Source: Aquabacterium humicola
Lineage (GTDB): Bacteria > Pseudomonadota > Gammaproteobacteria > Burkholderiales > Burkholderiaceae_C
Direction: 5' to 3'
Assembly: GCF_030167915.1 (NCBI RefSeq)
Contig: NZ_JARGNB010000001.1
Location: forward strand, 1,674,001-1,738,000
Length of the DNA stretch: 64,000 bases
The notes under the pieces are model-generated. The model worked only from the letters and a program-made list of their open reading frames with translations. It was not told the origin of the DNA and ran no database searches. Each line of letters starts with the position of its first letter. Positions within the stretch are counted from its first letter, which is position 1. Shown here piece after piece: positions 1 through 64,000 of the stretch. A program made the translations under genes and the position numbers.

Positions 1-567
1 ACGCAGCTGCCGCTCGGCGCCGTCGAGCAACCAACCATGCAGCACCGCGGCCCCGAAGAGCCCGTACGACGCGACGCCGAGCACCCAATGCAGCGGCGCC
101 CACGGCGATGCCACCGCCCGCACATCCCCTGGAAAGGCCCAGGCGAGCACGACGACGATCGCCCCGCCGACCGCCAGTGCGCGCCGCACCGACGGCAAGG
201 GCACGAAGCGGCTCTCGACGATGTGCACCGCGACCACCAGCCACAGCGTCAGGGACAGCACCGGCCCGAAGCCGAGGCGCGCGCCGGTGTCGCTGCGACC
301 CCAGCCGCCGATGTCCAGCGCCAGCAGTGCGGCGTGCAGCAGCCAGCCGACGATCAGCGCAGGCGCCTGCAGGCGCAGCGCCGACGCCGGTGCGGCATCG
401 GCCGCATCGGGCGAAGCGGCGCGCGCCGGCCAGGCGGCCACCGCATAGGCCAGCACCGACGCCAGTGCCAGGGCCAGCGGCGCCGGCCCGAGCGTGGTTC
501 CGGCAGCGCTCGAAGCCACCAGCGCGCCCGAGGATGAGCCCGACGAGAGGGCCGACGATAGAATCAT
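1..567 (-). CDS. CcsA/YpjD-family cytochrome c assembly protein (partial)
   Basis: The reading frame is open from the ATG at 567 to the window edge, giving 189 codons, so the C-terminal part is missing. The product is a polytopic membrane protein. Hydrophobic stretches are visible at about residues 28-47, 68-85, 100-113 and 130-145, and the segment LHWVLGVASYGLFGAA (about 160-175) resembles the haem-handling region of the CcsA/HemX/YpjD family. Members sit in the inner membrane and take part in cytochrome c maturation or haem handling. The gene diverges from ffh across a 71-bp gap, a common Burkholderiales arrangement. The exact role in cytochrome c assembly is inferred from family only. Confidence 0.8.
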   Translation of the reverse strand, partial: MILSSALSSGSSSGALVASSAAGTTLGPAPLALALASVLAYAVAAWPARAASPDAADAAPASALRLQAPALIVGWLLHAALLALDIGGWGRSDTGARLGFGPVLSLTLWLVVAVHIVESRFVPLPSVRRALAVGGAIVVVLAWAFPGDVRAVASPWAPLHWVLGVASYGLFGAAVLHGWLLDGAERQLR

Positions 568-638
568 CGAGGACAGTGTACTTTCGCGGCCTGCAGGGCT
601 CGACGGCGTCGACAGCAGCAGCCTGCCCACCCAAGCCG

Positions 639-1994
639 ATGGCCTCCACCCTTTCAGACCGCCTGTCGCGCCTCGTCAAGACGATGCGCGGCCAAGCCCG
701 CATCACCGAGAGCAACGTGCAGGACATGCTGCGCGAGGTGCGCGTCGCGCTGCTCGAAGCCGACGTCGCGCTGCCGGTGGTGCGCGAGTTCATCGCCCGC
801 GTCAAGGACAAGGCGCTCGGCCAGGACGTGGTCGGCTCGCTCAATCCGGGCCAGGCGCTCGTGGGCGTCGTGCACAAGGAGCTGGCGCGCACGATGGGCG
901 AAGGCGTGGCCGACCTGAACCTCGCCGTGCAGCCGCCGGCCATCGTGTTGATGGCCGGCCTGCAGGGCGCCGGCAAGACGACGACGACCGCCAAGCTCGC
1001 CAAGCACCTGATCGAGCGCCGCAAGAAGAAGGTGCTGACCGTCTCGGCCGACGTCTACCGGCCCGCCGCGATCGAGCAGCTGAAGACGGTGACGCGCCAG
1101 GCCGGCGCCGAGTGGTTCCCGTCGAGCGGCGAGCAGAAGCCGCGCGACATCGCGCTGGCCGCGCTGGACCACGCGAAGCGCCACTACTTCGACGTGCTGC
1201 TGGTCGACACCGCCGGCCGGCTGGCGATCGACGAAGCGCTGATGGCCGAGATCCGCGAGCTGCACGCGCTGCTGAACCCGGTCGAGACGCTTTTCGTCGT
1301 CGACGCGATGCAGGGCCAGGACGCGGTCAACACCGCGAAGGCCTTCAAGGAAGCGCTGCCGCTGACCGGCATCGTGCTGACCAAGCTCGACGGCGATTCG
1401 CGCGGCGGCGCGGCATTGTCGGTGCGGCAGATCACCGGCGCCCCGATCAAGTTCGCCGGCGTTTCCGAGAAGATCGACGGGCTCGAAGTCTTCGACGCCG
1501 AACGCCATGCCGGGCGTGTGCTGGGCATGGGCGACATCGTCGCGCTGGTCGAGGAAGTGCAGAAGAGCGTCGACCTGGACGCCGCGCAGAAGCTTGCCGA
1601 CAAGGTCAAGTCCGGCGACGGCTTCGACCTCAACGACTTCCTGATGCAGATCTCGCAGATGAAGAAGATGGGCGGGCTGTCGGGGCTGATGGACAAGCTG
1701 CCCAGCGCGCTCACGGCCAAGGCCGGCAATGTCGACATGGATCGCGCCGAGAAGGACGTGCGGCGCATGGAAGGCATCATCCACTCGATGACCGCGCTCG
1801 AGCGCCGCAAACCCGAACTGATCAAGGCCAGCCGCAAGCGCCGCATCGCCGCCGGCGCCGGCGTGCATGTGCAGGAAGTCAACCGCCTGCTCAACCAGTT
1901 CGAGCAGATGCAGGGCATGATGAAGAAGATGAAGGGCGGCGGCCTGATGAAGATGATGAAGCGCATGGGCGGCATGAAGGGCCTGATGCGCTGA
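639..1994 (+). CDS. ffh: Signal recognition particle protein Ffh (SRP54)
   Basis: Ffh binds 4.5S RNA and the signal sequences of nascent inner-membrane proteins, and docks with FtsY on the membrane by GTP-dependent dimerisation. The 451-residue product has the N domain (1-95), the G domain with P-loop GLQGAGKTTTTAKLA starting near residue 107, DTAGR and TKLDGDSRGG, and a methionine-rich M domain ending in a Met/Lys/Gly cluster. Length matches E. coli Ffh (453). I chose the ATG at 639 because it begins the conserved MASTLSDRLSRLV; the frame stays open further upstream but without family similarity. Its receptor gene ftsY lies 0.8 kb downstream on the opposite strand. Confidence 0.98.
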   Translation: MASTLSDRLSRLVKTMRGQARITESNVQDMLREVRVALLEADVALPVVREFIARVKDKALGQDVVGSLNPGQALVGVVHKELARTMGEGVADLNLAVQPPAIVLMAGLQGAGKTTTTAKLAKHLIERRKKKVLTVSADVYRPAAIEQLKTVTRQAGAEWFPSSGEQKPRDIALAALDHAKRHYFDVLLVDTAGRLAIDEALMAEIRELHALLNPVETLFVVDAMQGQDAVNTAKAFKEALPLTGIVLTKLDGDSRGGAALSVRQITGAPIKFAGVSEKIDGLEVFDAERHAGRVLGMGDIVALVEEVQKSVDLDAAQKLADKVKSGDGFDLNDFLMQISQMKKMGGLSGLMDKLPSALTAKAGNVDMDRAEKDVRRMEGIIHSMTALERRKPELIKASRKRRIAAGAGVHVQEVNRLLNQFEQMQGMMKKMKGGGLMKMMKRMGGMKGLMR

Positions 1995-2008
1995 AGCGTC
2001 CGGAAGGG

Positions 2009-2025
2009 CGGCCCCGATCGGGCCG
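2009..2025 (+). terminator. Possible hairpin after ffh
   Basis: A six-base-pair stem (CGGCCC/GGGCCG) with a five-base loop starts 15 bp after the ffh stop codon. No T-run follows, so it is at best a weak or Rho-assisted terminator. Confidence 0.3.
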
Positions 2026-2121
2026 TGCCGTAGCAGTCGGACACACTTGTCGCAGCGAAATGACGCGCTGCGTGACTTTCAGGGCTTCAGTCCGACGGCC
2101 GGACTGCCGAACATTCCGGCC

Positions 2122-2802
2122 ATGCTGCCCGTCGATCCCACCGCCGTACTCGCGATCGCCGCCATCCTCGTGCTGGTGCTGTCCTTTGTTGCCGGCCGTC
2201 GCCGACGCCCGGTCGCCCGGCCGAGTTCCCGACGGGAAGCGCAGGACGCCGCTGCCGAGTTCACCCCCCAGGCTGCACGCGTGCTGACCGTCGCCGAACG
2301 CCAGGCCCATACGCTGCTGCGCCAGGCGATGCCGGGTTACCTGGTGCTGGCGCAGGTGCCGTTGTCGCGCTTCCTCGGCGTGCCGGCGAAGCAGTCGGAG
2401 TGGCTGCAAGCCATCGCCGGCCTGAGCGCCGACCTGCTGCTGTGCGACAGCGGCTCGCGCGTGCTGGCCGTGATCGACGTTCGCCCCGCGCGGCTGAGCG
2501 AGAACAGCAAGCGCCGCCACGAGCGCATGACCACGCTGCTGCGCAAGGCCGGCATCAAGGTGCTGTCGTGGCAGGCCGAGGCCTTGCCGGACGTTGCGCT
2601 GGCCCGCCACCAGCTGCTGCCGATGCTCGCCGCGCCGTCGGCGGCACGCGAGCAGGCGTCGAGCAATTCGCGCCCGATGCCGCTGATCCCGGTCGCCGAG
2701 ATCCTCGCCGAAGGCGACAAGGACCACGACGACACGTCGATGGAGCCGGTGCCGTCCGCGCTGTTCGACGACTTCGAGCCGGTGCCCGTGCAGGCACGCT
2801 GA
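2122..2802 (+). CDS. DUF2726 domain protein with N-terminal membrane segment
   Basis: The 226-residue product has one hydrophobic segment near the start (about residues 8-24, AVLAIAAILVLVLSFVAG) followed by Arg-rich residues, which suggests a membrane anchor with a cytoplasmic body. The body (about 55-175) fits DUF2726, a domain related to restriction-endonuclease-like folds: it has LRQAMPGYLVLAQVPLSRFL, then LLLCDSGSRVLAVIDV and a RHERMTTLLRKAGIKVL stretch. An in-frame TTG at 2047 would add 25 residues; the ATG at 2122 is preferred because it places the anchor at the N terminus. The stop codon abuts the ftsY stop in convergent orientation. Function is unknown. Confidence 0.75.
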   Translation: MLPVDPTAVLAIAAILVLVLSFVAGRRRRPVARPSSRREAQDAAAEFTPQAARVLTVAERQAHTLLRQAMPGYLVLAQVPLSRFLGVPAKQSEWLQAIAGLSADLLLCDSGSRVLAVIDVRPARLSENSKRRHERMTTLLRKAGIKVLSWQAEALPDVALARHQLLPMLAAPSAAREQASSNSRPMPLIPVAEILAEGDKDHDDTSMEPVPSALFDDFEPVPVQAR

Positions 2803-4035
2803 TCAACCCAGCAAGGCCTGCGCGAATTCACGCGCGTCGAAGGTCTCGAGGTCTTCCAGCCTTTCGCCGACGCCGATGAAGTAGACCGGCACCGGCCGCT
2901 CGCGCGCGATCGCAGCCAGCACGCCGCCCTTCGCCGTGCCATCGAGCTTGGTGACGATCAGGCCGGTCAGCTTCAACGCATCGTCGAAGGCCTTCACCTG
3001 CGTCAGCGCGTTCTGGCCGGTGTTGCCGTCGACCACCAGCAGCACCTCGTGCGGTGCACTCGCATCGGCCTTGGCGATCACGCGGCGGATCTTCTTCAGC
3101 TCTTCCATCAGGTGCAGCTGCGTCGGCAAGCGACCGGCGGTGTCGGCGATCACGACGTCGCGGTTGCGCGCCTTGCCGGCGGCCACCGCATCGAAACTCA
3201 CCGCGGCCGGGTCGGCGCCTTCCTGGCTGATGATCTCCACCTTGTTGCGATCGGCCCAGACCGCCAGCTGCTCGCGCGCTGCAGCACGGAAGGTATCGGC
3301 CGCGGCCAGCAGCACGCTCTGGTCGGCATCGGCCAGATGGCGCGTCAGCTTGCCGATGCTCGTCGTCTTGCCGGCACCGTTGACGCCGACGACCATCATC
3401 ACCGTCGGAGTGAATTCGCCGACGACGAGCGGCTTCTCGAGCGGCTTCAGCAGGTCGGCGATCGCGTCGGCGAGCAGCGCCTTGACCTGCTGGGGATCGG
3501 TCGCGCGGGTCTCCTTGACGCGGCGCTTCAGGTCCTCGAGCAGGTGCTCGGTGGCCTTGACGCCGGCATCGGCCATCAGCAGCGCAGCCTCGAGCTCCTC
3601 GTACAGCGCGTCGTCGATCTTGGTGCCGACGAAGACCTGCGAGATGCTGGCACCGGTCTTCTGCAGTCCGCCGCGCAGGCGGTCGACCCAGCGCTCGCGC
3701 GACGGCGGTGACGGCGAGAACATCGCGAGGCCGCCGCGCATGTCGACCGGTTCGCCTGTCGCGGCGGGTGCCGGTGCGATCGTGTTCGGCATCGGCACCG
3801 CCGGCGCGCGCGGCACGGGCGGAACCGGCGCGGCGGGCTGCACGACGGGTGCGGCCGCGGCGGGTGCAGGCGGCGCGGGTGAAGGCGATGTCGGGACCGC
3901 AGGCGCGGGCTTGAGCGCGGCCGGCGCGGTTGCGGGTGAAGCTGCGGGCGCGGGTGCGGGCGCTGTGGCCGGTGCATCCCCCATCGTGAAGATCGGAGCA
4001 GGCGGCGGCGCCTTCTTCTTGAAAAAGCTGAACAT
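2803..4035 (-). CDS. ftsY: Signal recognition particle receptor FtsY
   Basis: FtsY is the membrane-associated GTPase that receives Ffh-ribosome complexes and hands nascent chains to SecYEG. The 410-residue product starts MFSFFKKK, has a low-complexity Ala/Pro-rich linker (about 10-100) in place of the acidic A domain of E. coli FtsY, and then a full NG domain: GVNGAGKTTSIGKLTRHL, DTFRAAAREQL, DTAGRLPTQLHLMEELKK and TKLDGTAKGG. The A/P-rich linker is typical of Burkholderiales FtsY. The gene is convergent with the DUF2726 gene with no spacer, and starts about 65 bp from a tRNA gene on the other strand. Confidence 0.97.
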   Translation of the reverse strand: MFSFFKKKAPPPAPIFTMGDAPATAPAPAPAASPATAPAALKPAPAVPTSPSPAPPAPAAAAPVVQPAAPVPPVPRAPAVPMPNTIAPAPAATGEPVDMRGGLAMFSPSPPSRERWVDRLRGGLQKTGASISQVFVGTKIDDALYEELEAALLMADAGVKATEHLLEDLKRRVKETRATDPQQVKALLADAIADLLKPLEKPLVVGEFTPTVMMVVGVNGAGKTTSIGKLTRHLADADQSVLLAAADTFRAAAREQLAVWADRNKVEIISQEGADPAAVSFDAVAAGKARNRDVVIADTAGRLPTQLHLMEELKKIRRVIAKADASAPHEVLLVVDGNTGQNALTQVKAFDDALKLTGLIVTKLDGTAKGGVLAAIARERPVPVYFIGVGERLEDLETFDAREFAQALLG

Positions 4036-4083
4036 GAAGGTCCGTGTGGCGGGCCCGCTTGGCGAACCCTCGAAACGTGCCGC

Positions 4084-4089
4084 TATAAT
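4084..4089 (+). promoter_or_regulatory. -10 element of the tRNA promoter
   Basis: A perfect TATAAT lies 11 bp upstream of the tRNA 5' end, the position expected for a stable-RNA promoter. The matching -35 is weak: the best candidate is TTGGCG at 4059-4064, with a long 19-bp spacer. The GC-rich stretch between -10 and the tRNA start could be a stringent discriminator. Confidence 0.7.
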
Positions 4090-4100
4090 CGCGGGCTCTT

Positions 4101-4177
<77 letters not shown>

Positions 4178-4183
4178 GATCCC

Positions 4184-4212
4184 GGCCCGAGCATCTTGCT
4201 CGGGCCGTTTTT
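4184..4212 (+). terminator. Rho-independent terminator of the tRNA
   Basis: GGCCCGAGCA (4184-4193) pairs perfectly with TGCTCGGGCC (4197-4206) around a TCT loop and is followed by GTTTTTCTTT. The stem begins seven bases after the tRNA CCA end. This is the clearest intrinsic terminator in the window. Confidence 0.9.
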
Positions 4213-4238
4213 CTTTCCACAGCCCCTGGGTCTACACC

Positions 4239-4619
4239 ATGCTTCGCTGTGTGCTCACCGCGCTCGCCGCGGCCACCGTCGCCGTGCCGGCGGCCGCTCA
4301 ACTGGCGCGCCAGTTCCCGGCCAACGCGCTGCGCGGCAGCTTCCAGGTCGTGCAGCCGCCGGACGTGCAGCTCAACGGCAAGCCGGCGCGCCTGGCACCC
4401 GGCGCGCGCATCCGCGGTGCCAACGGCATGCTGCAGATGTCCGGCGCGATGGTCGGCCACAAGCTGCTGGTGCACTACACCATCGACGACAGCGGCAACC
4501 TGCACGACGTGTGGGTGCTGACGCCGGCCGAGGCCGCGCGCAAGCCCTGGCCCACCACCCCCGCCGAAGCGCAGCACTGGTCCTTCGACTGGGGCGCGCA
4601 GCACTGGACCAAGCCGTGA
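4239..4619 (+). CDS. Conserved hypothetical periplasmic protein upstream of miaB
   Basis: The product has 126 residues with a clear Sec signal peptide (about 1-21, [20 protein letters not shown]). The mature part carries [19 protein letters not shown], then a motif around [12 protein letters not shown] and a Trp-rich tail ([11 protein letters not shown]). It has no known catalytic motif. A similar small exported protein commonly precedes miaB in Burkholderiales, so the neighbourhood looks conserved, but nothing here ties it to tRNA modification. The miaB start codon follows 19 bp after its stop, so the two may be co-transcribed. Function unknown. Confidence 0.8.
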
Positions 4620-4638
4620 GCAACACAAGGAGGCGGTC

Positions 4639-6012
4639 ATGACGACGCCCGCGAAGAAGGTCTTCATCCGCAGCTTCGGCTGCCAGATGAACGAGTACGA
4701 CGCCGACAAGATGGCCGACGTGATGCGCGCGGCCGAAGGCTACGAGCCCACGAACGATCCCGAAGAGGCCGACCTCATCCTCTTCAACACCTGCTCGGTG
4801 CGCGAGAAGGCGCAGGAGAAGGTGTTCTCCGACCTCGGCCGCGTCAAGCACCTGAAGAGCAAGGGAGTGCTGATCGGCGTCGGCGGCTGCGTCGCCAGCC
4901 AGGAAGGCGCGGCGATCATCGAGCGCGCGCCCTACGTCGACGTCGTCTTCGGCCCGCAGACCCTGCACCGCCTGCCGGCGCTGATCGCGCAGCGCGCACG
5001 GCAAGGCCGGCCGCAGGTCGACATCAGCTTCCCCGAGATCGAGAAGTTCGACCACCTGCCGCCGGCCAAGGTCGACGGCGCGACCGCCTTCGTCTCCATC
5101 ATGGAAGGCTGCTCCAAGTACTGCTCGTACTGCGTCGTGCCCTATACGCGCGGCGAGGAAGTCAGCCGCCCGTTCGAGGACGTGCTGGCCGAGATCGCCG
5201 GACTGGCCGCGCAAGGCGTCAAGGAAGTGACGCTGCTGGGCCAGAACGTCAACGCCTACCGCGGCACGATGGGCCGCCCGGCGAAAGGCGACGGCGAGAT
5301 CGCCGACTTCGCGCTGCTGCTCGACTACATCCACGAGGTCCCGGGCATCGAGCGCATCCGCTACACCACCAGCCATCCGAACGAGTTCACGCCGCGGCTG
5401 GTCGAGGCCTACGGGCGGCTGCCGAAGCTGGTGAACCACCTGCACCTCCCGGTGCAGCACGGCTCGGACCGCATCCTGATGGCGATGAAGCGCGGCTACA
5501 CCACGCTGCAGTACAAGAGCACGATCCGCAAGCTGCGCGCGATCCGCCCCGACATCAGCCTGTCCACCGACTTCATCGTCGGTTTCCCCGGCGAGACCGC
5601 CGAGGACCACGCGAAGTCGCTGCAGCTGATCCGCGACGTCGGCTACGACGCGAGCTTCAGCTTCGTCTTCAGCCCGCGCCCCGGCACGCCGGCGGCCAAC
5701 CTGCACGACGACACGCCGCAGGCGCTGAAGCTCGAACGGCTGCAGGAACTGCAGGCGTTGATTGAAGAGAACGTGCAGCGCATCAGCGCCAGCCGCGTCG
5801 GCACGGTGCAGCGCATCCTCGTCGAAGGCCCGAGCCGCAAGAATGCGCTGGAGCTGATGGGGCGCACCGAGTGCAACCGCATCGTCAACTTCGACGGCGG
5901 CCCGCTGCGTGACCGGCTGGTGGGCCAGCTGATCGACGTGCGCATCACGCAGGCGCTGCCGCACTCGCTGCGCGCCGAGGTGCTGACGAAGGACGACGTG
6001 CTGGCGGCCTGA
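4639..6012 (+). CDS. miaB: tRNA-2-methylthio-N6-dimethylallyladenosine synthase MiaB
   Basis: MiaB is a radical-SAM methylthiotransferase that converts i6A37 to ms2i6A37 in tRNAs reading UNN codons. The 457-residue product has the N-terminal MTTase domain with three cluster Cys (first C15 in [10 protein letters not shown], then NTCSV and GGCVAS). The radical-SAM triad CSKYCSYC is at C158, C162 and C165. A C-terminal TRAM domain covers about 385-450. Length and motif order match the family. An AAGGAGG-type ribosome site lies just before the ATG (caaggaggcggtcATG). Confidence 0.98.
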
Positions 6013-6028
6013 AGCAGCCGCGGCGGCC

Positions 6029-6304
6029 TCAGCGCCGGCGGAAGCCCGCCCACCACAGCGCCGCGGCGCAGGCGAGCACCATCGCCCCATACGTGCCCAT
6101 GCGGCCGTCGCGGCCGGTGATCACCAGGCCGGCCAGCAGCGCGAAGGTCGAGGCCCCGGCGGCCCAGCCCGCAAGTCGCTGCCAGCGCACACCGGCGAGC
6201 TCGCGCCGCCACAGCAGCTTGGCCAGCCCGCCGGCGATCAGCCCCAGCCCGATTCCGGGCGCGACGAGGTTGAGCAGGTGCCAGACAGCATCGAGAAGGT
6301 CCAT
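6029..6304 (-). CDS. Small inner-membrane protein, function unknown
   Basis: From the ATG at 6304 the product is 91 residues with three hydrophobic segments (about 5-27, 44-61 and 70-87) and short basic loops, ending in FRRR. It is convergent with miaB, 16 bp after its stop, and divergent from hemA. I do not recognise a family. The clean alternation of membrane segments and typical GC-rich codon use support a real gene. The frame is open to a start further upstream (6472), but the extension would overlap the hemA promoter region and has no membrane or family features. Confidence 0.6.
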   Translation of the reverse strand: MDLLDAVWHLLNLVAPGIGLGLIAGGLAKLLWRRELAGVRWQRLAGWAAGASTFALLAGLVITGRDGRMGTYGAMVLACAAALWWAGFRRR

Positions 6305-6394
6305 CGCGCCGGGGGGGGAAATCTGCCGGCGCGGGACTTGAGATGCGTCAAGCGCACGTCGTCCCCGCACCGCGGTAGCAAATGCATCAAATTC

Positions 6395-6400
6395 TATAAT
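6395..6400 (+). promoter_or_regulatory. Probable -10 element upstream of hemA
   Basis: A perfect TATAAT sits 110 bp before the hemA start in the 206-bp divergent gap between the small membrane gene and hemA. No good -35 is visible 16-18 bp upstream. It would give a leader of roughly 100 nt, in which I see no recognisable riboswitch. Confidence 0.5.
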
Positions 6401-6510
6401 CGCCGAACTATGAGCCCCCAGCTCACTTCGTTCGCGGCCCCGGGGATCCGAAGGACCCCTTGCGGGAGCCATGGGCGCTCAGCGCTTTTCGGGCGGCCGG
6501 GCAGGCACTG

Positions 6511-7812
6511 ATGAGTGTGTTCACCCTCGGCCTGAACCACATGACCGCGCCGGTGGACCTGCGCGGCCGGTTCGCGTTCGCGCCGGAACAACTCTCCCCC
6601 GCGCTTCGCGGCTTTCAGGAGCGCCTGCGCCGGGCGCTGCCGGAAGCCGCGCTGCTGTCGACCTGCAACCGCACCGAGCTCTACGTCGCCGCCGCGCCCG
6701 CGACCGTGCGCGAGCTGGTGACGCCGGCGGTCGACTGGCTCGCGGCGCAGGGCGGCGTGCAGGCCGACCAGCTGCGCTCGCACACCTACGTGCTCGAACA
6801 GCGCGAAGCTGCGCGCCATGCCTTCCGCGTCGCGTCGGGCCTCGATTCGATGGTGCTCGGCGAGCCGCAGATCCTCGGCCAGATGAAGCAGGCCGTGCGC
6901 GAGGCCGATGCCGCCGGCACGCTCGGCACCACGCTGCACCAGCTGTTCCAGCGCTCGTTCTCGGTCGCCAAGGACGTGCGCAGCTCGACCGAGATCGGCG
7001 CGCATTCGATCAGCATGGCCGCCGCCGCGGTACGGCTGGCCTCGCAGCTGTTCGAGGACCTCGCCGACATCAACGTGCTGTTCGTCGGCGCCGGCGAGAT
7101 GATCGAACTGGTCGCCACGCACTTCGCCGCACGCGCGCCGAAGGCGATGGCCATCGCCAACCGCACGCTCGAGCGCGGCGAGAAGCTCGCCGGCCGCTTC
7201 GGCGCGCAGGCGATCCGCCTGGCCGACCTGCCGCAGCGCCTGCACGAGTTCGACGCCATCGTCTCCTGCACCGCCAGCACGCTGCCGATCATCGGCCTGG
7301 GTGCGGTGAAGAGCGCGCTGAAGGCGCGCCGCCACCGGCCGATGTTCATGGTCGACCTCGCGGTGCCGCGCGACATCGAGCAAGAGGTGGCGACGCTGGA
7401 AGACGTCTACCTCTACACCGTCGACGACCTGTCGAGCCTGGTGCAGAGCGCCGGCGAGAAGCGCCAGGCCGCCGTCGCCCAGGCCGAGGCGATCATCGAT
7501 GCCGGCGTGCAGAGCTTCAGCCACTGGCTCGACCAGCGCGCCAGCGTGCCGCTGATCCAGGCGCTGAACGCGCAGGCCGACGAGTGGCGCAACGCCGAGA
7601 TCCAGCGCGCGCGCAAGCTGCTGGCCAAGGGCAACGACGTCGACAGCGTGCTCGAAGCCCTGTCCCGCGGCCTGACGCAGAAGATGCTGCACGGCACGCT
7701 GGCCGAGCTGCACGCCAGCGAAGGCGCCCAGCGCGCGCAGATGGCCGACACGGTCGCGCGCCTGTTCCTGCGCCAGTCGCCGCGCAACCCGGCGGACGAC
7801 GACCGCCGTTAG
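6511..7812 (+). CDS. hemA: Glutamyl-tRNA reductase
   Basis: HemA reduces glutamyl-tRNA(Glu) with NADPH to glutamate-1-semialdehyde, the first committed step of the C5 tetrapyrrole pathway. From the ATG at 6511 ([18 protein letters not shown]) it has 433 residues. The catalytic Cys is C52 in [11 protein letters not shown], followed by [17 protein letters not shown], an NADPH-binding region starting near VLFVGAGEM, and the C-terminal helical dimerisation domain. A TTG at 6460 would extend the N terminus by 17 residues that do not look like the family. It begins a likely hemA-prfA-prmC unit, an order also known in enteric bacteria. Confidence 0.97.
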
Positions 7813-7877
7813 CCTCGCTGCCTGCGTACGGCCGACGGGGCCCGCTTCCCGACGGCCGGCCGCGGGCCATGCCGCCC

Positions 7878-8960
7878 ATGAAAGACGCCCTGCGCCACCA
7901 ACTGCAACGCCTCCAGATGCGGCTCGCCGAGCTGGACGCCCACCTGGCTGATCCGCAGCTCACCGCCGACATCCAGCGTTATCGACAGGTGGCGCGCGAA
8001 CAGGCCGAAGCGGCGGCGATCGTCGAACGCTTCCAGGCCTACGAGCAGCGCGAGGCCGACCTGCGCGCGGCGCGCGAGCTGCTGGCCGATCCCGAGATGG
8101 CCGAGATGGCGCGCGAGGAGATCGACGCCGCCGAGGCCGATCTGCAGCGCCTGCTGGCCGAGCTGCAGACCGCGCTGCTGCCGCGCGACCCCGACGACGG
8201 CCGCAACGCCTTCGTCGAGATCCGCGCCGGCACCGGCGGCGAAGAATCGGCGCTGTTCGCCGCCGACCTCGCGCGCATGTACCTGCGCTTCTGCGAGCGC
8301 CGCGGCTGGCGTATCGAGGTGATGAGCGAAAGTGCATCGGACCTCGGCGGCTACAAGGAGCTGGTGCTGCGCGTCGAGGGTGATGCCGTGTACGGCCAGC
8401 TGAAGTTCGAGTCCGGCGGCCACCGCGTGCAGCGCGTGCCGGAAACCGAATCGCAGGGCCGCATCCACACCAGCGCCTGCACGGTCGCGGTGATGCCCGA
8501 GCCCGACGAGCAGGCCGAGGTGACCATCAACCCGTCCGAACTGCGCATCGACACCTTCCGCGCGTCCGGCGCCGGCGGCCAGCACGTCAACAAGACCGAC
8601 TCGGCGATCCGCATCACGCACCTGCCGACCGGCATCGTCGCCGAGTGCCAGGACGACCGCTCGCAGCACCGCAACAAGGCCAAGGCGATGGCCGTGCTGC
8701 TGGCGCGGCTGCGCGACAAGGAACGCGGCGAACGCGAAGCCAAGGAAGCCGCGACACGCAAGAGCCTGGTCGGCACCGGCGACCGCTCGGACCGCATCCG
8801 CACCTACAACTTCCCGCAGGGCCGGCTCACCGACCACCGCATCAACCTGACCCTGTACAAGCTCGGCTCGATCATGGACGGCGAGCTCGACGACGTCGTC
8901 GATGCGCTGAAGGCCGCGCAGGCCCAGGCACAGCTGGCGGCGCTGGAAGGCGCAGCCTGA
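7878..8960 (+). CDS. prfA: Peptide chain release factor 1
   Basis: RF1 reads UAA and UAG in the ribosomal A site and triggers peptide release. From the ATG at 7878 it has 360 residues, the same as E. coli RF1. The peptidyl-transferase motif GGQ falls at 233-235, with Q235 matching the E. coli Gln that PrmC methylates. The stop-recognition tripeptide is PET in [10 protein letters not shown], fitting the RF1 P-x-T pattern and distinguishing it from RF2 (SPF). A second in-frame ATG lies three codons upstream (7869). The PrmC gene follows by five bases. Confidence 0.97.
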
Positions 8961-8965
8961 GCGTC

Positions 8966-9799
8966 ATGTCGACCACGGTGCGCGAGGCGCTGGCCGCGGC
9001 GCGTGCACAGGGCGTCGATCGCCTCGACGCCCAGCTGCTGCTGGCCTTCCACCTGCACCGGCCACGCGCGTGGTTGATCGCGCACGACGATCAGCCGGTC
9101 GCAGCGGCGTCGATCTCGCCCTACGCGGCCGACATCGCCCGCCGCGCCGACGGCGTGCCGCTGGCCTACCTGCTCGGCGAGCGCGAGTTCCACGGCCTGC
9201 GGCTGCAGGTCACCCGCGACGTGCTGGACCCGCGGCCGGACACCGAGACGCTGGTCGACTGGGCGCTCGAACGGCTTGCGGCGCCGTCGATGCCGCCGAC
9301 GGCGGAGGTCGTGGACCTCGGCACCGGCAGCGGCGCGATCGCGCTGGCGATCGCTCACCGTCATCCCACCGCGCGCGTGACGGCCACCGACCTGAGCCCG
9401 AAGGCCCTGGCCGTGGCACAAGACAACGCACAGCGCCTCGGCCTCGCTGTGCAATGGGCCGAAGGCGCGTGGTGGTCGGCGCTGCCGGGGCGGCGGTTTC
9501 ACCTCGCCGTCTCGAACCCGCCCTACATCCGCGGCGACGATCCGCACCTGGCCGCGCTGAGGCACGAACCCCTGCTCGCGCTGACCCCTGGCGGCGATGG
9601 CCTCGATGCGCTGCGCGCGATCGTCGGCGGCGCGCCGGAGGCCCTGCGGCCGGGCGGCTGGCTGCTGCTCGAGCACGGCTGGGACCAGGCGGATGCGGTC
9701 CAGGCGTTGCTGCGCGGCCACGGCTTCGACGACGTGCAGACACGTGCCGATCTGGCCGGCCGGCCCCGCTGCACCGGCGGCCGTCGCGCCGCGGTCTGA
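8966..9799 (+). CDS. prmC: Peptide chain release factor N5-glutamine methyltransferase PrmC
   Basis: PrmC (HemK) methylates the Gln of the GGQ motif in RF1 and RF2 using S-adenosylmethionine, which raises termination efficiency. The 277-residue product has an N-terminal helical substrate-binding part, the SAM motif VVDLGTGSGAIALAIA (about residues 114-129) and the signature NPPY at 184-187, matching the family position. The gene starts five bases after prfA, so enzyme and substrate are encoded together. Confidence 0.96.
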   Translation: MSTTVREALAAARAQGVDRLDAQLLLAFHLHRPRAWLIAHDDQPVAAASISPYAADIARRADGVPLAYLLGEREFHGLRLQVTRDVLDPRPDTETLVDWALERLAAPSMPPTAEVVDLGTGSGAIALAIAHRHPTARVTATDLSPKALAVAQDNAQRLGLAVQWAEGAWWSALPGRRFHLAVSNPPYIRGDDPHLAALRHEPLLALTPGGDGLDALRAIVGGAPEALRPGGWLLLEHGWDQADAVQALLRGHGFDDVQTRADLAGRPRCTGGRRAAV

Positions 9800-9908
9800 A
9801 GCATCCTCGCTTCCCACGAAATAACGCGCGAACGCCCGCTTTCAATTGCGCACGGCGGCGGTCGGGCGGCGTAGTATGGACAGCACAGCCAACTTCGAGG
9901 AGAGGATC

Positions 9909-10439
9909 ATGCGTTCGACCCTTGTCCTGGCTTTCGCCTTGTTCGGCGCGTCCGCGCAAGCGGCCGGCGACGGGCTGACCGCGTCGCCCGACGCGTTCGG
10001 CAGCAGCCGATGGGGCGCCCGCATCGAAGTCGACACCACGCCGCTCTACGGCCACTGGGCCGGCCAGCCGCTCGGCCAACCGCTCGGCCAATCGAGCGTG
10101 GTGCAGATGACCCGCCTGCTCGGCGACTACCACCTCGACACCCTGAAGTTCGGCCAGACCAGCGGTCTGCGGCTGACCGGCGGCCTGCTGCTGAACCAGC
10201 GCAGCGGCCTGATCGGCAACGAACCGCGCACGGCGCAGCCCTACCTCGGCATCGGCTACGCGGGCGCCGGACTGCGTGGCGACTGGGGCTTCAGCGCCGA
10301 CGTCGGCTTCGCGGCGCAGAACCCGGGCGCCGTCGGCCAGCTCGGCCGGGCGATCAACGGCGGCCTGGACTTCGGCGACGCCTGGAAGCAACTGCGCGTG
10401 CAGCCGGTGATCCGCTTCGGCGTCAGCTACAGCTTCTAA
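9909..10439 (+). CDS. Small outer-membrane beta-barrel-like protein
   Basis: The 176-residue product has a Sec signal (1-18, MRSTLVLAFALFGASAQA). The mature chain is rich in alternating hydrophobic/Gly stretches and ends in VSYSF; a terminal Phe is the usual recognition signal for the BAM machinery. Residues around 55-65 contain a short internal repeat (GQPLGQPLGQ) encoded by repeated CAGCCGCTCGGC-like units. The ATG at 9909 is chosen because it starts the signal peptide and follows a GGAGAGG ribosome site; an upstream in-frame ATG adds 21 residues and loses the signal. A TAGTAT -10 candidate lies at 9872-9877. No function can be assigned. Confidence 0.75.
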   Translation: MRSTLVLAFALFGASAQAAGDGLTASPDAFGSSRWGARIEVDTTPLYGHWAGQPLGQPLGQSSVVQMTRLLGDYHLDTLKFGQTSGLRLTGGLLLNQRSGLIGNEPRTAQPYLGIGYAGAGLRGDWGFSADVGFAAQNPGAVGQLGRAINGGLDFGDAWKQLRVQPVIRFGVSYSF

Positions 10440-10546
10440 GCCTCGCCGCGGCATGCGGCCTTGACGCCGTCGCCGGCCGCGGCATGCGCTTTGCCGTATA
10501 AAGCCGGATCGATTTCCATCTGCCGGACCCCATTCCGATCATTGCC

Positions 10547-10861
10547 ATGAGCGACGTTCAACAACGCATCGACGACATCGTCAAGGGCTCGCGCGTCGTG
10601 CTCTTCATGAAGGGCACCAGCCAGTTCCCGATGTGCGGCTTCTCCGGCCGCGCGATCCAGGTGCTCAAGGCCTGCGGCGTCAACGAGCTGACCACCGTCA
10701 ACGTGCTCGAGGACGAGGCCATCCGCCAGGGCATCAAGGAGTACGCCAACTGGCCGACGATCCCGCAGCTGTACATCGACGGCGAGTTCGTCGGCGGCTC
10801 CGACATCATGATGGAGATGTACCAGTCGGGCGAGTTGCAGCAGATGCTGGCGCCGGCGTGA
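10547..10861 (+). CDS. grxD: Monothiol glutaredoxin Grx4
   Basis: Grx4-type proteins bind a [2Fe-2S] cluster with glutathione and deliver iron-sulfur clusters, often with BolA partners. The 104-residue product has the diagnostic CGFS active site with the Cys at residue 30 (GTSQFPMCGFSGRA), the WPTIPQLYI segment with its cis-proline, and GGSDIM for glutathione binding. Its stop overlaps the ubiX start (GTGA), so the two are translationally coupled. Confidence 0.97.
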   Translation: MSDVQQRIDDIVKGSRVVLFMKGTSQFPMCGFSGRAIQVLKACGVNELTTVNVLEDEAIRQGIKEYANWPTIPQLYIDGEFVGGSDIMMEMYQSGELQQMLAPA

Positions 10862-11436
10862 GCATCGCCCCGGTGCCGAGACTCGTCGTCGGCATCACGG
10901 GCGCCACCGGCGCGGCCTACGGCGTGCGGCTGCTGCGGCGCGCCCGCGAACTGGGCCACGAGACCCACCTCGTCGTCACGCCTGCCGGCGTGCTCAACCT
11001 GCACCATGAGATGGGCCTGGATCGCGCCGCGGTCGAGGCCCTCGCCGACCGTTCGTATGCGGTCTCCGACGTCGGTGCCTGCATCGCCAGCGGCAGCTTC
11101 GCGACCGCCGCGATGGCCGTCGCACCGTGCTCGATGCGCACGCTCGCAGCGATCGCGCACGGCCTGTCGGACAACCTGCTGACGCGGGCCGCGGACGTCA
11201 CGCTGAAGGAACGCCGGCCGCTGCTGCTGATGGTGCGCGAGACGCCGCTGAACCTCGCGCACCTGCGCAACATGACCGCCGTCACCGAGATGGGCGGCAT
11301 CGTCTTCCCGCCGCTGCCGGCCTTCTACCACCGGCCCGCGTCGATCGAGGAACTGGTCAACGACACCGTCGAGCATGCGCTCGCGCTGCTCGGTGCGCAG
11401 CACGCGACGCCGAAGGCCTGGGCCGGCCTGCGCTGA
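10858..11436 (+). CDS. ubiX: Flavin prenyltransferase UbiX
   Basis: UbiX attaches a dimethylallyl group to FMN to make prenylated FMN, the cofactor of the UbiD decarboxylase in ubiquinone synthesis. From the GTG at 10858 it has 192 residues. It carries the N-terminal FMN loop GITGATGAAYGVRLL, the APCSMRTLAAIAHGLSDNLL segment and the conserved ERRPLLLMVRETPL. The start overlaps the grxD stop as GTGA. It is convergent with the lytic transglycosylase gene 12 bp away. Confidence 0.95.
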   Translation: MSIAPVPRLVVGITGATGAAYGVRLLRRARELGHETHLVVTPAGVLNLHHEMGLDRAAVEALADRSYAVSDVGACIASGSFATAAMAVAPCSMRTLAAIAHGLSDNLLTRAADVTLKERRPLLLMVRETPLNLAHLRNMTAVTEMGGIVFPPLPAFYHRPASIEELVNDTVEHALALLGAQHATPKAWAGLR

Positions 11437-11448
11437 ACCCGGCGCCGC

Positions 11449-12072
11449 TCAGGCCGGCGGCGGCGGCTCCCACAGCTTGCGCGTCGCGAACACCGCGTTC
11501 GGATACTCCGGCCGCCCGCGACTGCCGTTGTAGCGACCCAATGTGAGGAACAGGTCGCCGCGCTCGATGTCGAGGTAGTGACGCAGGATCACGCAACCGA
11601 AGCGCAGGTTGGTCTGCATGTGGAACAGGCGCGCCGGGTCGCCGTCGCCGATCAGCTTGGTCCAGAACGGCATCACCTGCATGTAGCCCCGGGCGCCCGC
11701 CGAGCTGATCGCGTACTTGCGGAAGCCGCTCTCGACCTGGATCAGCCCGAGCACCAGCGCCGGCTCCAGGCCCGCGCGCTTGCTCTCGTACCACAGCGTC
11801 TCGAGGAACTCGATGCGCGTGCGCGCCTCGCTCTTGCGGCGCTTCAGCCGCTCGCTCATCGCCCCCAGCCAGCGCAGGTAGGCGAGGCGATCCTCGATCT
11901 CGGTGAAGCTCGGCTTCGGCGGTGCCGCGCTGGCGATGGCCGCCGACAGCGCGGTGCGCACCGAGTCGATCAGCGGCTCTTCGGCCTGCGCACCGGCCTG
12001 CACCGGCGCAGCCGGCCACCACGCGCCGGCGGCGATCGCCGCGAGCCCCGCGCGACGGCTGACCCCGGTCAC
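11449..12072 (-). CDS. Lytic transglycosylase (SLT domain), exported
   Basis: This family cleaves the MurNAc-GlcNAc bond of peptidoglycan to give anhydro-MurNAc ends. The 207-residue product has an N-terminal signal (VSRRAGLAAIAAGAWWPAAP) and a C-terminal SLT domain with catalytic Glu at about 114 in GLIQVESGFRKYA, then ARGYMQVMPFW and a GRYNGS motif. The GTG at 12072 is preferred because GGAGG lies seven bases upstream of it (12080-12084); a TTG at 12093 lacks this. The gene follows proS by 55 bp on the same strand and is probably co-transcribed. Confidence 0.9.
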   Translation of the reverse strand: MTGVSRRAGLAAIAAGAWWPAAPVQAGAQAEEPLIDSVRTALSAAIASAAPPKPSFTEIEDRLAYLRWLGAMSERLKRRKSEARTRIEFLETLWYESKRAGLEPALVLGLIQVESGFRKYAISSAGARGYMQVMPFWTKLIGDGDPARLFHMQTNLRFGCVILRHYLDIERGDLFLTLGRYNGSRGRPEYPNAVFATRKLWEPPPPA

Positions 12073-12127
12073 TCGGCGGCCTCCGTGCTGCAAACGCCGG
12101 CGTTCCCCTTCGGGCGGCCGCGCGGGC

Positions 12128-13870
12128 TCACGCCGAGAGGCGCTCCTTGACGAGCGCCGCCGCCTCGGCCAGCGCCACCGTCGACGCCTGGTCGTCGCGT
12201 CGTCCCTGCACCTCGACCGTGCCGGCCTTCAGGCCGCGGTCGGAGATCACGACGCGCAGCGGCACGCCGATCAGCTCCCAGTCCGCGAACATCGCGCCGG
12301 GGCGCTCGCCGCGGTCGTCGAGCATCACGTCGATGCCCTGGCGCTCGAGCGCATCGTGCAGCTGCGTCGCGGCCGCGCGCACGTCGTCGTTGCGGTCGTA
12401 GCCGATCGGGCAGATCACCACCGCGAACGGGGCGATGGCCGCCGGCCAGACGATGCCGCGCGCATCGTGGTTCTGCTCGATCGCCGCGCCGAGGATGCGC
12501 GTGACGCCGATGCCGTAGCAGCCCATCTCCATCAGCTGCGGCTTGCCGTTCTCGTCGAGGTAGGTCGCGTTCATCGACTTCGAATACTTCGTGCCGAGGT
12601 AGAACACGTGGCCGACTTCGATGCCGCGCTGGATCGCGAGCACGCCCTTGCCATCCGGCGACGGATCGCCGGCGACGACGTTGCGGATGTCCGCGACCAG
12701 GTCGGGCTCGGGCAGGTCGCGGCCCCAGTTGACGCCGGTAAGGTGGAAGTCGGCGTCGTTCGCACCGCAGACGAAGTCGCTCATCTTCGCGACGATGCGG
12801 TCGGCGATCACCTTCACCGGCTTCTTCGTTCCGATGGGGCCGAGGTAGCCCGGCTTGCAGCCGAAGTGGTCCTCGATCTCGGCGACGGTCGCGAAGCGCC
12901 AGCCGGCCTTCAGCCCCTCGACCTTGCCGGTCTTGATTTCGTTGAGCTCGTGGTCGCCGCGCACGAGCAGCAGCCACACCGTCGACTTCACGATGTCGCC
13001 GGCGTCGTTCTTCTCGTCGGTGGCGAGCACCAGGGACTTCACCGTGCGCTGCAGCGGCAGGCCCAGCAGCACCGCGACATCCGCGCAGGTGCTCTTGCCG
13101 GGCGTCGGCGTCTTCGCCATCGCTTCGGTCGCCGAGGCCCGCTCACCGGGCGCGATGCCTTCGGCGAGCTCGACGTTCGCCGCGTAGTCGCTGGTCGGGC
13201 AGTAGACGATCGCGTCCTCGCCGGTGTCGGCGATGACCTGGAACTCGTGCGACAGGTCGCCGCCGATCGCGCCGGTGTCCGCGGCCACCGCGCGGTACTG
13301 CAGGCCGAATCGATCGAAGATGCGCTTGTACGCCGCGAACATTAGGTCGTAGCTCTTCGCCGCGCCCTCGCGGTCACGGTCGAACGAGTACGCATCCTTC
13401 ATCGTGAACTCGCGCCCGCGCATCACACCAAAACGCGGACGGCGCTCGTCGCGGAACTTGGTCTGGATGTGGAAGAAGTTCCGCGGCAGCTGGCGGTAGC
13501 TGCGCAGCTCCTGCCGAGCGATGTCGGTGATGACCTCTTCGGAGGTCGGCTGCACGACGAAGTCACGCTCATGCCGGTCCTTCACGCGCAGCAGCTCGGG
13601 GCCATAGGCCTGGAAGCGGCCCGACTCCTGCCACAGCTCGGCAGGCTGCACCACCGGCATCAGCAGCTCGACGGCGCCGGCGCGCACCATCTCCTCGCGG
13701 ATGATGGCCTCGACCTTGCGGATCACGCGCAAGCCCATCGGCATGTAGTTGTAGATGCCCGCCGACAAGCGCTTGATCATGCCCGCGCGCATCATCAGCT
13801 GATGGCTGATCACCTCGGCATCGGCGGGCGCTTCCTTCAGGGTGGCGATGAAGAACTGGGAGGCTTTCAT
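12128..13870 (-). CDS. proS: Prolyl-tRNA synthetase
   Basis: ProS charges tRNA(Pro). The 580-residue product starts at the ATG at 13870 with [20 protein letters not shown], the usual N terminus of the bacterial type. Class II motifs are visible (motif 2 [21 protein letters not shown] in part, motif 3 [16 protein letters not shown]). An insertion editing domain (INS, about residues 225-390) removes mischarged Ala, and a C-terminal anticodon-binding domain follows. The upstream extension of the frame has no family similarity. It diverges from rppH across an AT-rich gap (14010-14035) that probably holds both promoters. Confidence 0.97.
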
Positions 13871-14044
13871 GGGCGACGGGGTGAAGTCTCTGCGTGCGGC
13901 GTGAAGCGGCGTGGAACTGAGGACTGGCCTGAAGCGGCCTGCACCGAAGGCCCGATGCCGGGGAAGCCATGCGGGTAAGCGAGGGACGCTGCCCGCACTG
14001 GGCCGGTGCAATAATTATTTCAATTCTGAGTATTGGGGTTGATT

Positions 14045-14680
14045 ATGCTCGACCGTGAAGGCTTCAGGCCCAACGTCGGCATCATCCTGCTGAACTCGCG
14101 CAACCAGGTCTTCTGGGGCAAACGGCTACGCACGCATTCGTGGCAGTTCCCCCAGGGCGGCATCAAGTACGGCGAGTCTCCCGAGCAGGCCATGTTCCGC
14201 GAGCTGCACGAGGAAGTGGGCTTGCGCCCCGAACACGTGCGCATCCTGGCGCGCACCCGCGACTGGCTGCGTTATGAAGTGCCCGAGCACTTCATCCGCA
14301 AGGACGCGCGTGGGCACTACAAGGGCCAGAAGCAGATCTGGTTCCTGCTGCGTCTGGTCGGCCGCGACTCCGACCTCGACCTGCGCGCGACGGACCATCC
14401 GGAATTCGATGCCTGGCGCTGGAACGAGTACTGGGTGCCGCTGGACCTGGTGATCGAGTTCAAGCGCGACGTCTACCAGATGGCACTGAGCGAGCTCGCG
14501 CGCTACCTGCCGCGCGTGAACCATCACAACCGCTACCTGCGCACCGGCATGCGGCCGCGCCACCACGACGAGCTCAGCACCTCGCCGGCGCCGCTGCAGG
14601 ACCACGAAGCGGAGGGGGTGGCAGCCGAACCGATCGATCCGGCAGCGCCGCAGCCGTCGATCGACGGCAAGCTGGCCTGA
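14045..14680 (+). CDS. rppH: RNA pyrophosphohydrolase RppH
   Basis: RppH removes pyrophosphate from the 5' end of mRNAs and so triggers RNase E-dependent decay. From the ATG at 14045 ([17 protein letters not shown]) the product has 211 residues. The Nudix box runs from about 38 to 61 ([20 protein letters not shown] and following VGL) with the metal-binding Glu residues intact. A C-terminal Pro/Ala-rich tail (from about 175) is longer than in E. coli, as is common in Burkholderiales. The stop codon directly abuts that of the convergent acyltransferase gene. Confidence 0.96.
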
Positions 14681-16123
14681 TCAGGCCGCGCCGTTCTGCC
14701 CGGCCCAGGGCAGCATCATCGTCAGCCACACGAGCTTGTCGAACTCGGGCTCGAAGCCGTCGATGATCGCCTGCGGATCGGGGCACAGCGCGTGGTCGGT
14801 GATCAGGCCGAACTGCACGCCGCCGCCGTAGCTGAGGATGCTGACGCCGACACCGATGTTGCCGGACGAGGGCACCCAGAACATCGTCTGGCGCAAGGTC
14901 GAGCCCAGGAACTGCAGCGGCTTGGCCGGCCCCGGCACGTTGGTCATCACCGCGGTGGCCTTCTTCGCGAACATGTTCAGCACGGCGTCCTGCACCGGCT
15001 TGACGAACAGGCCGGTGATCGACAGCACGGCGAACGCGAGCAGCGGCTGATAACTGCCCTTGAGATCGGCCATGCGCGCGCGCACGGCGAACACGCGCTC
15101 GACCGGATTCGGGATGCCGATCGGCAGCACCAGCGGCGCCAGGCCGAAGCGGTTGCCGAGCTGCCAGGCCTTCTCCAGCGGCCGCAGGTTCACCGGCACC
15201 ATCGCGCGGATCTCCTTGCCGTCGGGGTCGTCGCCCCGCTCGCGCAGATAACTGCCGATCGCACCGGCCACGCAGGACAGCAGCACGTCGTTGATCGAGC
15301 AGCCCAGCGCCTTGCCGATGGCCTTGACCTGGTCCAGCGGCAGCGGCTCGCCCCAGGCGACGACCTTCTTGCCGTCGGGCTGGCCCTTCAGCGCGGTCGG
15401 CGAATCGTCGGTCATCATCGCGATCGACGCGACGTCGTTGACCACCTGCAGCCCTGACCGCGCCATGTCGATCGAGCCCAGCAGCGGCTGCTGCGGGTTG
15501 GCCAGCATGTCGATCGACTTCTGCATGCCGCCGCTGTACATGCCGATGGCCTTGATCGTCATGTCCGACAGCGGCTTCAGCACCGCGTCGGACAGCCAGT
15601 CGGCCTCGGCGTCGTCGACCGGCTCGCGCTTCTTGCGCTGCGGCGGGTCGTTGCCGCCGTCGGTGATCGACAGCATCACCGAGATCAGCGCGATGCCGTC
15701 GGCGATGCAGTGGTGGATGCGGGCGATCAGGGCGCTGCCGCCTTCGTAGTCCTCGATCAGGTGCATCTGCCACAGCGGGCGCGACGGATCGAGCGCCGTC
15801 ATCGCCAGCTCGCCGCAGCGCTGCTGCAGAGCGGCGCGTTCGCTCTGGCCCGGCGCGCGGTGCAGCTTCTCCACCAGCACGTGCTCGGTGATGTCGAAGT
15901 CCTCGTGCTCGACCCAGCTCGCGCCCATCGCATCGGCCACCGCGCGCTGGTGGAAGCGGCCGTACTTCAGCAGCTTGTCGGCGACCCGCTCCCGCAGCGC
16001 CTCGAGCCCGATCTTGGGCGTCAGCATCCAGACACCGACGATCATCATCAGGTTGACGTCGTTGTCCATGCGCAGCCACGCGGTGTCCACCCGCGACATG
16101 CGGCTGCTGGCGACGTCATTCAT
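14681..16123 (-). CDS. Wax ester synthase/acyl-CoA:diacylglycerol acyltransferase (WS/DGAT)
   Basis: This family joins acyl-CoA to long-chain alcohols or diacylglycerol, making storage wax esters or triacylglycerols. The 480-residue product has the active-site motif HHxxxDG as HHCIADG with His at 137-138 and Asp at 142, an N-terminal SRVDTAWLRMD segment and a C-terminal NVPGPAKPLQFLG motif typical of the second WES domain. The ATG at 16123 has GAGGAGA seven bases upstream. It diverges from an acyl-CoA-binding protein gene across 95 bp, and a PHA-system gene lies just beyond, so the area looks like a carbon-storage locus. Substrate preference cannot be read from sequence. Confidence 0.93.
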   Translation of the reverse strand: MNDVASSRMSRVDTAWLRMDNDVNLMMIVGVWMLTPKIGLEALRERVADKLLKYGRFHQRAVADAMGASWVEHEDFDITEHVLVEKLHRAPGQSERAALQQRCGELAMTALDPSRPLWQMHLIEDYEGGSALIARIHHCIADGIALISVMLSITDGGNDPPQRKKREPVDDAEADWLSDAVLKPLSDMTIKAIGMYSGGMQKSIDMLANPQQPLLGSIDMARSGLQVVNDVASIAMMTDDSPTALKGQPDGKKVVAWGEPLPLDQVKAIGKALGCSINDVLLSCVAGAIGSYLRERGDDPDGKEIRAMVPVNLRPLEKAWQLGNRFGLAPLVLPIGIPNPVERVFAVRARMADLKGSYQPLLAFAVLSITGLFVKPVQDAVLNMFAKKATAVMTNVPGPAKPLQFLGSTLRQTMFWVPSSGNIGVGVSILSYGGGVQFGLITDHALCPDPQAIIDGFEPEFDKLVWLTMMLPWAGQNGAA

Positions 16124-16218
16124 GCGCTTCTCCTCGGTACGCTTCTCTAGGGCCCGGACCACGATGCTGGGTAACATCGCCGCCGTCAAGACCGATTTTC
16201 ACGCAAGGAGCAGCGCGC

Positions 16219-16473
16219 ATGGCCGACCTGAAGTCCCAATTCGAACAAGCCGTCGCCGACAGCAAGAACCTGCCGGAGAAGCCCGACAACATGACCCTGC
16301 TGAAGATCTACTCGCTCTACAAGCAGGCCAGCGCCGGCGACGTCGAGGGCAAGCGCCCCGGCTTCACCGACATGGTCGGCCGCGCCAAGTGGGATGCCTG
16401 GAACGAGCTGAAGGGCAAGTCGGCCGACGAGGCGATGCAGGAATACGTCGACCTGATCGAATCCCTGAAGTAG
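16219..16473 (+). CDS. Acyl-CoA-binding protein
   Basis: Acyl-CoA-binding proteins buffer and carry long-chain acyl-CoA. The 84-residue product covers the whole four-helix domain: FEQAVADSKNLPEKP, then the ligand-binding LKIYSLYKQASAGDV, and KWDAWNELKGKSADEAMQEY. AAGGAG lies nine bases before the ATG. It diverges from the acyltransferase gene, which uses acyl-CoA, so it plausibly supplies that enzyme; this link is inference from position. Confidence 0.95.
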   Translation: MADLKSQFEQAVADSKNLPEKPDNMTLLKIYSLYKQASAGDVEGKRPGFTDMVGRAKWDAWNELKGKSADEAMQEYVDLIESLK

Positions 16474-16476
16474 TCC

Positions 16477-16543
16477 AGTCCGATCCGGGTTTCCCGGTCG
16501 GACTGATCCCCTCGGGGGACCAGCCCGAAGGGCTGTAGGGGGC
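16477..16543. repeat. Palindromic intergenic element between ACBP and PHA-protein genes
   Basis: Three nested palindromes fill this convergent gap. AGTCCGA/TCGGACT with inner CCGGG/CCCGG and a TTT loop (16477-16504) comes first, followed by CCCCTCGGGGG, then CAGCCC-GAA-GGGCTG (16521-16535). No T-run follows. The style (CCCTCGGGGG next to CAGCCCGAAGGGCTG) is one I associate with multicopy intergenic elements of the Rubrivivax/Leptothrix branch. It may act as a bidirectional transcription end. Copy number cannot be judged from one window. Confidence 0.5.
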
Positions 16544-16873
16544 TCAGACTTTCGGTTTCTTCTTCGCCGGGGCCTTCTTGGCTCCGGCGCTCAGCACCGC
16601 ATCGAGCTGCTTCTCGATCTCGGCCTCGATCGTCTTCGAGAACGCGCCGAGCAGGAAGCCGAGCTTGGCCTGCAGGTCGAAGTGGTCGGCGGCGACGATC
16701 AGCTGCCCCTTCACGCCCGAGCGCGTGAACTCCACGGTGTCGCTGTACTCGCCCTCGACCACCGTGCACTCCATGTCGAACTTCTCTTCGACCTTCTCCG
16801 CCCAATCCCACGCGACCTTGCGCGCCTTCTCCAGTCCGAGCTGGTGATCACGGTGGATGCGGATATCGGGCAT
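16544..16873 (-). CDS. Polyhydroxyalkanoic acid system family protein
   Basis: The 109-residue product matches the small PHA-system family often linked to PHA synthesis genes: MPDIRIHRDHQLGLEKARK, then WAEKVEEKFDMEC and the segment FDLQAKLGFLLGAFSKTIE. It ends in a Lys/Ala tail (KKAPAKKKPKV) that could bind DNA or granule surfaces. Family members are annotated by association with PHA granules and their biochemical role is unclear. The upstream aminopeptidase gene ends 11 bp before its coding strand start, so co-transcription is likely. Confidence 0.85.
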   Translation of the reverse strand: MPDIRIHRDHQLGLEKARKVAWDWAEKVEEKFDMECTVVEGEYSDTVEFTRSGVKGQLIVAADHFDLQAKLGFLLGAFSKTIEAEIEKQLDAVLSAGAKKAPAKKKPKV

Positions 16874-16884
16874 GAGGTCCTCTG

Positions 16885-17949
16885 CTAGCGGCTGATCGCC
16901 GCGAGTGTGTCGCGCCGCTGGTCGTGCGGCAAGGCGGCCAGGCGCTTGGCCTCGGCATGCAGCCGGGCGAAGTCGCGGCCTTCGCGCTCGAAGAGCTTCT
17001 CGAAGGCGGGCACCAGCTCGTCGTAGGCGGCCTGCACGCCCAGCGACGCGTTGTTGGCGCGCTGCGCCCAGGCGTCGTAACCGGCATAGCCGCCCCAGGC
17101 TTCGGTCTTCAGGCGCGCGAGCTCGGCGCGCATGCCGGCGAAGATCTCGGCCTTGCGCTGGCGCTTGAGCTCATCGCTGACGTCGCTCTTGTACAGGGCC
17201 TCCAGCGACGCCCGCGTGCGCGCGCTCAGCAGGCGGAAGTCGGCGCGGCGCCGTTCGAAGGCCGCGTCGTCGACGTCGCTCAAGGCCCGGTGTTGCCGCC
17301 AGCGCTCGCCGCCCAGGCGTTCGACGGCGGTGGCGAAGGACTCGTTGAAAGTCGTGTCGCCGGCCGCATAGGCCACCTGGTGCGCGAGCTCGTGGAAGAT
17401 CAGGCGCGCCAGCTGCGCTTCGGGCCAGTCGATGAAGGTGTTCAGCAGCGGATCGCCACCGAGCCAGTTGGTCCAGCCGAGCGTCGAGTACGCCGGCACG
17501 CCGTAGACGTTGACATCGAACTTCTCGGCTTTCAGGTCCTCGGCGAGCGCGTCCGCGGGCTTGCGGTCGAAGTAGCCGCGGTAGCCCACGCAGCCGACGA
17601 CCGGGAAGCACCAGCGCTTCAGTTCCAGCGACAGCTCCGGCGTCGCGACCACGTTCCACACCACCGCGTTGCGCTGCAGGTCGGCATAACTGCGGTAGCT
17701 GCGGTTGTCGGGCAGCTTCAGTTCCTTGACCGCGAAGTCGCGGATCTCCTGCGACAGCTTCAGCCGCTCGCGCAGCTTGGCGGGCGTCGCGCCGTCGGCC
17801 AGCCAGTCGTCGACCGGGCGGGCGCGCCGCATGATGTCGAGGTGGCCGCCGAGCGACTGCGCGTAGTAGCCGATCGTCGAACAGCCGGCCAGCCCGGCGC
17901 CGGCCACCGCCACCAGCAGCAGGGCCCAGCCGAGGCGGCGTCGGCTCAT
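16885..17949 (-). CDS. Predicted aminopeptidase lipoprotein (HExxH zinc peptidase)
   Basis: The 354-residue product has a lipoprotein signal with lipobox LAGC (about 19-22) and so is expected to be membrane-anchored in the periplasm. The zinc motif is HELAH at 186-190 in LARLIFHELAHQVAYAAGD, followed by a downstream FNESFATAVE segment with a likely third ligand. The middle contains a conserved GVPAYSTLGWTNWLGGDPL stretch. This matches the family annotated as putative aminopeptidase (Pfam Aminopep); activity is not proven for most members. The molybdopterin oxidoreductase stop codon lies four bases upstream of its ATG. Confidence 0.87.
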   Translation of the reverse strand: MSRRRLGWALLLVAVAGAGLAGCSTIGYYAQSLGGHLDIMRRARPVDDWLADGATPAKLRERLKLSQEIRDFAVKELKLPDNRSYRSYADLQRNAVVWNVVATPELSLELKRWCFPVVGCVGYRGYFDRKPADALAEDLKAEKFDVNVYGVPAYSTLGWTNWLGGDPLLNTFIDWPEAQLARLIFHELAHQVAYAAGDTTFNESFATAVERLGGERWRQHRALSDVDDAAFERRRADFRLLSARTRASLEALYKSDVSDELKRQRKAEIFAGMRAELARLKTEAWGGYAGYDAWAQRANNASLGVQAAYDELVPAFEKLFEREGRDFARLHAEAKRLAALPHDQRRDTLAAISR

Positions 17950-17953
17950 GCCC

Positions 17954-20023
<2,070 letters not shown>

Positions 20024-20144
20024 GCGGCAACTATTGCACAGCACCCCTGCGGGGCGTGGGCGCGGGGGCACGCGCGTAAACTGGCCCGCTCCTGCCTGGG
20101 CAAGCACCGCCCCCGACCCCGCCCCCATAAGGAGCCTCCCGGTC

Positions 20145-21338
20145 ATGCGCCTGATCGAATCCATCCTCGCCGACGCGGCCTCCATCGCCACGCTGCGCCG
20201 CGACATCCACGCCCATCCCGAGCTCTGCTTCCAGGAGCAGCGCACCTCCGACCTGATCGCCAAGTCGCTCGAAAGCTGGGGCATCCCGGTGCACCGCGGC
20301 CTCGGCACCACCGGCGTCGTGGGCATCATCAAGAACGGCACGTCGCCGCGCGCGCTCGGCCTGCGCGCCGACATCGACGCGCTGCCGATCACCGAGCGCA
20401 ACACCTTTGCCCATGCCAGCCAGCACGCCGGCAAGATGCACGCCTGCGGCCACGACGGCCACACCGCGATGCTGCTCGCGGCGGCCAAGCACCTGGCCAA
20501 GCATCGGAATTTCGACGGCACCGTGTACCTGATCTTCCAGCCGGCCGAAGAAGGCGGCGGCGGTGCGCGCGAGATGATCAAGGACGGCCTGTTCGAGAAG
20601 TTCCCCATGGAAGCCGTCTTCGGCACGCACAACTGGCCGGGCCTGCAGGTCGGGCAGTTCGCCTTGAAGAGCGGCCCCTGCTACGCGTCGAGCAACGAGT
20701 TCAAGATCACCATCAAGGGCAAGGGCGCGCACGGCGCGATGCCGCACTTGGGGCTGGACCCGGTGCCCGCCGCCTGCCAGATGGTGCTGGCCTTCCAGAC
20801 CATCGTCTCGCGCAACCTGCGGCCGATCGACACCGGCGTGATCTCGGTGACCATGCTGCACACCGGCGAGGCGACCAACGTGATTCCCGAGAGCTGCGTG
20901 CTCGAAGGCACGGTGCGCACCTTCACCAGCGAGGTGCTGGACCTGATCGAGCGCCGCATGCAGCAGGTGGCCGAGTCGACCGCCGCCGCCTTCGAGTGCA
21001 GCTGCGAGTTCGAGTTCGTGCGCAACTACCCGCCGACCATCAACCACGAGGCCGAGACCGAGTTCGCGCGCCGCGTGCTGGGCGAGGTGGTCGGCGCGGA
21101 GAACGTCGTCGAGTTCGAGCCGACGATGGGTGCGGAGGACTTCAGCTACTATCTGCAGCACAAGCCCGGCTGCTACTTCATGATCGGCAACGGCGACGGC
21201 ACGCACCGCCACAGCGGCCATGGCATGGGCCCGTGCATGCTGCACAACCCTAGCTACGACTTCAACGACGACCTGATCCCGCTGGGCGCGACCGCCTGGG
21301 TGCGCCTGGCCGAGACCTGGCTGAACACGCCGCGATGA
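20145..21338 (+). CDS. M20-family amidohydrolase (hippurate hydrolase-like)
   Basis: The 397-residue product belongs to the M20D amidohydrolases that cleave N-acyl amino acids. It shows RRDIHAHPELCFQE at the start, the metal-binding MHACGHDGHTAMLL segment, FQPAEEGGGGAREM with catalytic Glu, GAHGAMPH in the dimerisation lid, and MGAEDFSYY near the C terminus. The ATG at 20145 has AAGGAG 11 bases upstream. Its stop overlaps the start of the next gene (ATGA), so the two form an operon of amide/peptide hydrolases. Exact substrate unknown. Confidence 0.92.
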   Translation: MRLIESILADAASIATLRRDIHAHPELCFQEQRTSDLIAKSLESWGIPVHRGLGTTGVVGIIKNGTSPRALGLRADIDALPITERNTFAHASQHAGKMHACGHDGHTAMLLAAAKHLAKHRNFDGTVYLIFQPAEEGGGGAREMIKDGLFEKFPMEAVFGTHNWPGLQVGQFALKSGPCYASSNEFKITIKGKGAHGAMPHLGLDPVPAACQMVLAFQTIVSRNLRPIDTGVISVTMLHTGEATNVIPESCVLEGTVRTFTSEVLDLIERRMQQVAESTAAAFECSCEFEFVRNYPPTINHEAETEFARRVLGEVVGAENVVEFEPTMGAEDFSYYLQHKPGCYFMIGNGDGTHRHSGHGMGPCMLHNPSYDFNDDLIPLGATAWVRLAETWLNTPR

Positions 21339-22429
21339 TCGCGATGGCCGCCGAAGACTTCTTCGCGCAGACGTATGCCGAGGCGCGCGGCAAGTTCCTG
21401 GCCGCGGTCGATGCCGCGGGGCTGGACGTGCACAGCCACCCGCACCCGATGCTCGGCCGCGACGGCGAACCGCTGGCGATGGACGTGGTGCGCGACGGCC
21501 CGGCCGATGCGCCAGCCGTGCTGCTGCTGACCAGTGCCTGCCACGGCGTCGAGGGCTACTGCGGCTCGGGCGCGCAGATCGCGCTGCTGGGCGACGCCGA
21601 GTTGCGCGGCCGCGCGCACGACCGCGGCATCGCGCTGCTCTACATCCACGGGCTGAACCCGTACGGCTTCTCGTGGTGGCGGCGCACGACGCACGAGAAC
21701 GTCGACCTCAACCGCAACTTCCACGACTTCCACCAGCCGCTGCCGCACAACGCGGCCTACGACGAGATCGCGCACTTGCTGGTGCCGCCGCAGTGGCCGC
21801 CAACCGAACAGCTGCAGGCCGACGTGCAGCGCTACATCGCCGAGCGCGGGCTGAAGGCCTGGCAGGCCGCCATTTCGGGTGGGCAGTACGCGCATCCGCA
21901 AGGCCTGTTCTACGGCGGCGTGAACCCGACCTGGAGTCAGCAGACGCTGCGCCATGTGCTGCGCGACCACGGCCGCCACTGCGCACGCCTGGGCTGGATC
22001 GACTTCCACACCGGCCTGGGGCCCAGCGGCCACGGCGAGCGCATCTTCGCCTGCCGCGACGATGCCGCGGCGCTGGCACGCGCCCGTGCCTGGTGGGGTC
22101 CGGAAGTGACCTCGATCTACGACGGCTCGTCGTCGTCGGCCGTGCTGCAGGGGCTGATGTGGCTGGCCGCGTACGAGGAATGCCCGCAGGCCGAGTACAC
22201 CGGCATGGCGATGGAATACGGCACCGTGCCGATCGAGGAAGTGCTGGACGCGCTGCGCGGCGACCAGTGGCTCGAGAACCATCCGGAAATCGGCGCGCCG
22301 CAGAAGGACGCCATCAAACGCCGACTGCGCGACGCGTTCTACACCGACACGCCGGAATGGAAGCAGCGCATCGTCGAGCAGGCGATCGAGGCGGCGCACC
22401 AGGCGGTGGACGGGCTGGCGCAGCGCTGA
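21335..22429 (+). CDS. DUF2817/M14-like zinc carboxypeptidase family protein
   Basis: The 364-residue product fits the DUF2817 branch of the M14 carboxypeptidase fold. A zinc HxxE appears as HGVE in TSACHGVEGYCGSG, and the third ligand as DFHTGLGPSG. ENVDLNRNFHDF resembles the substrate Arg/Asn region of M14 enzymes. MEYGTVP near residue 290 probably carries the general-base Glu. It is translationally coupled to the M20 amidohydrolase gene (ATGA). No signal peptide is visible, so it probably acts on cytoplasmic peptides or amides. Confidence 0.85.
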   Translation: MIAMAAEDFFAQTYAEARGKFLAAVDAAGLDVHSHPHPMLGRDGEPLAMDVVRDGPADAPAVLLLTSACHGVEGYCGSGAQIALLGDAELRGRAHDRGIALLYIHGLNPYGFSWWRRTTHENVDLNRNFHDFHQPLPHNAAYDEIAHLLVPPQWPPTEQLQADVQRYIAERGLKAWQAAISGGQYAHPQGLFYGGVNPTWSQQTLRHVLRDHGRHCARLGWIDFHTGLGPSGHGERIFACRDDAAALARARAWWGPEVTSIYDGSSSSAVLQGLMWLAAYEECPQAEYTGMAMEYGTVPIEEVLDALRGDQWLENHPEIGAPQKDAIKRRLRDAFYTDTPEWKQRIVEQAIEAAHQAVDGLAQR

Positions 22430-22559
22430 CGGCCCGGCAGGCGGGTTGAACGCGCCTATCCATCACGATGTCCGTTTCTGACCGCCGCTTGTCCGGCGGC
22501 GGCACTGCGGTCACACTGCGGCGGTGCCACGATGCAGGCCTTCACCCGAGGAGTCCCGC

Positions 22560-23126
22560 ATGTCCACCGCCCTGCTGCTGATCGACGCCCAACAATCCTT
22601 CCGCGCCCGTCCGTATTGGACCGAAACCGACGCACCGGCCTTCCTCGAGCGCAGCAATGCGCTGCTGGCCGGCTGCGCCGAGCGCGGCATCCCGATCGTG
22701 CGCATCTTCCACACCGACGGCCCGCGCGAGGCGGCCAACGCCTTCGCGCCCGAAAGCGGCCTGATCCGCCCGATCGACGGCCTCGCGCCCTACGACGCCG
22801 CGGTCACGGTCGAGAAGCACCGCCACAGCGCGCTGGTCGGCACCGGGCTGGGGGTGTGGCTGCACCAGAACGGCATCCGCCGGCTGATGATCGCCGGCAT
22901 CCGCACCGAGCAGTGCTGCGAGACGACCGCGCGCCATGCCAGCGACGAAGGCTGGGAGGTCGACTACATCACCGAAGCGACGCTGACCTTCGACATGAAG
23001 ACGCCCGCCGGCGACACGCTGAGCGCCGCGCAGATCCGCGAGCGCACCGAGACCGTGCTGGCCGGGCGCTTCGCGCGCATCGTCACCGTTGACGAAGCGC
23101 TCGCCCGTGCAGTGGCGGCGGCCTGA
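22560..23126 (+). CDS. Cysteine hydrolase (isochorismatase-like family)
   Basis: The 188-residue product has the Asp-Lys-Cys triad of this fold: D9 in LLLIDAQQSF, K86 in TVEKHRHSAL and C119 in IRTEQCCETTAR (the family pattern T-x-x-C). These enzymes hydrolyse isochorismate, nicotinamide, N-carbamoyl or ureido compounds. It is followed 16 bp later by a GlxA-type regulator and then by the pyrimidine-degradation operon. A role with carbamoylated intermediates is therefore conceivable, but RutB-type identity is not supported by specific motifs. The ATG has GAGGAG seven bases upstream. Confidence 0.87.
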   Translation: MSTALLLIDAQQSFRARPYWTETDAPAFLERSNALLAGCAERGIPIVRIFHTDGPREAANAFAPESGLIRPIDGLAPYDAAVTVEKHRHSALVGTGLGVWLHQNGIRRLMIAGIRTEQCCETTARHASDEGWEVDYITEATLTFDMKTPAGDTLSAAQIRERTETVLAGRFARIVTVDEALARAVAAA

Positions 23127-23142
23127 GCCGGATGGCCTTCGG

Positions 23143-24150
23143 ATGGACCGCACGGCCGGCCTGACGCTGCCGCCGGCAGCGCCGATCGACGTGCTGTTCG
23201 TCGTGCTGCCGGACACGCTGCTGCTCGACCTCGCGGGGCCGGCGGAAGCCTTCCGGCTCGCCAACCAGGTGCTGCAGCGGCGCGGCCGGCCGGCCGCCTT
23301 TCGGCTGCGCTACGTGGGGCCCCAGGCCGAAGTGCCCTCGTCGGTCGGCCTGTCGCTGGCCGGCATCGAGCCGCTGCCCGACACCTTCGACGCGCCGACC
23401 TGGGTCGTACTGCTCGGCCGCCCCGGCGAAGCGGCGCAGGTCGTGCGCCGGCAACGACCGTGGCTGTCGGTGCGCGATTGGCTGGGCCGCGTGCTGCCCC
23501 CCCTGCTCGACGCGCCCGGCACGCCGCACCGGCTGCTGACCGTCTGCGTCGGCGCCTTGCTGGCAGCCGACGCCGGCCTGCTCGGCACGCGCCGCTGCAC
23601 CACGCACCATGAACTGCTCGACGCGCTGATCGCGCTGGCGCCGCGGGCCCAGGTGCTCGCGAACCGGCTGTGGGTCGAGGACGGGCCGCTCCTGACCAGC
23701 GCCGGCATCACCGCCGGCATCGACCTCGCGCTGCACTGCATCGCGCAGCACGTCGGCGACGCCCTCGCCGCGACCGTCGCGCAGGTGATGGTCGCGCCCG
23801 GCCGGCGCGGCAGCCTGGACCCGCAGCGTTCGCCGCTGCTGCAGTTCCGCGACCACCTGCACCCGGCGCTGCACCGCGTGCAGGAATCGGTTTGCGCGCG
23901 GCCGGGCGATCACTGGTCGGCCGAGGCGCTGTCGGCGATCGCGCATGTGACGCCGCGGCAGCTGGCGCGGCTCTTCCGCCAGCACACCGGACTGACGCCG
24001 CGGGACTACGTCGAGCATGTGCGCAGCACGCTGGCGCAGCAGGCGCTGGACCGCGGCGCGCGGACCAGCCAGGCGGTCGACCTCGCCGGCTTCCGCTCCG
24101 ACCGCCAGTGGCGGCGCGCGCGCCAGCGCCAGCAGCGCGCACCGAGCTGA
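23143..24150 (+). CDS. GlxA-type AraC-family transcriptional regulator
   Basis: From the ATG at 23143 (MDRTAGLTLPPAAP) the product has 335 residues. The N-terminal part is a DJ-1/PfpI-like sensor domain (about 10-190: DVLFVVLPDTLLLDLAGPAEA, CVGALLAADAGLLGTRRCTTHH). The C-terminal part is an AraC helix-turn-helix (about 240-330, IAHVTPRQLARLFRQHTGLTP). The second helix-turn-helix repeat is shortened. It follows the cysteine hydrolase closely and probably regulates it; a role for the downstream pyrimidine operon is possible but that operon has its own RutR site. Confidence 0.9.
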   Translation: MDRTAGLTLPPAAPIDVLFVVLPDTLLLDLAGPAEAFRLANQVLQRRGRPAAFRLRYVGPQAEVPSSVGLSLAGIEPLPDTFDAPTWVVLLGRPGEAAQVVRRQRPWLSVRDWLGRVLPPLLDAPGTPHRLLTVCVGALLAADAGLLGTRRCTTHHELLDALIALAPRAQVLANRLWVEDGPLLTSAGITAGIDLALHCIAQHVGDALAATVAQVMVAPGRRGSLDPQRSPLLQFRDHLHPALHRVQESVCARPGDHWSAEALSAIAHVTPRQLARLFRQHTGLTPRDYVEHVRSTLAQQALDRGARTSQAVDLAGFRSDRQWRRARQRQQRAPS

Positions 24151-24190
24151 CGGCGGCCTGTCCGCAACGGGTGCACGCAGCCGCCGCCGC

Positions 24191-24210
24191 CTGGTGCGCC
24201 GGCGCACCAG
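24191..24210. promoter_or_regulatory. 20-bp perfect palindrome upstream of the pre operon
   Basis: CTGGTGCGCCGGCGCACCAG is a perfect dyad centred about 85 bp upstream of the predicted sigma-54 transcription start and 40 bp after the AraC gene stop. It contains GGTGC/GCACC arms, the same pentamers as NtrC sites but in reversed order, so it is not a standard NtrC enhancer. It could be an activator site or the terminator hairpin of the AraC gene; no T-run follows. Confidence 0.4.
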
Positions 24211-24259
24211 CGCGTGCCGCGCGCCGAGGGTCGGCGGGGGTTTGTACGGGGTCGTCACA

Positions 24260-24275
24260 TGGCACGTCCCTTGCG
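24260..24275 (+). promoter_or_regulatory. Sigma-54 promoter of the pyrimidine-degradation operon
   Basis: TGGCACG-TCCC-TTGCG matches the RpoN consensus (TGGCACG-N4-TTGCW) at all but the last base, with GG at 24261-24262 and GC at 24273-24274 separated by exactly ten bases. Transcription would start near 24286. This implies activation by an enhancer-binding protein, most simply NtrC under nitrogen limitation. Confidence 0.8.
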
Positions 24276-24292
24276 TAATATCCGTCGAATCC

Positions 24293-24306
24293 TGACCAAA
24301 CGGTCA
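24293..24306 (+). promoter_or_regulatory. RutR-type operator in front of preT
   Basis: TGACCAAACGGTCA is an inverted repeat (TGACC-N4-GGTCA) agreeing with the E. coli RutR consensus TTGACCA-N2-TGGTCAA except for one base in the right arm and the outermost bases. It lies 18 nt after the -12 GC and 55 bp before the preT start, overlapping the expected initial transcribed region. A near-identical site precedes the ABC operon that encodes RutR (46284-46297). Confidence 0.8.
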
Positions 24307-24361
24307 GCTTCGCGGTGATCCCGGGCCACCCTGCGCGCTCGGGCGTCAGGAGCCTGAAGCG

Positions 24362-25741
24362 GTGTCCACCCTCTCCCCCACCGGCACGGAGGCCGCGGCG
24401 CCCGAAGTGCGCGCCGGACGGCTCGATGCCGCGCAGTACCAGAGCCATTTCGGCGACGCCGCGCCGCGCTATTCGCGCACGCAGGCGCTGGTCGAAGCCG
24501 AGCGCTGCCTGTACTGCCACGACGCGCCCTGCGCGACGGCCTGCCCCACCGGCATCGACGTGCCCAGCTTCATCCGCCGCATCGCCGAGGACAACGTGCG
24601 CGGCGCAGCGAAGACGATTCTCGAATCGAATCCGCTCGGCGGTACCTGCGCGCGCGTCTGCCCCACCGAGCTGCTGTGCGAGCAGGTCTGCGTGCGGGTC
24701 GCGCAGCAAGGCAAGCCGGTCGAGATCGGCCGCCTGCAGCGCTACGCGACCGATGCGGTGATGGACAAGCCGGTCAGCACGCTGTTCACGCGCGCCGCGT
24801 CCACCGGGAAACGCATCGCGGTCATCGGCGCCGGCCCGGCCGGCATGGCCTGCGCGTTCGGCCTCGCGCGCCTCGGGCATGACGTCGTGCTGCATGACGC
24901 GCGCCACAAGGGCGGCGGGCTCAACGAATACGGCCTCGCGTCGTACAAGACCGCCGGCGGCTTCGCGCAGAGGGAGCTCGACTGGCTGCTCGGCATCGGT
25001 GGCATCACGCTGCGCTGCGACTGGCGGCTCGAATCGGCCGCCCAGCTGCAGGCGCTGCGCGGCGAGTTCGACGCGGTCTACCTCGCGATCGGTCTCGGCC
25101 GTACCGAGCCGCTGAAGCTGCCCGGCGAGGACCTGCCCGGCGTGCGCGACGCCGTCGACTTCATCGCCGAGCTGCTGCAGACCGCCGACAAGTCCACGCT
25201 GCCGATCGGCCGCCGGATCGTCGTGATCGGCGGCGGCATGACCGCCGTCGACGCCGCGGTGCAATCGAAGCTGCTGGGTGCCGAGGAAGTGCACATGGTC
25301 TACCGCCGCGGGCCCGAAACGATGGGCGCCTCGGCTGCCGAGCAGGACTGGGCGCAGACCAACGGCGTGACGATCCACCACTGGCTGGCGCCCGAGGCCT
25401 TCGAGGGCGAGGCCGGCCGGCTGATGGCCGTGCGCTTTGCGCGTCAGCACTTGCAGGACGGCCAGCTGGTCGCCGACGGCACGCATGAGCTCTTCGCCGC
25501 CGACATGGTGTTCCGCGCCGTCGGCCAGAAGCTCGATGCGCGGCTGCTCGAGGGCCTCGGGCTCACGCTGCAGGCCGGTCGCATCGTCGCCGACGACGAC
25601 GGCCTGACCGGCGTCGACAGGCTGTGGGTCGGTGGCGACTGCCGCTTCGGCGGCCGCGACCTGACCGTCGAGGCGGTCGAGGACGGCAAGCGCGCCGCGC
25701 AGAGCATCCATGCCACGCTGACCGGCTCCGGTCGCCACTGA
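24362..25741 (+). CDS. preT: NAD-dependent dihydropyrimidine dehydrogenase subunit PreT
   Basis: PreT takes electrons from NADH through FAD and iron-sulfur clusters and passes them to PreA for reduction of uracil or thymine. The 459-residue product has eight N-terminal Cys in CLYCHDAPCATACP and CARVCPTELLCEQVC (two [4Fe-4S] clusters), the FAD motif GAGPAGMACAFGLARLG, and an NAD-binding GGGMTAVDAAVQSKLLG. The start is a GTG with AGGAG eleven bases upstream. preA follows by 15 bp. The enzyme is related to GltD, present at 57.7 kb, but the operon context settles the assignment. Confidence 0.95.
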   Translation: MSTLSPTGTEAAAPEVRAGRLDAAQYQSHFGDAAPRYSRTQALVEAERCLYCHDAPCATACPTGIDVPSFIRRIAEDNVRGAAKTILESNPLGGTCARVCPTELLCEQVCVRVAQQGKPVEIGRLQRYATDAVMDKPVSTLFTRAASTGKRIAVIGAGPAGMACAFGLARLGHDVVLHDARHKGGGLNEYGLASYKTAGGFAQRELDWLLGIGGITLRCDWRLESAAQLQALRGEFDAVYLAIGLGRTEPLKLPGEDLPGVRDAVDFIAELLQTADKSTLPIGRRIVVIGGGMTAVDAAVQSKLLGAEEVHMVYRRGPETMGASAAEQDWAQTNGVTIHHWLAPEAFEGEAGRLMAVRFARQHLQDGQLVADGTHELFAADMVFRAVGQKLDARLLEGLGLTLQAGRIVADDDGLTGVDRLWVGGDCRFGGRDLTVEAVEDGKRAAQSIHATLTGSGRH

Positions 25742-25756
25742 CGTCGAAGGTCCACC

Positions 25757-27073
25757 ATGGCTGACCTCACGAACCACTTCGCGGGCATCAAGAGCCCGAA
25801 CCCGTTCTGGCTGGCCTCTGCGCCGCCCACCGACAAGGCCTACAACGTGCACCGCGCCTTCGAGGCCGGCTGGGGCGGCGTGGTCTGGAAGACACTCGGC
25901 GAAGAAGGCCCGCCGATCGTCAACGTCAACGGCCCGCGCTACGGCGCGCTGCTGTCGCCGGACCGCCGCATGCTCGGCTTCAACAACATCGAGCTGATCA
26001 CCGACCGGCCGCTGCAGCTGAACCTGCAGGAGATCCGCGAGGTCAAGCGCGCCTGGCCCGACCGCGCGCTGGTGGTCTCGCTGATGGTGCCGTGCACCGA
26101 GCAGGCCTGGAAGGCGATCCTGCCGATGGTCGAGGACACCGGCTGCGACGGCGTCGAGCTCAACTTCGGCTGCCCGCACGGCATGAGCGAGCGCGGCATG
26201 GGCTCGGCGGTCGGCCAGGTGCCCGAGTACATCGAGATGGTCACGGCCTGGTGCAAGCAGTACAGCAAGCTGCCGGTGATCGTGAAGCTCACGCCGAACA
26301 TCAGCGACATCCGCAAGCCTGCGCTGGCCGCCAAGCGCGGCGGCGCCGACGCGGTGAGCCTGATCAATACGATCAACTCGATCATGGGCGTCGATCCGGC
26401 CTCCCTGACCATCAGCCCGTCCACCGGCGGCAGGGGCTCGCACGGCGGCTACTGTGGCCCGGCGGTCAAGCCGATCGCGCTGAACATGGTGGCCGAGATC
26501 GGCCGCTCGCCCGACACCGCGGGGCTGCCGATCTCGGGCATCGGTGGCATCGGCACGTGGCGCGACGCGCTGGACTTCATCGCGCTGGGCGCCGGCAACG
26601 TGCAGGTCTGCACCGCGGCGATGGCTTTCGGCTTCAAGATCGTTCAGGAGATGGCCGACGGCCTGTCGAACTACATGGACGACATGGGTTTCCGGACCAC
26701 CGAGGACTTCCGCGGCCGCGCGCTGCCCACCGTCACCGACTGGCAGTACCTGAACCTCAACGCCGTCAGCAAGGCGGTGATCGACCAGGACAAGTGCATC
26801 CAATGCGGTCGCTGCCACATCGCCTGCGAGGACACCTCGCACCAGGCGATCACCGCGACGCTGGACGGCCGGCGGCACTTCGAGGTCAAGGAAGACGAGT
26901 GCGTCGGCTGCAACCTGTGCGTCACCGTCTGCCCGGTGCCCGAGTGCATCACGCTGCGCACGCTGGCGCCGGGTGAGGTGGATGCGCGCACCGGCCAGCC
27001 CGTCAGCGCCGTCGTGGCCGACTGGACGACGCATCCCAACAATCCGATGCGAAAGACGGCGGCCACCGCTTGA
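25757..27073 (+). CDS. preA: NAD-dependent dihydropyrimidine dehydrogenase subunit PreA
   Basis: PreA is the FMN catalytic subunit that reduces uracil and thymine to the 5,6-dihydro forms. The 438-residue product has a dihydroorotate-dehydrogenase-like barrel with the catalytic Cys in ELNFGCPHGMSERGMG, the same motif as in eukaryotic DPD. ISGIGGIGTWRDALDF binds FMN. A C-terminal ferredoxin domain has CIQCGRCHIAC and CVGCNLCVTVCPVPEC, which hold two [4Fe-4S] clusters. Together with preT and the next two genes it completes the reductive pyrimidine pathway. Confidence 0.97.
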   Translation: MADLTNHFAGIKSPNPFWLASAPPTDKAYNVHRAFEAGWGGVVWKTLGEEGPPIVNVNGPRYGALLSPDRRMLGFNNIELITDRPLQLNLQEIREVKRAWPDRALVVSLMVPCTEQAWKAILPMVEDTGCDGVELNFGCPHGMSERGMGSAVGQVPEYIEMVTAWCKQYSKLPVIVKLTPNISDIRKPALAAKRGGADAVSLINTINSIMGVDPASLTISPSTGGRGSHGGYCGPAVKPIALNMVAEIGRSPDTAGLPISGIGGIGTWRDALDFIALGAGNVQVCTAAMAFGFKIVQEMADGLSNYMDDMGFRTTEDFRGRALPTVTDWQYLNLNAVSKAVIDQDKCIQCGRCHIACEDTSHQAITATLDGRRHFEVKEDECVGCNLCVTVCPVPECITLRTLAPGEVDARTGQPVSAVVADWTTHPNNPMRKTAATA

Positions 27074-27120
27074 CGCAGGCCGACGCCCGGCGCACGCTTT
27101 CCTGTTCCGACCATCCGTAA

Positions 27121-28572
<1,452 letters not shown>

Positions 28573-28583
28573 AGGAGACCACG

Positions 28584-29858
28584 ATGGACATGAAGACCAA
28601 GCCGCTGCCGGACAAGGTCAAGGGCCTGCGCATCAATGGCGAGCGCCTGTGGGACTCGCTGATGGAGCTGGCGAAGATCGGCGCGACCCCCAAGGGCGGC
28701 GTCTGCCGGCTCACGCTCACCGACCTCGACAAGCAAGGCCGCGACCTCGTCAGCCGCTGGGCGAAGGAGGCCGGCCTGACGGTCACGATCGACAAGATCG
28801 GCAACGGCTTCCTGCGCCGGCCCGGCCGCAACAACAGCCTGCCGCCGGTCGTCACCGGCAGCCACATCGACACCCAGCCCACCGGCGGCAAGTTCGACGG
28901 CAACTACGGCGTGCTGGCCGGCCTGGAGGTGGTGCGCACGTTGAACGACCACGGCATCCAGACCGAGGCACCGATCGAAGTGGCCTGGTGGACCAACGAA
29001 GAAGGCTCGCGCTTCGTGCCGGTGATGATGGGCTCGGGTGTCTTCGCCAAGGCCTTCACGCTGGAGCATGCCTATGCCGCGAAGGACGTGGAGGGCAAGA
29101 GCGTCAGGGACGAGCTCGAACGCATCGGCTACATCGGCTCCGAAGAGCCCGGCGAGCACCCGATCGGCTGCTATTTCGAGACCCACATCGAGCAGGGGCC
29201 GGTGCTGGAGGACAACGGCAAGACGATCGGCGTTGTCACCGGCGTGCTCGGCATCCGCTGGTACGACTGCGTCGTCACCGGCATGGAAGCGCATGCCGGC
29301 CCGACGCCGATGGCACTGCGCAAGGATGCGATGCAGGTCGCCGCGAAGCTGATGCAGGAAGTGGTGGCCTGCGCGCACCGCCATCCGCCGCACGGCCGCG
29401 GCACGGTGGGCATGGTGCAGGTGTTCCCGAACAGCCGCAACGTGATCCCGGGCCGGGTGAAGTTCTCGATCGACCTGCGCAATGCCAGCGATGCGATCTG
29501 CGACGCGATGGACGCGGACATCCGCGGCGTCGCGGCGAAGCTCAGCGCCGAGACCGGCCTGCCGATTGAGATCACCCCCGTGTCGGCCTACCCGGCGCAG
29601 CCGTTCCACCCGGACTGCATCAACGCGGTGCAGGCGGCGGCCGAGACGCTGGGCTACAGCAACATGCCGGCCGTTTCCGGCGCGGGGCACGACGCGGTCT
29701 ACATGGCGCGGCTGGCGCCGGCCGGCATGATCTTCATCCCCTGCAAGGACGGCATCAGCCACAACGAGATCGAGAGCGCCGAGCCCGAGCACATCACCGC
29801 CGGCGGCAACGTGCTGCTGCACGCGATGCTGGAGCGGGCGGGGGTGGCCGAGGGCTAA
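28584..29858 (+). CDS. M20 Zn-dependent amidohydrolase, probable beta-ureidopropionase
   Basis: The 424-residue product belongs to the AllC/HyuC group of M20 hydrolases that cleave N-carbamoyl amino acids to amino acid, CO2 and ammonia. Metal-binding motifs are GSHIDTQPTGGKFDG, WTNEEGSRF and YFETHIEQGPVLE, with the lid motif AHAGPTPM and a late histidine in KDGISHNE. Its position as the last gene after dihydropyrimidinase makes N-carbamoyl-beta-alanine the likely substrate, giving beta-alanine. Allantoate amidohydrolase is an alternative for this family. GAAGGAG precedes the ATG by six bases. Confidence 0.92.
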   Translation: MDMKTKPLPDKVKGLRINGERLWDSLMELAKIGATPKGGVCRLTLTDLDKQGRDLVSRWAKEAGLTVTIDKIGNGFLRRPGRNNSLPPVVTGSHIDTQPTGGKFDGNYGVLAGLEVVRTLNDHGIQTEAPIEVAWWTNEEGSRFVPVMMGSGVFAKAFTLEHAYAAKDVEGKSVRDELERIGYIGSEEPGEHPIGCYFETHIEQGPVLEDNGKTIGVVTGVLGIRWYDCVVTGMEAHAGPTPMALRKDAMQVAAKLMQEVVACAHRHPPHGRGTVGMVQVFPNSRNVIPGRVKFSIDLRNASDAICDAMDADIRGVAAKLSAETGLPIEITPVSAYPAQPFHPDCINAVQAAAETLGYSNMPAVSGAGHDAVYMARLAPAGMIFIPCKDGISHNEIESAEPEHITAGGNVLLHAMLERAGVAEG

Positions 29859-29891
29859 GGGCCCCGCAGCGGCCGGCGGGCTGTCCGCCGG

Positions 29892-30692
29892 TCAACGCTG
29901 CAGCGGCAGCGAGACCAGCAGCCGCGGCAGGCTCAGCTGCCGCGGCTCGCGCCATTCGGCCAGACCGAACTGCATCGCCGCTTGCCCATCGGCGGGCGCC
30001 GCGCGCCAGCTGCCGAACCAGCGGTCCCACACCGACAGCAGCACGCCGAAGTTCGACATCGACTCGTCGACCCGCACCGAGTGGTGCACGCGGTGCAGGT
30101 CCGGCGTCACCAGCACCGGGCGCAGCACACGCTCCAACGCCGCCGGCAGCCGCACGTTGCCGTGCGTGAAGTAGCCGGACAGCAGCGTCAGCAGGTCGGA
30201 CAGCAGCACCGCCAGCGGCGGCGCGCCGAGGCTGACGATGGCCGCGGCCAGCGCCGACTGCGTCAGCAGCGCCTCCAGCGGATGGAAGCGCAGCGCGATC
30301 GTGCAGTCGTAGTCGAGGTCGCTGTGGTGCACGCGGTGCAGCCGCCACAGGCCGGGCCAGTGCATCGCGCGGTGAGTGGCCCATCGCACGAGGTCGAGCA
30401 CGACCACCAGCAGCGGCACCTCGATCCACGCCGGCAGCTCGATGAGGGCGAAGAGCCCCCAGCCGTGCGACGCCGCCAGCGCCGCCGCCGCCAGGCCGGC
30501 CAGCGGCAGCGCGACGCGCACGAACAGCTGGTTGATGAACAGCAACCCGAAGTTGCTGATCCAGCGCGCGCCGAGCGGCACGCTCGAAATGCGAAATGGC
30601 GCTGCGGTTTCCCACAGCGCCATCGCGGTGAAGCCGCCGATCAGCGCGGCGACGTACAGGGGGCCGGCATGGCCGAGCAAAGCCTCGGCCAT
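29892..30692 (-). CDS. Sterol desaturase/fatty acid hydroxylase family membrane protein (copy 1)
   Basis: The 266-residue product is a polytopic membrane di-iron enzyme. It has hydrophobic segments at about 10-30, 48-72 and 88-100 and the histidine boxes HRAMHW, HRVHHSDLDYD and LHRVHHSVR that bind the two irons. Family members hydroxylate or desaturate sterols, fatty acids, carotenoids or ether lipids; the substrate is unknown. Nine bases upstream on the same strand lies a 53-residue PEP-CTERM protein gene. A paralogous pair in the same order is at 35715-36711, so the association is not chance. The distal His cluster and DRWFGSW motif are well conserved between copies. Confidence 0.92.
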   Translation of the reverse strand: MAEALLGHAGPLYVAALIGGFTAMALWETAAPFRISSVPLGARWISNFGLLFINQLFVRVALPLAGLAAAALAASHGWGLFALIELPAWIEVPLLVVVLDLVRWATHRAMHWPGLWRLHRVHHSDLDYDCTIALRFHPLEALLTQSALAAAIVSLGAPPLAVLLSDLLTLLSGYFTHGNVRLPAALERVLRPVLVTPDLHRVHHSVRVDESMSNFGVLLSVWDRWFGSWRAAPADGQAAMQFGLAEWREPRQLSLPRLLVSLPLQR

Positions 30693-30701
30693 CGGGCGGA
30701 A

Positions 30702-30863
30702 TTACTTCTTGCGATTGCGGATCGTGACGATCACGGCGGCGACGCCGGCGATCGCGAACAGCGCCCAGGTCTCGGGTTCCGGCACCGGTTGCGTCGTGCC
30801 GGCGAAAGCGGCGAAAGGCAGCAGGGCGGCAGCGGCGGCCGTCAGGCGCTTGGCGAAGCTCAT
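30702..30863 (-). CDS. PEP-CTERM microprotein (copy 1)
   Basis: This 53-residue protein consists of a signal peptide (MSFAKRLTAAAAALLPFAAF, 1-20), a spacer of about seven residues (AGTTQPV), and a PEP-CTERM sorting signal: PEP at 28-30, a hydrophobic stretch WALFAIAGVAAVIVTI and the basic tail RNRKK. If signal peptidase and an exosortase both cut, only about ten residues would remain. It may therefore act uncut as a small membrane protein. GGAGA precedes the ATG by five bases, and a -35/-10 pair lies at 30901-30928. The desaturase gene follows nine bases later. No exosortase gene is in the window. Confidence 0.8.
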   Translation of the reverse strand: MSFAKRLTAAAAALLPFAAFAGTTQPVPEPETWALFAIAGVAAVIVTIRNRKK

Positions 30864-30900
30864 TCGTTTCTCCTGGAGCGGTGTAACTGTTGGTGCCGCA

Positions 30901-30928
30901 AGCCTAATCGGGCCCTGTCCAGCGTCAA
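30901..30928 (-). promoter_or_regulatory. Promoter of PEP-CTERM/desaturase cassette 1
   Basis: On the minus strand TTGACG (30928-30923) and TAGGCT (30906-30901) are separated by 16 bp, giving a short leader of about 30 nt before the microprotein ATG. The same hexamers precede the second cassette. Confidence 0.6.
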
Positions 30929-30974
30929 CCCCCGTCCCGGGGGGCGCCTCCGGCCTGCCGTCGCCGATCGCGGA

Positions 30975-32267
30975 TTATTGACGGGGCAGCGTGAGTCCCG
31001 GCACGCGGCCGGCCCCGATGTCGACCATCAGCCGCGTCGCCAGGTACAGCCGGGGTGCGATCGAATCGATCTCGATGTACTCGTCGCGCGCGTGGTAGCC
31101 GAAGCCGGCGAGGCCGAAGCTCTCCAGCACCACCGCCTTGCCCGAACGGCTCGCGAAGCCGGCATCGGTGCCACCGCCGGTGGTCGGCACCAGCGCCAGC
31201 GGGCGGCCGTCGAGCTCCTTGTAGATGGTCTGCGCATGGCGCGCGAGCGCGTGGCCGCCCTCGGTCGCCACATAGGGCGGCCGGCCGACCACCAGTGTCG
31301 CGGTGGTCTGCGTATCGGGCACCAGCTTGTTGGCGATCCTGGCGTTCAGCGCCGCCTGCAGGCGCGGCAGGCCATCCGCCACCGTGACCCGCACGTCGCC
31401 GATCGCCGAGGCCGCCTCGGGGATCTGGTTGCGGACTTCGCCGGCCTTCGCGGTGGTCCAGTTCAGCTGCGTACCGGGCACCTCCTTCGCGACGTCGCGG
31501 GTCTGCAGCAGCTGGTGCGACAGCTCGATCAGCGCGTTGCGCCCGAGGTCGGGCGCCGCGCCGGCATGCGATGCACGGCCCTTGACCTCGAGCTGAGCGG
31601 TCGCGGTGCCGCTGGCGGCCAGCAACAGGCCCTCCGCCTTGATCACCGCCTTGGCCGGGCTCGGCTCGAAGGACAGCACGACGTCGTGCTCGGCGGCGAG
31701 CGCCGCGATCAGCTCGCCCGAACCGGTCGAGCCGATCTCCTCGTCGGCATTCAGCAGCACGGTGATGCGGCGGTAGTCGGTCCAGCCGGCGTCCTTCAGC
31801 AGCGCCAGCGCGTGCAGGATCACTGCGACGCCGCCCTTGTCGTCGGCAATGCCGGGACCGTAAAGCCGGTTGCCATCGCGGCGCAACGGCTGCGTCGCGA
31901 GGATGCCCGGCTGGTAGACGGTGTCCATGTGCGCCAGCAGCAGGATGCGGCGCTGGCCGCTGCCGTCGAAGCTGGCCTTGACGATCGGACCGTTGGGCGC
32001 TGTCGTGCCCTTCAGCCGTTCGACCTGGCCGCCGAGCGACTGCAGCCGCTGCTGTGCAAGGTCGGCGAGCCGGTTCAAGCCGTCGAGCTGCTGGCTGCCG
32101 GACTCGATCTGCACCAGGTCCTCCAGCGTGCGGATGACGGCCGGCTCGGCGGCGCGGCTGGCGGCCTGCAACGCGGCATTCGATGCGGCCGAGGCCGGGG
32201 CGACGGAAGCAAACAGGCTGAGGCAGGCAACGAGCGTCCCTGCACTCACCGGACGGTAAGCGCTCAT
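30975..32267 (-). CDS. Exported M20 metallopeptidase (glutamate carboxypeptidase-like)
   Basis: The 430-residue product has a Sec signal (MSAYRPVSAGTLVACLSLFA and following residues up to about 29) and an M20 peptidase body. The body shows LLAHMDTVYQPG, a bridging Asp in GPGIADDKGGVAV, catalytic Glu-Glu in NADEEIGSTGS, the dimerisation-lid ASHAGAAP and a late TGGGTDAGFA ligand segment. This pattern matches the glutamate carboxypeptidase (CPG2) group that removes C-terminal Glu from folate-like or peptide substrates; the substrate here is not determinable. The start at 32267 is taken because it begins the signal peptide. It diverges from a GlxA-type regulator across 106 bp. Confidence 0.9.
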   Translation of the reverse strand: MSAYRPVSAGTLVACLSLFASVAPASAASNAALQAASRAAEPAVIRTLEDLVQIESGSQQLDGLNRLADLAQQRLQSLGGQVERLKGTTAPNGPIVKASFDGSGQRRILLLAHMDTVYQPGILATQPLRRDGNRLYGPGIADDKGGVAVILHALALLKDAGWTDYRRITVLLNADEEIGSTGSGELIAALAAEHDVVLSFEPSPAKAVIKAEGLLLAASGTATAQLEVKGRASHAGAAPDLGRNALIELSHQLLQTRDVAKEVPGTQLNWTTAKAGEVRNQIPEAASAIGDVRVTVADGLPRLQAALNARIANKLVPDTQTTATLVVGRPPYVATEGGHALARHAQTIYKELDGRPLALVPTTGGGTDAGFASRSGKAVVLESFGLAGFGYHARDEYIEIDSIAPRLYLATRLMVDIGAGRVPGLTLPRQ

Positions 32268-32373
32268 GGCAATCGACGGGAGGAGTGGCGACGGCGGCCA
32301 GTCTAGGCAGCGTCGCCGCGCTGCGGGCATGCCAATATCGCCAACCGGCTTGCCGATTCCGCCACGCTACGAC

Positions 32374-33435
32374 ATGTCGACGACCGCCCCTGCCGCGCCC
32401 GAACCCCTGCTCGACGTGCGCCTGCTGTGGCTGGCCGACGCGATGCCCGGCAGCCTGTTCGCCGCGATCGACGTGCTGCGCACCGCGCTGACGCTGCACC
32501 GGCTGCGCCGCCCGCAAGACGATCCGCCGCTGCGCTGGCGCGTGATCGGCGCCAACGGGCGCGGCATCGCGCACCCCTTCGGATCGACCGACACCGGCGC
32601 GGCGCGCCGGCGGCGCGCGACGCAGGCCCTGGTGGTCGTGCCGGGCTTCGTCGTCGACGACGCGCCGCATCTCGGCGAGATCGTCGCGCGCAGCGGCACG
32701 GCGCTGAAGCTGCTGCAGCAGCACACGGCCGACGGCGGCTGGATCGCGGCGTGCTCGACCGGGCTCGTGCTGCCATTGCAGCTGGGCCTGCTCGACGGCG
32801 AACGCATCGCGGCGCCGTGGCCGTTCCAGAGCTGGCTGGCGCGGGCCCATCCGCGCGCCGACTTCGGCAGCACGGAGGCGCTGTTCCAGCGCGCAACGGT
32901 CTTCGGCTGCGTCGCGCCGGCGCTGGTCAGCGAACTGATGCTGCGCACGCTGGGCCAGCTGCTCGATCCCGACCTCGCGCAGGCCTGCGCGCAGGTGCTG
33001 CTGCACCAGCCCGAGCGACAGCGCATCGCGCCAACGCTGGTGCAGCGGCGCTGGCTGGCGCGCACCTCGGACAGCCCGGTGGTGCGGGCGCAGCAGTGGC
33101 TGGAGCAGCACCTCGAACAGCCCTACCGCCTGAAAGACCTGGCCATCGCCGCCGCCTCGAGCGAACGCACGCTGCTGCGCCACTTCCGGCTGGCGACGGG
33201 CCGCACGCCGCTCGAGCATCTGCACCAGCTGCGCATCGAGCGTGCGAAGTTGCTGCTGGAGACCACGCTGCATAGCATCGACGCGATCGCCGAGGCCTGC
33301 GGCTATGCCGACACCGCCTCGATGCGGCGCCTGTTCCAGCGCGTGACCGGGCAGACGATGTCGGCCTGGCGCGAACGCCACGCGCTGCGCTCGCGGCGGC
33401 CGCACTGGCGCGTGCGGCGCGCGGCGCAGGCTTGA
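32374..33435 (+). CDS. GlxA-type AraC-family transcriptional regulator
   Basis: The 353-residue product has an N-terminal DJ-1/PfpI-like domain (about 12-195, with CSTGLVLPLQLGLLDG) and a complete C-terminal AraC domain (about 235-335): LKDLAIAAASSERTLLRHFR and IDAIAEACGYADTASMRRLF, the two helix-turn-helix units. Start choice is uncertain: an ATG at 32329 would add 15 residues. It is divergent from the exported M20 peptidase gene, which is its most likely target, and convergent with lysR, only two bases apart. Confidence 0.9.
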   Translation: MSTTAPAAPEPLLDVRLLWLADAMPGSLFAAIDVLRTALTLHRLRRPQDDPPLRWRVIGANGRGIAHPFGSTDTGAARRRRATQALVVVPGFVVDDAPHLGEIVARSGTALKLLQQHTADGGWIAACSTGLVLPLQLGLLDGERIAAPWPFQSWLARAHPRADFGSTEALFQRATVFGCVAPALVSELMLRTLGQLLDPDLAQACAQVLLHQPERQRIAPTLVQRRWLARTSDSPVVRAQQWLEQHLEQPYRLKDLAIAAASSERTLLRHFRLATGRTPLEHLHQLRIERAKLLLETTLHSIDAIAEACGYADTASMRRLFQRVTGQTMSAWRERHALRSRRPHWRVRRAAQA

Positions 33436-33437
33436 GT

Positions 33438-34358
33438 TCAGGCCGCCTGCGCCGCTTTCAGCCGCCGCTTCACCGCGGTCGCCGCATCGCGCAATGCCCC
33501 GGTGAAGGCCTCGCGCAGCGGGCTCGGCGGCCGCAGTTCGGGGCTGGCGAGACCGACATGGAAGGGCACGCGCATCGCCAGCGGCCGGATGTGCAGGTCC
33601 GGGCCGGCCAGCTCCAGCGCGGTCAGCGGGTTGACGATCGCCAGCCCGAGGCCCTGCCGCACCAGCGCACAGACGGTGACCGCACTGCCCGCCTCCAGCG
33701 CGCCGGCGCGCTGCACGCGCTGCGCCTCGAACAGCGCGTCGATCTGCTGGCGGTAGGGGTCGTCGGCCGCCAGGTGCACGAAGGGCTGGCCGGCGAAGTC
33801 GGTGGGCCTCAGCACCCGGCGGGCCAGCAGCGCATGGCCGGCCGGCAGCACCGCGACCTCGTCCACCTGCAGCAGCGGCAGCAGCGTCGTGCCGGGCGGC
33901 GCTTCATGGCGTTCGGTCAGGCCGAGGTCGTGGCGCTGTTCGGTCAGGCGCGTCTCCAGCAGCGGCGACTCCAGCGGCGTGATGACCACGCTGGCCTGGC
34001 CGTGCGCGGCGACGAAGCGCCGCACCGCTTCCGGCAGCAGCGCATGCGCCAGCGCCGGCAGGCAGGCGATCTCCAGCCGGCCGGCAGCAAACTGGCGCAG
34101 CGACGCGGCGGTCGACGCGATGCGCTCCAGGCCGACGTACGAACGCTCGACCTCGTCGCGCAGCGCCAATGCGCGCACCGTGGGCCGCAGGCGGCCGCGC
34201 ACGCGGTCGAAGAGGTTCATCTGCAGAACCTGCTCGAGGCGGGCGAGCTCGCGGCTGACGGTCGGCTGCGAGCTATGCAGCAGCTCCGCCGCCCGCGTGA
34301 CGCTGCCCGACAGCATCAGCGCGCGGAACACCTCGACATGGCGGTGCGTCAGCTTCAT
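33438..34358 (-). CDS. lysR: LysR, transcriptional activator of lysA
   Basis: The 306-residue product closely follows E. coli LysR along its length: HRHVEVFRALMLSGSVTRAA, then LLHSSQPTVSRELARLEQVL in the winged helix, then LEIACLPALA, QRHDLGLTE and VNPLTALE in the effector domain. LysR activates lysA when diaminopimelate is high and lysine low. It is divergent from lysA with an 83-bp shared control region, the classic arrangement. This makes the specific name safer than for most LysR-family proteins. Confidence 0.93.
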   Translation of the reverse strand: MKLTHRHVEVFRALMLSGSVTRAAELLHSSQPTVSRELARLEQVLQMNLFDRVRGRLRPTVRALALRDEVERSYVGLERIASTAASLRQFAAGRLEIACLPALAHALLPEAVRRFVAAHGQASVVITPLESPLLETRLTEQRHDLGLTERHEAPPGTTLLPLLQVDEVAVLPAGHALLARRVLRPTDFAGQPFVHLAADDPYRQQIDALFEAQRVQRAGALEAGSAVTVCALVRQGLGLAIVNPLTALELAGPDLHIRPLAMRVPFHVGLASPELRPPSPLREAFTGALRDAATAVKRRLKAAQAA

Positions 34359-34373
34359 CGCTCATCCATATCC

Positions 34374-34413
34374 GAACTGAATCGATGCGCGACGATACGC
34401 TATTGGACTGAAT
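34374..34413. promoter_or_regulatory. Candidate LysR-binding region between lysR and lysA
   Basis: The sequence GAACTGAAT (34374-34382) recurs as GGACTGAAT (34405-34413), offset by 31 bp or three helical turns, inside the lysR-lysA gap. The spacing suits a LysR-type tetramer contacting two sites on one DNA face. No good -35 for lysA is seen, as expected for an activated promoter. Confidence 0.45.
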
Positions 34414-34441
34414 GACCCGGACCGGCCATCATGCGGCCACC

Positions 34442-35677
34442 ATGAACCCGTTCGCTCCCGCCCTGCTCCGCTCCCTCGCCCGCACCCACGGCACGCCGCT
34501 GTGGGTCTACGACGCGGCCACCATCCGCGCGCGCATCGCCGAGCTGCGCCGCTTCGACACCATCCGCTACGCGCAGAAGGCGAATTCCAACCTGCAGCTG
34601 CTGACGCTGATGCGCGACGAAGGCGTGCTCGTCGACGCGGTGTCGCTGGGCGAAATCGAGCGGGCGCTGGCCGCCGGCTTCCGGCCTGGCAGCGACGATC
34701 GCTCGCCGATCGTCTTCACCGCCGACGTGATCGACCGCGCGACGCTCGCCAAGGTGGTGGCCGAGCGCATCCCCGTCAACGCCGGCTCGGTCGACATGCT
34801 GCACCAGCTCGGCGCCGCGGCGCCCGGCCACCCGGTGTGGCTGCGCATCAACCCGGGCTTCGGCCACGGACACAGCAACAAGACCAATACCGGCGGCGAG
34901 CACAGCAAGCACGGCATCTGGCACACCGACCTGCCCCAGGCGCTGGCCGCGCTGCGCCAGCACGGGCTGACGCTGATCGGCCTGCACATGCACATCGGCT
35001 CCGGCGTCGACTACCACCACCTGCAGCAGGTGTGCGACGCGATGGTCGACATGGTGGCGCGGCTGGGGCAGCCGGTCGACGCGATCTCCGCCGGCGGCGG
35101 GCTGTCGATCCCCTACCGCGCCGGCGAGCCGCGCATCGACACCGCGCACTACCACGCGCTGTGGGACGCCGCGCGCCAGCGCATCCAGGCCGCGCAGGGC
35201 GGCCGGCCGGTGCACCTGGAGATCGAGCCCGGCCGCTTCCTCGTCGCCGAGGCCGGCGTGCTGCTGGCCGAGGTGCGCGCCACCAAGACCATGGGCACGC
35301 GTTTCTTCGCGCTGGTCGATGCCGGCTTCAACGAGCTGGTGCGGCCGTCGATGTACGGCAGCCACCACGGCATCGAGCTGCTGGCGGCCGACGAGTCGCC
35401 GCGTGCGACGCGGCCCACCGTCGTCGCCGGGCCGCTGTGCGAATCCGGCGACGTCTTCACGCAGGGCGAAGGTGGCATCGTGCTGTCGCGCGAGCTGCCC
35501 GAGGCGCGTGTCGGCGACCTGCTGGTGTTCCACGACGCCGGGGCCTACGGCGCGTCGATGTCGAGCAACTACAACTCGCGGCCGCTGACGGCCGAGGTGC
35601 TGGTGGATGGGGACGACGTGCGCCTGATCCGCCGCCGCCAGACGATCGCCGAGCTGCTGGCGCTGGAGCAGTTCTAG
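34442..35677 (+). CDS. lysA: Diaminopimelate decarboxylase
   Basis: LysA removes CO2 from meso-diaminopimelate to make lysine. The 411-residue product is a PLP alanine-racemase-fold enzyme with K46 (IRYAQKANSN) forming the Schiff base, HMHIGSG, a glycine loop ISAGGGLSIPY and the partner-subunit segment GPLCESGDVF. An in-frame ATG at 34412 would add ten residues and overlaps the direct repeat; neither start has a good ribosome site. It resembles the E. coli short-type LysA and, like it, is paired with lysR. Confidence 0.95.
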   Translation: MNPFAPALLRSLARTHGTPLWVYDAATIRARIAELRRFDTIRYAQKANSNLQLLTLMRDEGVLVDAVSLGEIERALAAGFRPGSDDRSPIVFTADVIDRATLAKVVAERIPVNAGSVDMLHQLGAAAPGHPVWLRINPGFGHGHSNKTNTGGEHSKHGIWHTDLPQALAALRQHGLTLIGLHMHIGSGVDYHHLQQVCDAMVDMVARLGQPVDAISAGGGLSIPYRAGEPRIDTAHYHALWDAARQRIQAAQGGRPVHLEIEPGRFLVAEAGVLLAEVRATKTMGTRFFALVDAGFNELVRPSMYGSHHGIELLAADESPRATRPTVVAGPLCESGDVFTQGEGGIVLSRELPEARVGDLLVFHDAGAYGASMSSNYNSRPLTAEVLVDGDDVRLIRRRQTIAELLALEQF

Positions 35678-35714
35678 GCGGCGACGGCCGGCGCCGAGCC
35701 GCCTCGGCACGCGC

Positions 35715-36518
35715 TCAGCGCCGCAGCGGCATCACGAGCAGCCGCGCCAGCCCGAGCCGGCGCGGCTCGCGCTCCTCGGCCAGGCCGATCTGCATGCCCG
35801 TCGCACCGCCGTCGGCCTGCTCGCGGCAGCAGCCGGCGAGGCGGTCCCACACACACAGCACCGAGCCGTAGTTCGACATCGATTCCTCGAGCCGGGCCGA
35901 GTGGTGCACACGATGCAGGTCCGGCGTGACGACCACGCGCCGCACCAGCCCGTCCCATCGGGCGGGCAGCCCGACGTTGCCGTGCGCGAAGTAGCCGTGC
36001 GCGATCGTCAGCACATCCGACAGCAGCACCGCGATCGGCGGCAGGCCGAGCAGGCCGATCGCGAGCACCAGCACCCCTTGCGTCAGCAGCGCCTCCAGCG
36101 GATGGAAGCGCAGGCCGATCGTGCAGTCGTAGTCGAGGTCGCTGTGGTGCACGCGGTGCAGCCGCCACAGCAGCGGCCAGCGGTGCAGCGCGCGGTGCAG
36201 CGCCCAGCGCAGCGCATCGAGCCCCAGCATCGCGGCCGGTACCGCGAGCCACGCGGGCGCGTCGACCAGGTTCAGCAGCCCGAAGCCGCGCTGCTGCGCC
36301 AGCAGCGCGGCACCGAAGCCCAGCAGCGGCAGCACCAGGTGCATCGCCGTCTGGTTGATGAACGACAGCGCGATGTTGGTGAACCAGCGCGCCGCCAGCC
36401 GCGACTCGCCGCCGCGGCGCAGCGGGCGCCAGGTCTCCCACAGCGCCACCGCGCCGAAGCCGCCGAGGAAGGCGGCCAGGTACAGCGTGCCGGCGCGACC
36501 GATCAGCCAGTCCGCCAT
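35715..36518 (-). CDS. Sterol desaturase/fatty acid hydroxylase family membrane protein (copy 2)
   Basis: The 267-residue product parallels copy 1 at 29892: the same start pattern (MADWLIGRAGTLYLAAFLGG), the same histidine boxes HRALHR, HRVHHSDLDYDCTIGLRFHP and LHRVHHSARLEESMSN, and the same Trp-Asp-Arg C-terminal region. It is expected in the inner membrane with a di-iron site. The 59-residue PEP-CTERM microprotein gene lies 13 bp upstream on the same strand. The two desaturases are clearly paralogues but differ in the first histidine box and in loop residues, so substrates may differ. Confidence 0.92.
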   Translation of the reverse strand: MADWLIGRAGTLYLAAFLGGFGAVALWETWRPLRRGGESRLAARWFTNIALSFINQTAMHLVLPLLGFGAALLAQQRGFGLLNLVDAPAWLAVPAAMLGLDALRWALHRALHRWPLLWRLHRVHHSDLDYDCTIGLRFHPLEALLTQGVLVLAIGLLGLPPIAVLLSDVLTIAHGYFAHGNVGLPARWDGLVRRVVVTPDLHRVHHSARLEESMSNYGSVLCVWDRLAGCCREQADGGATGMQIGLAEEREPRRLGLARLLVMPLRR

Positions 36519-36531
36519 CGCCGATGGCCGC

Positions 36532-36711
36532 TCACTTCCGGCGATTGCGGATCGTGACGATCGCCGCGGCCAGCGCGGCGATGCCGATCAGCGCCCAGCT
36601 CTCGGGCTCGGGCAGCGGCTGCGTCGAGGTGGCGAAGGCGCTGCCGACCGGCAGCGAGGCCAGCAGGACGGCCAGGGTCTTGCGCCAGCGGCGCAGCGGG
36701 GAGAACGACAT
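36532..36711 (-). CDS. PEP-CTERM microprotein (copy 2)
   Basis: The 59-residue product from the ATG at 36711 has a signal peptide (MSFSPLRRWRKTLAVLLASL, continuing to AFA at 27), a short spacer, PEP at 34-36, the hydrophobic WALIGIAALAAAIVTI and a basic tail RNRRK. The last eleven residues match copy 1 almost exactly (IVTIRNR plus basic end), and 22 consecutive bases coding the tail are identical. AAGGAG lies six bases before the ATG. It precedes desaturase copy 2 by 13 bp. No canonical cargo domain exists between the two signals. Confidence 0.8.
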   Translation of the reverse strand: MSFSPLRRWRKTLAVLLASLPVGSAFATSTQPLPEPESWALIGIAALAAAIVTIRNRRK

Positions 36712-36743
36712 CGCAAGCTCCTTCGGAACGTCGGGAGGCCTGC

Positions 36744-36773
36744 AGCCTAGGGGGAGCCCCACGCGCTCGTCAA
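36744..36773 (-). promoter_or_regulatory. Promoter of PEP-CTERM/desaturase cassette 2
   Basis: On the minus strand TTGACG (36773-36768) and TAGGCT (36749-36744) are 18 bp apart, about 33 bp before the microprotein ATG. The identical hexamers upstream of cassette 1 suggest the promoter was duplicated with the genes. Confidence 0.55.
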
Positions 36774-36904
36774 ACCCCGGACGCGGGGAAATCAACCAAT
36801 GAAACGCACCGGTGCCGGCATGTTTCAGCCGCGTCGAAGACCGGGCGCGATGTGTCCCACGTCACAACGCGGCCATCGGTGCTTGCACTACCCTCGCCCG
36901 CCTC

Positions 36905-38767
36905 ATGTTCACCTGGTTCGAACGCTTCGTCGACCCGTATCCGGTCGACACGCCCGGCACGCCGCCGAAGGGGTTCTTCCCCTTCCTGTGGGCCTGCACG
37001 CAGGGCCTGCGCCGCTACATCGCCGCGATGACGCTGTTCACCGCGGCGATCGGCGTGTTCGAGGCGCTGCTGTTCAGCATGCTCGGCAACATCGTCGACT
37101 GGCTCAGCGCGGTGCCCGCGCAGCGGCTGTGGCAGGACGAGAAGCCGCGCCTGCTGGCGCTGGCCGCGGTGCTGGCCGGCAGCATGGGACTGGTCGCGCT
37201 GCAGTCGATGTTCAAGCAGCAGGCGCTGGCCGGCAACTTCCCGATGCGGCTGCGCTGGAACTTCCACCGGCTGATGCTCGGCCAGAGCATGAGCTTCTAC
37301 CAGGACGAGTTCGCCGGTCGCGTCGCCGCGAAGGTGATGCAGACCGCGCTCGCGGTGCGCGACACCTGGATGACGGTGTGCGACATCCTGGTCTTCATCA
37401 TCATCTACTTCGTCACGCTGGTCGCGGTGGTGGGCAGCTTCAACGCCTGGATGCTGGCACCACTGCTGGGCTGGCTGGCGCTGTACCTGGTGACCCTGCG
37501 CTGGTTCGTGCCGCGGCTCGCGCGCGTCGCGAAGGCCCAGGCCGACGCGCGCTCGCTGATGACCGGCCGCATCACCGACGCCTACACCAACATCGCCACG
37601 GTCAAGCTGTTCGCGCATGCGCAGCGCGAAGCCGGCCATGCGCGCGGCGCGATGCAGGAGTTCCTCGGCACGGTGCACTCGCAGATGCGGCTGGTCACCG
37701 GCTTCGAGATCGTGATCCACGCATTGAGCATGGTGCTGATCGCGGCCACCGCCGGTGTCGCGCTGGCGCTGTGGATGCAGGGCCAGGTCGGCCTGGGCGC
37801 CGTCGCCGCGGCCACCGCGATGGCGCTGCGGCTGAACGGCATCTCGCACTGGATCATGTGGGAGATGGCCACGCTGTTCGAGGACATCGGCACCGTGCAG
37901 GACGGCATCACGACCTTGGCGCGGCCGCAGGCGGTCGTCGACGCGGCGGACGCCAGGCCGCTGCAGGTCACGCACGGGGAAGTGCGCTTCGACGACGTCA
38001 CCTTCGCCTACGGCGGGCCGAAGCCGGTGATCGAGCACTTCAACCTGCGCATCGAGCCCGGCGAGAAGATCGGCCTCGTCGGCCGCTCGGGCGCCGGCAA
38101 GAGCACGATCGTCAACCTGCTGCTGCGCTTCTACGACGTCGAGGCCGGCCGCGTGCTGATCGACGGCCAGGACGTCGCGCACGTCACGCAGGACAGCCTG
38201 CGCGCGCAGGTCGGCATGGTCACGCAGGACACCTCGCTGCTGCACCGCTCGGTGCGCGACAACATCCTCTACGGCCGGCCGGGGGCGAGCGATGCGCAGA
38301 TGGTCGCCGCCGCGAAGCGCGCCGAGGCGCACGAGTTCATCGAGACGCTGACCGACCCGGCGCTGCGCCGGGGCTACGACGCGCACGTCGGCGAGCGCGG
38401 CGTGAAGCTGTCGGGCGGCCAGCGCCAGCGCATCGCGATCGCCCGCGTGATGCTCAAGGACGCGCCCATCCTGCTGCTGGACGAGGCCACCAGCGCGCTC
38501 GACAGCGAGGTCGAGTCGGCGATCCAGGCCAGTCTCTACCGGCTGATGGAAGGCAAGACCGTCGTCGCGATCGCGCACCGGCTGTCGACCATCGCCGCGA
38601 TGGACCGGCTGGTGGTGATGGACCGCGGCCGCATCGTCGAGGAAGGCGACCACCGCACGCTGCTGGCGCGCGGCGGCCTCTATGCGCGGCTGTGGGCGCA
38701 CCAGAGCGGCGGCTTCCTGGCCGACGCGCTCGATGAGGACGACGACGAGGCGGTCGCCGCGAAGTGA
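36905..38767 (+). CDS. ABC-type exporter, fused membrane and ATPase domains
   Basis: The 620-residue half-transporter has an N-terminal six-helix membrane domain (about 40-340) and a C-terminal ATPase (about 365-600). Motifs are Walker A GRSGAGKST, Q-loop VTQDTSLLHRSV, signature LSGGQRQRIAIAR, Walker B ILLLDEAT and H-loop AHRL. Homodimers of this type export lipids, drugs or peptides; the substrate is unknown. An in-frame extension upstream to 36812 has no conserved sequence, and the ATG at 36905 starts MFTWFERFVDPYP. It begins about 130 bp from the divergent PEP-CTERM/desaturase promoter, so lipid export is a tempting but unproven link. Confidence 0.92.
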   Translation: MFTWFERFVDPYPVDTPGTPPKGFFPFLWACTQGLRRYIAAMTLFTAAIGVFEALLFSMLGNIVDWLSAVPAQRLWQDEKPRLLALAAVLAGSMGLVALQSMFKQQALAGNFPMRLRWNFHRLMLGQSMSFYQDEFAGRVAAKVMQTALAVRDTWMTVCDILVFIIIYFVTLVAVVGSFNAWMLAPLLGWLALYLVTLRWFVPRLARVAKAQADARSLMTGRITDAYTNIATVKLFAHAQREAGHARGAMQEFLGTVHSQMRLVTGFEIVIHALSMVLIAATAGVALALWMQGQVGLGAVAAATAMALRLNGISHWIMWEMATLFEDIGTVQDGITTLARPQAVVDAADARPLQVTHGEVRFDDVTFAYGGPKPVIEHFNLRIEPGEKIGLVGRSGAGKSTIVNLLLRFYDVEAGRVLIDGQDVAHVTQDSLRAQVGMVTQDTSLLHRSVRDNILYGRPGASDAQMVAAAKRAEAHEFIETLTDPALRRGYDAHVGERGVKLSGGQRQRIAIARVMLKDAPILLLDEATSALDSEVESAIQASLYRLMEGKTVVAIAHRLSTIAAMDRLVVMDRGRIVEEGDHRTLLARGGLYARLWAHQSGGFLADALDEDDDEAVAAK

Positions 38768-38802
38768 TGTGCCGCGACGTGGTGCGCCGCGAAAGGGGTG
38801 CG

Positions 38803-38823
38803 CCGCGGGCCTCAGCCCCGCGG
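38803..38823. terminator. Hairpin between convergent ABC exporter and OmpA genes
   Basis: CCGCGGG (38803-38809) pairs with CCCGCGG (38817-38823) around a seven-base loop in the 61-bp convergent gap. It lacks a T-run on either side, so it is a possible weak bidirectional terminator. Confidence 0.4.
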
Positions 38824-38828
38824 CCGGA

Positions 38829-40070
38829 TCAGCACTGGTTGATCTTGAACTCGACACGCCGGTCGAGCGAGTCGCTCGCGTCGTCGGTGCCGGTGCCGAT
38901 CAGGTTCTCGCGGTAGCCGACGCCGCTGGACTTCATCTTGCCGGCCAGCGCCGGCGCTTCGCTCTCCAGCCGCTTCTGGATGAAGGCCGCGCGCTGCGCC
39001 GAGAGCCGGTCGTTGAACGACTCCGAGCCGGTGCGGCTGGTATGGCCGACGACTTCCATGCAGACGTTCGAGCCGGCGGCCTGCCTGGCGATCTGCCGCA
39101 GCCAGACCGTGTACGGCCCGCTGATCTTCTGGTCGGACCAGAACTCGGTGCCGCCGGGGTTGAACAGGAACTTGACGCCCAGCGTGCGCGTCGCGAGGCC
39201 CAGCGCGACGACCTTGCCGAAGGCCTGCTCGGCCTCGGCGACGTTGCCGAGCTTCCAGTTCGTCAGGTAGACGCCGTTCAGCGACCGCATCTGCTCGCCG
39301 GCCGGCGTCGTCAGGGCGCTGCGGTACAGGCCCAGCGCCTCCGGGTAGCGCTCGTTGTTGTATAGCGTCGTCGCCTCCTGGATCATCGCCGCGGCCGCGA
39401 CGCGTTCGAGGTAGGCCTTGTCGGCCGGCTGGCCCGGCGCAGCCTGCGCGGTGCGCATGTAGCCTTCGACGACGTGGTCCTTCAGCATCAGCACCGGCGT
39501 GTCGCGGTAGTACGGCGTCGGCGTGGTGTCGAAGCCCCCGTCGGCGGCGCGCGACGACGACTGCGCGACCACCTGGCCGCTCTTCATGTCCGTCAGCGAC
39601 AGGTGGATCTGGTACGGGCCCTTGCCGGCATCGATGCGGGTGATCGTGCCGACCGCGAGGTACTGCGCCCGCCCGAGGCTCTGCTGCGCGAAAGGCAGCA
39701 CGTCGAGGTGCGCATGCGTGCGCAGGCGGTCGTTGACCTTCTGGTCGAACTGCCGCGTCAGCGCGGTCTGCTGGCCCGACGCGGCATCGAGCGACGGGTC
39801 CATCAGCACCGGCATCTTCGCGGGCGCCTTGTTGTCGATCTTCGCGATCACGCCGGCCAGGCCGGTGGCCTGCGCGGGCTTGACCTGCGCGGCCAGCGCA
39901 TCGGTGGCGACGGCGATCGCCTGGTCGAGCGGCAGGTCCTGCACGCTCGCGCGCTGCACCGGTGGCGGCGGCGGGGTCTGGCAGCCGGCGGCCAGCAGGG
40001 CGGCCAGGGTGACGGCCGTGAACAGGACGTGGCGGTGGCTGCGTCGCGGGGTCGGGTGGCGCCGATTCAT
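38829..40070 (-). CDS. OmpA-domain lipoprotein with TPR-like middle region
   Basis: The 413-residue product has a lipoprotein signal with lipobox LAAGC near residue 30, then QTPPPPP. A middle region resembles CsgG/curli-type or TPR lipoproteins (LAVGTITRIDAG, then AATTLYNNERYPEALGLY-like repeats). The C-terminal OmpA peptidoglycan-binding domain (about 300-413) has VCMEVVGHTSRTGSE and FNDRLSAQRA. The ATG at 40070 overlaps the stop of the kinase gene (ATGA), so the two are coupled. It probably sits in the outer membrane and contacts the cell wall. Confidence 0.88.
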   Translation of the reverse strand: MNRRHPTPRRSHRHVLFTAVTLAALLAAGCQTPPPPPVQRASVQDLPLDQAIAVATDALAAQVKPAQATGLAGVIAKIDNKAPAKMPVLMDPSLDAASGQQTALTRQFDQKVNDRLRTHAHLDVLPFAQQSLGRAQYLAVGTITRIDAGKGPYQIHLSLTDMKSGQVVAQSSSRAADGGFDTTPTPYYRDTPVLMLKDHVVEGYMRTAQAAPGQPADKAYLERVAAAAMIQEATTLYNNERYPEALGLYRSALTTPAGEQMRSLNGVYLTNWKLGNVAEAEQAFGKVVALGLATRTLGVKFLFNPGGTEFWSDQKISGPYTVWLRQIARQAAGSNVCMEVVGHTSRTGSESFNDRLSAQRAAFIQKRLESEAPALAGKMKSSGVGYRENLIGTGTDDASDSLDRRVEFKINQC

Positions 40071-41824
40071 CTTCCGCACTCCTCTTTGAGAATGCGCCGG
40101 TCGGCGGCCGTCAAGGTCTCGCCGATCGAGACGCGCTGGATGATTTCCGCACAGCGGGCATTCGACGAAATTCTAGGCTCGGCCGGTGCCGGCGCGGGTG
40201 CCGCAGCCGGGGGCTTGACGGACTCGGTGCGCCGTTGCGCGGGCGGCTTCGCCGCGGACGCCGCGCGCGAGGCGGCGGGAGCGGGTGCCGGCACCGGCGT
40301 CGGAAGGGGCGCAGGCGCTGGTGCGGGCGTGGGGACCGGCGTCACCGGGACGGGGGCCGGCGCAGGCGCAGGGATCGGTGCCGGCATCGGCGCGGGCGGT
40401 GGTGGTGCCGGTCGTGGGGCTGGCTGCAGTGCCGGCTCGGGCGCCGGCATCGGCGCGGGCGGCGGCTCCGGTTGCGGCACAGGCGCCGACGGTTGCGGAG
40501 CGGGCGCGGCCGGCTCGACCGCGGACGCCGGCGCCTGCGGCAGCGGGGGCGCAGCGTCCGGTGCCGGTGCAGGGGCCACCAGCCACCACAGCAGGCCCAG
40601 CATGCCGACGACCGCAGCGCCGCCACCGATCAGCAGCCGCGGCGACGGGGCGGCACGCCGCACCGCCGTGCCGGCGGCCGCAGGCGGCTGCGCGGGCCGC
40701 GGTGCCGGCGGCGGCGCCTTCGCCGCCTGCTTCGGCAGCGTCGGCATCGGCACCGGTGGCAGCACGGGCTTGGGCGCCAGCGGCACCGGCGGCTCGGTGA
40801 ACACCGGCCGAGGCGAACGCGGCGGCAACGACAGCGGCGCGGTCTCCTGCTCGCGGTCGATGTCGATCAGCTCGCGCAGCGCGGCGATCGACTGCGGCCG
40901 CTCGTCGGGGTGCAGCGCCAGCATGCGGTCGATGGCGCGCAGCAGCCGGTCGCTGTAGCGGCCGCGCGCGCGCAGCACCAGCGGCTCGTAGTCGTCGCGC
41001 ATCATGCGCGCGACCGCCGGCCGCGGCACCACGCCGGTGATCGCGGTGTGCAGCACCGCGCCCAGCGCGTAGATGTCGGTCCACGGGCCCTGCGTGACGC
41101 CGGGCATGTCGCCGTACTGCTCGATCGGCGCGTAGCCAGGCTTCAGGATCACCGTGACCGCCTTGGTCATGTCGCCGATCACCCGGCGCGCGGCGCCGAA
41201 GTCCAGCAGCAGCGGCCGGCCGTCGTCGATCAGCAGGATGTTGTCGGGCGCGATGTCGCGGTGGTAGCAGGAGGCCTCGTGCAGGTACTGCAGCGCGTCG
41301 AGCAGCGGCGCCAGCAGGTCGCGCAGCCAAGTCTCGTCGGGCGGCCCGCTCATCTCGGCCAGCGCCTGCTTCAGCGTGATGCCCTCGTAGTACGGCATCA
41401 CCATGTAGGCCGTGCCGTGGGCCTGCCAGAAGCGGTGCACCTTGATCAGCGCCGGATGGTCGAAGCGCGCCAGCAGCTTCGCTTCATTGATGAAGCTGCG
41501 CAGCCCGGCCTCGAAGCTCTCTTCGTAGCGCTCGGACTTGACCTCGACCTGCATGCCGTGCGACCGCCAGGCCAGCGACGCCGGCATGTACTCCTTGATC
41601 GCCAGGCGGCGCTGCAGCGAGTGGTCCCACGCGAGGTAGACGATGCCGAAACCGCCTTCGCCGAGCACGCCGCCGATCTCGTACTCGTCCAGGCGCTGGC
41701 CGGCCGCCAGCCGGTTGCCCACCGTGACGGTGGCCGCCGCGCCAAGATCGACGTCGGGCAGCACCGCCCGCGTCGCCGGCGTGGGCGACGGCTCGTCGCT
41801 CGGCGGCGGGGCGCCGGCGTTCAT
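40067..41824 (-). CDS. Trans-envelope Ser/Thr protein kinase
   Basis: The 585-residue product has a cytoplasmic protein-kinase domain (about 47-310) with glycine loop GEGGFGIVY, ATP-binding K77 (AIKEYMP), catalytic D190 in HRDIAPDN and DFGAAR in place of DFG-x. One membrane segment lies near 399-420 (IGGGAAVVGMLGLLWWLV). A periplasmic Pro/Ala tail of about 120 residues follows, and then a small C-terminal domain with two Cys (C558, C583) that could form a disulfide. HRDIAPDN rather than HRDLKPEN is seen in several bacterial kinases. The next gene encodes an OmpA lipoprotein and is translationally coupled, so the pair may sense the envelope. No type VI secretion genes are nearby. Confidence 0.92.
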   Translation of the reverse strand: MNAGAPPPSDEPSPTPATRAVLPDVDLGAAATVTVGNRLAAGQRLDEYEIGGVLGEGGFGIVYLAWDHSLQRRLAIKEYMPASLAWRSHGMQVEVKSERYEESFEAGLRSFINEAKLLARFDHPALIKVHRFWQAHGTAYMVMPYYEGITLKQALAEMSGPPDETWLRDLLAPLLDALQYLHEASCYHRDIAPDNILLIDDGRPLLLDFGAARRVIGDMTKAVTVILKPGYAPIEQYGDMPGVTQGPWTDIYALGAVLHTAITGVVPRPAVARMMRDDYEPLVLRARGRYSDRLLRAIDRMLALHPDERPQSIAALRELIDIDREQETAPLSLPPRSPRPVFTEPPVPLAPKPVLPPVPMPTLPKQAAKAPPPAPRPAQPPAAAGTAVRRAAPSPRLLIGGGAAVVGMLGLLWWLVAPAPAPDAAPPLPQAPASAVEPAAPAPQPSAPVPQPEPPPAPMPAPEPALQPAPRPAPPPPAPMPAPIPAPAPAPVPVTPVPTPAPAPAPLPTPVPAPAPAASRAASAAKPPAQRRTESVKPPAAAPAPAPAEPRISSNARCAEIIQRVSIGETLTAADRRILKEECGR

Positions 41825-41866
41825 CGAGGCGGCAGGGAGGTCAGGGAGATCACCCCCCGGAGTGTC

Positions 41867-42502
41867 TCAAAGCCCGCAGCCGCGCAGGATCAGGCTGACC
41901 ACGTGATCGGCCGCGCGGGCCTGGTCGCGCGCACCCAGCGACTGCTTGCCGAGCACCGCGCGCACCTGCTCGTCGAAGTCGGCATAGGTCTGCGTCGCGG
42001 CCCAGATCGTGAAGAACAGGTGCGTGGTGTCGACGGCGGCCATGCGGCCGTCGGCGATCCAGCCGTCGAGCACCGCGGCCTTTCGCTTGACCAGCGTGCG
42101 CAGCTCGCCGCGCAGCAGCTCGCCGAGCACCGGCGCGCCATGCAGCACCTCGTTGGCGAAGACGCGCGACGCATCGGGCCGCTGCACCGACATCGCCATC
42201 TTGGCGCGGATGTAGCTTTCCAGCGCCGCGCGCGGCTCGGCGCCGGGCTCGAGGCTGTCCATCGGCACCAGCCAGTCGTGCAGCGTGCGGGCCAGCACCG
42301 CGCGGTAGAGGTCCTGCTTGCTGCCGAAGTAGTACAGCAGGTTGGCCTTCGGCAGCCCGGCTTCGTCGGCGATCTGCCCGAGCGTCGCGCCGTTGAAGCC
42401 GGCGCGGGCGAACACGCGCTCGCCCGCGCCGAGGATCAGCTCCTCGTTGGCCTGCCGGATCTGGCCCTTGGCAACCGCACCGTTGTCCGGCGGGGGACTC
42501 AC
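41867..42502 (-). CDS. rutR: RutR, TetR-family pyrimidine-responsive regulator
   Basis: From the GTG at 42502 the product has 211 residues (E. coli RutR: 212). It follows RutR throughout: helix-turn-helix GATLGQIADEAGLPKANLLYYF, of which residues around 40-60 contact DNA, then LYRAVLARTLHDWLVP, RVFANEVLHGAPVL and HLFFTIWAATQTYADFDEQ. E. coli RutR binds uracil or thymine and releases DNA. The start overlaps the stop of the upstream substrate-binding-protein gene (GTGA), making rutR the last gene of the uptake operon. Two sites matching the RutR consensus occur in the window, one ahead of this operon and one ahead of preT. Confidence 0.92.
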   Translation of the reverse strand: MSPPPDNGAVAKGQIRQANEELILGAGERVFARAGFNGATLGQIADEAGLPKANLLYYFGSKQDLYRAVLARTLHDWLVPMDSLEPGAEPRAALESYIRAKMAMSVQRPDASRVFANEVLHGAPVLGELLRGELRTLVKRKAAVLDGWIADGRMAAVDTTHLFFTIWAATQTYADFDEQVRAVLGKQSLGARDQARAADHVVSLILRGCGL

Positions 42503-43497
42503 TTCTGCGCGGCTTCCCAGACGGCGTGCGTCATCGCGGCCTTGCCCGGGTCCTTCTTGATCACCGGCGAGCTGCCGCCGGTCAGCAGCACCTTCACCGT
42601 GCGCTCGTAGGCCGCGGGCTCCAGGTAGCCGATCTTCTTCGTGCCGGCGGTGCTGATCAGCGTCGCGATGTTCTTCATCTGGCGCGTCTGTACGGCCAAG
42701 GTCGCGCTGCCCGACGGGTCGGCGGCGACGACGATCTTCGCGGCTTCCTCGGGGTTCTTCACCGCGTCGTTCCAGCCCTTGAAAGTGGCCTTCAGGAACT
42801 TGGCCATGCGGGCGACGAAGGCCGGGTCCTTCAGCTTCGGCTCGAGCACGTAGAGGCCGTCCTCCAGCGACGCGACGCCTTCCTTCTCGTAGAAGAAGGT
42901 GATCAGGTCGCTCTCCTTGACGCCGGCATCGACGACCTGCCAGTACTCGTTGTAGATCATCGTCGAGATGCACGCGGCCTGGTTCTGCAGCAGCGGGTCG
43001 ACGTTGAAGCCCTGCTTGAGCACCTTGACGTCGGCGTCCGGCTTGTAGCCCAGCTTGGCCATCCAGTTCAGGAACGGGTACTCGTTGCCGCCGAACCAGA
43101 CGCCCAGCGTCTTGCCCTTGAAGTCCTTCGGGCTGGCGACGCCGCTGGCCTTCTTGCAGGTCAGCATCAGGCCGGACTTGTCGAAGATCTGCGCGATGTT
43201 GACCAGCGGCACGCCGGCTTCGCGCGCGGCGAGCGCATCGGGCATCCAGTTGACGACGACGTCGGCCTGGTTGCCGGCGATCACCTGCACCGGCGACACG
43301 TCCGGGCCGCCCGGCTTGATCGTCACGTCCAGGCCCTCGGCCTTGTAGTAGCCCTTGGCCTGCGCGACGTAATAACCCGCGAACTGCGCCTGCGGCACCC
43401 ACTTCATCTGCACCGTCAGCTTCTCGGCGGCCATCGCGCCGACGCTGCAGGCCGCGGCCGAGGCCAGCAGCGCCAGCTTGATCAAGCGTGTCTTCAT
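42499..43497 (-). CDS. ABC transporter substrate-binding protein (NMT1/THI5-like), probable pyrimidine uptake
   Basis: The 332-residue product has a Sec signal (MKTRLIKLALLASAAACSVG to about 23) and an NMT1/THI5-like periplasmic fold: KLTVQMKWVPQAQFAGYYVA, then GGPDVSPVQVIAGNQADVVV and GVWFGGNEYPFLNWM. THI5-related binders recognise pyrimidine or amino-pyrimidine-like ligands. Operon membership with rutR points to uracil, thymine or a related precursor, which is inference. The ATG at 43497 has AAGGAG seven bases upstream; the frame extends to a GTG at 43572 that would remove the signal from the N terminus. Confidence 0.9.
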   Translation of the reverse strand: MKTRLIKLALLASAAACSVGAMAAEKLTVQMKWVPQAQFAGYYVAQAKGYYKAEGLDVTIKPGGPDVSPVQVIAGNQADVVVNWMPDALAAREAGVPLVNIAQIFDKSGLMLTCKKASGVASPKDFKGKTLGVWFGGNEYPFLNWMAKLGYKPDADVKVLKQGFNVDPLLQNQAACISTMIYNEYWQVVDAGVKESDLITFFYEKEGVASLEDGLYVLEPKLKDPAFVARMAKFLKATFKGWNDAVKNPEEAAKIVVAADPSGSATLAVQTRQMKNIATLISTAGTKKIGYLEPAAYERTVKVLLTGGSSPVIKKDPGKAAMTHAVWEAAQK

Positions 43498-43575
43498 CGT
43501 GTGCTCCTTGGGTTGCGTGTGAATGCCGGCCCGCTCCAGATCGGTCCGGTGGACGAGGAAATCATCATGCACAAG

Positions 43576-44514
43576 TCATGCGGTCGCGCGCACCGACGGG
43601 TGCCAGAACGCCACCTTGCGCTCGAGCTGCACCAGCAGCGCGTAGGCGATCGAGCCGGTGACCGCGGCGACGACGATCGCGCTCCACACCAGCGCCATGT
43701 TCATCTTCGCGGCCTCGGTGCTGATGCGGAAGCCCAGGCCGACGGTCGGCGAGCCGAAGAACTCGGCGACGATCGCGCCGATCAGCGCCAGGGTCGCGTT
43801 GACCTTCAGCGCGCCGAAGATGAAGGGCATCGCGGCGGGCAGGCGCAGGTCGAGCAGGGTGCGGCCGTAACTGGCGGCGTAGGTCTGCATCAGCTCGCGC
43901 TCGAGCCGGCCGGCGGCCTGCAGGCCGGCCAGCGTGGACACCAGCATCGGGAAGAAGGTCATCAGCACGACGACGGCGGCCTTGCTGGGCCATTCGAAGC
44001 CGAACCACATCACCGCGATCGGCGCGACGGCCACCAGCGGCACCGTGCTGGTCAGCGAGGCCAGCGGCAGCAGCCCGCGCTGCAGGAAGGGCGCGCGGTC
44101 GATCGCCACGCCGACGCCGAAGCCGAGCGCGCAGCCCAGGGCCCAGCCGACCACCACCGCCTTGAGCACGGTCTGCACGAAGTCCCCGGCCAGCACGTCC
44201 CAGCGGTCGACCAGCATCCGCAGCACGAAGGACGGCGCCGGCAGCAGCACGCGCGGCACCTCGTAGAGCGTGACGCCGACTTCCCAGAAGGAGGCCACCC
44301 ACAGGCCGAAGAGCGCGGCGGTCAGCGTGCCGTAGAAGCGGCGGCCATCGAGCGCGGCGACGCGGCGCACGCTCCAGAGCGCGAGCGCCAACACGGCCAG
44401 CAGCGCCGGCGTCATCCACGCCGCGCGCGGTTCACCTTCGACCGGCACCACCGACCACAGACCGATCGCCGCCAGCACGGCGATGACGACGGCGAGCAGC
44501 GCGCGGCCGATCAC
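43576..44514 (-). CDS. ABC transporter permease (pyrimidine-type uptake system), subunit 2
   Basis: The 312-residue permease starts at a GTG (44514) overlapping the stop of the other permease gene (GTGA). It has two extra N-terminal membrane segments, then the BPD-transp-1 core. The core has the EAA-like loop ASYGRTLLDLRLPAAMPFIFGALK and following transmembrane helices. Members of this SsuC/TauC-like group move taurine, sulfonate or pyrimidine-like compounds with an NMT1-type binding protein. It is third in the ATPase-permease-permease-binding protein-rutR order. Confidence 0.9.
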   Translation of the reverse strand: MIGRALLAVVIAVLAAIGLWSVVPVEGEPRAAWMTPALLAVLALALWSVRRVAALDGRRFYGTLTAALFGLWVASFWEVGVTLYEVPRVLLPAPSFVLRMLVDRWDVLAGDFVQTVLKAVVVGWALGCALGFGVGVAIDRAPFLQRGLLPLASLTSTVPLVAVAPIAVMWFGFEWPSKAAVVVLMTFFPMLVSTLAGLQAAGRLERELMQTYAASYGRTLLDLRLPAAMPFIFGALKVNATLALIGAIVAEFFGSPTVGLGFRISTEAAKMNMALVWSAIVVAAVTGSIAYALLVQLERKVAFWHPSVRATA

Positions 44515-45383
44515 GAGGCCCTCCGCCGCAGCACCAGCTTCTCGACGCCGGCCACCGCCGCCGTCAAACCCAGGCCCAGCAGCGCCGACATCACCAGGGC
44601 CGACCAGATCGCCACCGTGTTGCCGTAGTACGAGCCGGTGAGCAGGCGCGCGCCGAGGCCGGCCTGCGCGCCGGTGGGCAACTCGGCGACCATCGCGCCG
44701 ACGAGCCCCGCGGCGATCGCCACCCGCAGCGACGGGAACAGGAAGGGCAGCGCCGACGGCATCCGCAGCAGCCAGAAGGCCTGGTGGCGCGACGCGGCGT
44801 AGGTGTGCAGCAGCTCGGTCTCGATGCGCTGCGGCGAACGCAGGCCCTGCACCATCGCCACCGTCACCGGGAAGAAGCACAGGTACATCGCGATCGTCGC
44901 CTTCGGCGCCACGCCCGAGAAACCCAGGCTGCCGAGGATCACCAGCACGATCGGCGCGATCGCCAGCACCGGCACGGTCTGCGACGCGACGATCCACGGC
45001 AGCAGCGCGCGGTCGAGCGTGCGCGAGTGCACGATGGCCGCCGCCAGCACGATGCCGAGCAGGGTGCCCAGCACGAAGCCGACCAGCGTCGATTCGGCCG
45101 TCACCGCGACGTGGTACAGCAGGTTGCGCGGCGAATCCAGCGGCCAGTCGACGAGGCTGTGCCACAGGTCGATGACCACCTGGTGCGGCGACGGCAGCAC
45201 CGGCCGCTGCATATTCCAGGTCGTCGTGATCAGTTCGCCCGTCGTGTAGGCGCCCTTCGGCGCCAGCACGCGCTCAATCGCACCCGCCGAGTTCAGGCCG
45301 ATCGCGCCGAGGTACCACAGCAGCAGCACGGCCGCGAGCACGGCCGCGATCGGCAACGCGTGCTGGCGCGGGTCAGCTTTCAT
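44511..45383 (-). CDS. ABC transporter permease (pyrimidine-type uptake system), subunit 1
   Basis: The 290-residue product starts at the ATG at 45383, which overlaps the end of the ATPase gene by 11 bases. It has an N-terminal membrane helix (ALPIAAVLAAVLLLWYLGAI), a periplasmic loop, and the permease core with TLVGFVLGTLLGIVLAA and the ATPase-contact loop TYAASRHQAFWLLRMPSALP. With the second permease it would form the membrane heterodimer. Confidence 0.9.
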   Translation of the reverse strand: MKADPRQHALPIAAVLAAVLLLWYLGAIGLNSAGAIERVLAPKGAYTTGELITTTWNMQRPVLPSPHQVVIDLWHSLVDWPLDSPRNLLYHVAVTAESTLVGFVLGTLLGIVLAAAIVHSRTLDRALLPWIVASQTVPVLAIAPIVLVILGSLGFSGVAPKATIAMYLCFFPVTVAMVQGLRSPQRIETELLHTYAASRHQAFWLLRMPSALPFLFPSLRVAIAAGLVGAMVAELPTGAQAGLGARLLTGSYYGNTVAIWSALVMSALLGLGLTAAVAGVEKLVLRRRAS

Positions 45384-46233
45384 CGTCGGCGCCGTGGCCT
45401 GCTGCCAGGCCCTCGCGCACTTCATGGGCCAGCGCCATGAACTCGGGCGAGTCGCGCAGGTCGAGCGTGCGGGCGTCCGGCAGCGTCGACGGAATGACCT
45501 TCAGGATGCGTCCCGGTCGCGGCGACATCACGACGATGCGCGTCGACAGGTAGACGGCCTCGGCGATCGAGTGCGTCACGAAGACCACGGTGCGGCGCTC
45601 GCGCTGCCACAGCTGCTGCAGCTGCTCGTTGAGGCGGTCGCGCGTGATCTCGTCGAGCGCGCCGAAGGGCTCGTCCATCATCAGCAGCTTCGGCTCGAAG
45701 CCCAGCGCGCGCGCGATCGATACGCGCTGCTGCATGCCGCCCGACAGCTGCCACGGGTACTTGCGTTCGAAGCCGGTCAGGCTGACCCGTGCAAGCTGCT
45801 CGCGTGCGATGGCTTCGGCCTCGGCCTTCGCGCGGCCCTGGATCTGCAGCGGCAGCATCACGTTGGCCAGCACCGTGCGCCAGGGGAACAGCGCCGGCGC
45901 CTGGAAGACGTAGCCGTAGGCGCGTGCCAGGCGCGCTTCGCGCGGCGTCATGCCATTGACCAGCACCTCGCCGGCCGTGATGGGTTCCAGGTCGGCGATC
46001 ACGCGCAGCAGCGTCGTCTTGCCGCAGCCGGACGGCCCGATCAGCGACACGAACTCGCCCTGGGCGATCGCGAGGTCGACCTCGTGCAGCGCGCGCACCG
46101 GCGCGTCCGCTGAGGGATAGACGACGCTGGCGCGGCGCACGTCGACGGCGATGTCGGCAGCGGCAGGAACGGCGCCGGTGGCCGGCGCAGAGACACCGGA
46201 AGGCAGGCCTTGCAGCCGGTCGGGAGCATTCAT
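45373..46233 (-). CDS. ABC transporter ATP-binding protein (pyrimidine-type uptake system)
   Basis: The 286-residue ATPase has Walker A GPSGCGKTTLL, Q-loop VFQAPALFPW, signature LSGGMQQRVSIARAL, Walker B LLMMDEPFGALDE and H-loop VTHSIAEA, matching the nitrate/taurine-type NrtD/SsuB group. It is the first gene of the five-gene minus-strand operon. A RutR-type operator lies 50 bp upstream and a sigma-54 element just beyond it, so expression is probably nitrogen- and pyrimidine-dependent. Confidence 0.93.
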   Translation of the reverse strand: MNAPDRLQGLPSGVSAPATGAVPAAADIAVDVRRASVVYPSADAPVRALHEVDLAIAQGEFVSLIGPSGCGKTTLLRVIADLEPITAGEVLVNGMTPREARLARAYGYVFQAPALFPWRTVLANVMLPLQIQGRAKAEAEAIAREQLARVSLTGFERKYPWQLSGGMQQRVSIARALGFEPKLLMMDEPFGALDEITRDRLNEQLQQLWQRERRTVVFVTHSIAEAVYLSTRIVVMSPRPGRILKVIPSTLPDARTLDLRDSPEFMALAHEVREGLAAGHGADDES

Positions 46234-46283
46234 CGTCGGGGATGGCGCGTACGGGACAGCACGCGCGGAGGGACTCGGGGACT

Positions 46284-46297
46284 TGACCGATTGGTCA
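46284..46297 (-). promoter_or_regulatory. RutR-type operator in front of the ABC/rutR operon
   Basis: Read on the minus strand this is TGACCAATCGGTCA, differing from the preT operator (TGACCAAACGGTCA) at one central base. The flanking C before the left arm is also shared. It lies 50 bp before the ATPase start and 19 nt after the -12 GC of the sigma-54 element. RutR would thus repress its own operon. Confidence 0.8.
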
Positions 46298-46315
46298 GCT
46301 TATTGTGGCGGACGT

Positions 46316-46331
46316 AGCCAGATTTGTGCCA
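46316..46331 (-). promoter_or_regulatory. Sigma-54 promoter of the ABC/rutR operon
   Basis: On the minus strand TGGCACA-AATC-TGGCT matches the RpoN pattern with GG and GC ten bases apart and only two departures from TGGCACG-N4-TTGCW. Position relative to the operator and start codon mirrors the preT promoter. Confidence 0.7.
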
Positions 46332-46416
46332 CGCCGCGGGGCCCCCGCGACCCCCGGATCAACCCCCATAAGCCCGGGACGGGGGCGCCGCGCACCGGCG
46401 CGGCGCACCTCGCGCT

Positions 46417-47037
46417 TCAGGCGCCGGCCCAGCCCAGCTCGCGCAGCTCGCGCTCGGCGCGTGCCGCGTCGGTGAAGTGCAGCGCGCGCCAGCCGGCCGC
46501 GCGGGCGGCGTGGATGTTGGGCGGATGGTCGTCGAGGAAGACCAGCTCGTCGGGCGCCGCGCCGAAGCGCTCGGCGGCGAGCGCGAAGATCGCCGCATCG
46601 GGCTTGGCCTGCCGCACGCGGCCGGAGAACACGCCCGACTGGAACCAGCCGACGAAGGCATGCGTGCGCTCCAGGTGGTCGGCGAAGGGCGCGGGCATGT
46701 TCGACAGGTAGTACAACGGCACGCCACTGGTGCGCAGGCGATCGAGCAGCGCGACGGTGGCGTCGATCGGCTGCAGCACCTCGGGCACCGCATCGACGAT
46801 GGCCTGGGCTTCATCCGTGCTCAGGTCGGTGCGCAGCGCCAGCCTGGCGACGAGCTCCTCGGCACCGAGCAGGCCCTTGTCGAAGTCGCCCCAGTCGCCG
46901 CCGTAGCCTTGGAACACCTCGCTCACCCAATGGGCGGCGCTGGTGTCGTCGACGGCGCGTGTGGGCAGCACGCGCTTGAGCAGCTCGGCCGGCTGCCATT
47001 GGAAGAGCACGCCGCCGAAGTCGAAGACGAGCTTCAT
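46417..47037 (-). CDS. HAD-family hydrolase (subfamily IA phosphatase)
   Basis: The 206-residue product has the HAD motifs in order: nucleophile VFDFGGVLF (motif I), YYLSNMP (motif II Ser), KPDAAIF (motif III Lys) and FLDDHPPNI (motif IV acids). The cap region is helical, as in subfamily IA enzymes that act on small phosphate esters such as glucose-1-phosphate or haloacids. Its start overlaps the pgi stop (ATGA), so it is the last gene of a tal-pgi-HAD operon and may act on a sugar phosphate; the substrate is not identifiable. Confidence 0.9.
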   Translation of the reverse strand: MKLVFDFGGVLFQWQPAELLKRVLPTRAVDDTSAAHWVSEVFQGYGGDWGDFDKGLLGAEELVARLALRTDLSTDEAQAIVDAVPEVLQPIDATVALLDRLRTSGVPLYYLSNMPAPFADHLERTHAFVGWFQSGVFSGRVRQAKPDAAIFALAAERFGAAPDELVFLDDHPPNIHAARAAGWRALHFTDAARAERELRELGWAGA

Positions 47038-48629
47038 CGCGTCAGGTGGTGGAGCAGGCCGGCGGTCGAGCCGTCGAGTCCGCTGGCATCGCCGCTGGTG
47101 ATGCGCGGCAGCAGGTTGTTGCACAGCGCCTTGCCGAGCTCGACGCCCCACTGGTCGAAGCTGTTGATGCCCCAGGTCGCACCGCTGGTGAAGACGCGGT
47201 GCTCGTACATCGCGATCAACGCGCCGAGCGCACGCGGCGTCAGCTGGTCGAGCACCAGCGTCGTGCTCGGCCGGTTGCCGGGGAAGCTGCGGTGGCGTGC
47301 GAGCACCTCGCGGTCGAGGTCGGGCGATGCGGTCGGCGCCTTCTCGCCCAGCGCCGCTTCGGCGCACTTGCCGAGCATCAGCGCCTGGCCCTGCGCGAGG
47401 CAGTTGGCCAGCGCCTTCGCATGCAGGTCGGCGTGCTCGTGGGTCGGCCGCTTCACCGCGATGAACTCCACCGGCACCACTTCGGTCCCCTGGTGCAGCA
47501 TCTGGAAGTAGGCATGCTGGCCGTTGGTGCCGGGCTCGCCCCAGACCACCGGGCTGGTGTGATAGGGCAACGGCTGGCCGTCGAGGTCGACGCACTTGCC
47601 GTTCGATTCCATCTCCAGCTGCTGCAGGTAGGCCGGCAGGCGCTTGAGCCCCTGGTGGTAGGGCGCCACCGAACGGCTGCCGAAGCGATGGAAGTTGCGG
47701 TACCAGACGTCGAGCAGGCCCAGCAGCGCCGGCAGGTTGTGCTCCAGCGGCGTCTCGGCGAAATGCCGGTCCATCGCGTGCGCACCCGCGAGCAGCGCGC
47801 GGAAGTGGTCGGCGCCGATGGCGATCGCGATGGGCAGGCCGATCGCGCTCCACAGCGAATAGCGGCCGCCGACCCAGTCCCAGAAGCCGAAGGTGGTGTG
47901 GATGCCGAACTCGGCCGCGGCGGCGAGGTTCGTCGTCGCGCCGACGAAGTGGCGCGCGATGTCGGCTTCGGTCTGCCCCTGGGCCAGGAACCACGCCCGC
48001 GCGACGCCGGCGTTGGCCATCGTCTCCTGCGTCGTGAAGGTCTTGCTGGCGACGATGAAGAGCGTGCGCCGTGCGTCGAGGCGCTTGAGCACCGGCGCGA
48101 TGTCGTGGCCATCGACGTTGCTGACGAAGTGGCAGTGCAGCCCCGGCTGGCCGTAGGCCTCGAGCGCCGGCACGACCATCTGGGGCCCGAGGTCCGAGCC
48201 GCCGATGCCGATGTTGACGACGTCGGTGATGCCGCTGCTCGCCGTGTCGCGCACCCGCTCGGCGAAGGCCAGCATGCGGTCGAGCACCTCGTGCACCTCG
48301 TCGCCGTGCGGCGCGGCGCCCTTGGGCGCGCGCAGCGCGGTGTGCAGCACCGCGCGGCCCTCGGTCGTATTGATCGGCTCGCCCGCGAACATCGCGTCGC
48401 GCCGCGCTTCCAGGCCGCACTCGCGCGCCAGCTCGACCAGCAGCCGGCGCGTCGCGAGGTCCCAGCGGTTCTTCGACAGGTCGGCGAAGACCTCGGGCGC
48501 CTGCAGCGAGAAGGCGCCGAAACGCTGCGGGTCGCGCACGAAGGCCTCGCGCAGGTCGAAATCGCGGCCGTGGGCCTCGTAGTGGCCCTGCAGCGCCGTC
48601 CAGGCGACCGTGGCGTCGCACCGCATCAT
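47034..48629 (-). CDS. pgi: Glucose-6-phosphate isomerase
   Basis: Pgi interconverts glucose-6-phosphate and fructose-6-phosphate. The 531-residue product shows [13 protein letters not shown], the signature [19 protein letters not shown], the [19 protein letters not shown] segment with the catalytic Glu nearby, and [13 protein letters not shown] near the C terminus. Both ends overlap neighbours: its start overlaps the tal stop and its stop overlaps the HAD start, so translation is coupled through the operon. Confidence 0.97.
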
Positions 48630-49576
48630 CGCTGCGCCTCGATCATCGCGTCGAGCTTCGCGGAGTCGGCCGCAAAGGCGCGGATGCCTTCAGCGAGTTT
48701 CTCGGTGGCCATCGCATCTTCGTTCAGCGCGTAGCGGAAGCCGGCTTCGTCGAAGCGCGCGGGCCTCAGGTCGGCGGCGCGGGCGGCGTCGGGATCGAGG
48801 CGGCGCTCGATGGGTGCGTCGCTCGCCTGCAGCTGCGCCAGCAGTTCCGGGCTGATGGTGAGCAGGTCGCAGCCGGCCAGCGCGAGGATCTGGCCGACGT
48901 TGCGGAAGCTCGCGCCCATCACCTGCGTCGGGATGCCGAAGTGCTTGTAGTGCCGGTAGATGCGCTCGACCGACTGCACGCCGGGGTCGTTGGCGCCGGC
49001 CATGGCCGCTTCGTTCCACTGCGCGCCCGCCTGCTTCCTGTACCAGTCGTAGATGCGGCCGACGAAGGGCGAGATCAGCCGCACGCCGGCCTCGCCGCAG
49101 GCCACCGCCTGGCAGAAGGAGAACAGCAGCGTCAGGTTGCAGCGGATGCCCTGGCGCTCGAGCACGCGGGCGGCCTGGATGCCCTCCCAGGTCGACGCGA
49201 TCTTGATCAGCACGCGCTCGGCGCCGATGCCGGCGCGTTCGTAGAGCCCGATCAGCCGCTGCGCGCGCGCGATCGTCGCCGCGCTGTCGAAGGACAGGCG
49301 CGCATCGACCTCGGTCGACACGCGGCCGGGCACGTGCTTCAGGATCTCGAGGCCGAAGCGCACCAGCACCTCGTCGACGATCTCGTCGAGCGCGCGGCCG
49401 CGGTGCCCGGCCACGGTCTGCGCCAGCAGCGGCGCGTAGTCGGGCTGCTGCACGGCCTTCAGGATCAGCGACGGGTTGGTCGTCGCGTCCTGCGGTGCGA
49501 ACTGCGCCAGTTGCTTGAAGTTGCCGGTGTCGGCGACGACGGTGGTGAAGGCCTTGAGCTGATCGAGCTGGTTCAT
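48626..49576 (-). CDS. tal: Transaldolase
   Basis: Transaldolase moves a three-carbon unit between sugar phosphates in the non-oxidative pentose phosphate pathway. The 316-residue product has the Schiff-base lysine K125 in [14 protein letters not shown], an early [12 protein letters not shown] motif and [11 protein letters not shown]. Length is that of E. coli TalB. The ATG at 49576 starts [18 protein letters not shown] -10 candidate on the minus strand lies at 49602-49607. It diverges from zwf across 193 bp. Confidence 0.97.
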
Positions 49577-49700
49577 CGCGGAGGTCTTTCGGTGAACCCG
49601 GATTAGACCGCGATGGCAGGGCCCCCGGTTTCCCAATCGGTTACAGCGCCGGTACCTCGCCTGCCCCGCCTCGATGCGCCCGCTTCGGCGGAAGCCGCGA

Positions 49701-49729
49701 TTGACCCGTCCAAGAAACTAATGCATCAT
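49701..49729 (+). promoter_or_regulatory. Candidate zwf promoter
   Basis: TTGACC (49701-49706) and CATCAT (49724-49729) are 17 bp apart, about 40 bp before the zwf ATG. The -35 is strong and the -10 moderate (4 of 6). GTTACA half-sites at 49640-49645 and 49745-49750 in the same gap could belong to a HexR-type site, but I see no full palindrome. Confidence 0.45.
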
Positions 49730-49769
49730 GAAAAAGGAAACAAAGTTACACCACCTCCCTCCCCCACCC

Positions 49770-51215
49770 ATGTCCTTCGATCTCGTCTTCTTCGGCGGCA
49801 CCGGCGACCTCACCTGGCGCAAGCTGATGCCCGCGCTGTTCCAGGCCTTCCGTCACGGCAAGCTGCCGCCGGGCGGCCGCATCCTCGCCGTGGCGCGCGA
49901 CGAACGCAGCGACGACGAGTACCGCGCCTTCATCAAGGAGCGTTTCGTCGAGGTCGAGAGCGCCAAGCGCCCGAGCGACGAGGAGTTCGACCGCTTCGCG
50001 CAGCTGCTGCACTACCGGCGCATGGACCTGTCGAAGCCCGAGCACTACGCCGGGCTCAAGCAGTGGATCGACGACCGCGACGCCCACACCGTCGTGCTGT
50101 ACCTGGCCACGGCGCCCTACCTGTTCCCGGTGATCTGCGAGCAGCTCGGCGCCGCCGGCCTCAATGGCCCGAACGTGCGCGTCGTGCTCGAGAAGCCGCT
50201 CGGCCACGACCTGGAGAGCGCGCAGCAGATCAACCGCGTCGTGCGCTCGGTATTCGCCGAGTCGCAGGCCTTCCGCATCGACCATTACCTCGGCAAGCCG
50301 AGCGTGCAGAACCTGATGGCGCTGCGCTTCGGCAATGCGCTGTTCGAGCCGCTGTGGCGGCGCGAGAGCATCGCCAACATCCAGATCACGCTGGCCGAGG
50401 AGCTCGGCGTCGGCACCCGCGGCGACTTCTACGACCAGACGGGTGCGCTGCGCGACATGATCCAGAACCATGCGCTGCAGCTGCTGACGATGATCGCGAT
50501 GGAACCGCCGTCGACCAGCGATGCCGACGCGATCCGCGACGAGAAGCTCAAGGTGCTGAAGTCGCTGCGGCCGTTCACGCCGGAGCTCGTCGCGCGCGAC
50601 GCGGTGCGCGGGCAGTACCGCGCCGGCTCGATCGCCGGCAAGCCGGCACCGGGTTACCTCGACGAGCAGAAGGTGCCTCCCGGCAGCACGATCGAGACCT
50701 TCGTCGCGCTGCGCACCGAGGTGCAGAACTGGCGCTGGGCCGGCGTGCCCTTCTACCTGCGCACCGGCAAGCGCCTGGCCGAACGGCTGGCGCAGATCGT
50801 CGTCAACTTCCGCCCGGTGCCGCACCCGATCTTCCCGGGCTCGGCGCGCGCGAACAAGCTGGTCATCAACCTGCAGCCCGAAGACGGCCTGGAGCTGCAC
50901 CTGCTGGCGACCAAGGGCAGCGGCCAGGGCGAGCTGCTGGCGCCGGTGAAGCTGGACCTCGACTTCGACAAGGCCTTCCCGACCGAGCGCGTCGGCGCCT
51001 ACGAGCGCCTGCTGCTCGATGCGATCGCCGGCCGGCTGAACCTCTTCGTTCGCAGCGACGAACAGGAGCAGGCCTGGCGCTGGGTCGAGCCGATCCTGCA
51101 CGGCTGGAAGCAGGACCCGAACGGCCCGCGGCCCTATGCCGCCGGAACCTGGGGGCCGCCGGCGTCGAGCGCGATGGTCGCGCGCGACGGCTGCACGTGG
51201 GACGAGGAACAGTGA
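49770..51215 (+). CDS. zwf: Glucose-6-phosphate 1-dehydrogenase
   Basis: Zwf oxidises glucose-6-phosphate to 6-phosphogluconolactone, feeding the pentose phosphate and Entner-Doudoroff routes. The 481-residue product from the ATG at 49770 has the NADP fold FFGGTGDLTWRKLMPAL, VVLEKPLGHD, and the active-site motif FRIDHYLGKPSVQN with catalytic His. A MAM-type ATG at 49728 is in frame but only adds a Lys/His/Pro-rich leader. hexR follows 38 bp later on the same strand. Confidence 0.97.
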   Translation: MSFDLVFFGGTGDLTWRKLMPALFQAFRHGKLPPGGRILAVARDERSDDEYRAFIKERFVEVESAKRPSDEEFDRFAQLLHYRRMDLSKPEHYAGLKQWIDDRDAHTVVLYLATAPYLFPVICEQLGAAGLNGPNVRVVLEKPLGHDLESAQQINRVVRSVFAESQAFRIDHYLGKPSVQNLMALRFGNALFEPLWRRESIANIQITLAEELGVGTRGDFYDQTGALRDMIQNHALQLLTMIAMEPPSTSDADAIRDEKLKVLKSLRPFTPELVARDAVRGQYRAGSIAGKPAPGYLDEQKVPPGSTIETFVALRTEVQNWRWAGVPFYLRTGKRLAERLAQIVVNFRPVPHPIFPGSARANKLVINLQPEDGLELHLLATKGSGQGELLAPVKLDLDFDKAFPTERVGAYERLLLDAIAGRLNLFVRSDEQEQAWRWVEPILHGWKQDPNGPRPYAAGTWGPPASSAMVARDGCTWDEEQ

Positions 51216-51253
51216 CCGTCGCCGCCGCGGCGACGGTCCGGGAGCGCTGAACG

Positions 51254-52126
51254 ATGTCGATGCTGGAGCGCGTGCGCGCGTCGATGCCGGCCTTGCCGCC
51301 GGCCGAACAACGGGTGGCGAAGCTGCTGCTGGCCGACCCGCGCAGTTTCGCCAGCCTGCCGGTCGGTGAGCTGGCGGAGCGCTCGCATGTCAGCAAGCCC
51401 ACCGTCGTGCGCTTCTGCCGCAGCGTCGGCTACGACGGCCTGACCGATTTCAAGCACAAGCTCGCCGGCACGGTCAACGAAGGCGTGCCCTTCGTGCACC
51501 GCGCGGTCGACGAGGACGACAAGCCGGCCGAGCTGATCATCAAGGTGGTCGACAACGCGGTGGCCGCGCTGCTGAAGTACCGCAACGCGGCCGCCGGCCA
51601 TGCGGTGGAGCGCGCGATCGAGGCGCTGGCCAATGCCGGCCGCGAGCACAAGCGCATCGAGTTCTACGGCGTCGGCAACTCGGGCATCGTCGCGCAGGAC
51701 GCGCAGCACAAGTTCTTCCGCCTCGGCGTGAACACCATCGCCTGCAGCGACGGCCATGTGCAGGTGATGAGCGCGACGATGCTGCAGCCAGGCGACTGCG
51801 CGGTGATCATCAGCAACTCGGGCCGCAGCCGCGACCTGCTGGATGCCGCCGACATCGCGCGCCGCAAGGGCGCGACGGTGATCGTGATGACCGCCAGCGG
51901 GTCGCCGCTGGCGCAGTTCGCGCAGGCGCACGGCCACATCCTGCTGGCCGCCGACCATCCCGAGGATTTCGACCGCTACAGCCCGATGGTGTCGCGCCTG
52001 CTGCACCTGGTGATCATCGACATCCTGACCACCGGCGTCGCGCTGCGCCTGGGCAGCCACCTGCGGCCGATGCTGCAGGAGATCAAGCGCAACCTGCGCG
52101 CGAAGCGCTACACGCAGCCGGAGTGA
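51254..52126 (+). CDS. hexR: HexR-type RpiR-family transcriptional regulator
   Basis: The 290-residue product has an N-terminal RpiR helix-turn-helix (about 1-77, LAERSHVSKPTVVRFCRSVG) and a C-terminal SIS sugar-phosphate-binding domain (about 125-265, FYGVGNSGIVAQDAQHKFFR and ISNSGRSRDLL). HexR proteins sense 2-keto-3-deoxy-6-phosphogluconate and control zwf and Entner-Doudoroff genes. Its position directly after zwf supports the name. GGGAG lies nine bases before the ATG. Confidence 0.92.
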   Translation: MSMLERVRASMPALPPAEQRVAKLLLADPRSFASLPVGELAERSHVSKPTVVRFCRSVGYDGLTDFKHKLAGTVNEGVPFVHRAVDEDDKPAELIIKVVDNAVAALLKYRNAAAGHAVERAIEALANAGREHKRIEFYGVGNSGIVAQDAQHKFFRLGVNTIACSDGHVQVMSATMLQPGDCAVIISNSGRSRDLLDAADIARRKGATVIVMTASGSPLAQFAQAHGHILLAADHPEDFDRYSPMVSRLLHLVIIDILTTGVALRLGSHLRPMLQEIKRNLRAKRYTQPE

Positions 52127-52171
52127 CGGCAGCGGCGGCGATGCCGCCCCGGTGGCCGCGCCTTTCGGACC

Positions 52172-52432
52172 CTAGGCGATCAGGCCGTCGACGCCGTACA
52201 GCTTCGCCAGCTGGCCCAGCTTCGGCGGCGCGCCGACCACCTGCAGCGTCTTGCCGGCCGCCTGCGCGGCGCGCCGGCATTCGAGCAGCACCGCGATCGC
52301 CGAGGTGTCGAGCGTCTGCAGCCCCGACGCGTCGAGCACCGGCTGGTCTTCCGCCGCCAGCGCAGCGACGAGCCGTTCGGCCTCGGCGCGGGCTTCGACG
52401 ATCGTCAGGACCGCGGGCAGCGCGATGCTCAT
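52172..52432 (-). CDS. mlaB: MlaB-like STAS-domain protein
   Basis: The 86-residue product is a single STAS domain: LDASGLQTLDTSAIAVLLEC in the middle carries the conserved Asp/Thr-Ser region, as in MlaB, which binds and activates the MlaF ATPase. It is the last gene of the mlaFEDACB cluster, 13 bp after mlaC. Length and context match MlaB rather than an anti-sigma antagonist, of which no partner is present. Confidence 0.9.
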   Translation of the reverse strand: MSIALPAVLTIVEARAEAERLVAALAAEDQPVLDASGLQTLDTSAIAVLLECRRAAQAAGKTLQVVGAPPKLGQLAKLYGVDGLIA

Positions 52433-52445
52433 GCGGATCGGCCGG

Positions 52446-53069
52446 TCAGTTCTTCGGCGCCGCGGCGGTCGCCTTGTTCTTCTCGGTCAGGCGCGTGATC
52501 AGCCCGTCCATGCCACCAGCGCTCAGGTCCTTCGCGAACTGGCCCTTGTAGGCCTCGACCAGCCAGAAGCCGCCGACGTTGACGTCGTAGATCCTCCATG
52601 CGTCGCCGGCCTTCTCGACACGATAGTCGAGCTGGATCGGCTCGCCGCGGCCGCGCACCTCGGTGCGCACGACCGAATCGCCCTCGCCGCTGCCGCGCAT
52701 CGGCTTGACGAGCACGGTCTGGTCCTTCACCTGCGTCAGCGCGCCGGCGTAGGTGTTGATCATCAGCGTCTTGAACTCCTCGAGCATGCGCTTCTGCTGC
52801 TCGGGGGTGGCGCTGCGCCACTGCGGGCCGACCGCCATCGAGGTCATGCGCTGGAAGTTCACATGCGGCATCACCTTCTGGTCGACCAGCGTGCGGATGC
52901 GCGACACGTCGCCCGCCTGGATGGCCTTGTCGGCCTTCACCGCGTCGATCACGTCGTTCGACACCTGCTTGACGAAAGCATCGGCGGCCACGGCTTCGGC
53001 ACGGGCGGCGGGCACGGCCAGGGCGGCGGCCGTGAGGGCCAGTGCAGAAATCCAGGTACGTCGCAACAT
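52446..53069 (-). CDS. mlaC: MlaC, periplasmic phospholipid-binding protein
   Basis: MlaC ferries phospholipid between MlaA in the outer membrane and MlaFEDB in the inner membrane. The 207-residue product has a Sec signal (1-24, ending AARA) and an MlaC/Ttg2D body: VMPHVNFQRMTSMAVG, FKTLMINTYAGALTQ and DAWRIYDVNVGGFWLVE. Its mature start and length fit the family. Confidence 0.95.
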   Translation of the reverse strand: MLRRTWISALALTAAALAVPAARAEAVAADAFVKQVSNDVIDAVKADKAIQAGDVSRIRTLVDQKVMPHVNFQRMTSMAVGPQWRSATPEQQKRMLEEFKTLMINTYAGALTQVKDQTVLVKPMRGSGEGDSVVRTEVRGRGEPIQLDYRVEKAGDAWRIYDVNVGGFWLVEAYKGQFAKDLSAGGMDGLITRLTEKNKATAAAPKN

Positions 53070-53133
53070 CAGTTCATCCTTTCATGCGGGCGGGTCGGCC
53101 CGAGCACCACAACGCTGCAAGGCTGCGTTCGGT

Positions 53134-53949
53134 TCACTTCGCCGGCTTGGGTTCCGCCGGCTTCGCCTGGGCAGCCTTCGGCTCGTCAGGCTTTGTTTCT
53201 TCGTCGTCGGGCGGATCGCCGTCGTAGACCTGGCTGCGGCGGCGCGCCAGGTAACCGTCGCGCAACAGGATGTATTTGTCGAGCGCGACATCGTCGAGCA
53301 CCTTCGATGCGCTGAGCAGGCGGCTGCGGGTGCTGATCAGCTGCAGCACCGTCGCGCCGTTCTGGTCACGCACTTCCTTGAAGACGAGGTTGCCCGGCGA
53401 GGCCTTCATGTCCACCGGCAGCGCCGCGGTGTCACGCAGGGTCGACGGGCCCAGCAGCGGCAGCACGACGTAGGGGCCGTTGCCGACGCCCCAGACCGCG
53501 AGCGTCTGCCCGAAGTCTTCCGACTGCTTCGACAGGCCGATCTCCTCGCCGATGTCGAGGAAACCGAACAAGCCGAACACGGTGTTGGTGGCAACGCGCA
53601 TGCCCATCTCGAGCGCCGCCTTGGGCTTGGCCTGCAGCACGAGGTTGACCGTCGACCAGGCATCGCCCAGGTTGCCGAACATGTTGTCGACACCGGTGCG
53701 AACGAACTCCGGCACCACGGCGCGGTAGGCCTGCGCCACCGGCTTCAGCACGGCGGTGTCGACCGCCTCGTTGAAATCGAAGACTCGGCGGTTGAAGCGC
53801 TCCCACGGGTCGGCAGGGGAACTCGGGGCGGCCGCATCGGCCTGCGCGGCCGATCCGCCGCCTTGCGCCGGCACCGTGCTGCAGCCGCCCAGCACGAACA
53901 GCGCTGCCAGCAGCACGCCCAGCATGCCGCGTCGGAGCAGGCGGCTCAT
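53134..53949 (-). CDS. mlaA: MlaA (VacJ) outer-membrane lipoprotein
   Basis: MlaA forms a ring in the outer membrane with porins and removes mislocalised phospholipid from the outer leaflet. The 271-residue product has a lipobox LGGC (C23), the signature DPWERFNRRVFDFNEAVD, then VDNMFGNLGDAWSTVN and VWGVGNGPYVVLPLLGPS. A Lys/Pro/Ala-rich tail (about 245-271) is unusual in length. Its start overlaps the mlaD stop (ATGA). In E. coli mlaA is encoded elsewhere; inclusion in the operon is common in betaproteobacteria. Confidence 0.95.
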   Translation of the reverse strand: MSRLLRRGMLGVLLAALFVLGGCSTVPAQGGGSAAQADAAAPSSPADPWERFNRRVFDFNEAVDTAVLKPVAQAYRAVVPEFVRTGVDNMFGNLGDAWSTVNLVLQAKPKAALEMGMRVATNTVFGLFGFLDIGEEIGLSKQSEDFGQTLAVWGVGNGPYVVLPLLGPSTLRDTAALPVDMKASPGNLVFKEVRDQNGATVLQLISTRSRLLSASKVLDDVALDKYILLRDGYLARRRSQVYDGDPPDDEETKPDEPKAAQAKPAEPKPAK

Positions 53950-54443
53950 TTCGGGCTCCCCGTCGCGCCGCCGTTGCCGGCGGCCCCGGCGTCGGCCGCC
54001 TTGTTGAACAGGAACTGGCCGATCAGGTTCTCCAGCACGACGGCGGACTGCGTCTGGCTGACCACATCGCCGCCGGCCAGATTCTTCTCGTCGCCGCCGG
54101 GTTCCAGGCCGACGTACTGGTCGCCGAGCAGGCCGGCCGTCAGGATCTTGGCCGAGCTGTCCTTCGGGAAGACGTACTGGCTGTCGATCTCCAGCGTCAC
54201 GACGCCCTGGTAGGTCTTCGGGTCGAGCCCGATGCGGACCACCCGCCCCACCGACACGCCAGCGCTGCGCACCGGCGCGCGCACCTTCAGGCCACCGATG
54301 TTGTCGAAGCGCGCGCTCACGCGGTAGACGTCGCGGTGGCCGAAGTTCGCGAGGTTCGCGGCCTTCAAGGCCAGGAACAGCAAGGCCACGACGCCGAGCA
54401 GCACGAACAGCCCGACCAGTGTCTCGATTCCTCTCTTGCCCAT
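53946..54443 (-). CDS. mlaD: MlaD, MCE-domain phospholipid transport subunit
   Basis: The 165-residue product has one N-terminal membrane helix (ETLVGLFVLLGVVALLFLAL, about 7-26) and an MCE domain (about 40-120, GLKVRAPVRSAGVSVGRV, then ILTAGLLGDQYVGLEPG). It then has a hydrophobic helix near NLIGQFLF and a Gly/Ala tail. Hexameric MlaD makes the lipid channel facing the periplasm. It starts 18 bp after the mlaE stop. Confidence 0.95.
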   Translation of the reverse strand: MGKRGIETLVGLFVLLGVVALLFLALKAANLANFGHRDVYRVSARFDNIGGLKVRAPVRSAGVSVGRVVRIGLDPKTYQGVVTLEIDSQYVFPKDSSAKILTAGLLGDQYVGLEPGGDEKNLAGGDVVSQTQSAVVLENLIGQFLFNKAADAGAAGNGGATGSPK

Positions 54444-54461
54444 CTTGATTCCCTTGCAGCT

Positions 54462-55241
54462 CTACGGCGTCGAGAACATCAACGCCGTGAGGATGAAGTC
54501 CATGCCCAGCACCGCGAGCGACGAGAACACCACCGTGCGTGTCGTCGCATAGGCCACGCCTTCCGGGGTGGCCTGCGTCTCGTAGCCCTGGTACAGGGCG
54601 ACGAAGGTGCAGATGACGCCGAACACCGCGCTCTTGACCAGGCCGTTGCCGATGTCGCGCCAGACGTCGACCCCCGATTGCTGGATCGACCAGAAGTTGC
54701 CGGCGTCGATGCCGATCAGCGCAACCGCGACGACCCAGGCGCCGAGGATGCCGATGGTCGAGAACAGGATCGCCAGGATCGGCATCGCGACGACGCCGCC
54801 GAGGAAACGCGGCGCGAGCACGCGCGCACGCGGATCGATCGCCATCAGCTCCATCGCGGCGAGCTGCTCGCCGGCCTTCATCAGGCCGATCTCGGCGGTC
54901 AGCGACGTGCCCGCCCGGCCGGCGAAGAGCAGCGCGGTAACGACCGGACCGAGCTCGCGCACCAGCGACAGGTTGACCACCAGGCCCAGCGACTCGGCGG
55001 CGCCGTAGCGCACCAGCGCGTAGTACATCTGCAGCGCCAGCACGAAACCGACGGCCAGGCCCGACGAGAGCATGATGACCAGCGACCGGTTGCCGATGGC
55101 ATGCACTTGCGTGATCACCAGCATCGGCCGCCGCAGCGCGGCCGGCAGCGCCTTCATCAGCTCGACGAGGAACAGCGCCGCATGGCCCCAGTTGCCCAGC
55201 ACCTTCAACGCGCGCGCGCCCAGCGGCGCGAGCCAGTTCAT
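54462..55241 (-). CDS. mlaE: MlaE, phospholipid ABC transporter permease
   Basis: The 259-residue product is a polytopic MlaE/YrbE permease with VTALLFAGRAGTSLTAEIGLM, a conserved EQLAAMELMAIDP loop that contacts MlaF, and ALYQGYETQATPEGV near the C terminus. The ATG at 55241 has AGGAGG seven bases upstream. A 73-bp GC-rich gap with a palindrome-like CCCCGAGGGG separates it from mlaF. Confidence 0.95.
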   Translation of the reverse strand: MNWLAPLGARALKVLGNWGHAALFLVELMKALPAALRRPMLVITQVHAIGNRSLVIMLSSGLAVGFVLALQMYYALVRYGAAESLGLVVNLSLVRELGPVVTALLFAGRAGTSLTAEIGLMKAGEQLAAMELMAIDPRARVLAPRFLGGVVAMPILAILFSTIGILGAWVVAVALIGIDAGNFWSIQQSGVDVWRDIGNGLVKSAVFGVICTFVALYQGYETQATPEGVAYATTRTVVFSSLAVLGMDFILTALMFSTP

Positions 55242-55314
55242 GGATGCCTCCTGCAGCCCGCCGGGCCGGCCCCCCCCGAGGGGAGCGAGCATGCCCGCAA
55301 CGGCCGGTGGGCGC

Positions 55315-56133
55315 TCATTGCACGCGCTCCACGCCGAAGTCCTTCGCCAGCTCTGGCGCGGGATAGTGGAACTTGACCGGCCCATCCGGCTCGCCGCGCA
55401 CGAACTGGCGCACCTCCGGGTCCATCGAGTCCATCAGCTCCTTCGGCGTGCCCTCGGCGACGATGCGGCCGGGCGCGGCCATCAGCACCACCCAGTCGCT
55501 GATCGCCATGCACTCCGGCACGTCATGCGACACCACCAGCGACGTCGCGCCGGTGATGTCGTTGAGCGTGCGGATCAGCTGCGCGGCGACACCCATCGAG
55601 ATCAGGTCCAGCCCGGCGAAGGGCTCGTCGTACATGATCAGCTCGGGATCGAGTGCGATCGCGCGCGCCAGCGCGACACGCCGCGCCATGCCGCCGGAGA
55701 CCTCGGCAATGCGCAGCGGCGCCGCACCGCGCAGGCCCACGGCATTGAGTTTCATCAGCACGATGTCGCGGATCAGCGATTCGGGCAGGTCGGTCATCTC
55801 CCGCAGCGGGAAGGCGACGTTCTCGAACACCGTGAGGTCGGTGAACAGCGCCCCGAACTGGAACAGCATGCCCAGCCGCTTGCGCAGCCGGTACAGCTGC
55901 TGCCGGTCGCGCGCATTGATCACCTCGCCGTCGAAGACCACGCGCCCGCTGCTCGCGGCATGCACGCCGCCGATCAGCCGCAGCAAGGTCGTCTTGCCGC
56001 AGCCCGAACCCCCCAGGATGGCCGTGACCTTGCCGCGCGGAAAGCGCAGGTTCACGTCCTTCAGGATGGTGCGACTCGCGTCGTAGCCGAAGCTGACGTG
56101 GTCGATCTCGATCAGGGCGGGGTCGGCGTTCAA
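55315..56133 (-). CDS. mlaF: MlaF, phospholipid transporter ATPase
   Basis: The 272-residue ATPase has Walker A GGSGCGKTTLL, Q-loop MLFQFGALFTDLTV, signature VSGGMARRVALARA, Walker B LIMYDEPFAGLD and H-loop VVSHDVPE. The only suitable start is a TTG at 56133: an in-frame TGA lies about 30 bases upstream and no ATG occurs before the conserved domain. The C-terminal tail (VKFHYPAPELAKDF) is longer than the ATPase core and may engage MlaB. It opens the mlaFEDACB operon. Confidence 0.95.
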   Translation of the reverse strand: MNADPALIEIDHVSFGYDASRTILKDVNLRFPRGKVTAILGGSGCGKTTLLRLIGGVHAASSGRVVFDGEVINARDRQQLYRLRKRLGMLFQFGALFTDLTVFENVAFPLREMTDLPESLIRDIVLMKLNAVGLRGAAPLRIAEVSGGMARRVALARAIALDPELIMYDEPFAGLDLISMGVAAQLIRTLNDITGATSLVVSHDVPECMAISDWVVLMAAPGRIVAEGTPKELMDSMDPEVRQFVRGEPDGPVKFHYPAPELAKDFGVERVQ

Positions 56134-56267
56134 GGGTCCGGCGGGCGGGCCTGCCGGCCCTTTTCATGTGTGAAATCATTGTCGCACGCCGAGTTTTCCC
56201 GTAAGGATTTGCCCCGATCAAGCGGCGGCACGCGTTGTGACGGCGCCGCGGAAAGGCACCAAATGCA

Positions 56268-56289
56268 ACGGGCCGCGCAAGCGGCCCGT
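56268..56289 (-). terminator. Hairpin downstream of the trypsin-like protease gene
   Basis: ACGGGCCGC pairs perfectly with GCGGCCCGT around a GCAA tetraloop, about 50 bp past the protease stop. On the minus strand it is followed by TGCATTTGG, a short T-rich stretch, so moderate intrinsic termination is plausible. Confidence 0.55.
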
Positions 56290-56339
56290 CATCGCATTCG
56301 TGCTTCGATCCGGAGGGCCGTGGCCCGCCGGCGGTCCGC

Positions 56340-57626
56340 TCAGTCGCTCGAGATGTCGATGGACAGCGTGTCGAGCGCCTCGCGTATCGGGACGAACAGG
56401 TTGATGCCTGCCGTGCCGCTGCCGATGCCGCGCGACGTCAGCCCGATCGCGGCGCCGTGTGCGCCGATCAACGGGCCGCCGCTGCTGCCGGGCAGGATCT
56501 TGACGTCGCTCTGCAGCCAGCGCTGCTGCCCGACCATGCGCGTGCCGCTCAGCACGCCGCGCGTCACGGTGGTGGCGAACGACTCGCCGAGCGGCGAGCC
56601 GATCGCGTAGACGTCTTCGCCGGCCTGGACCTCGTCGGCACGCACGCTGATGGCCGCCAGCGTGACCGGCTCGGTCTTGACGAGCGCGACGTCCCGCGCG
56701 CGATCGCTGCGCATGACCTCGCCGACCAGCGTGCGTCCATTCGCGAGCTTGACCTTCAGGAACCTGGCATCGCCGACGACGTGGTGGTTGGTCAGCAGGT
56801 AGCCGTCGGCATGGATGTAGAAGCCGCTGCCCGTGCCGGTGCCGCTTTGCAGCGTCACGACCGCCGACTGCAGCTGCGGCATGCGATCCTGCGCCGAGGG
56901 CTCGCCTGCTCCGGCTGCGTGCGCGATGCGCAGGCGCGGCGGGCCCGCGGGCGCCGCCGCGACGATCGACGGATCGATGGGCTTGCGCGCGAGCTCCGAG
57001 AACGCCGGATCCGCCAGCAGGTTGCGTGCCGCCATGGCCACCGCGCGCTGGATGGCCGTGACCAGCGACAACTTGTCGTTGCTGCCGACCTGGATGGAGC
57101 CCTCGGTGGTCAGGCTGAAGACGGTCTTCTGCTGCCGCGGCGAGAACAGCTCCCAGGCCATCTGGAGCCAGACACCCCCTTCGACCACCTTGTCGCGTTC
57201 GCAGACTTCGATCTGCACGTCCTTGAAGAGCACGCCGACCTCGTAGTCGGCCGCCGCCGGCGCCGCCGGCGTCGCGAACACCGAGTCCTGCGTGGCCGGC
57301 TTCGGATAGCCGGCCGCCACCAGCTCGGCCGCCACGATGCGGCCGGCGTCGCGCGTCAGCAGGCTCCCGAGCGTGGGCGTGAAGCGCGCTTCGTTGCTGG
57401 TGCCGCAGAACCAGCCGGTCTGCAGCGTGCCGATCCTGGCATTGGTGGCACGGACGACCAGCTTGCGGAAGACGACGCTCGGCGCACCGGGTTGAGCCGC
57501 GACGACGATCGGCTCACGCGGCTCCGCGGCCTTGACCTTGGGCAAGTCCGCGCCGGCCGCCAGCAGCGGGGTGACGAGGGTGACGAGCGCAGCGGATGCG
57601 CGGGCGATGCGCGAGACGGTATTCAA
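56340..57626 (-). CDS. Exported trypsin-like serine protease with uncharacterised N-terminal domain
   Basis: The 428-residue product starts at a TTG (57626) with AGGGAGG six bases upstream. A signal peptide covers about 1-25 (ending LLAAGA). Residues 40-240 have no family I recognise; they contain FRKLVVRATNARIG, a GWFCG Cys and a region resembling lipoprotein-type assembly factors. The C-terminal trypsin-like domain has the full triad: H in LLTNHHVVGDA, D in RARDVALVK and S in PGSSGGPLI. There is no PDZ domain, unlike DegP. It lies 91 bp after gltD on the same strand. Confidence 0.88.
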   Translation of the reverse strand: MNTVSRIARASAALVTLVTPLLAAGADLPKVKAAEPREPIVVAAQPGAPSVVFRKLVVRATNARIGTLQTGWFCGTSNEARFTPTLGSLLTRDAGRIVAAELVAAGYPKPATQDSVFATPAAPAAADYEVGVLFKDVQIEVCERDKVVEGGVWLQMAWELFSPRQQKTVFSLTTEGSIQVGSNDKLSLVTAIQRAVAMAARNLLADPAFSELARKPIDPSIVAAAPAGPPRLRIAHAAGAGEPSAQDRMPQLQSAVVTLQSGTGTGSGFYIHADGYLLTNHHVVGDARFLKVKLANGRTLVGEVMRSDRARDVALVKTEPVTLAAISVRADEVQAGEDVYAIGSPLGESFATTVTRGVLSGTRMVGQQRWLQSDVKILPGSSGGPLIGAHGAAIGLTSRGIGSGTAGINLFVPIREALDTLSIDISSD

Positions 57627-57717
57627 GAAGCCTCCCTGGGTGATCTCCGGCGGACTTTCGGCCGCCGGCGGGAAGACTTGAAGGCCGCGACGGGCCCGGC
57701 GTGAAGTCCGACCGTGC

Positions 57718-59196
<1,479 letters not shown>

Positions 59197-59232
59197 CGTC
59201 GTGATTCCTTGATTCGTGTCCGGGGCTGACGC

Positions 59233-63993
<4,761 letters not shown>

Positions 63994-64000
63994 GGCGCGC

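Follow-up and report, generated by a model that had tools for sequence, protein, structure and literature searches.

In the 64,000-nt stretch of Aquabacterium humicola DNA that was analysed here (the window), a sigma-54-type promoter box and a RutR-type operator stand together in front of an operon for the reductive degradation of pyrimidines. This compound promoter is confirmed as a real feature: it is exact in the sequence, it lies far from chance expectation and, judged by its conservation, it is functional. With high confidence it is read as a sigma-54 promoter under nitrogen control that is followed by a RutR/PydR-type operator; NtrC would be its most likely activator, and a pyrimidine base would release the repressor from the operator. 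The two elements are:

24260..24275, plus strand: -24/-12 (sigma-54-type) promoter box TGGCACGTCCCTTGCG, supported by sequence, conservation and shuffled controls
24292..24307, plus strand: RutR/PydR-type operator CTGACCAAACGGTCAG, at approximately +7 to +22, supported by sequence and conservation

The positions of the box (24260-24275) and of the palindrome in the initial annotation, together with its distance of 55 bp to preT, are all exact in the sequence, the GTG start codon of preT at 24362 being 55 nt beyond 24306. The palindrome is best given as CTGACC-N4-GGTCAG at 24292-24307, instead of the shorter TGACCA-N2-CGGTCA. The box has GG at -24 and GC at -12 with a gap of ten bases, which would place the transcription start of preT near 24286. 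The consensus of the RutR operator is a 16-bp palindrome near TTGACCA-N2-TGGTCAA, from which the preT operator differs by three mismatches with a perfect TGACC/GGTCA core.

The expectation by chance was assessed with shuffled sequences. Without mismatches, TGGCACGNNNNTTGCG occurs once in the window as compared to a shuffle mean of 0.03 (three of 100 shuffles with one occurrence). At a tolerance of two mismatches the window shows no enrichment (9 observed versus 16.5 expected), and the argument therefore leans on exact match, spacing and conservation. TGACC-N4-GGTCA is present in two copies in the window, where shuffles average 0.05; the one at 46284-46297 is missing from the initial annotation. 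The two elements in a relaxed form, at their exact spacing, were found once in the window and in none of the 100 shuffles. A further match, at 39733, departs from an exact TGACC-N4-GGTCA and sits inside overlapping open reading frames, and was not accepted as an operator. Upstream of the promoter, at 24192-24209, a perfect 18-bp palindrome, TGGTGCGCCGGCGCACCA, was observed, for which an enhancer, a terminator or chance are candidate readings.

The operon downstream of the promoter comprises four genes:

24362..25741, plus strand: preT, NAD(P)-binding dihydropyrimidine dehydrogenase subunit, scoring below cut-off and named from its location
25757..27073, plus strand: preA, dihydropyrimidine dehydrogenase subunit (PRK08318, 705 bits, cut-off 335)
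27130..28572, plus strand: dihydropyrimidinase (TIGR02033, 573 bits, cut-off 393)
28617..29858, plus strand: hydantoinase/carbamoylase-family amidase, probable beta-ureidopropionase by its presumed substrate

Both preA and the dihydropyrimidinase gene score over NCBIfam cut-offs and the fourth gene over cut-offs of the hydantoinase/carbamoylase type, while preT matches GltD-like NAD(P)-binding proteins with a family score that stays below cut-off, and its name is taken from the adjoining preA. In a profile search of the organism's own genome no RutA was found over cut-off (best match 60.5 of 498 bits), which sets the locus apart from Rut pathway regulation, whose target is rutABCDEFG.

Conservation was analysed within the genus in a set of 21 genomes including that of the window, 16 of which have a close preT, and the best match was taken within a 260-bp stretch. 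The comparison of relatives that the initial annotation had proposed was favourable: both elements are kept with near-fixed spacing in all 16 genomes. The GG-N10-GC box is present in 16/16, the operator is perfect in 15 and within one mismatch in 16/16, and the offset from box to operator is 32-35 bp throughout and exactly 33 bp in 13 of the 16. In a wider search, 299 family genomes from 141 genera, a subset of a larger group, were scanned for the compound pattern. It was detected in 15 genomes, once in each, across eight genera, five of the 15 belonging to the genus of the window; the other 284 genomes are without it, and the reversed control yielded 0/299. The pattern is specific to preT, since 14 of the 15 matches lie directly upstream of this gene. 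The fifteenth match (L066) lies within the open frame of a gene and looks accidental.

Starting from preT instead of the pattern, the best 80 of 352 preT loci found show the relaxed box in 23 cases, the exact palindrome in 20 and both in 15, and 65 of these best 80 do not have both elements in the scanned stretch. The 15 two-element loci include ones from Aquabacterium, Rhodoferax, Rubrivivax and other Burkholderiales, and some of their contigs are also part of the genus set. Under the relaxed pattern the box is absent from the alphaproteobacterial, Roseateles, Pelomonas and Variovorax preT records. Operators of the TGACC type without the box precede preT in two Alphaproteobacteria (L125, Kiloniellaceae; L145, Pelagibius) and in a Proteobacteria MAG (L143), and at each of these loci a 49-53% identical TetR protein is encoded within approximately 270 bp; the tie of a RutR-like regulator to the reductive pathway is therefore not a local event only. 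As a separate observation, TTACCA-N2-TGGTAA-like sites were seen before preT in L041, L043, L109, L126 and L127, the last three of which also carry a TetR protein 42-45% identical to that of the window, a sign, perhaps, that regulator or operator has changed in those lineages.

A second promoter with this architecture (46283-46331) precedes an ABC transporter operon whose last gene encodes a RutR-like TetR protein:

41867..42511 (provisional start codon), minus strand: RutR-like TetR regulator (TetR_N and YcdC-like C-terminal domain)
42499..43572, minus strand: NMT1/THI5-like ABC substrate-binding protein
43576..44514, minus strand: ABC permease
44511..45425, minus strand: ABC permease
45373..46233, minus strand: ABC ATPase, encoded by the gene that opens the transporter-regulator operon
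46283..46298, minus strand: second operator CTGACCAATCGGTCAA, supported by sequence and conservation
46316..46331, minus strand: second -24/-12-like box TGGCACAAATCTGGCT, starting 33 bp before the start of CTGACCAATCGGTCAA

The -12 part of this second box is TGGCT and not TTGCW. Among the 16 genus genomes, the ABC promoter has the GG-N10-GC box in 15 and an operator within one mismatch in 15 (perfect in six), with a box-operator offset of 32-33 bp in all 16. In L067, L084, L085, L090, L094 and L128, preT and the ABC ATPase gene are divergently oriented; no operator was found in L085 by the pattern used.

Regarding the factors required for activation, two RpoN proteins and one NtrC score over cut-off in a profile search of the own genome, where several further NtrC-profile matches reach 290-390 bits. 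NtrC binds sites of the form GCAC-N7-GTGC. These were searched in 31 upstream regions, non-redundant and all matching the compound pattern in its relaxed form, and perfect sites were present in 12 of the 31 (shuffle mean 0.45, maximum 3), whereas eight other spacer lengths with perfect arms gave 0 or 1 of 31. When one mismatch is tolerated the contrast weakens: sites with the N7 spacer were found in 17 of 31 regions and those with spacers of 9 and 3 in 13 and 10, respectively, at a shuffle mean of 5.5 and a maximum of 12. In the 130 bp upstream in the window itself no good NtrC site was detected, the best one matching 6 of 8 positions. A third element is common to both promoters of the window:

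24238..24248, plus strand: dyad GGGTTTGTACG, its start 22 bp upstream of the -24 box
46355..46365, minus strand: second copy of the dyad, GGGTTGATCCG, at the ABC promoter

The dyad can also be written as GGGTTNNTNCG or GGGTTTGTCCG. A pattern derived from these two copies, GGGGTTNNTNCGGGG, has just two occurrences genome-wide, at the preT and the ABC promoter, and 0 in the reversed control. Its GGGTTNNNCC core is found with at most one mismatch in 16/16 genus genomes at each promoter, 21-22 bp from the box at preT versus 33-34 bp at the ABC operon, a difference of approximately one helical turn. The activator might be a sigma-54 enhancer-binding protein other than NtrC, perhaps one that recognises the GGGTT element, and the lack of a good NtrC site in the window, the constancy of the GGGTTNNNCC element and the additional NtrC-profile matches speak for it. 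This alternative is unlikely, albeit the one to be taken most seriously: perfect NtrC-type sites are over-represented in the relatives, the pathway is under NtrC control in B. cenocepacia, and the GGGTT element sits nearer to the promoter than enhancers usually do. NtrC is thus considered the likely activator of the preT promoter.

The candidate repressor, overlooked by the initial annotation, is encoded in the window and is the best RutR match of the 7.39 Mb genome (41879-42460, minus strand). It scores 194.5 bits in the RutR-profile search versus 73.8 bits for the next of 17 matches, shares 43% identity with E. coli RutR over 195 aligned positions, and has RutR entries as its closest solved structures. 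Two domains are over cut-off, PF08362 (TetR_C_3, YcdC-like) with an E-value of 1e-49 and PF00440 (TetR_N) with 7.7e-13. The uracil contacts given for E. coli RutR in the consulted part of PMC10891134 are W77, Y97, W167, Q171 and Q179, and all five residues are identical in the window protein. It misses the NCBIfam cut-offs for RutR (194.9 of 368 bits for TIGR03613; 178 of 230) and is therefore labelled RutR-like and not RutR. A different TetR-family protein could read the preT palindrome while the RutR-like protein regulates its own operon only; the 17 RutR-profile matches in the genome offer candidates, and loci of the Roseateles, Pelomonas and Variovorax type have a TetR protein only 36-42% identical upstream of preT. 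Such a division of roles appears improbable, since in the window the regulator's own operon has this operator too, at an identical offset, as does the ABC operon genus-wide, and since the operon that is divergent from preT in L090 and L094 visibly includes the TetR gene.

Further operators are found beyond the window. TGACC-N4-GGTCA occurs at 11 sites in the whole genome as compared to 5 in the reversed control. Five of the 11 have TGACCAA on one strand and adjoin nucleic-acid genes, according to a rule made post hoc: the preT and ABC sites, one between the genes of a 5'-nucleotidase and an outer-membrane barrel protein (L189, 11345-11360), one between the genes of adenosine deaminase and a PnrA-like binding protein (add/Bmp), and one upstream of an ExeM/NucH-like secreted nuclease gene (L190, 6703-6718). 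The nuclease and some of the other neighbours are under NCBIfam cut-offs and over those of Pfam. The sites of L162, L163, L166, L170, L171 and L172, all without TGACCAA, were set aside from their flanking sequence, and that of L162 may sit at a gene start. In the related genome G015, four of ten exact sites are located at preT, ABC, 5'-nucleotidase/barrel (L210, 3477-3492) and ExeM (L211, 3391-3406), and the adenosine deaminase/Bmp operator is absent. The nine exact sites of G012 include those of preT, ABC and an ExeM-like gene, whose product is 28% identical with a matched part beginning 1.6 kb on and a provisional gene start; no exact site of this genome is tied to a 5'-nucleotidase. G007 has three exact sites, with preT alone among the tested genes and none at the nuclease or 5'-nucleotidase. 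At the barrel gene, a box read by eye, TGGCAGGGCACTTGCG, lies on the minus strand with the operator upstream of it, and TGGCAAGCCACTTGCA was read by eye at the equivalent place in G015.

When widened to GGGTTNRYCCS, the dyad is also found at the nuclease and barrel operators in the genomes of the window and of G015, a co-occurrence that is partly by construction, as the pattern was widened after the ExeM and barrel sites had been seen. It has four matches in approximately 255 kb of own-genome loci, three of them at operators, and 75 in approximately 1.28 Mb of partly redundant other loci, 34 of them within 150 bp of an exact palindrome; the add/Bmp operator is without it. We know of no factor for GGGTTNRYCCS. 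Taken together, these sites suggest a putative nucleic-acid scavenging regulon that is only partly conserved. Tentatively, and with slightly less than even confidence, it is proposed that in Aquabacterium-like bacteria a RutR-like uracil-sensing repressor, sigma-54 and a second factor reading GGGTTNRYCCS would jointly run one regulon of a secreted nuclease, a 5'-nucleotidase with an outer-membrane protein, the ABC transporter with the repressor, and reductive pyrimidine catabolism, both catabolic promoters having the operator downstream of the sigma-54 start. A limited search of the RutR, PydR and reductive-pathway literature, partly at the level of excerpts, returned no description of this combined regulon, and a limited literature search found nothing that joins RutR with an extracellular nuclease.

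The palindrome at +7 to +22 is inside the presumed transcript and folds as a hairpin, so that it could act in the mRNA 5' end on stability or translation and not as an operator. This is very improbable: in an alignment of 15 of the 16 genus leaders (L030 omitted) the arms are kept as sequence, with two outer C-G to U-G changes, one broken pair and zero compensatory changes, and at the 5'-nucleotidase/barrel site a similar palindrome lies upstream of the -24/-12-like box. Even less credit is given to the reading of the -24/-12 match as a chance string with transcription driven by a vegetative promoter, for although the two-mismatch pattern is not enriched in the window, the box and its spacing are conserved in 16/16 genomes and 14 of 15 compound matches stand before preT.

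A different part of the leader was noted in its own right:

24308..24342, plus strand: leader segment, weakly supported candidate hairpin/pseudoknot (GGUG/CACC and CCRGGC/GCCYGG)

Here a covarying CCRGGC/GCCYGG stem, possibly crossed by a GGUG/CACC stem, lies just upstream of the ribosome-binding site. In the alignment 98.7% of the cells of the pseudoknot candidate are paired and two pairs have double changes, a number matched by 27 of 500 shuffles, and further pair types are below the shuffles. Single-sequence folding of the leader did not show the pseudoknot and gave a stability no better than that of shuffles (z -1.0). Two Rfam matches to the locus have E-values of 0.66 and 7.6, far under the gathering scores.

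In the proposed mechanism, nitrogen shortage would cause an enhancer-binding protein, most likely NtrC, to open the sigma-54 closed complex. At low uracil or thymine, a dimer of the RutR-like TetR protein on CTGACC-N4-GGTCAG (+7 to +22) would block opening or escape, and binding of a pyrimidine base would cause it to leave the operator. The preT-preA-dihydropyrimidinase-amidase operon would consequently be made only when nitrogen is short and a pyrimidine is present. The promoter of the same build on the operon of the ABC transporter and the repressor would result in autoregulation, and the further operators may tie in the secreted nuclease and the pair of 5'-nucleotidase and outer-membrane protein. 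A sigma-54 promoter with a downstream operator would thus form a compact AND gate for nitrogen shortage and pyrimidine presence, and the system may link the digestion of environmental DNA to the recovery of pyrimidine nitrogen.

The initial annotation had seen in this locus the control logic of E. coli rut, with the regulator rewired onto an alternative catabolic route. The sigma-54-type promoter and the RutR-type operator before a reductive operon hold, given their conservation and spacing and the presence of RpoN, NtrC and a RutR-like TetR protein. A noteworthy rewiring is not supported: PydR, NtrC of B. cenocepacia, the E. coli layout and the alphaproteobacterial operators speak against it. 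The title of Hidese 2012 (in PMC7332683), by which alone PydR of P. putida was compared, describes it as RutR-like and as repressing the reductive pathway's dihydropyrimidine dehydrogenase gene, in which it resembles the regulator proposed here. In B. cenocepacia H111, genes of the reductive pathway are likewise NtrC-dependent under nitrogen limitation: in the portion of PMC5491218 consulted, the ntrC mutant has log2 changes of -5.1 for dihydropyrimidine dehydrogenase, -3.7 for dihydropyrimidinase and -3.8 for a putative reductive-pathway permease. The words RutR, PydR, uracil and repressor are all absent from the main text of that article, and promoter mapping of these genes was not found in the portion consulted. 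Regulons of RutR have been predicted in 68 proteobacterial genomes of 13 taxa, with 743 target genes or 10.9 genes per genome (Leyn 2016, PMC5343134); the comparison with these regulogs was by summary counts, the member genes being placed in supplements and a database.

E. coli rutABCDEFG shares the actors with the window. The excerpts consulted report RutR repression and NtrC-dependent expression (PMC10891134) and list the rutA/rutR spacer among the RpoN sites of E. coli (PMC8743547), and the rutA promoter has the -24/-12 box TGGCATCCGCTTTGCA and a RutR-type site. The layout differs, as the RutR-like site of E. coli is centred approximately 98 bp upstream of the presumed sigma-54 start, in contrast to +14 in the window. 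With a site near -98 in E. coli, a carry-over of its control region was rejected. The pathways differ as well, that of rutABCDEFG being oxygen-dependent and that of the window reductive, in a genome without RutA over cut-off. The logic itself is already known, both types of control having been reported previously for the reductive pathway in the sources consulted, and it is the layout that is different. This suggests that a RutR-type repressor and NtrC go with pyrimidine catabolism under either pathway, with an operator placement in the window unlike that of E. coli.
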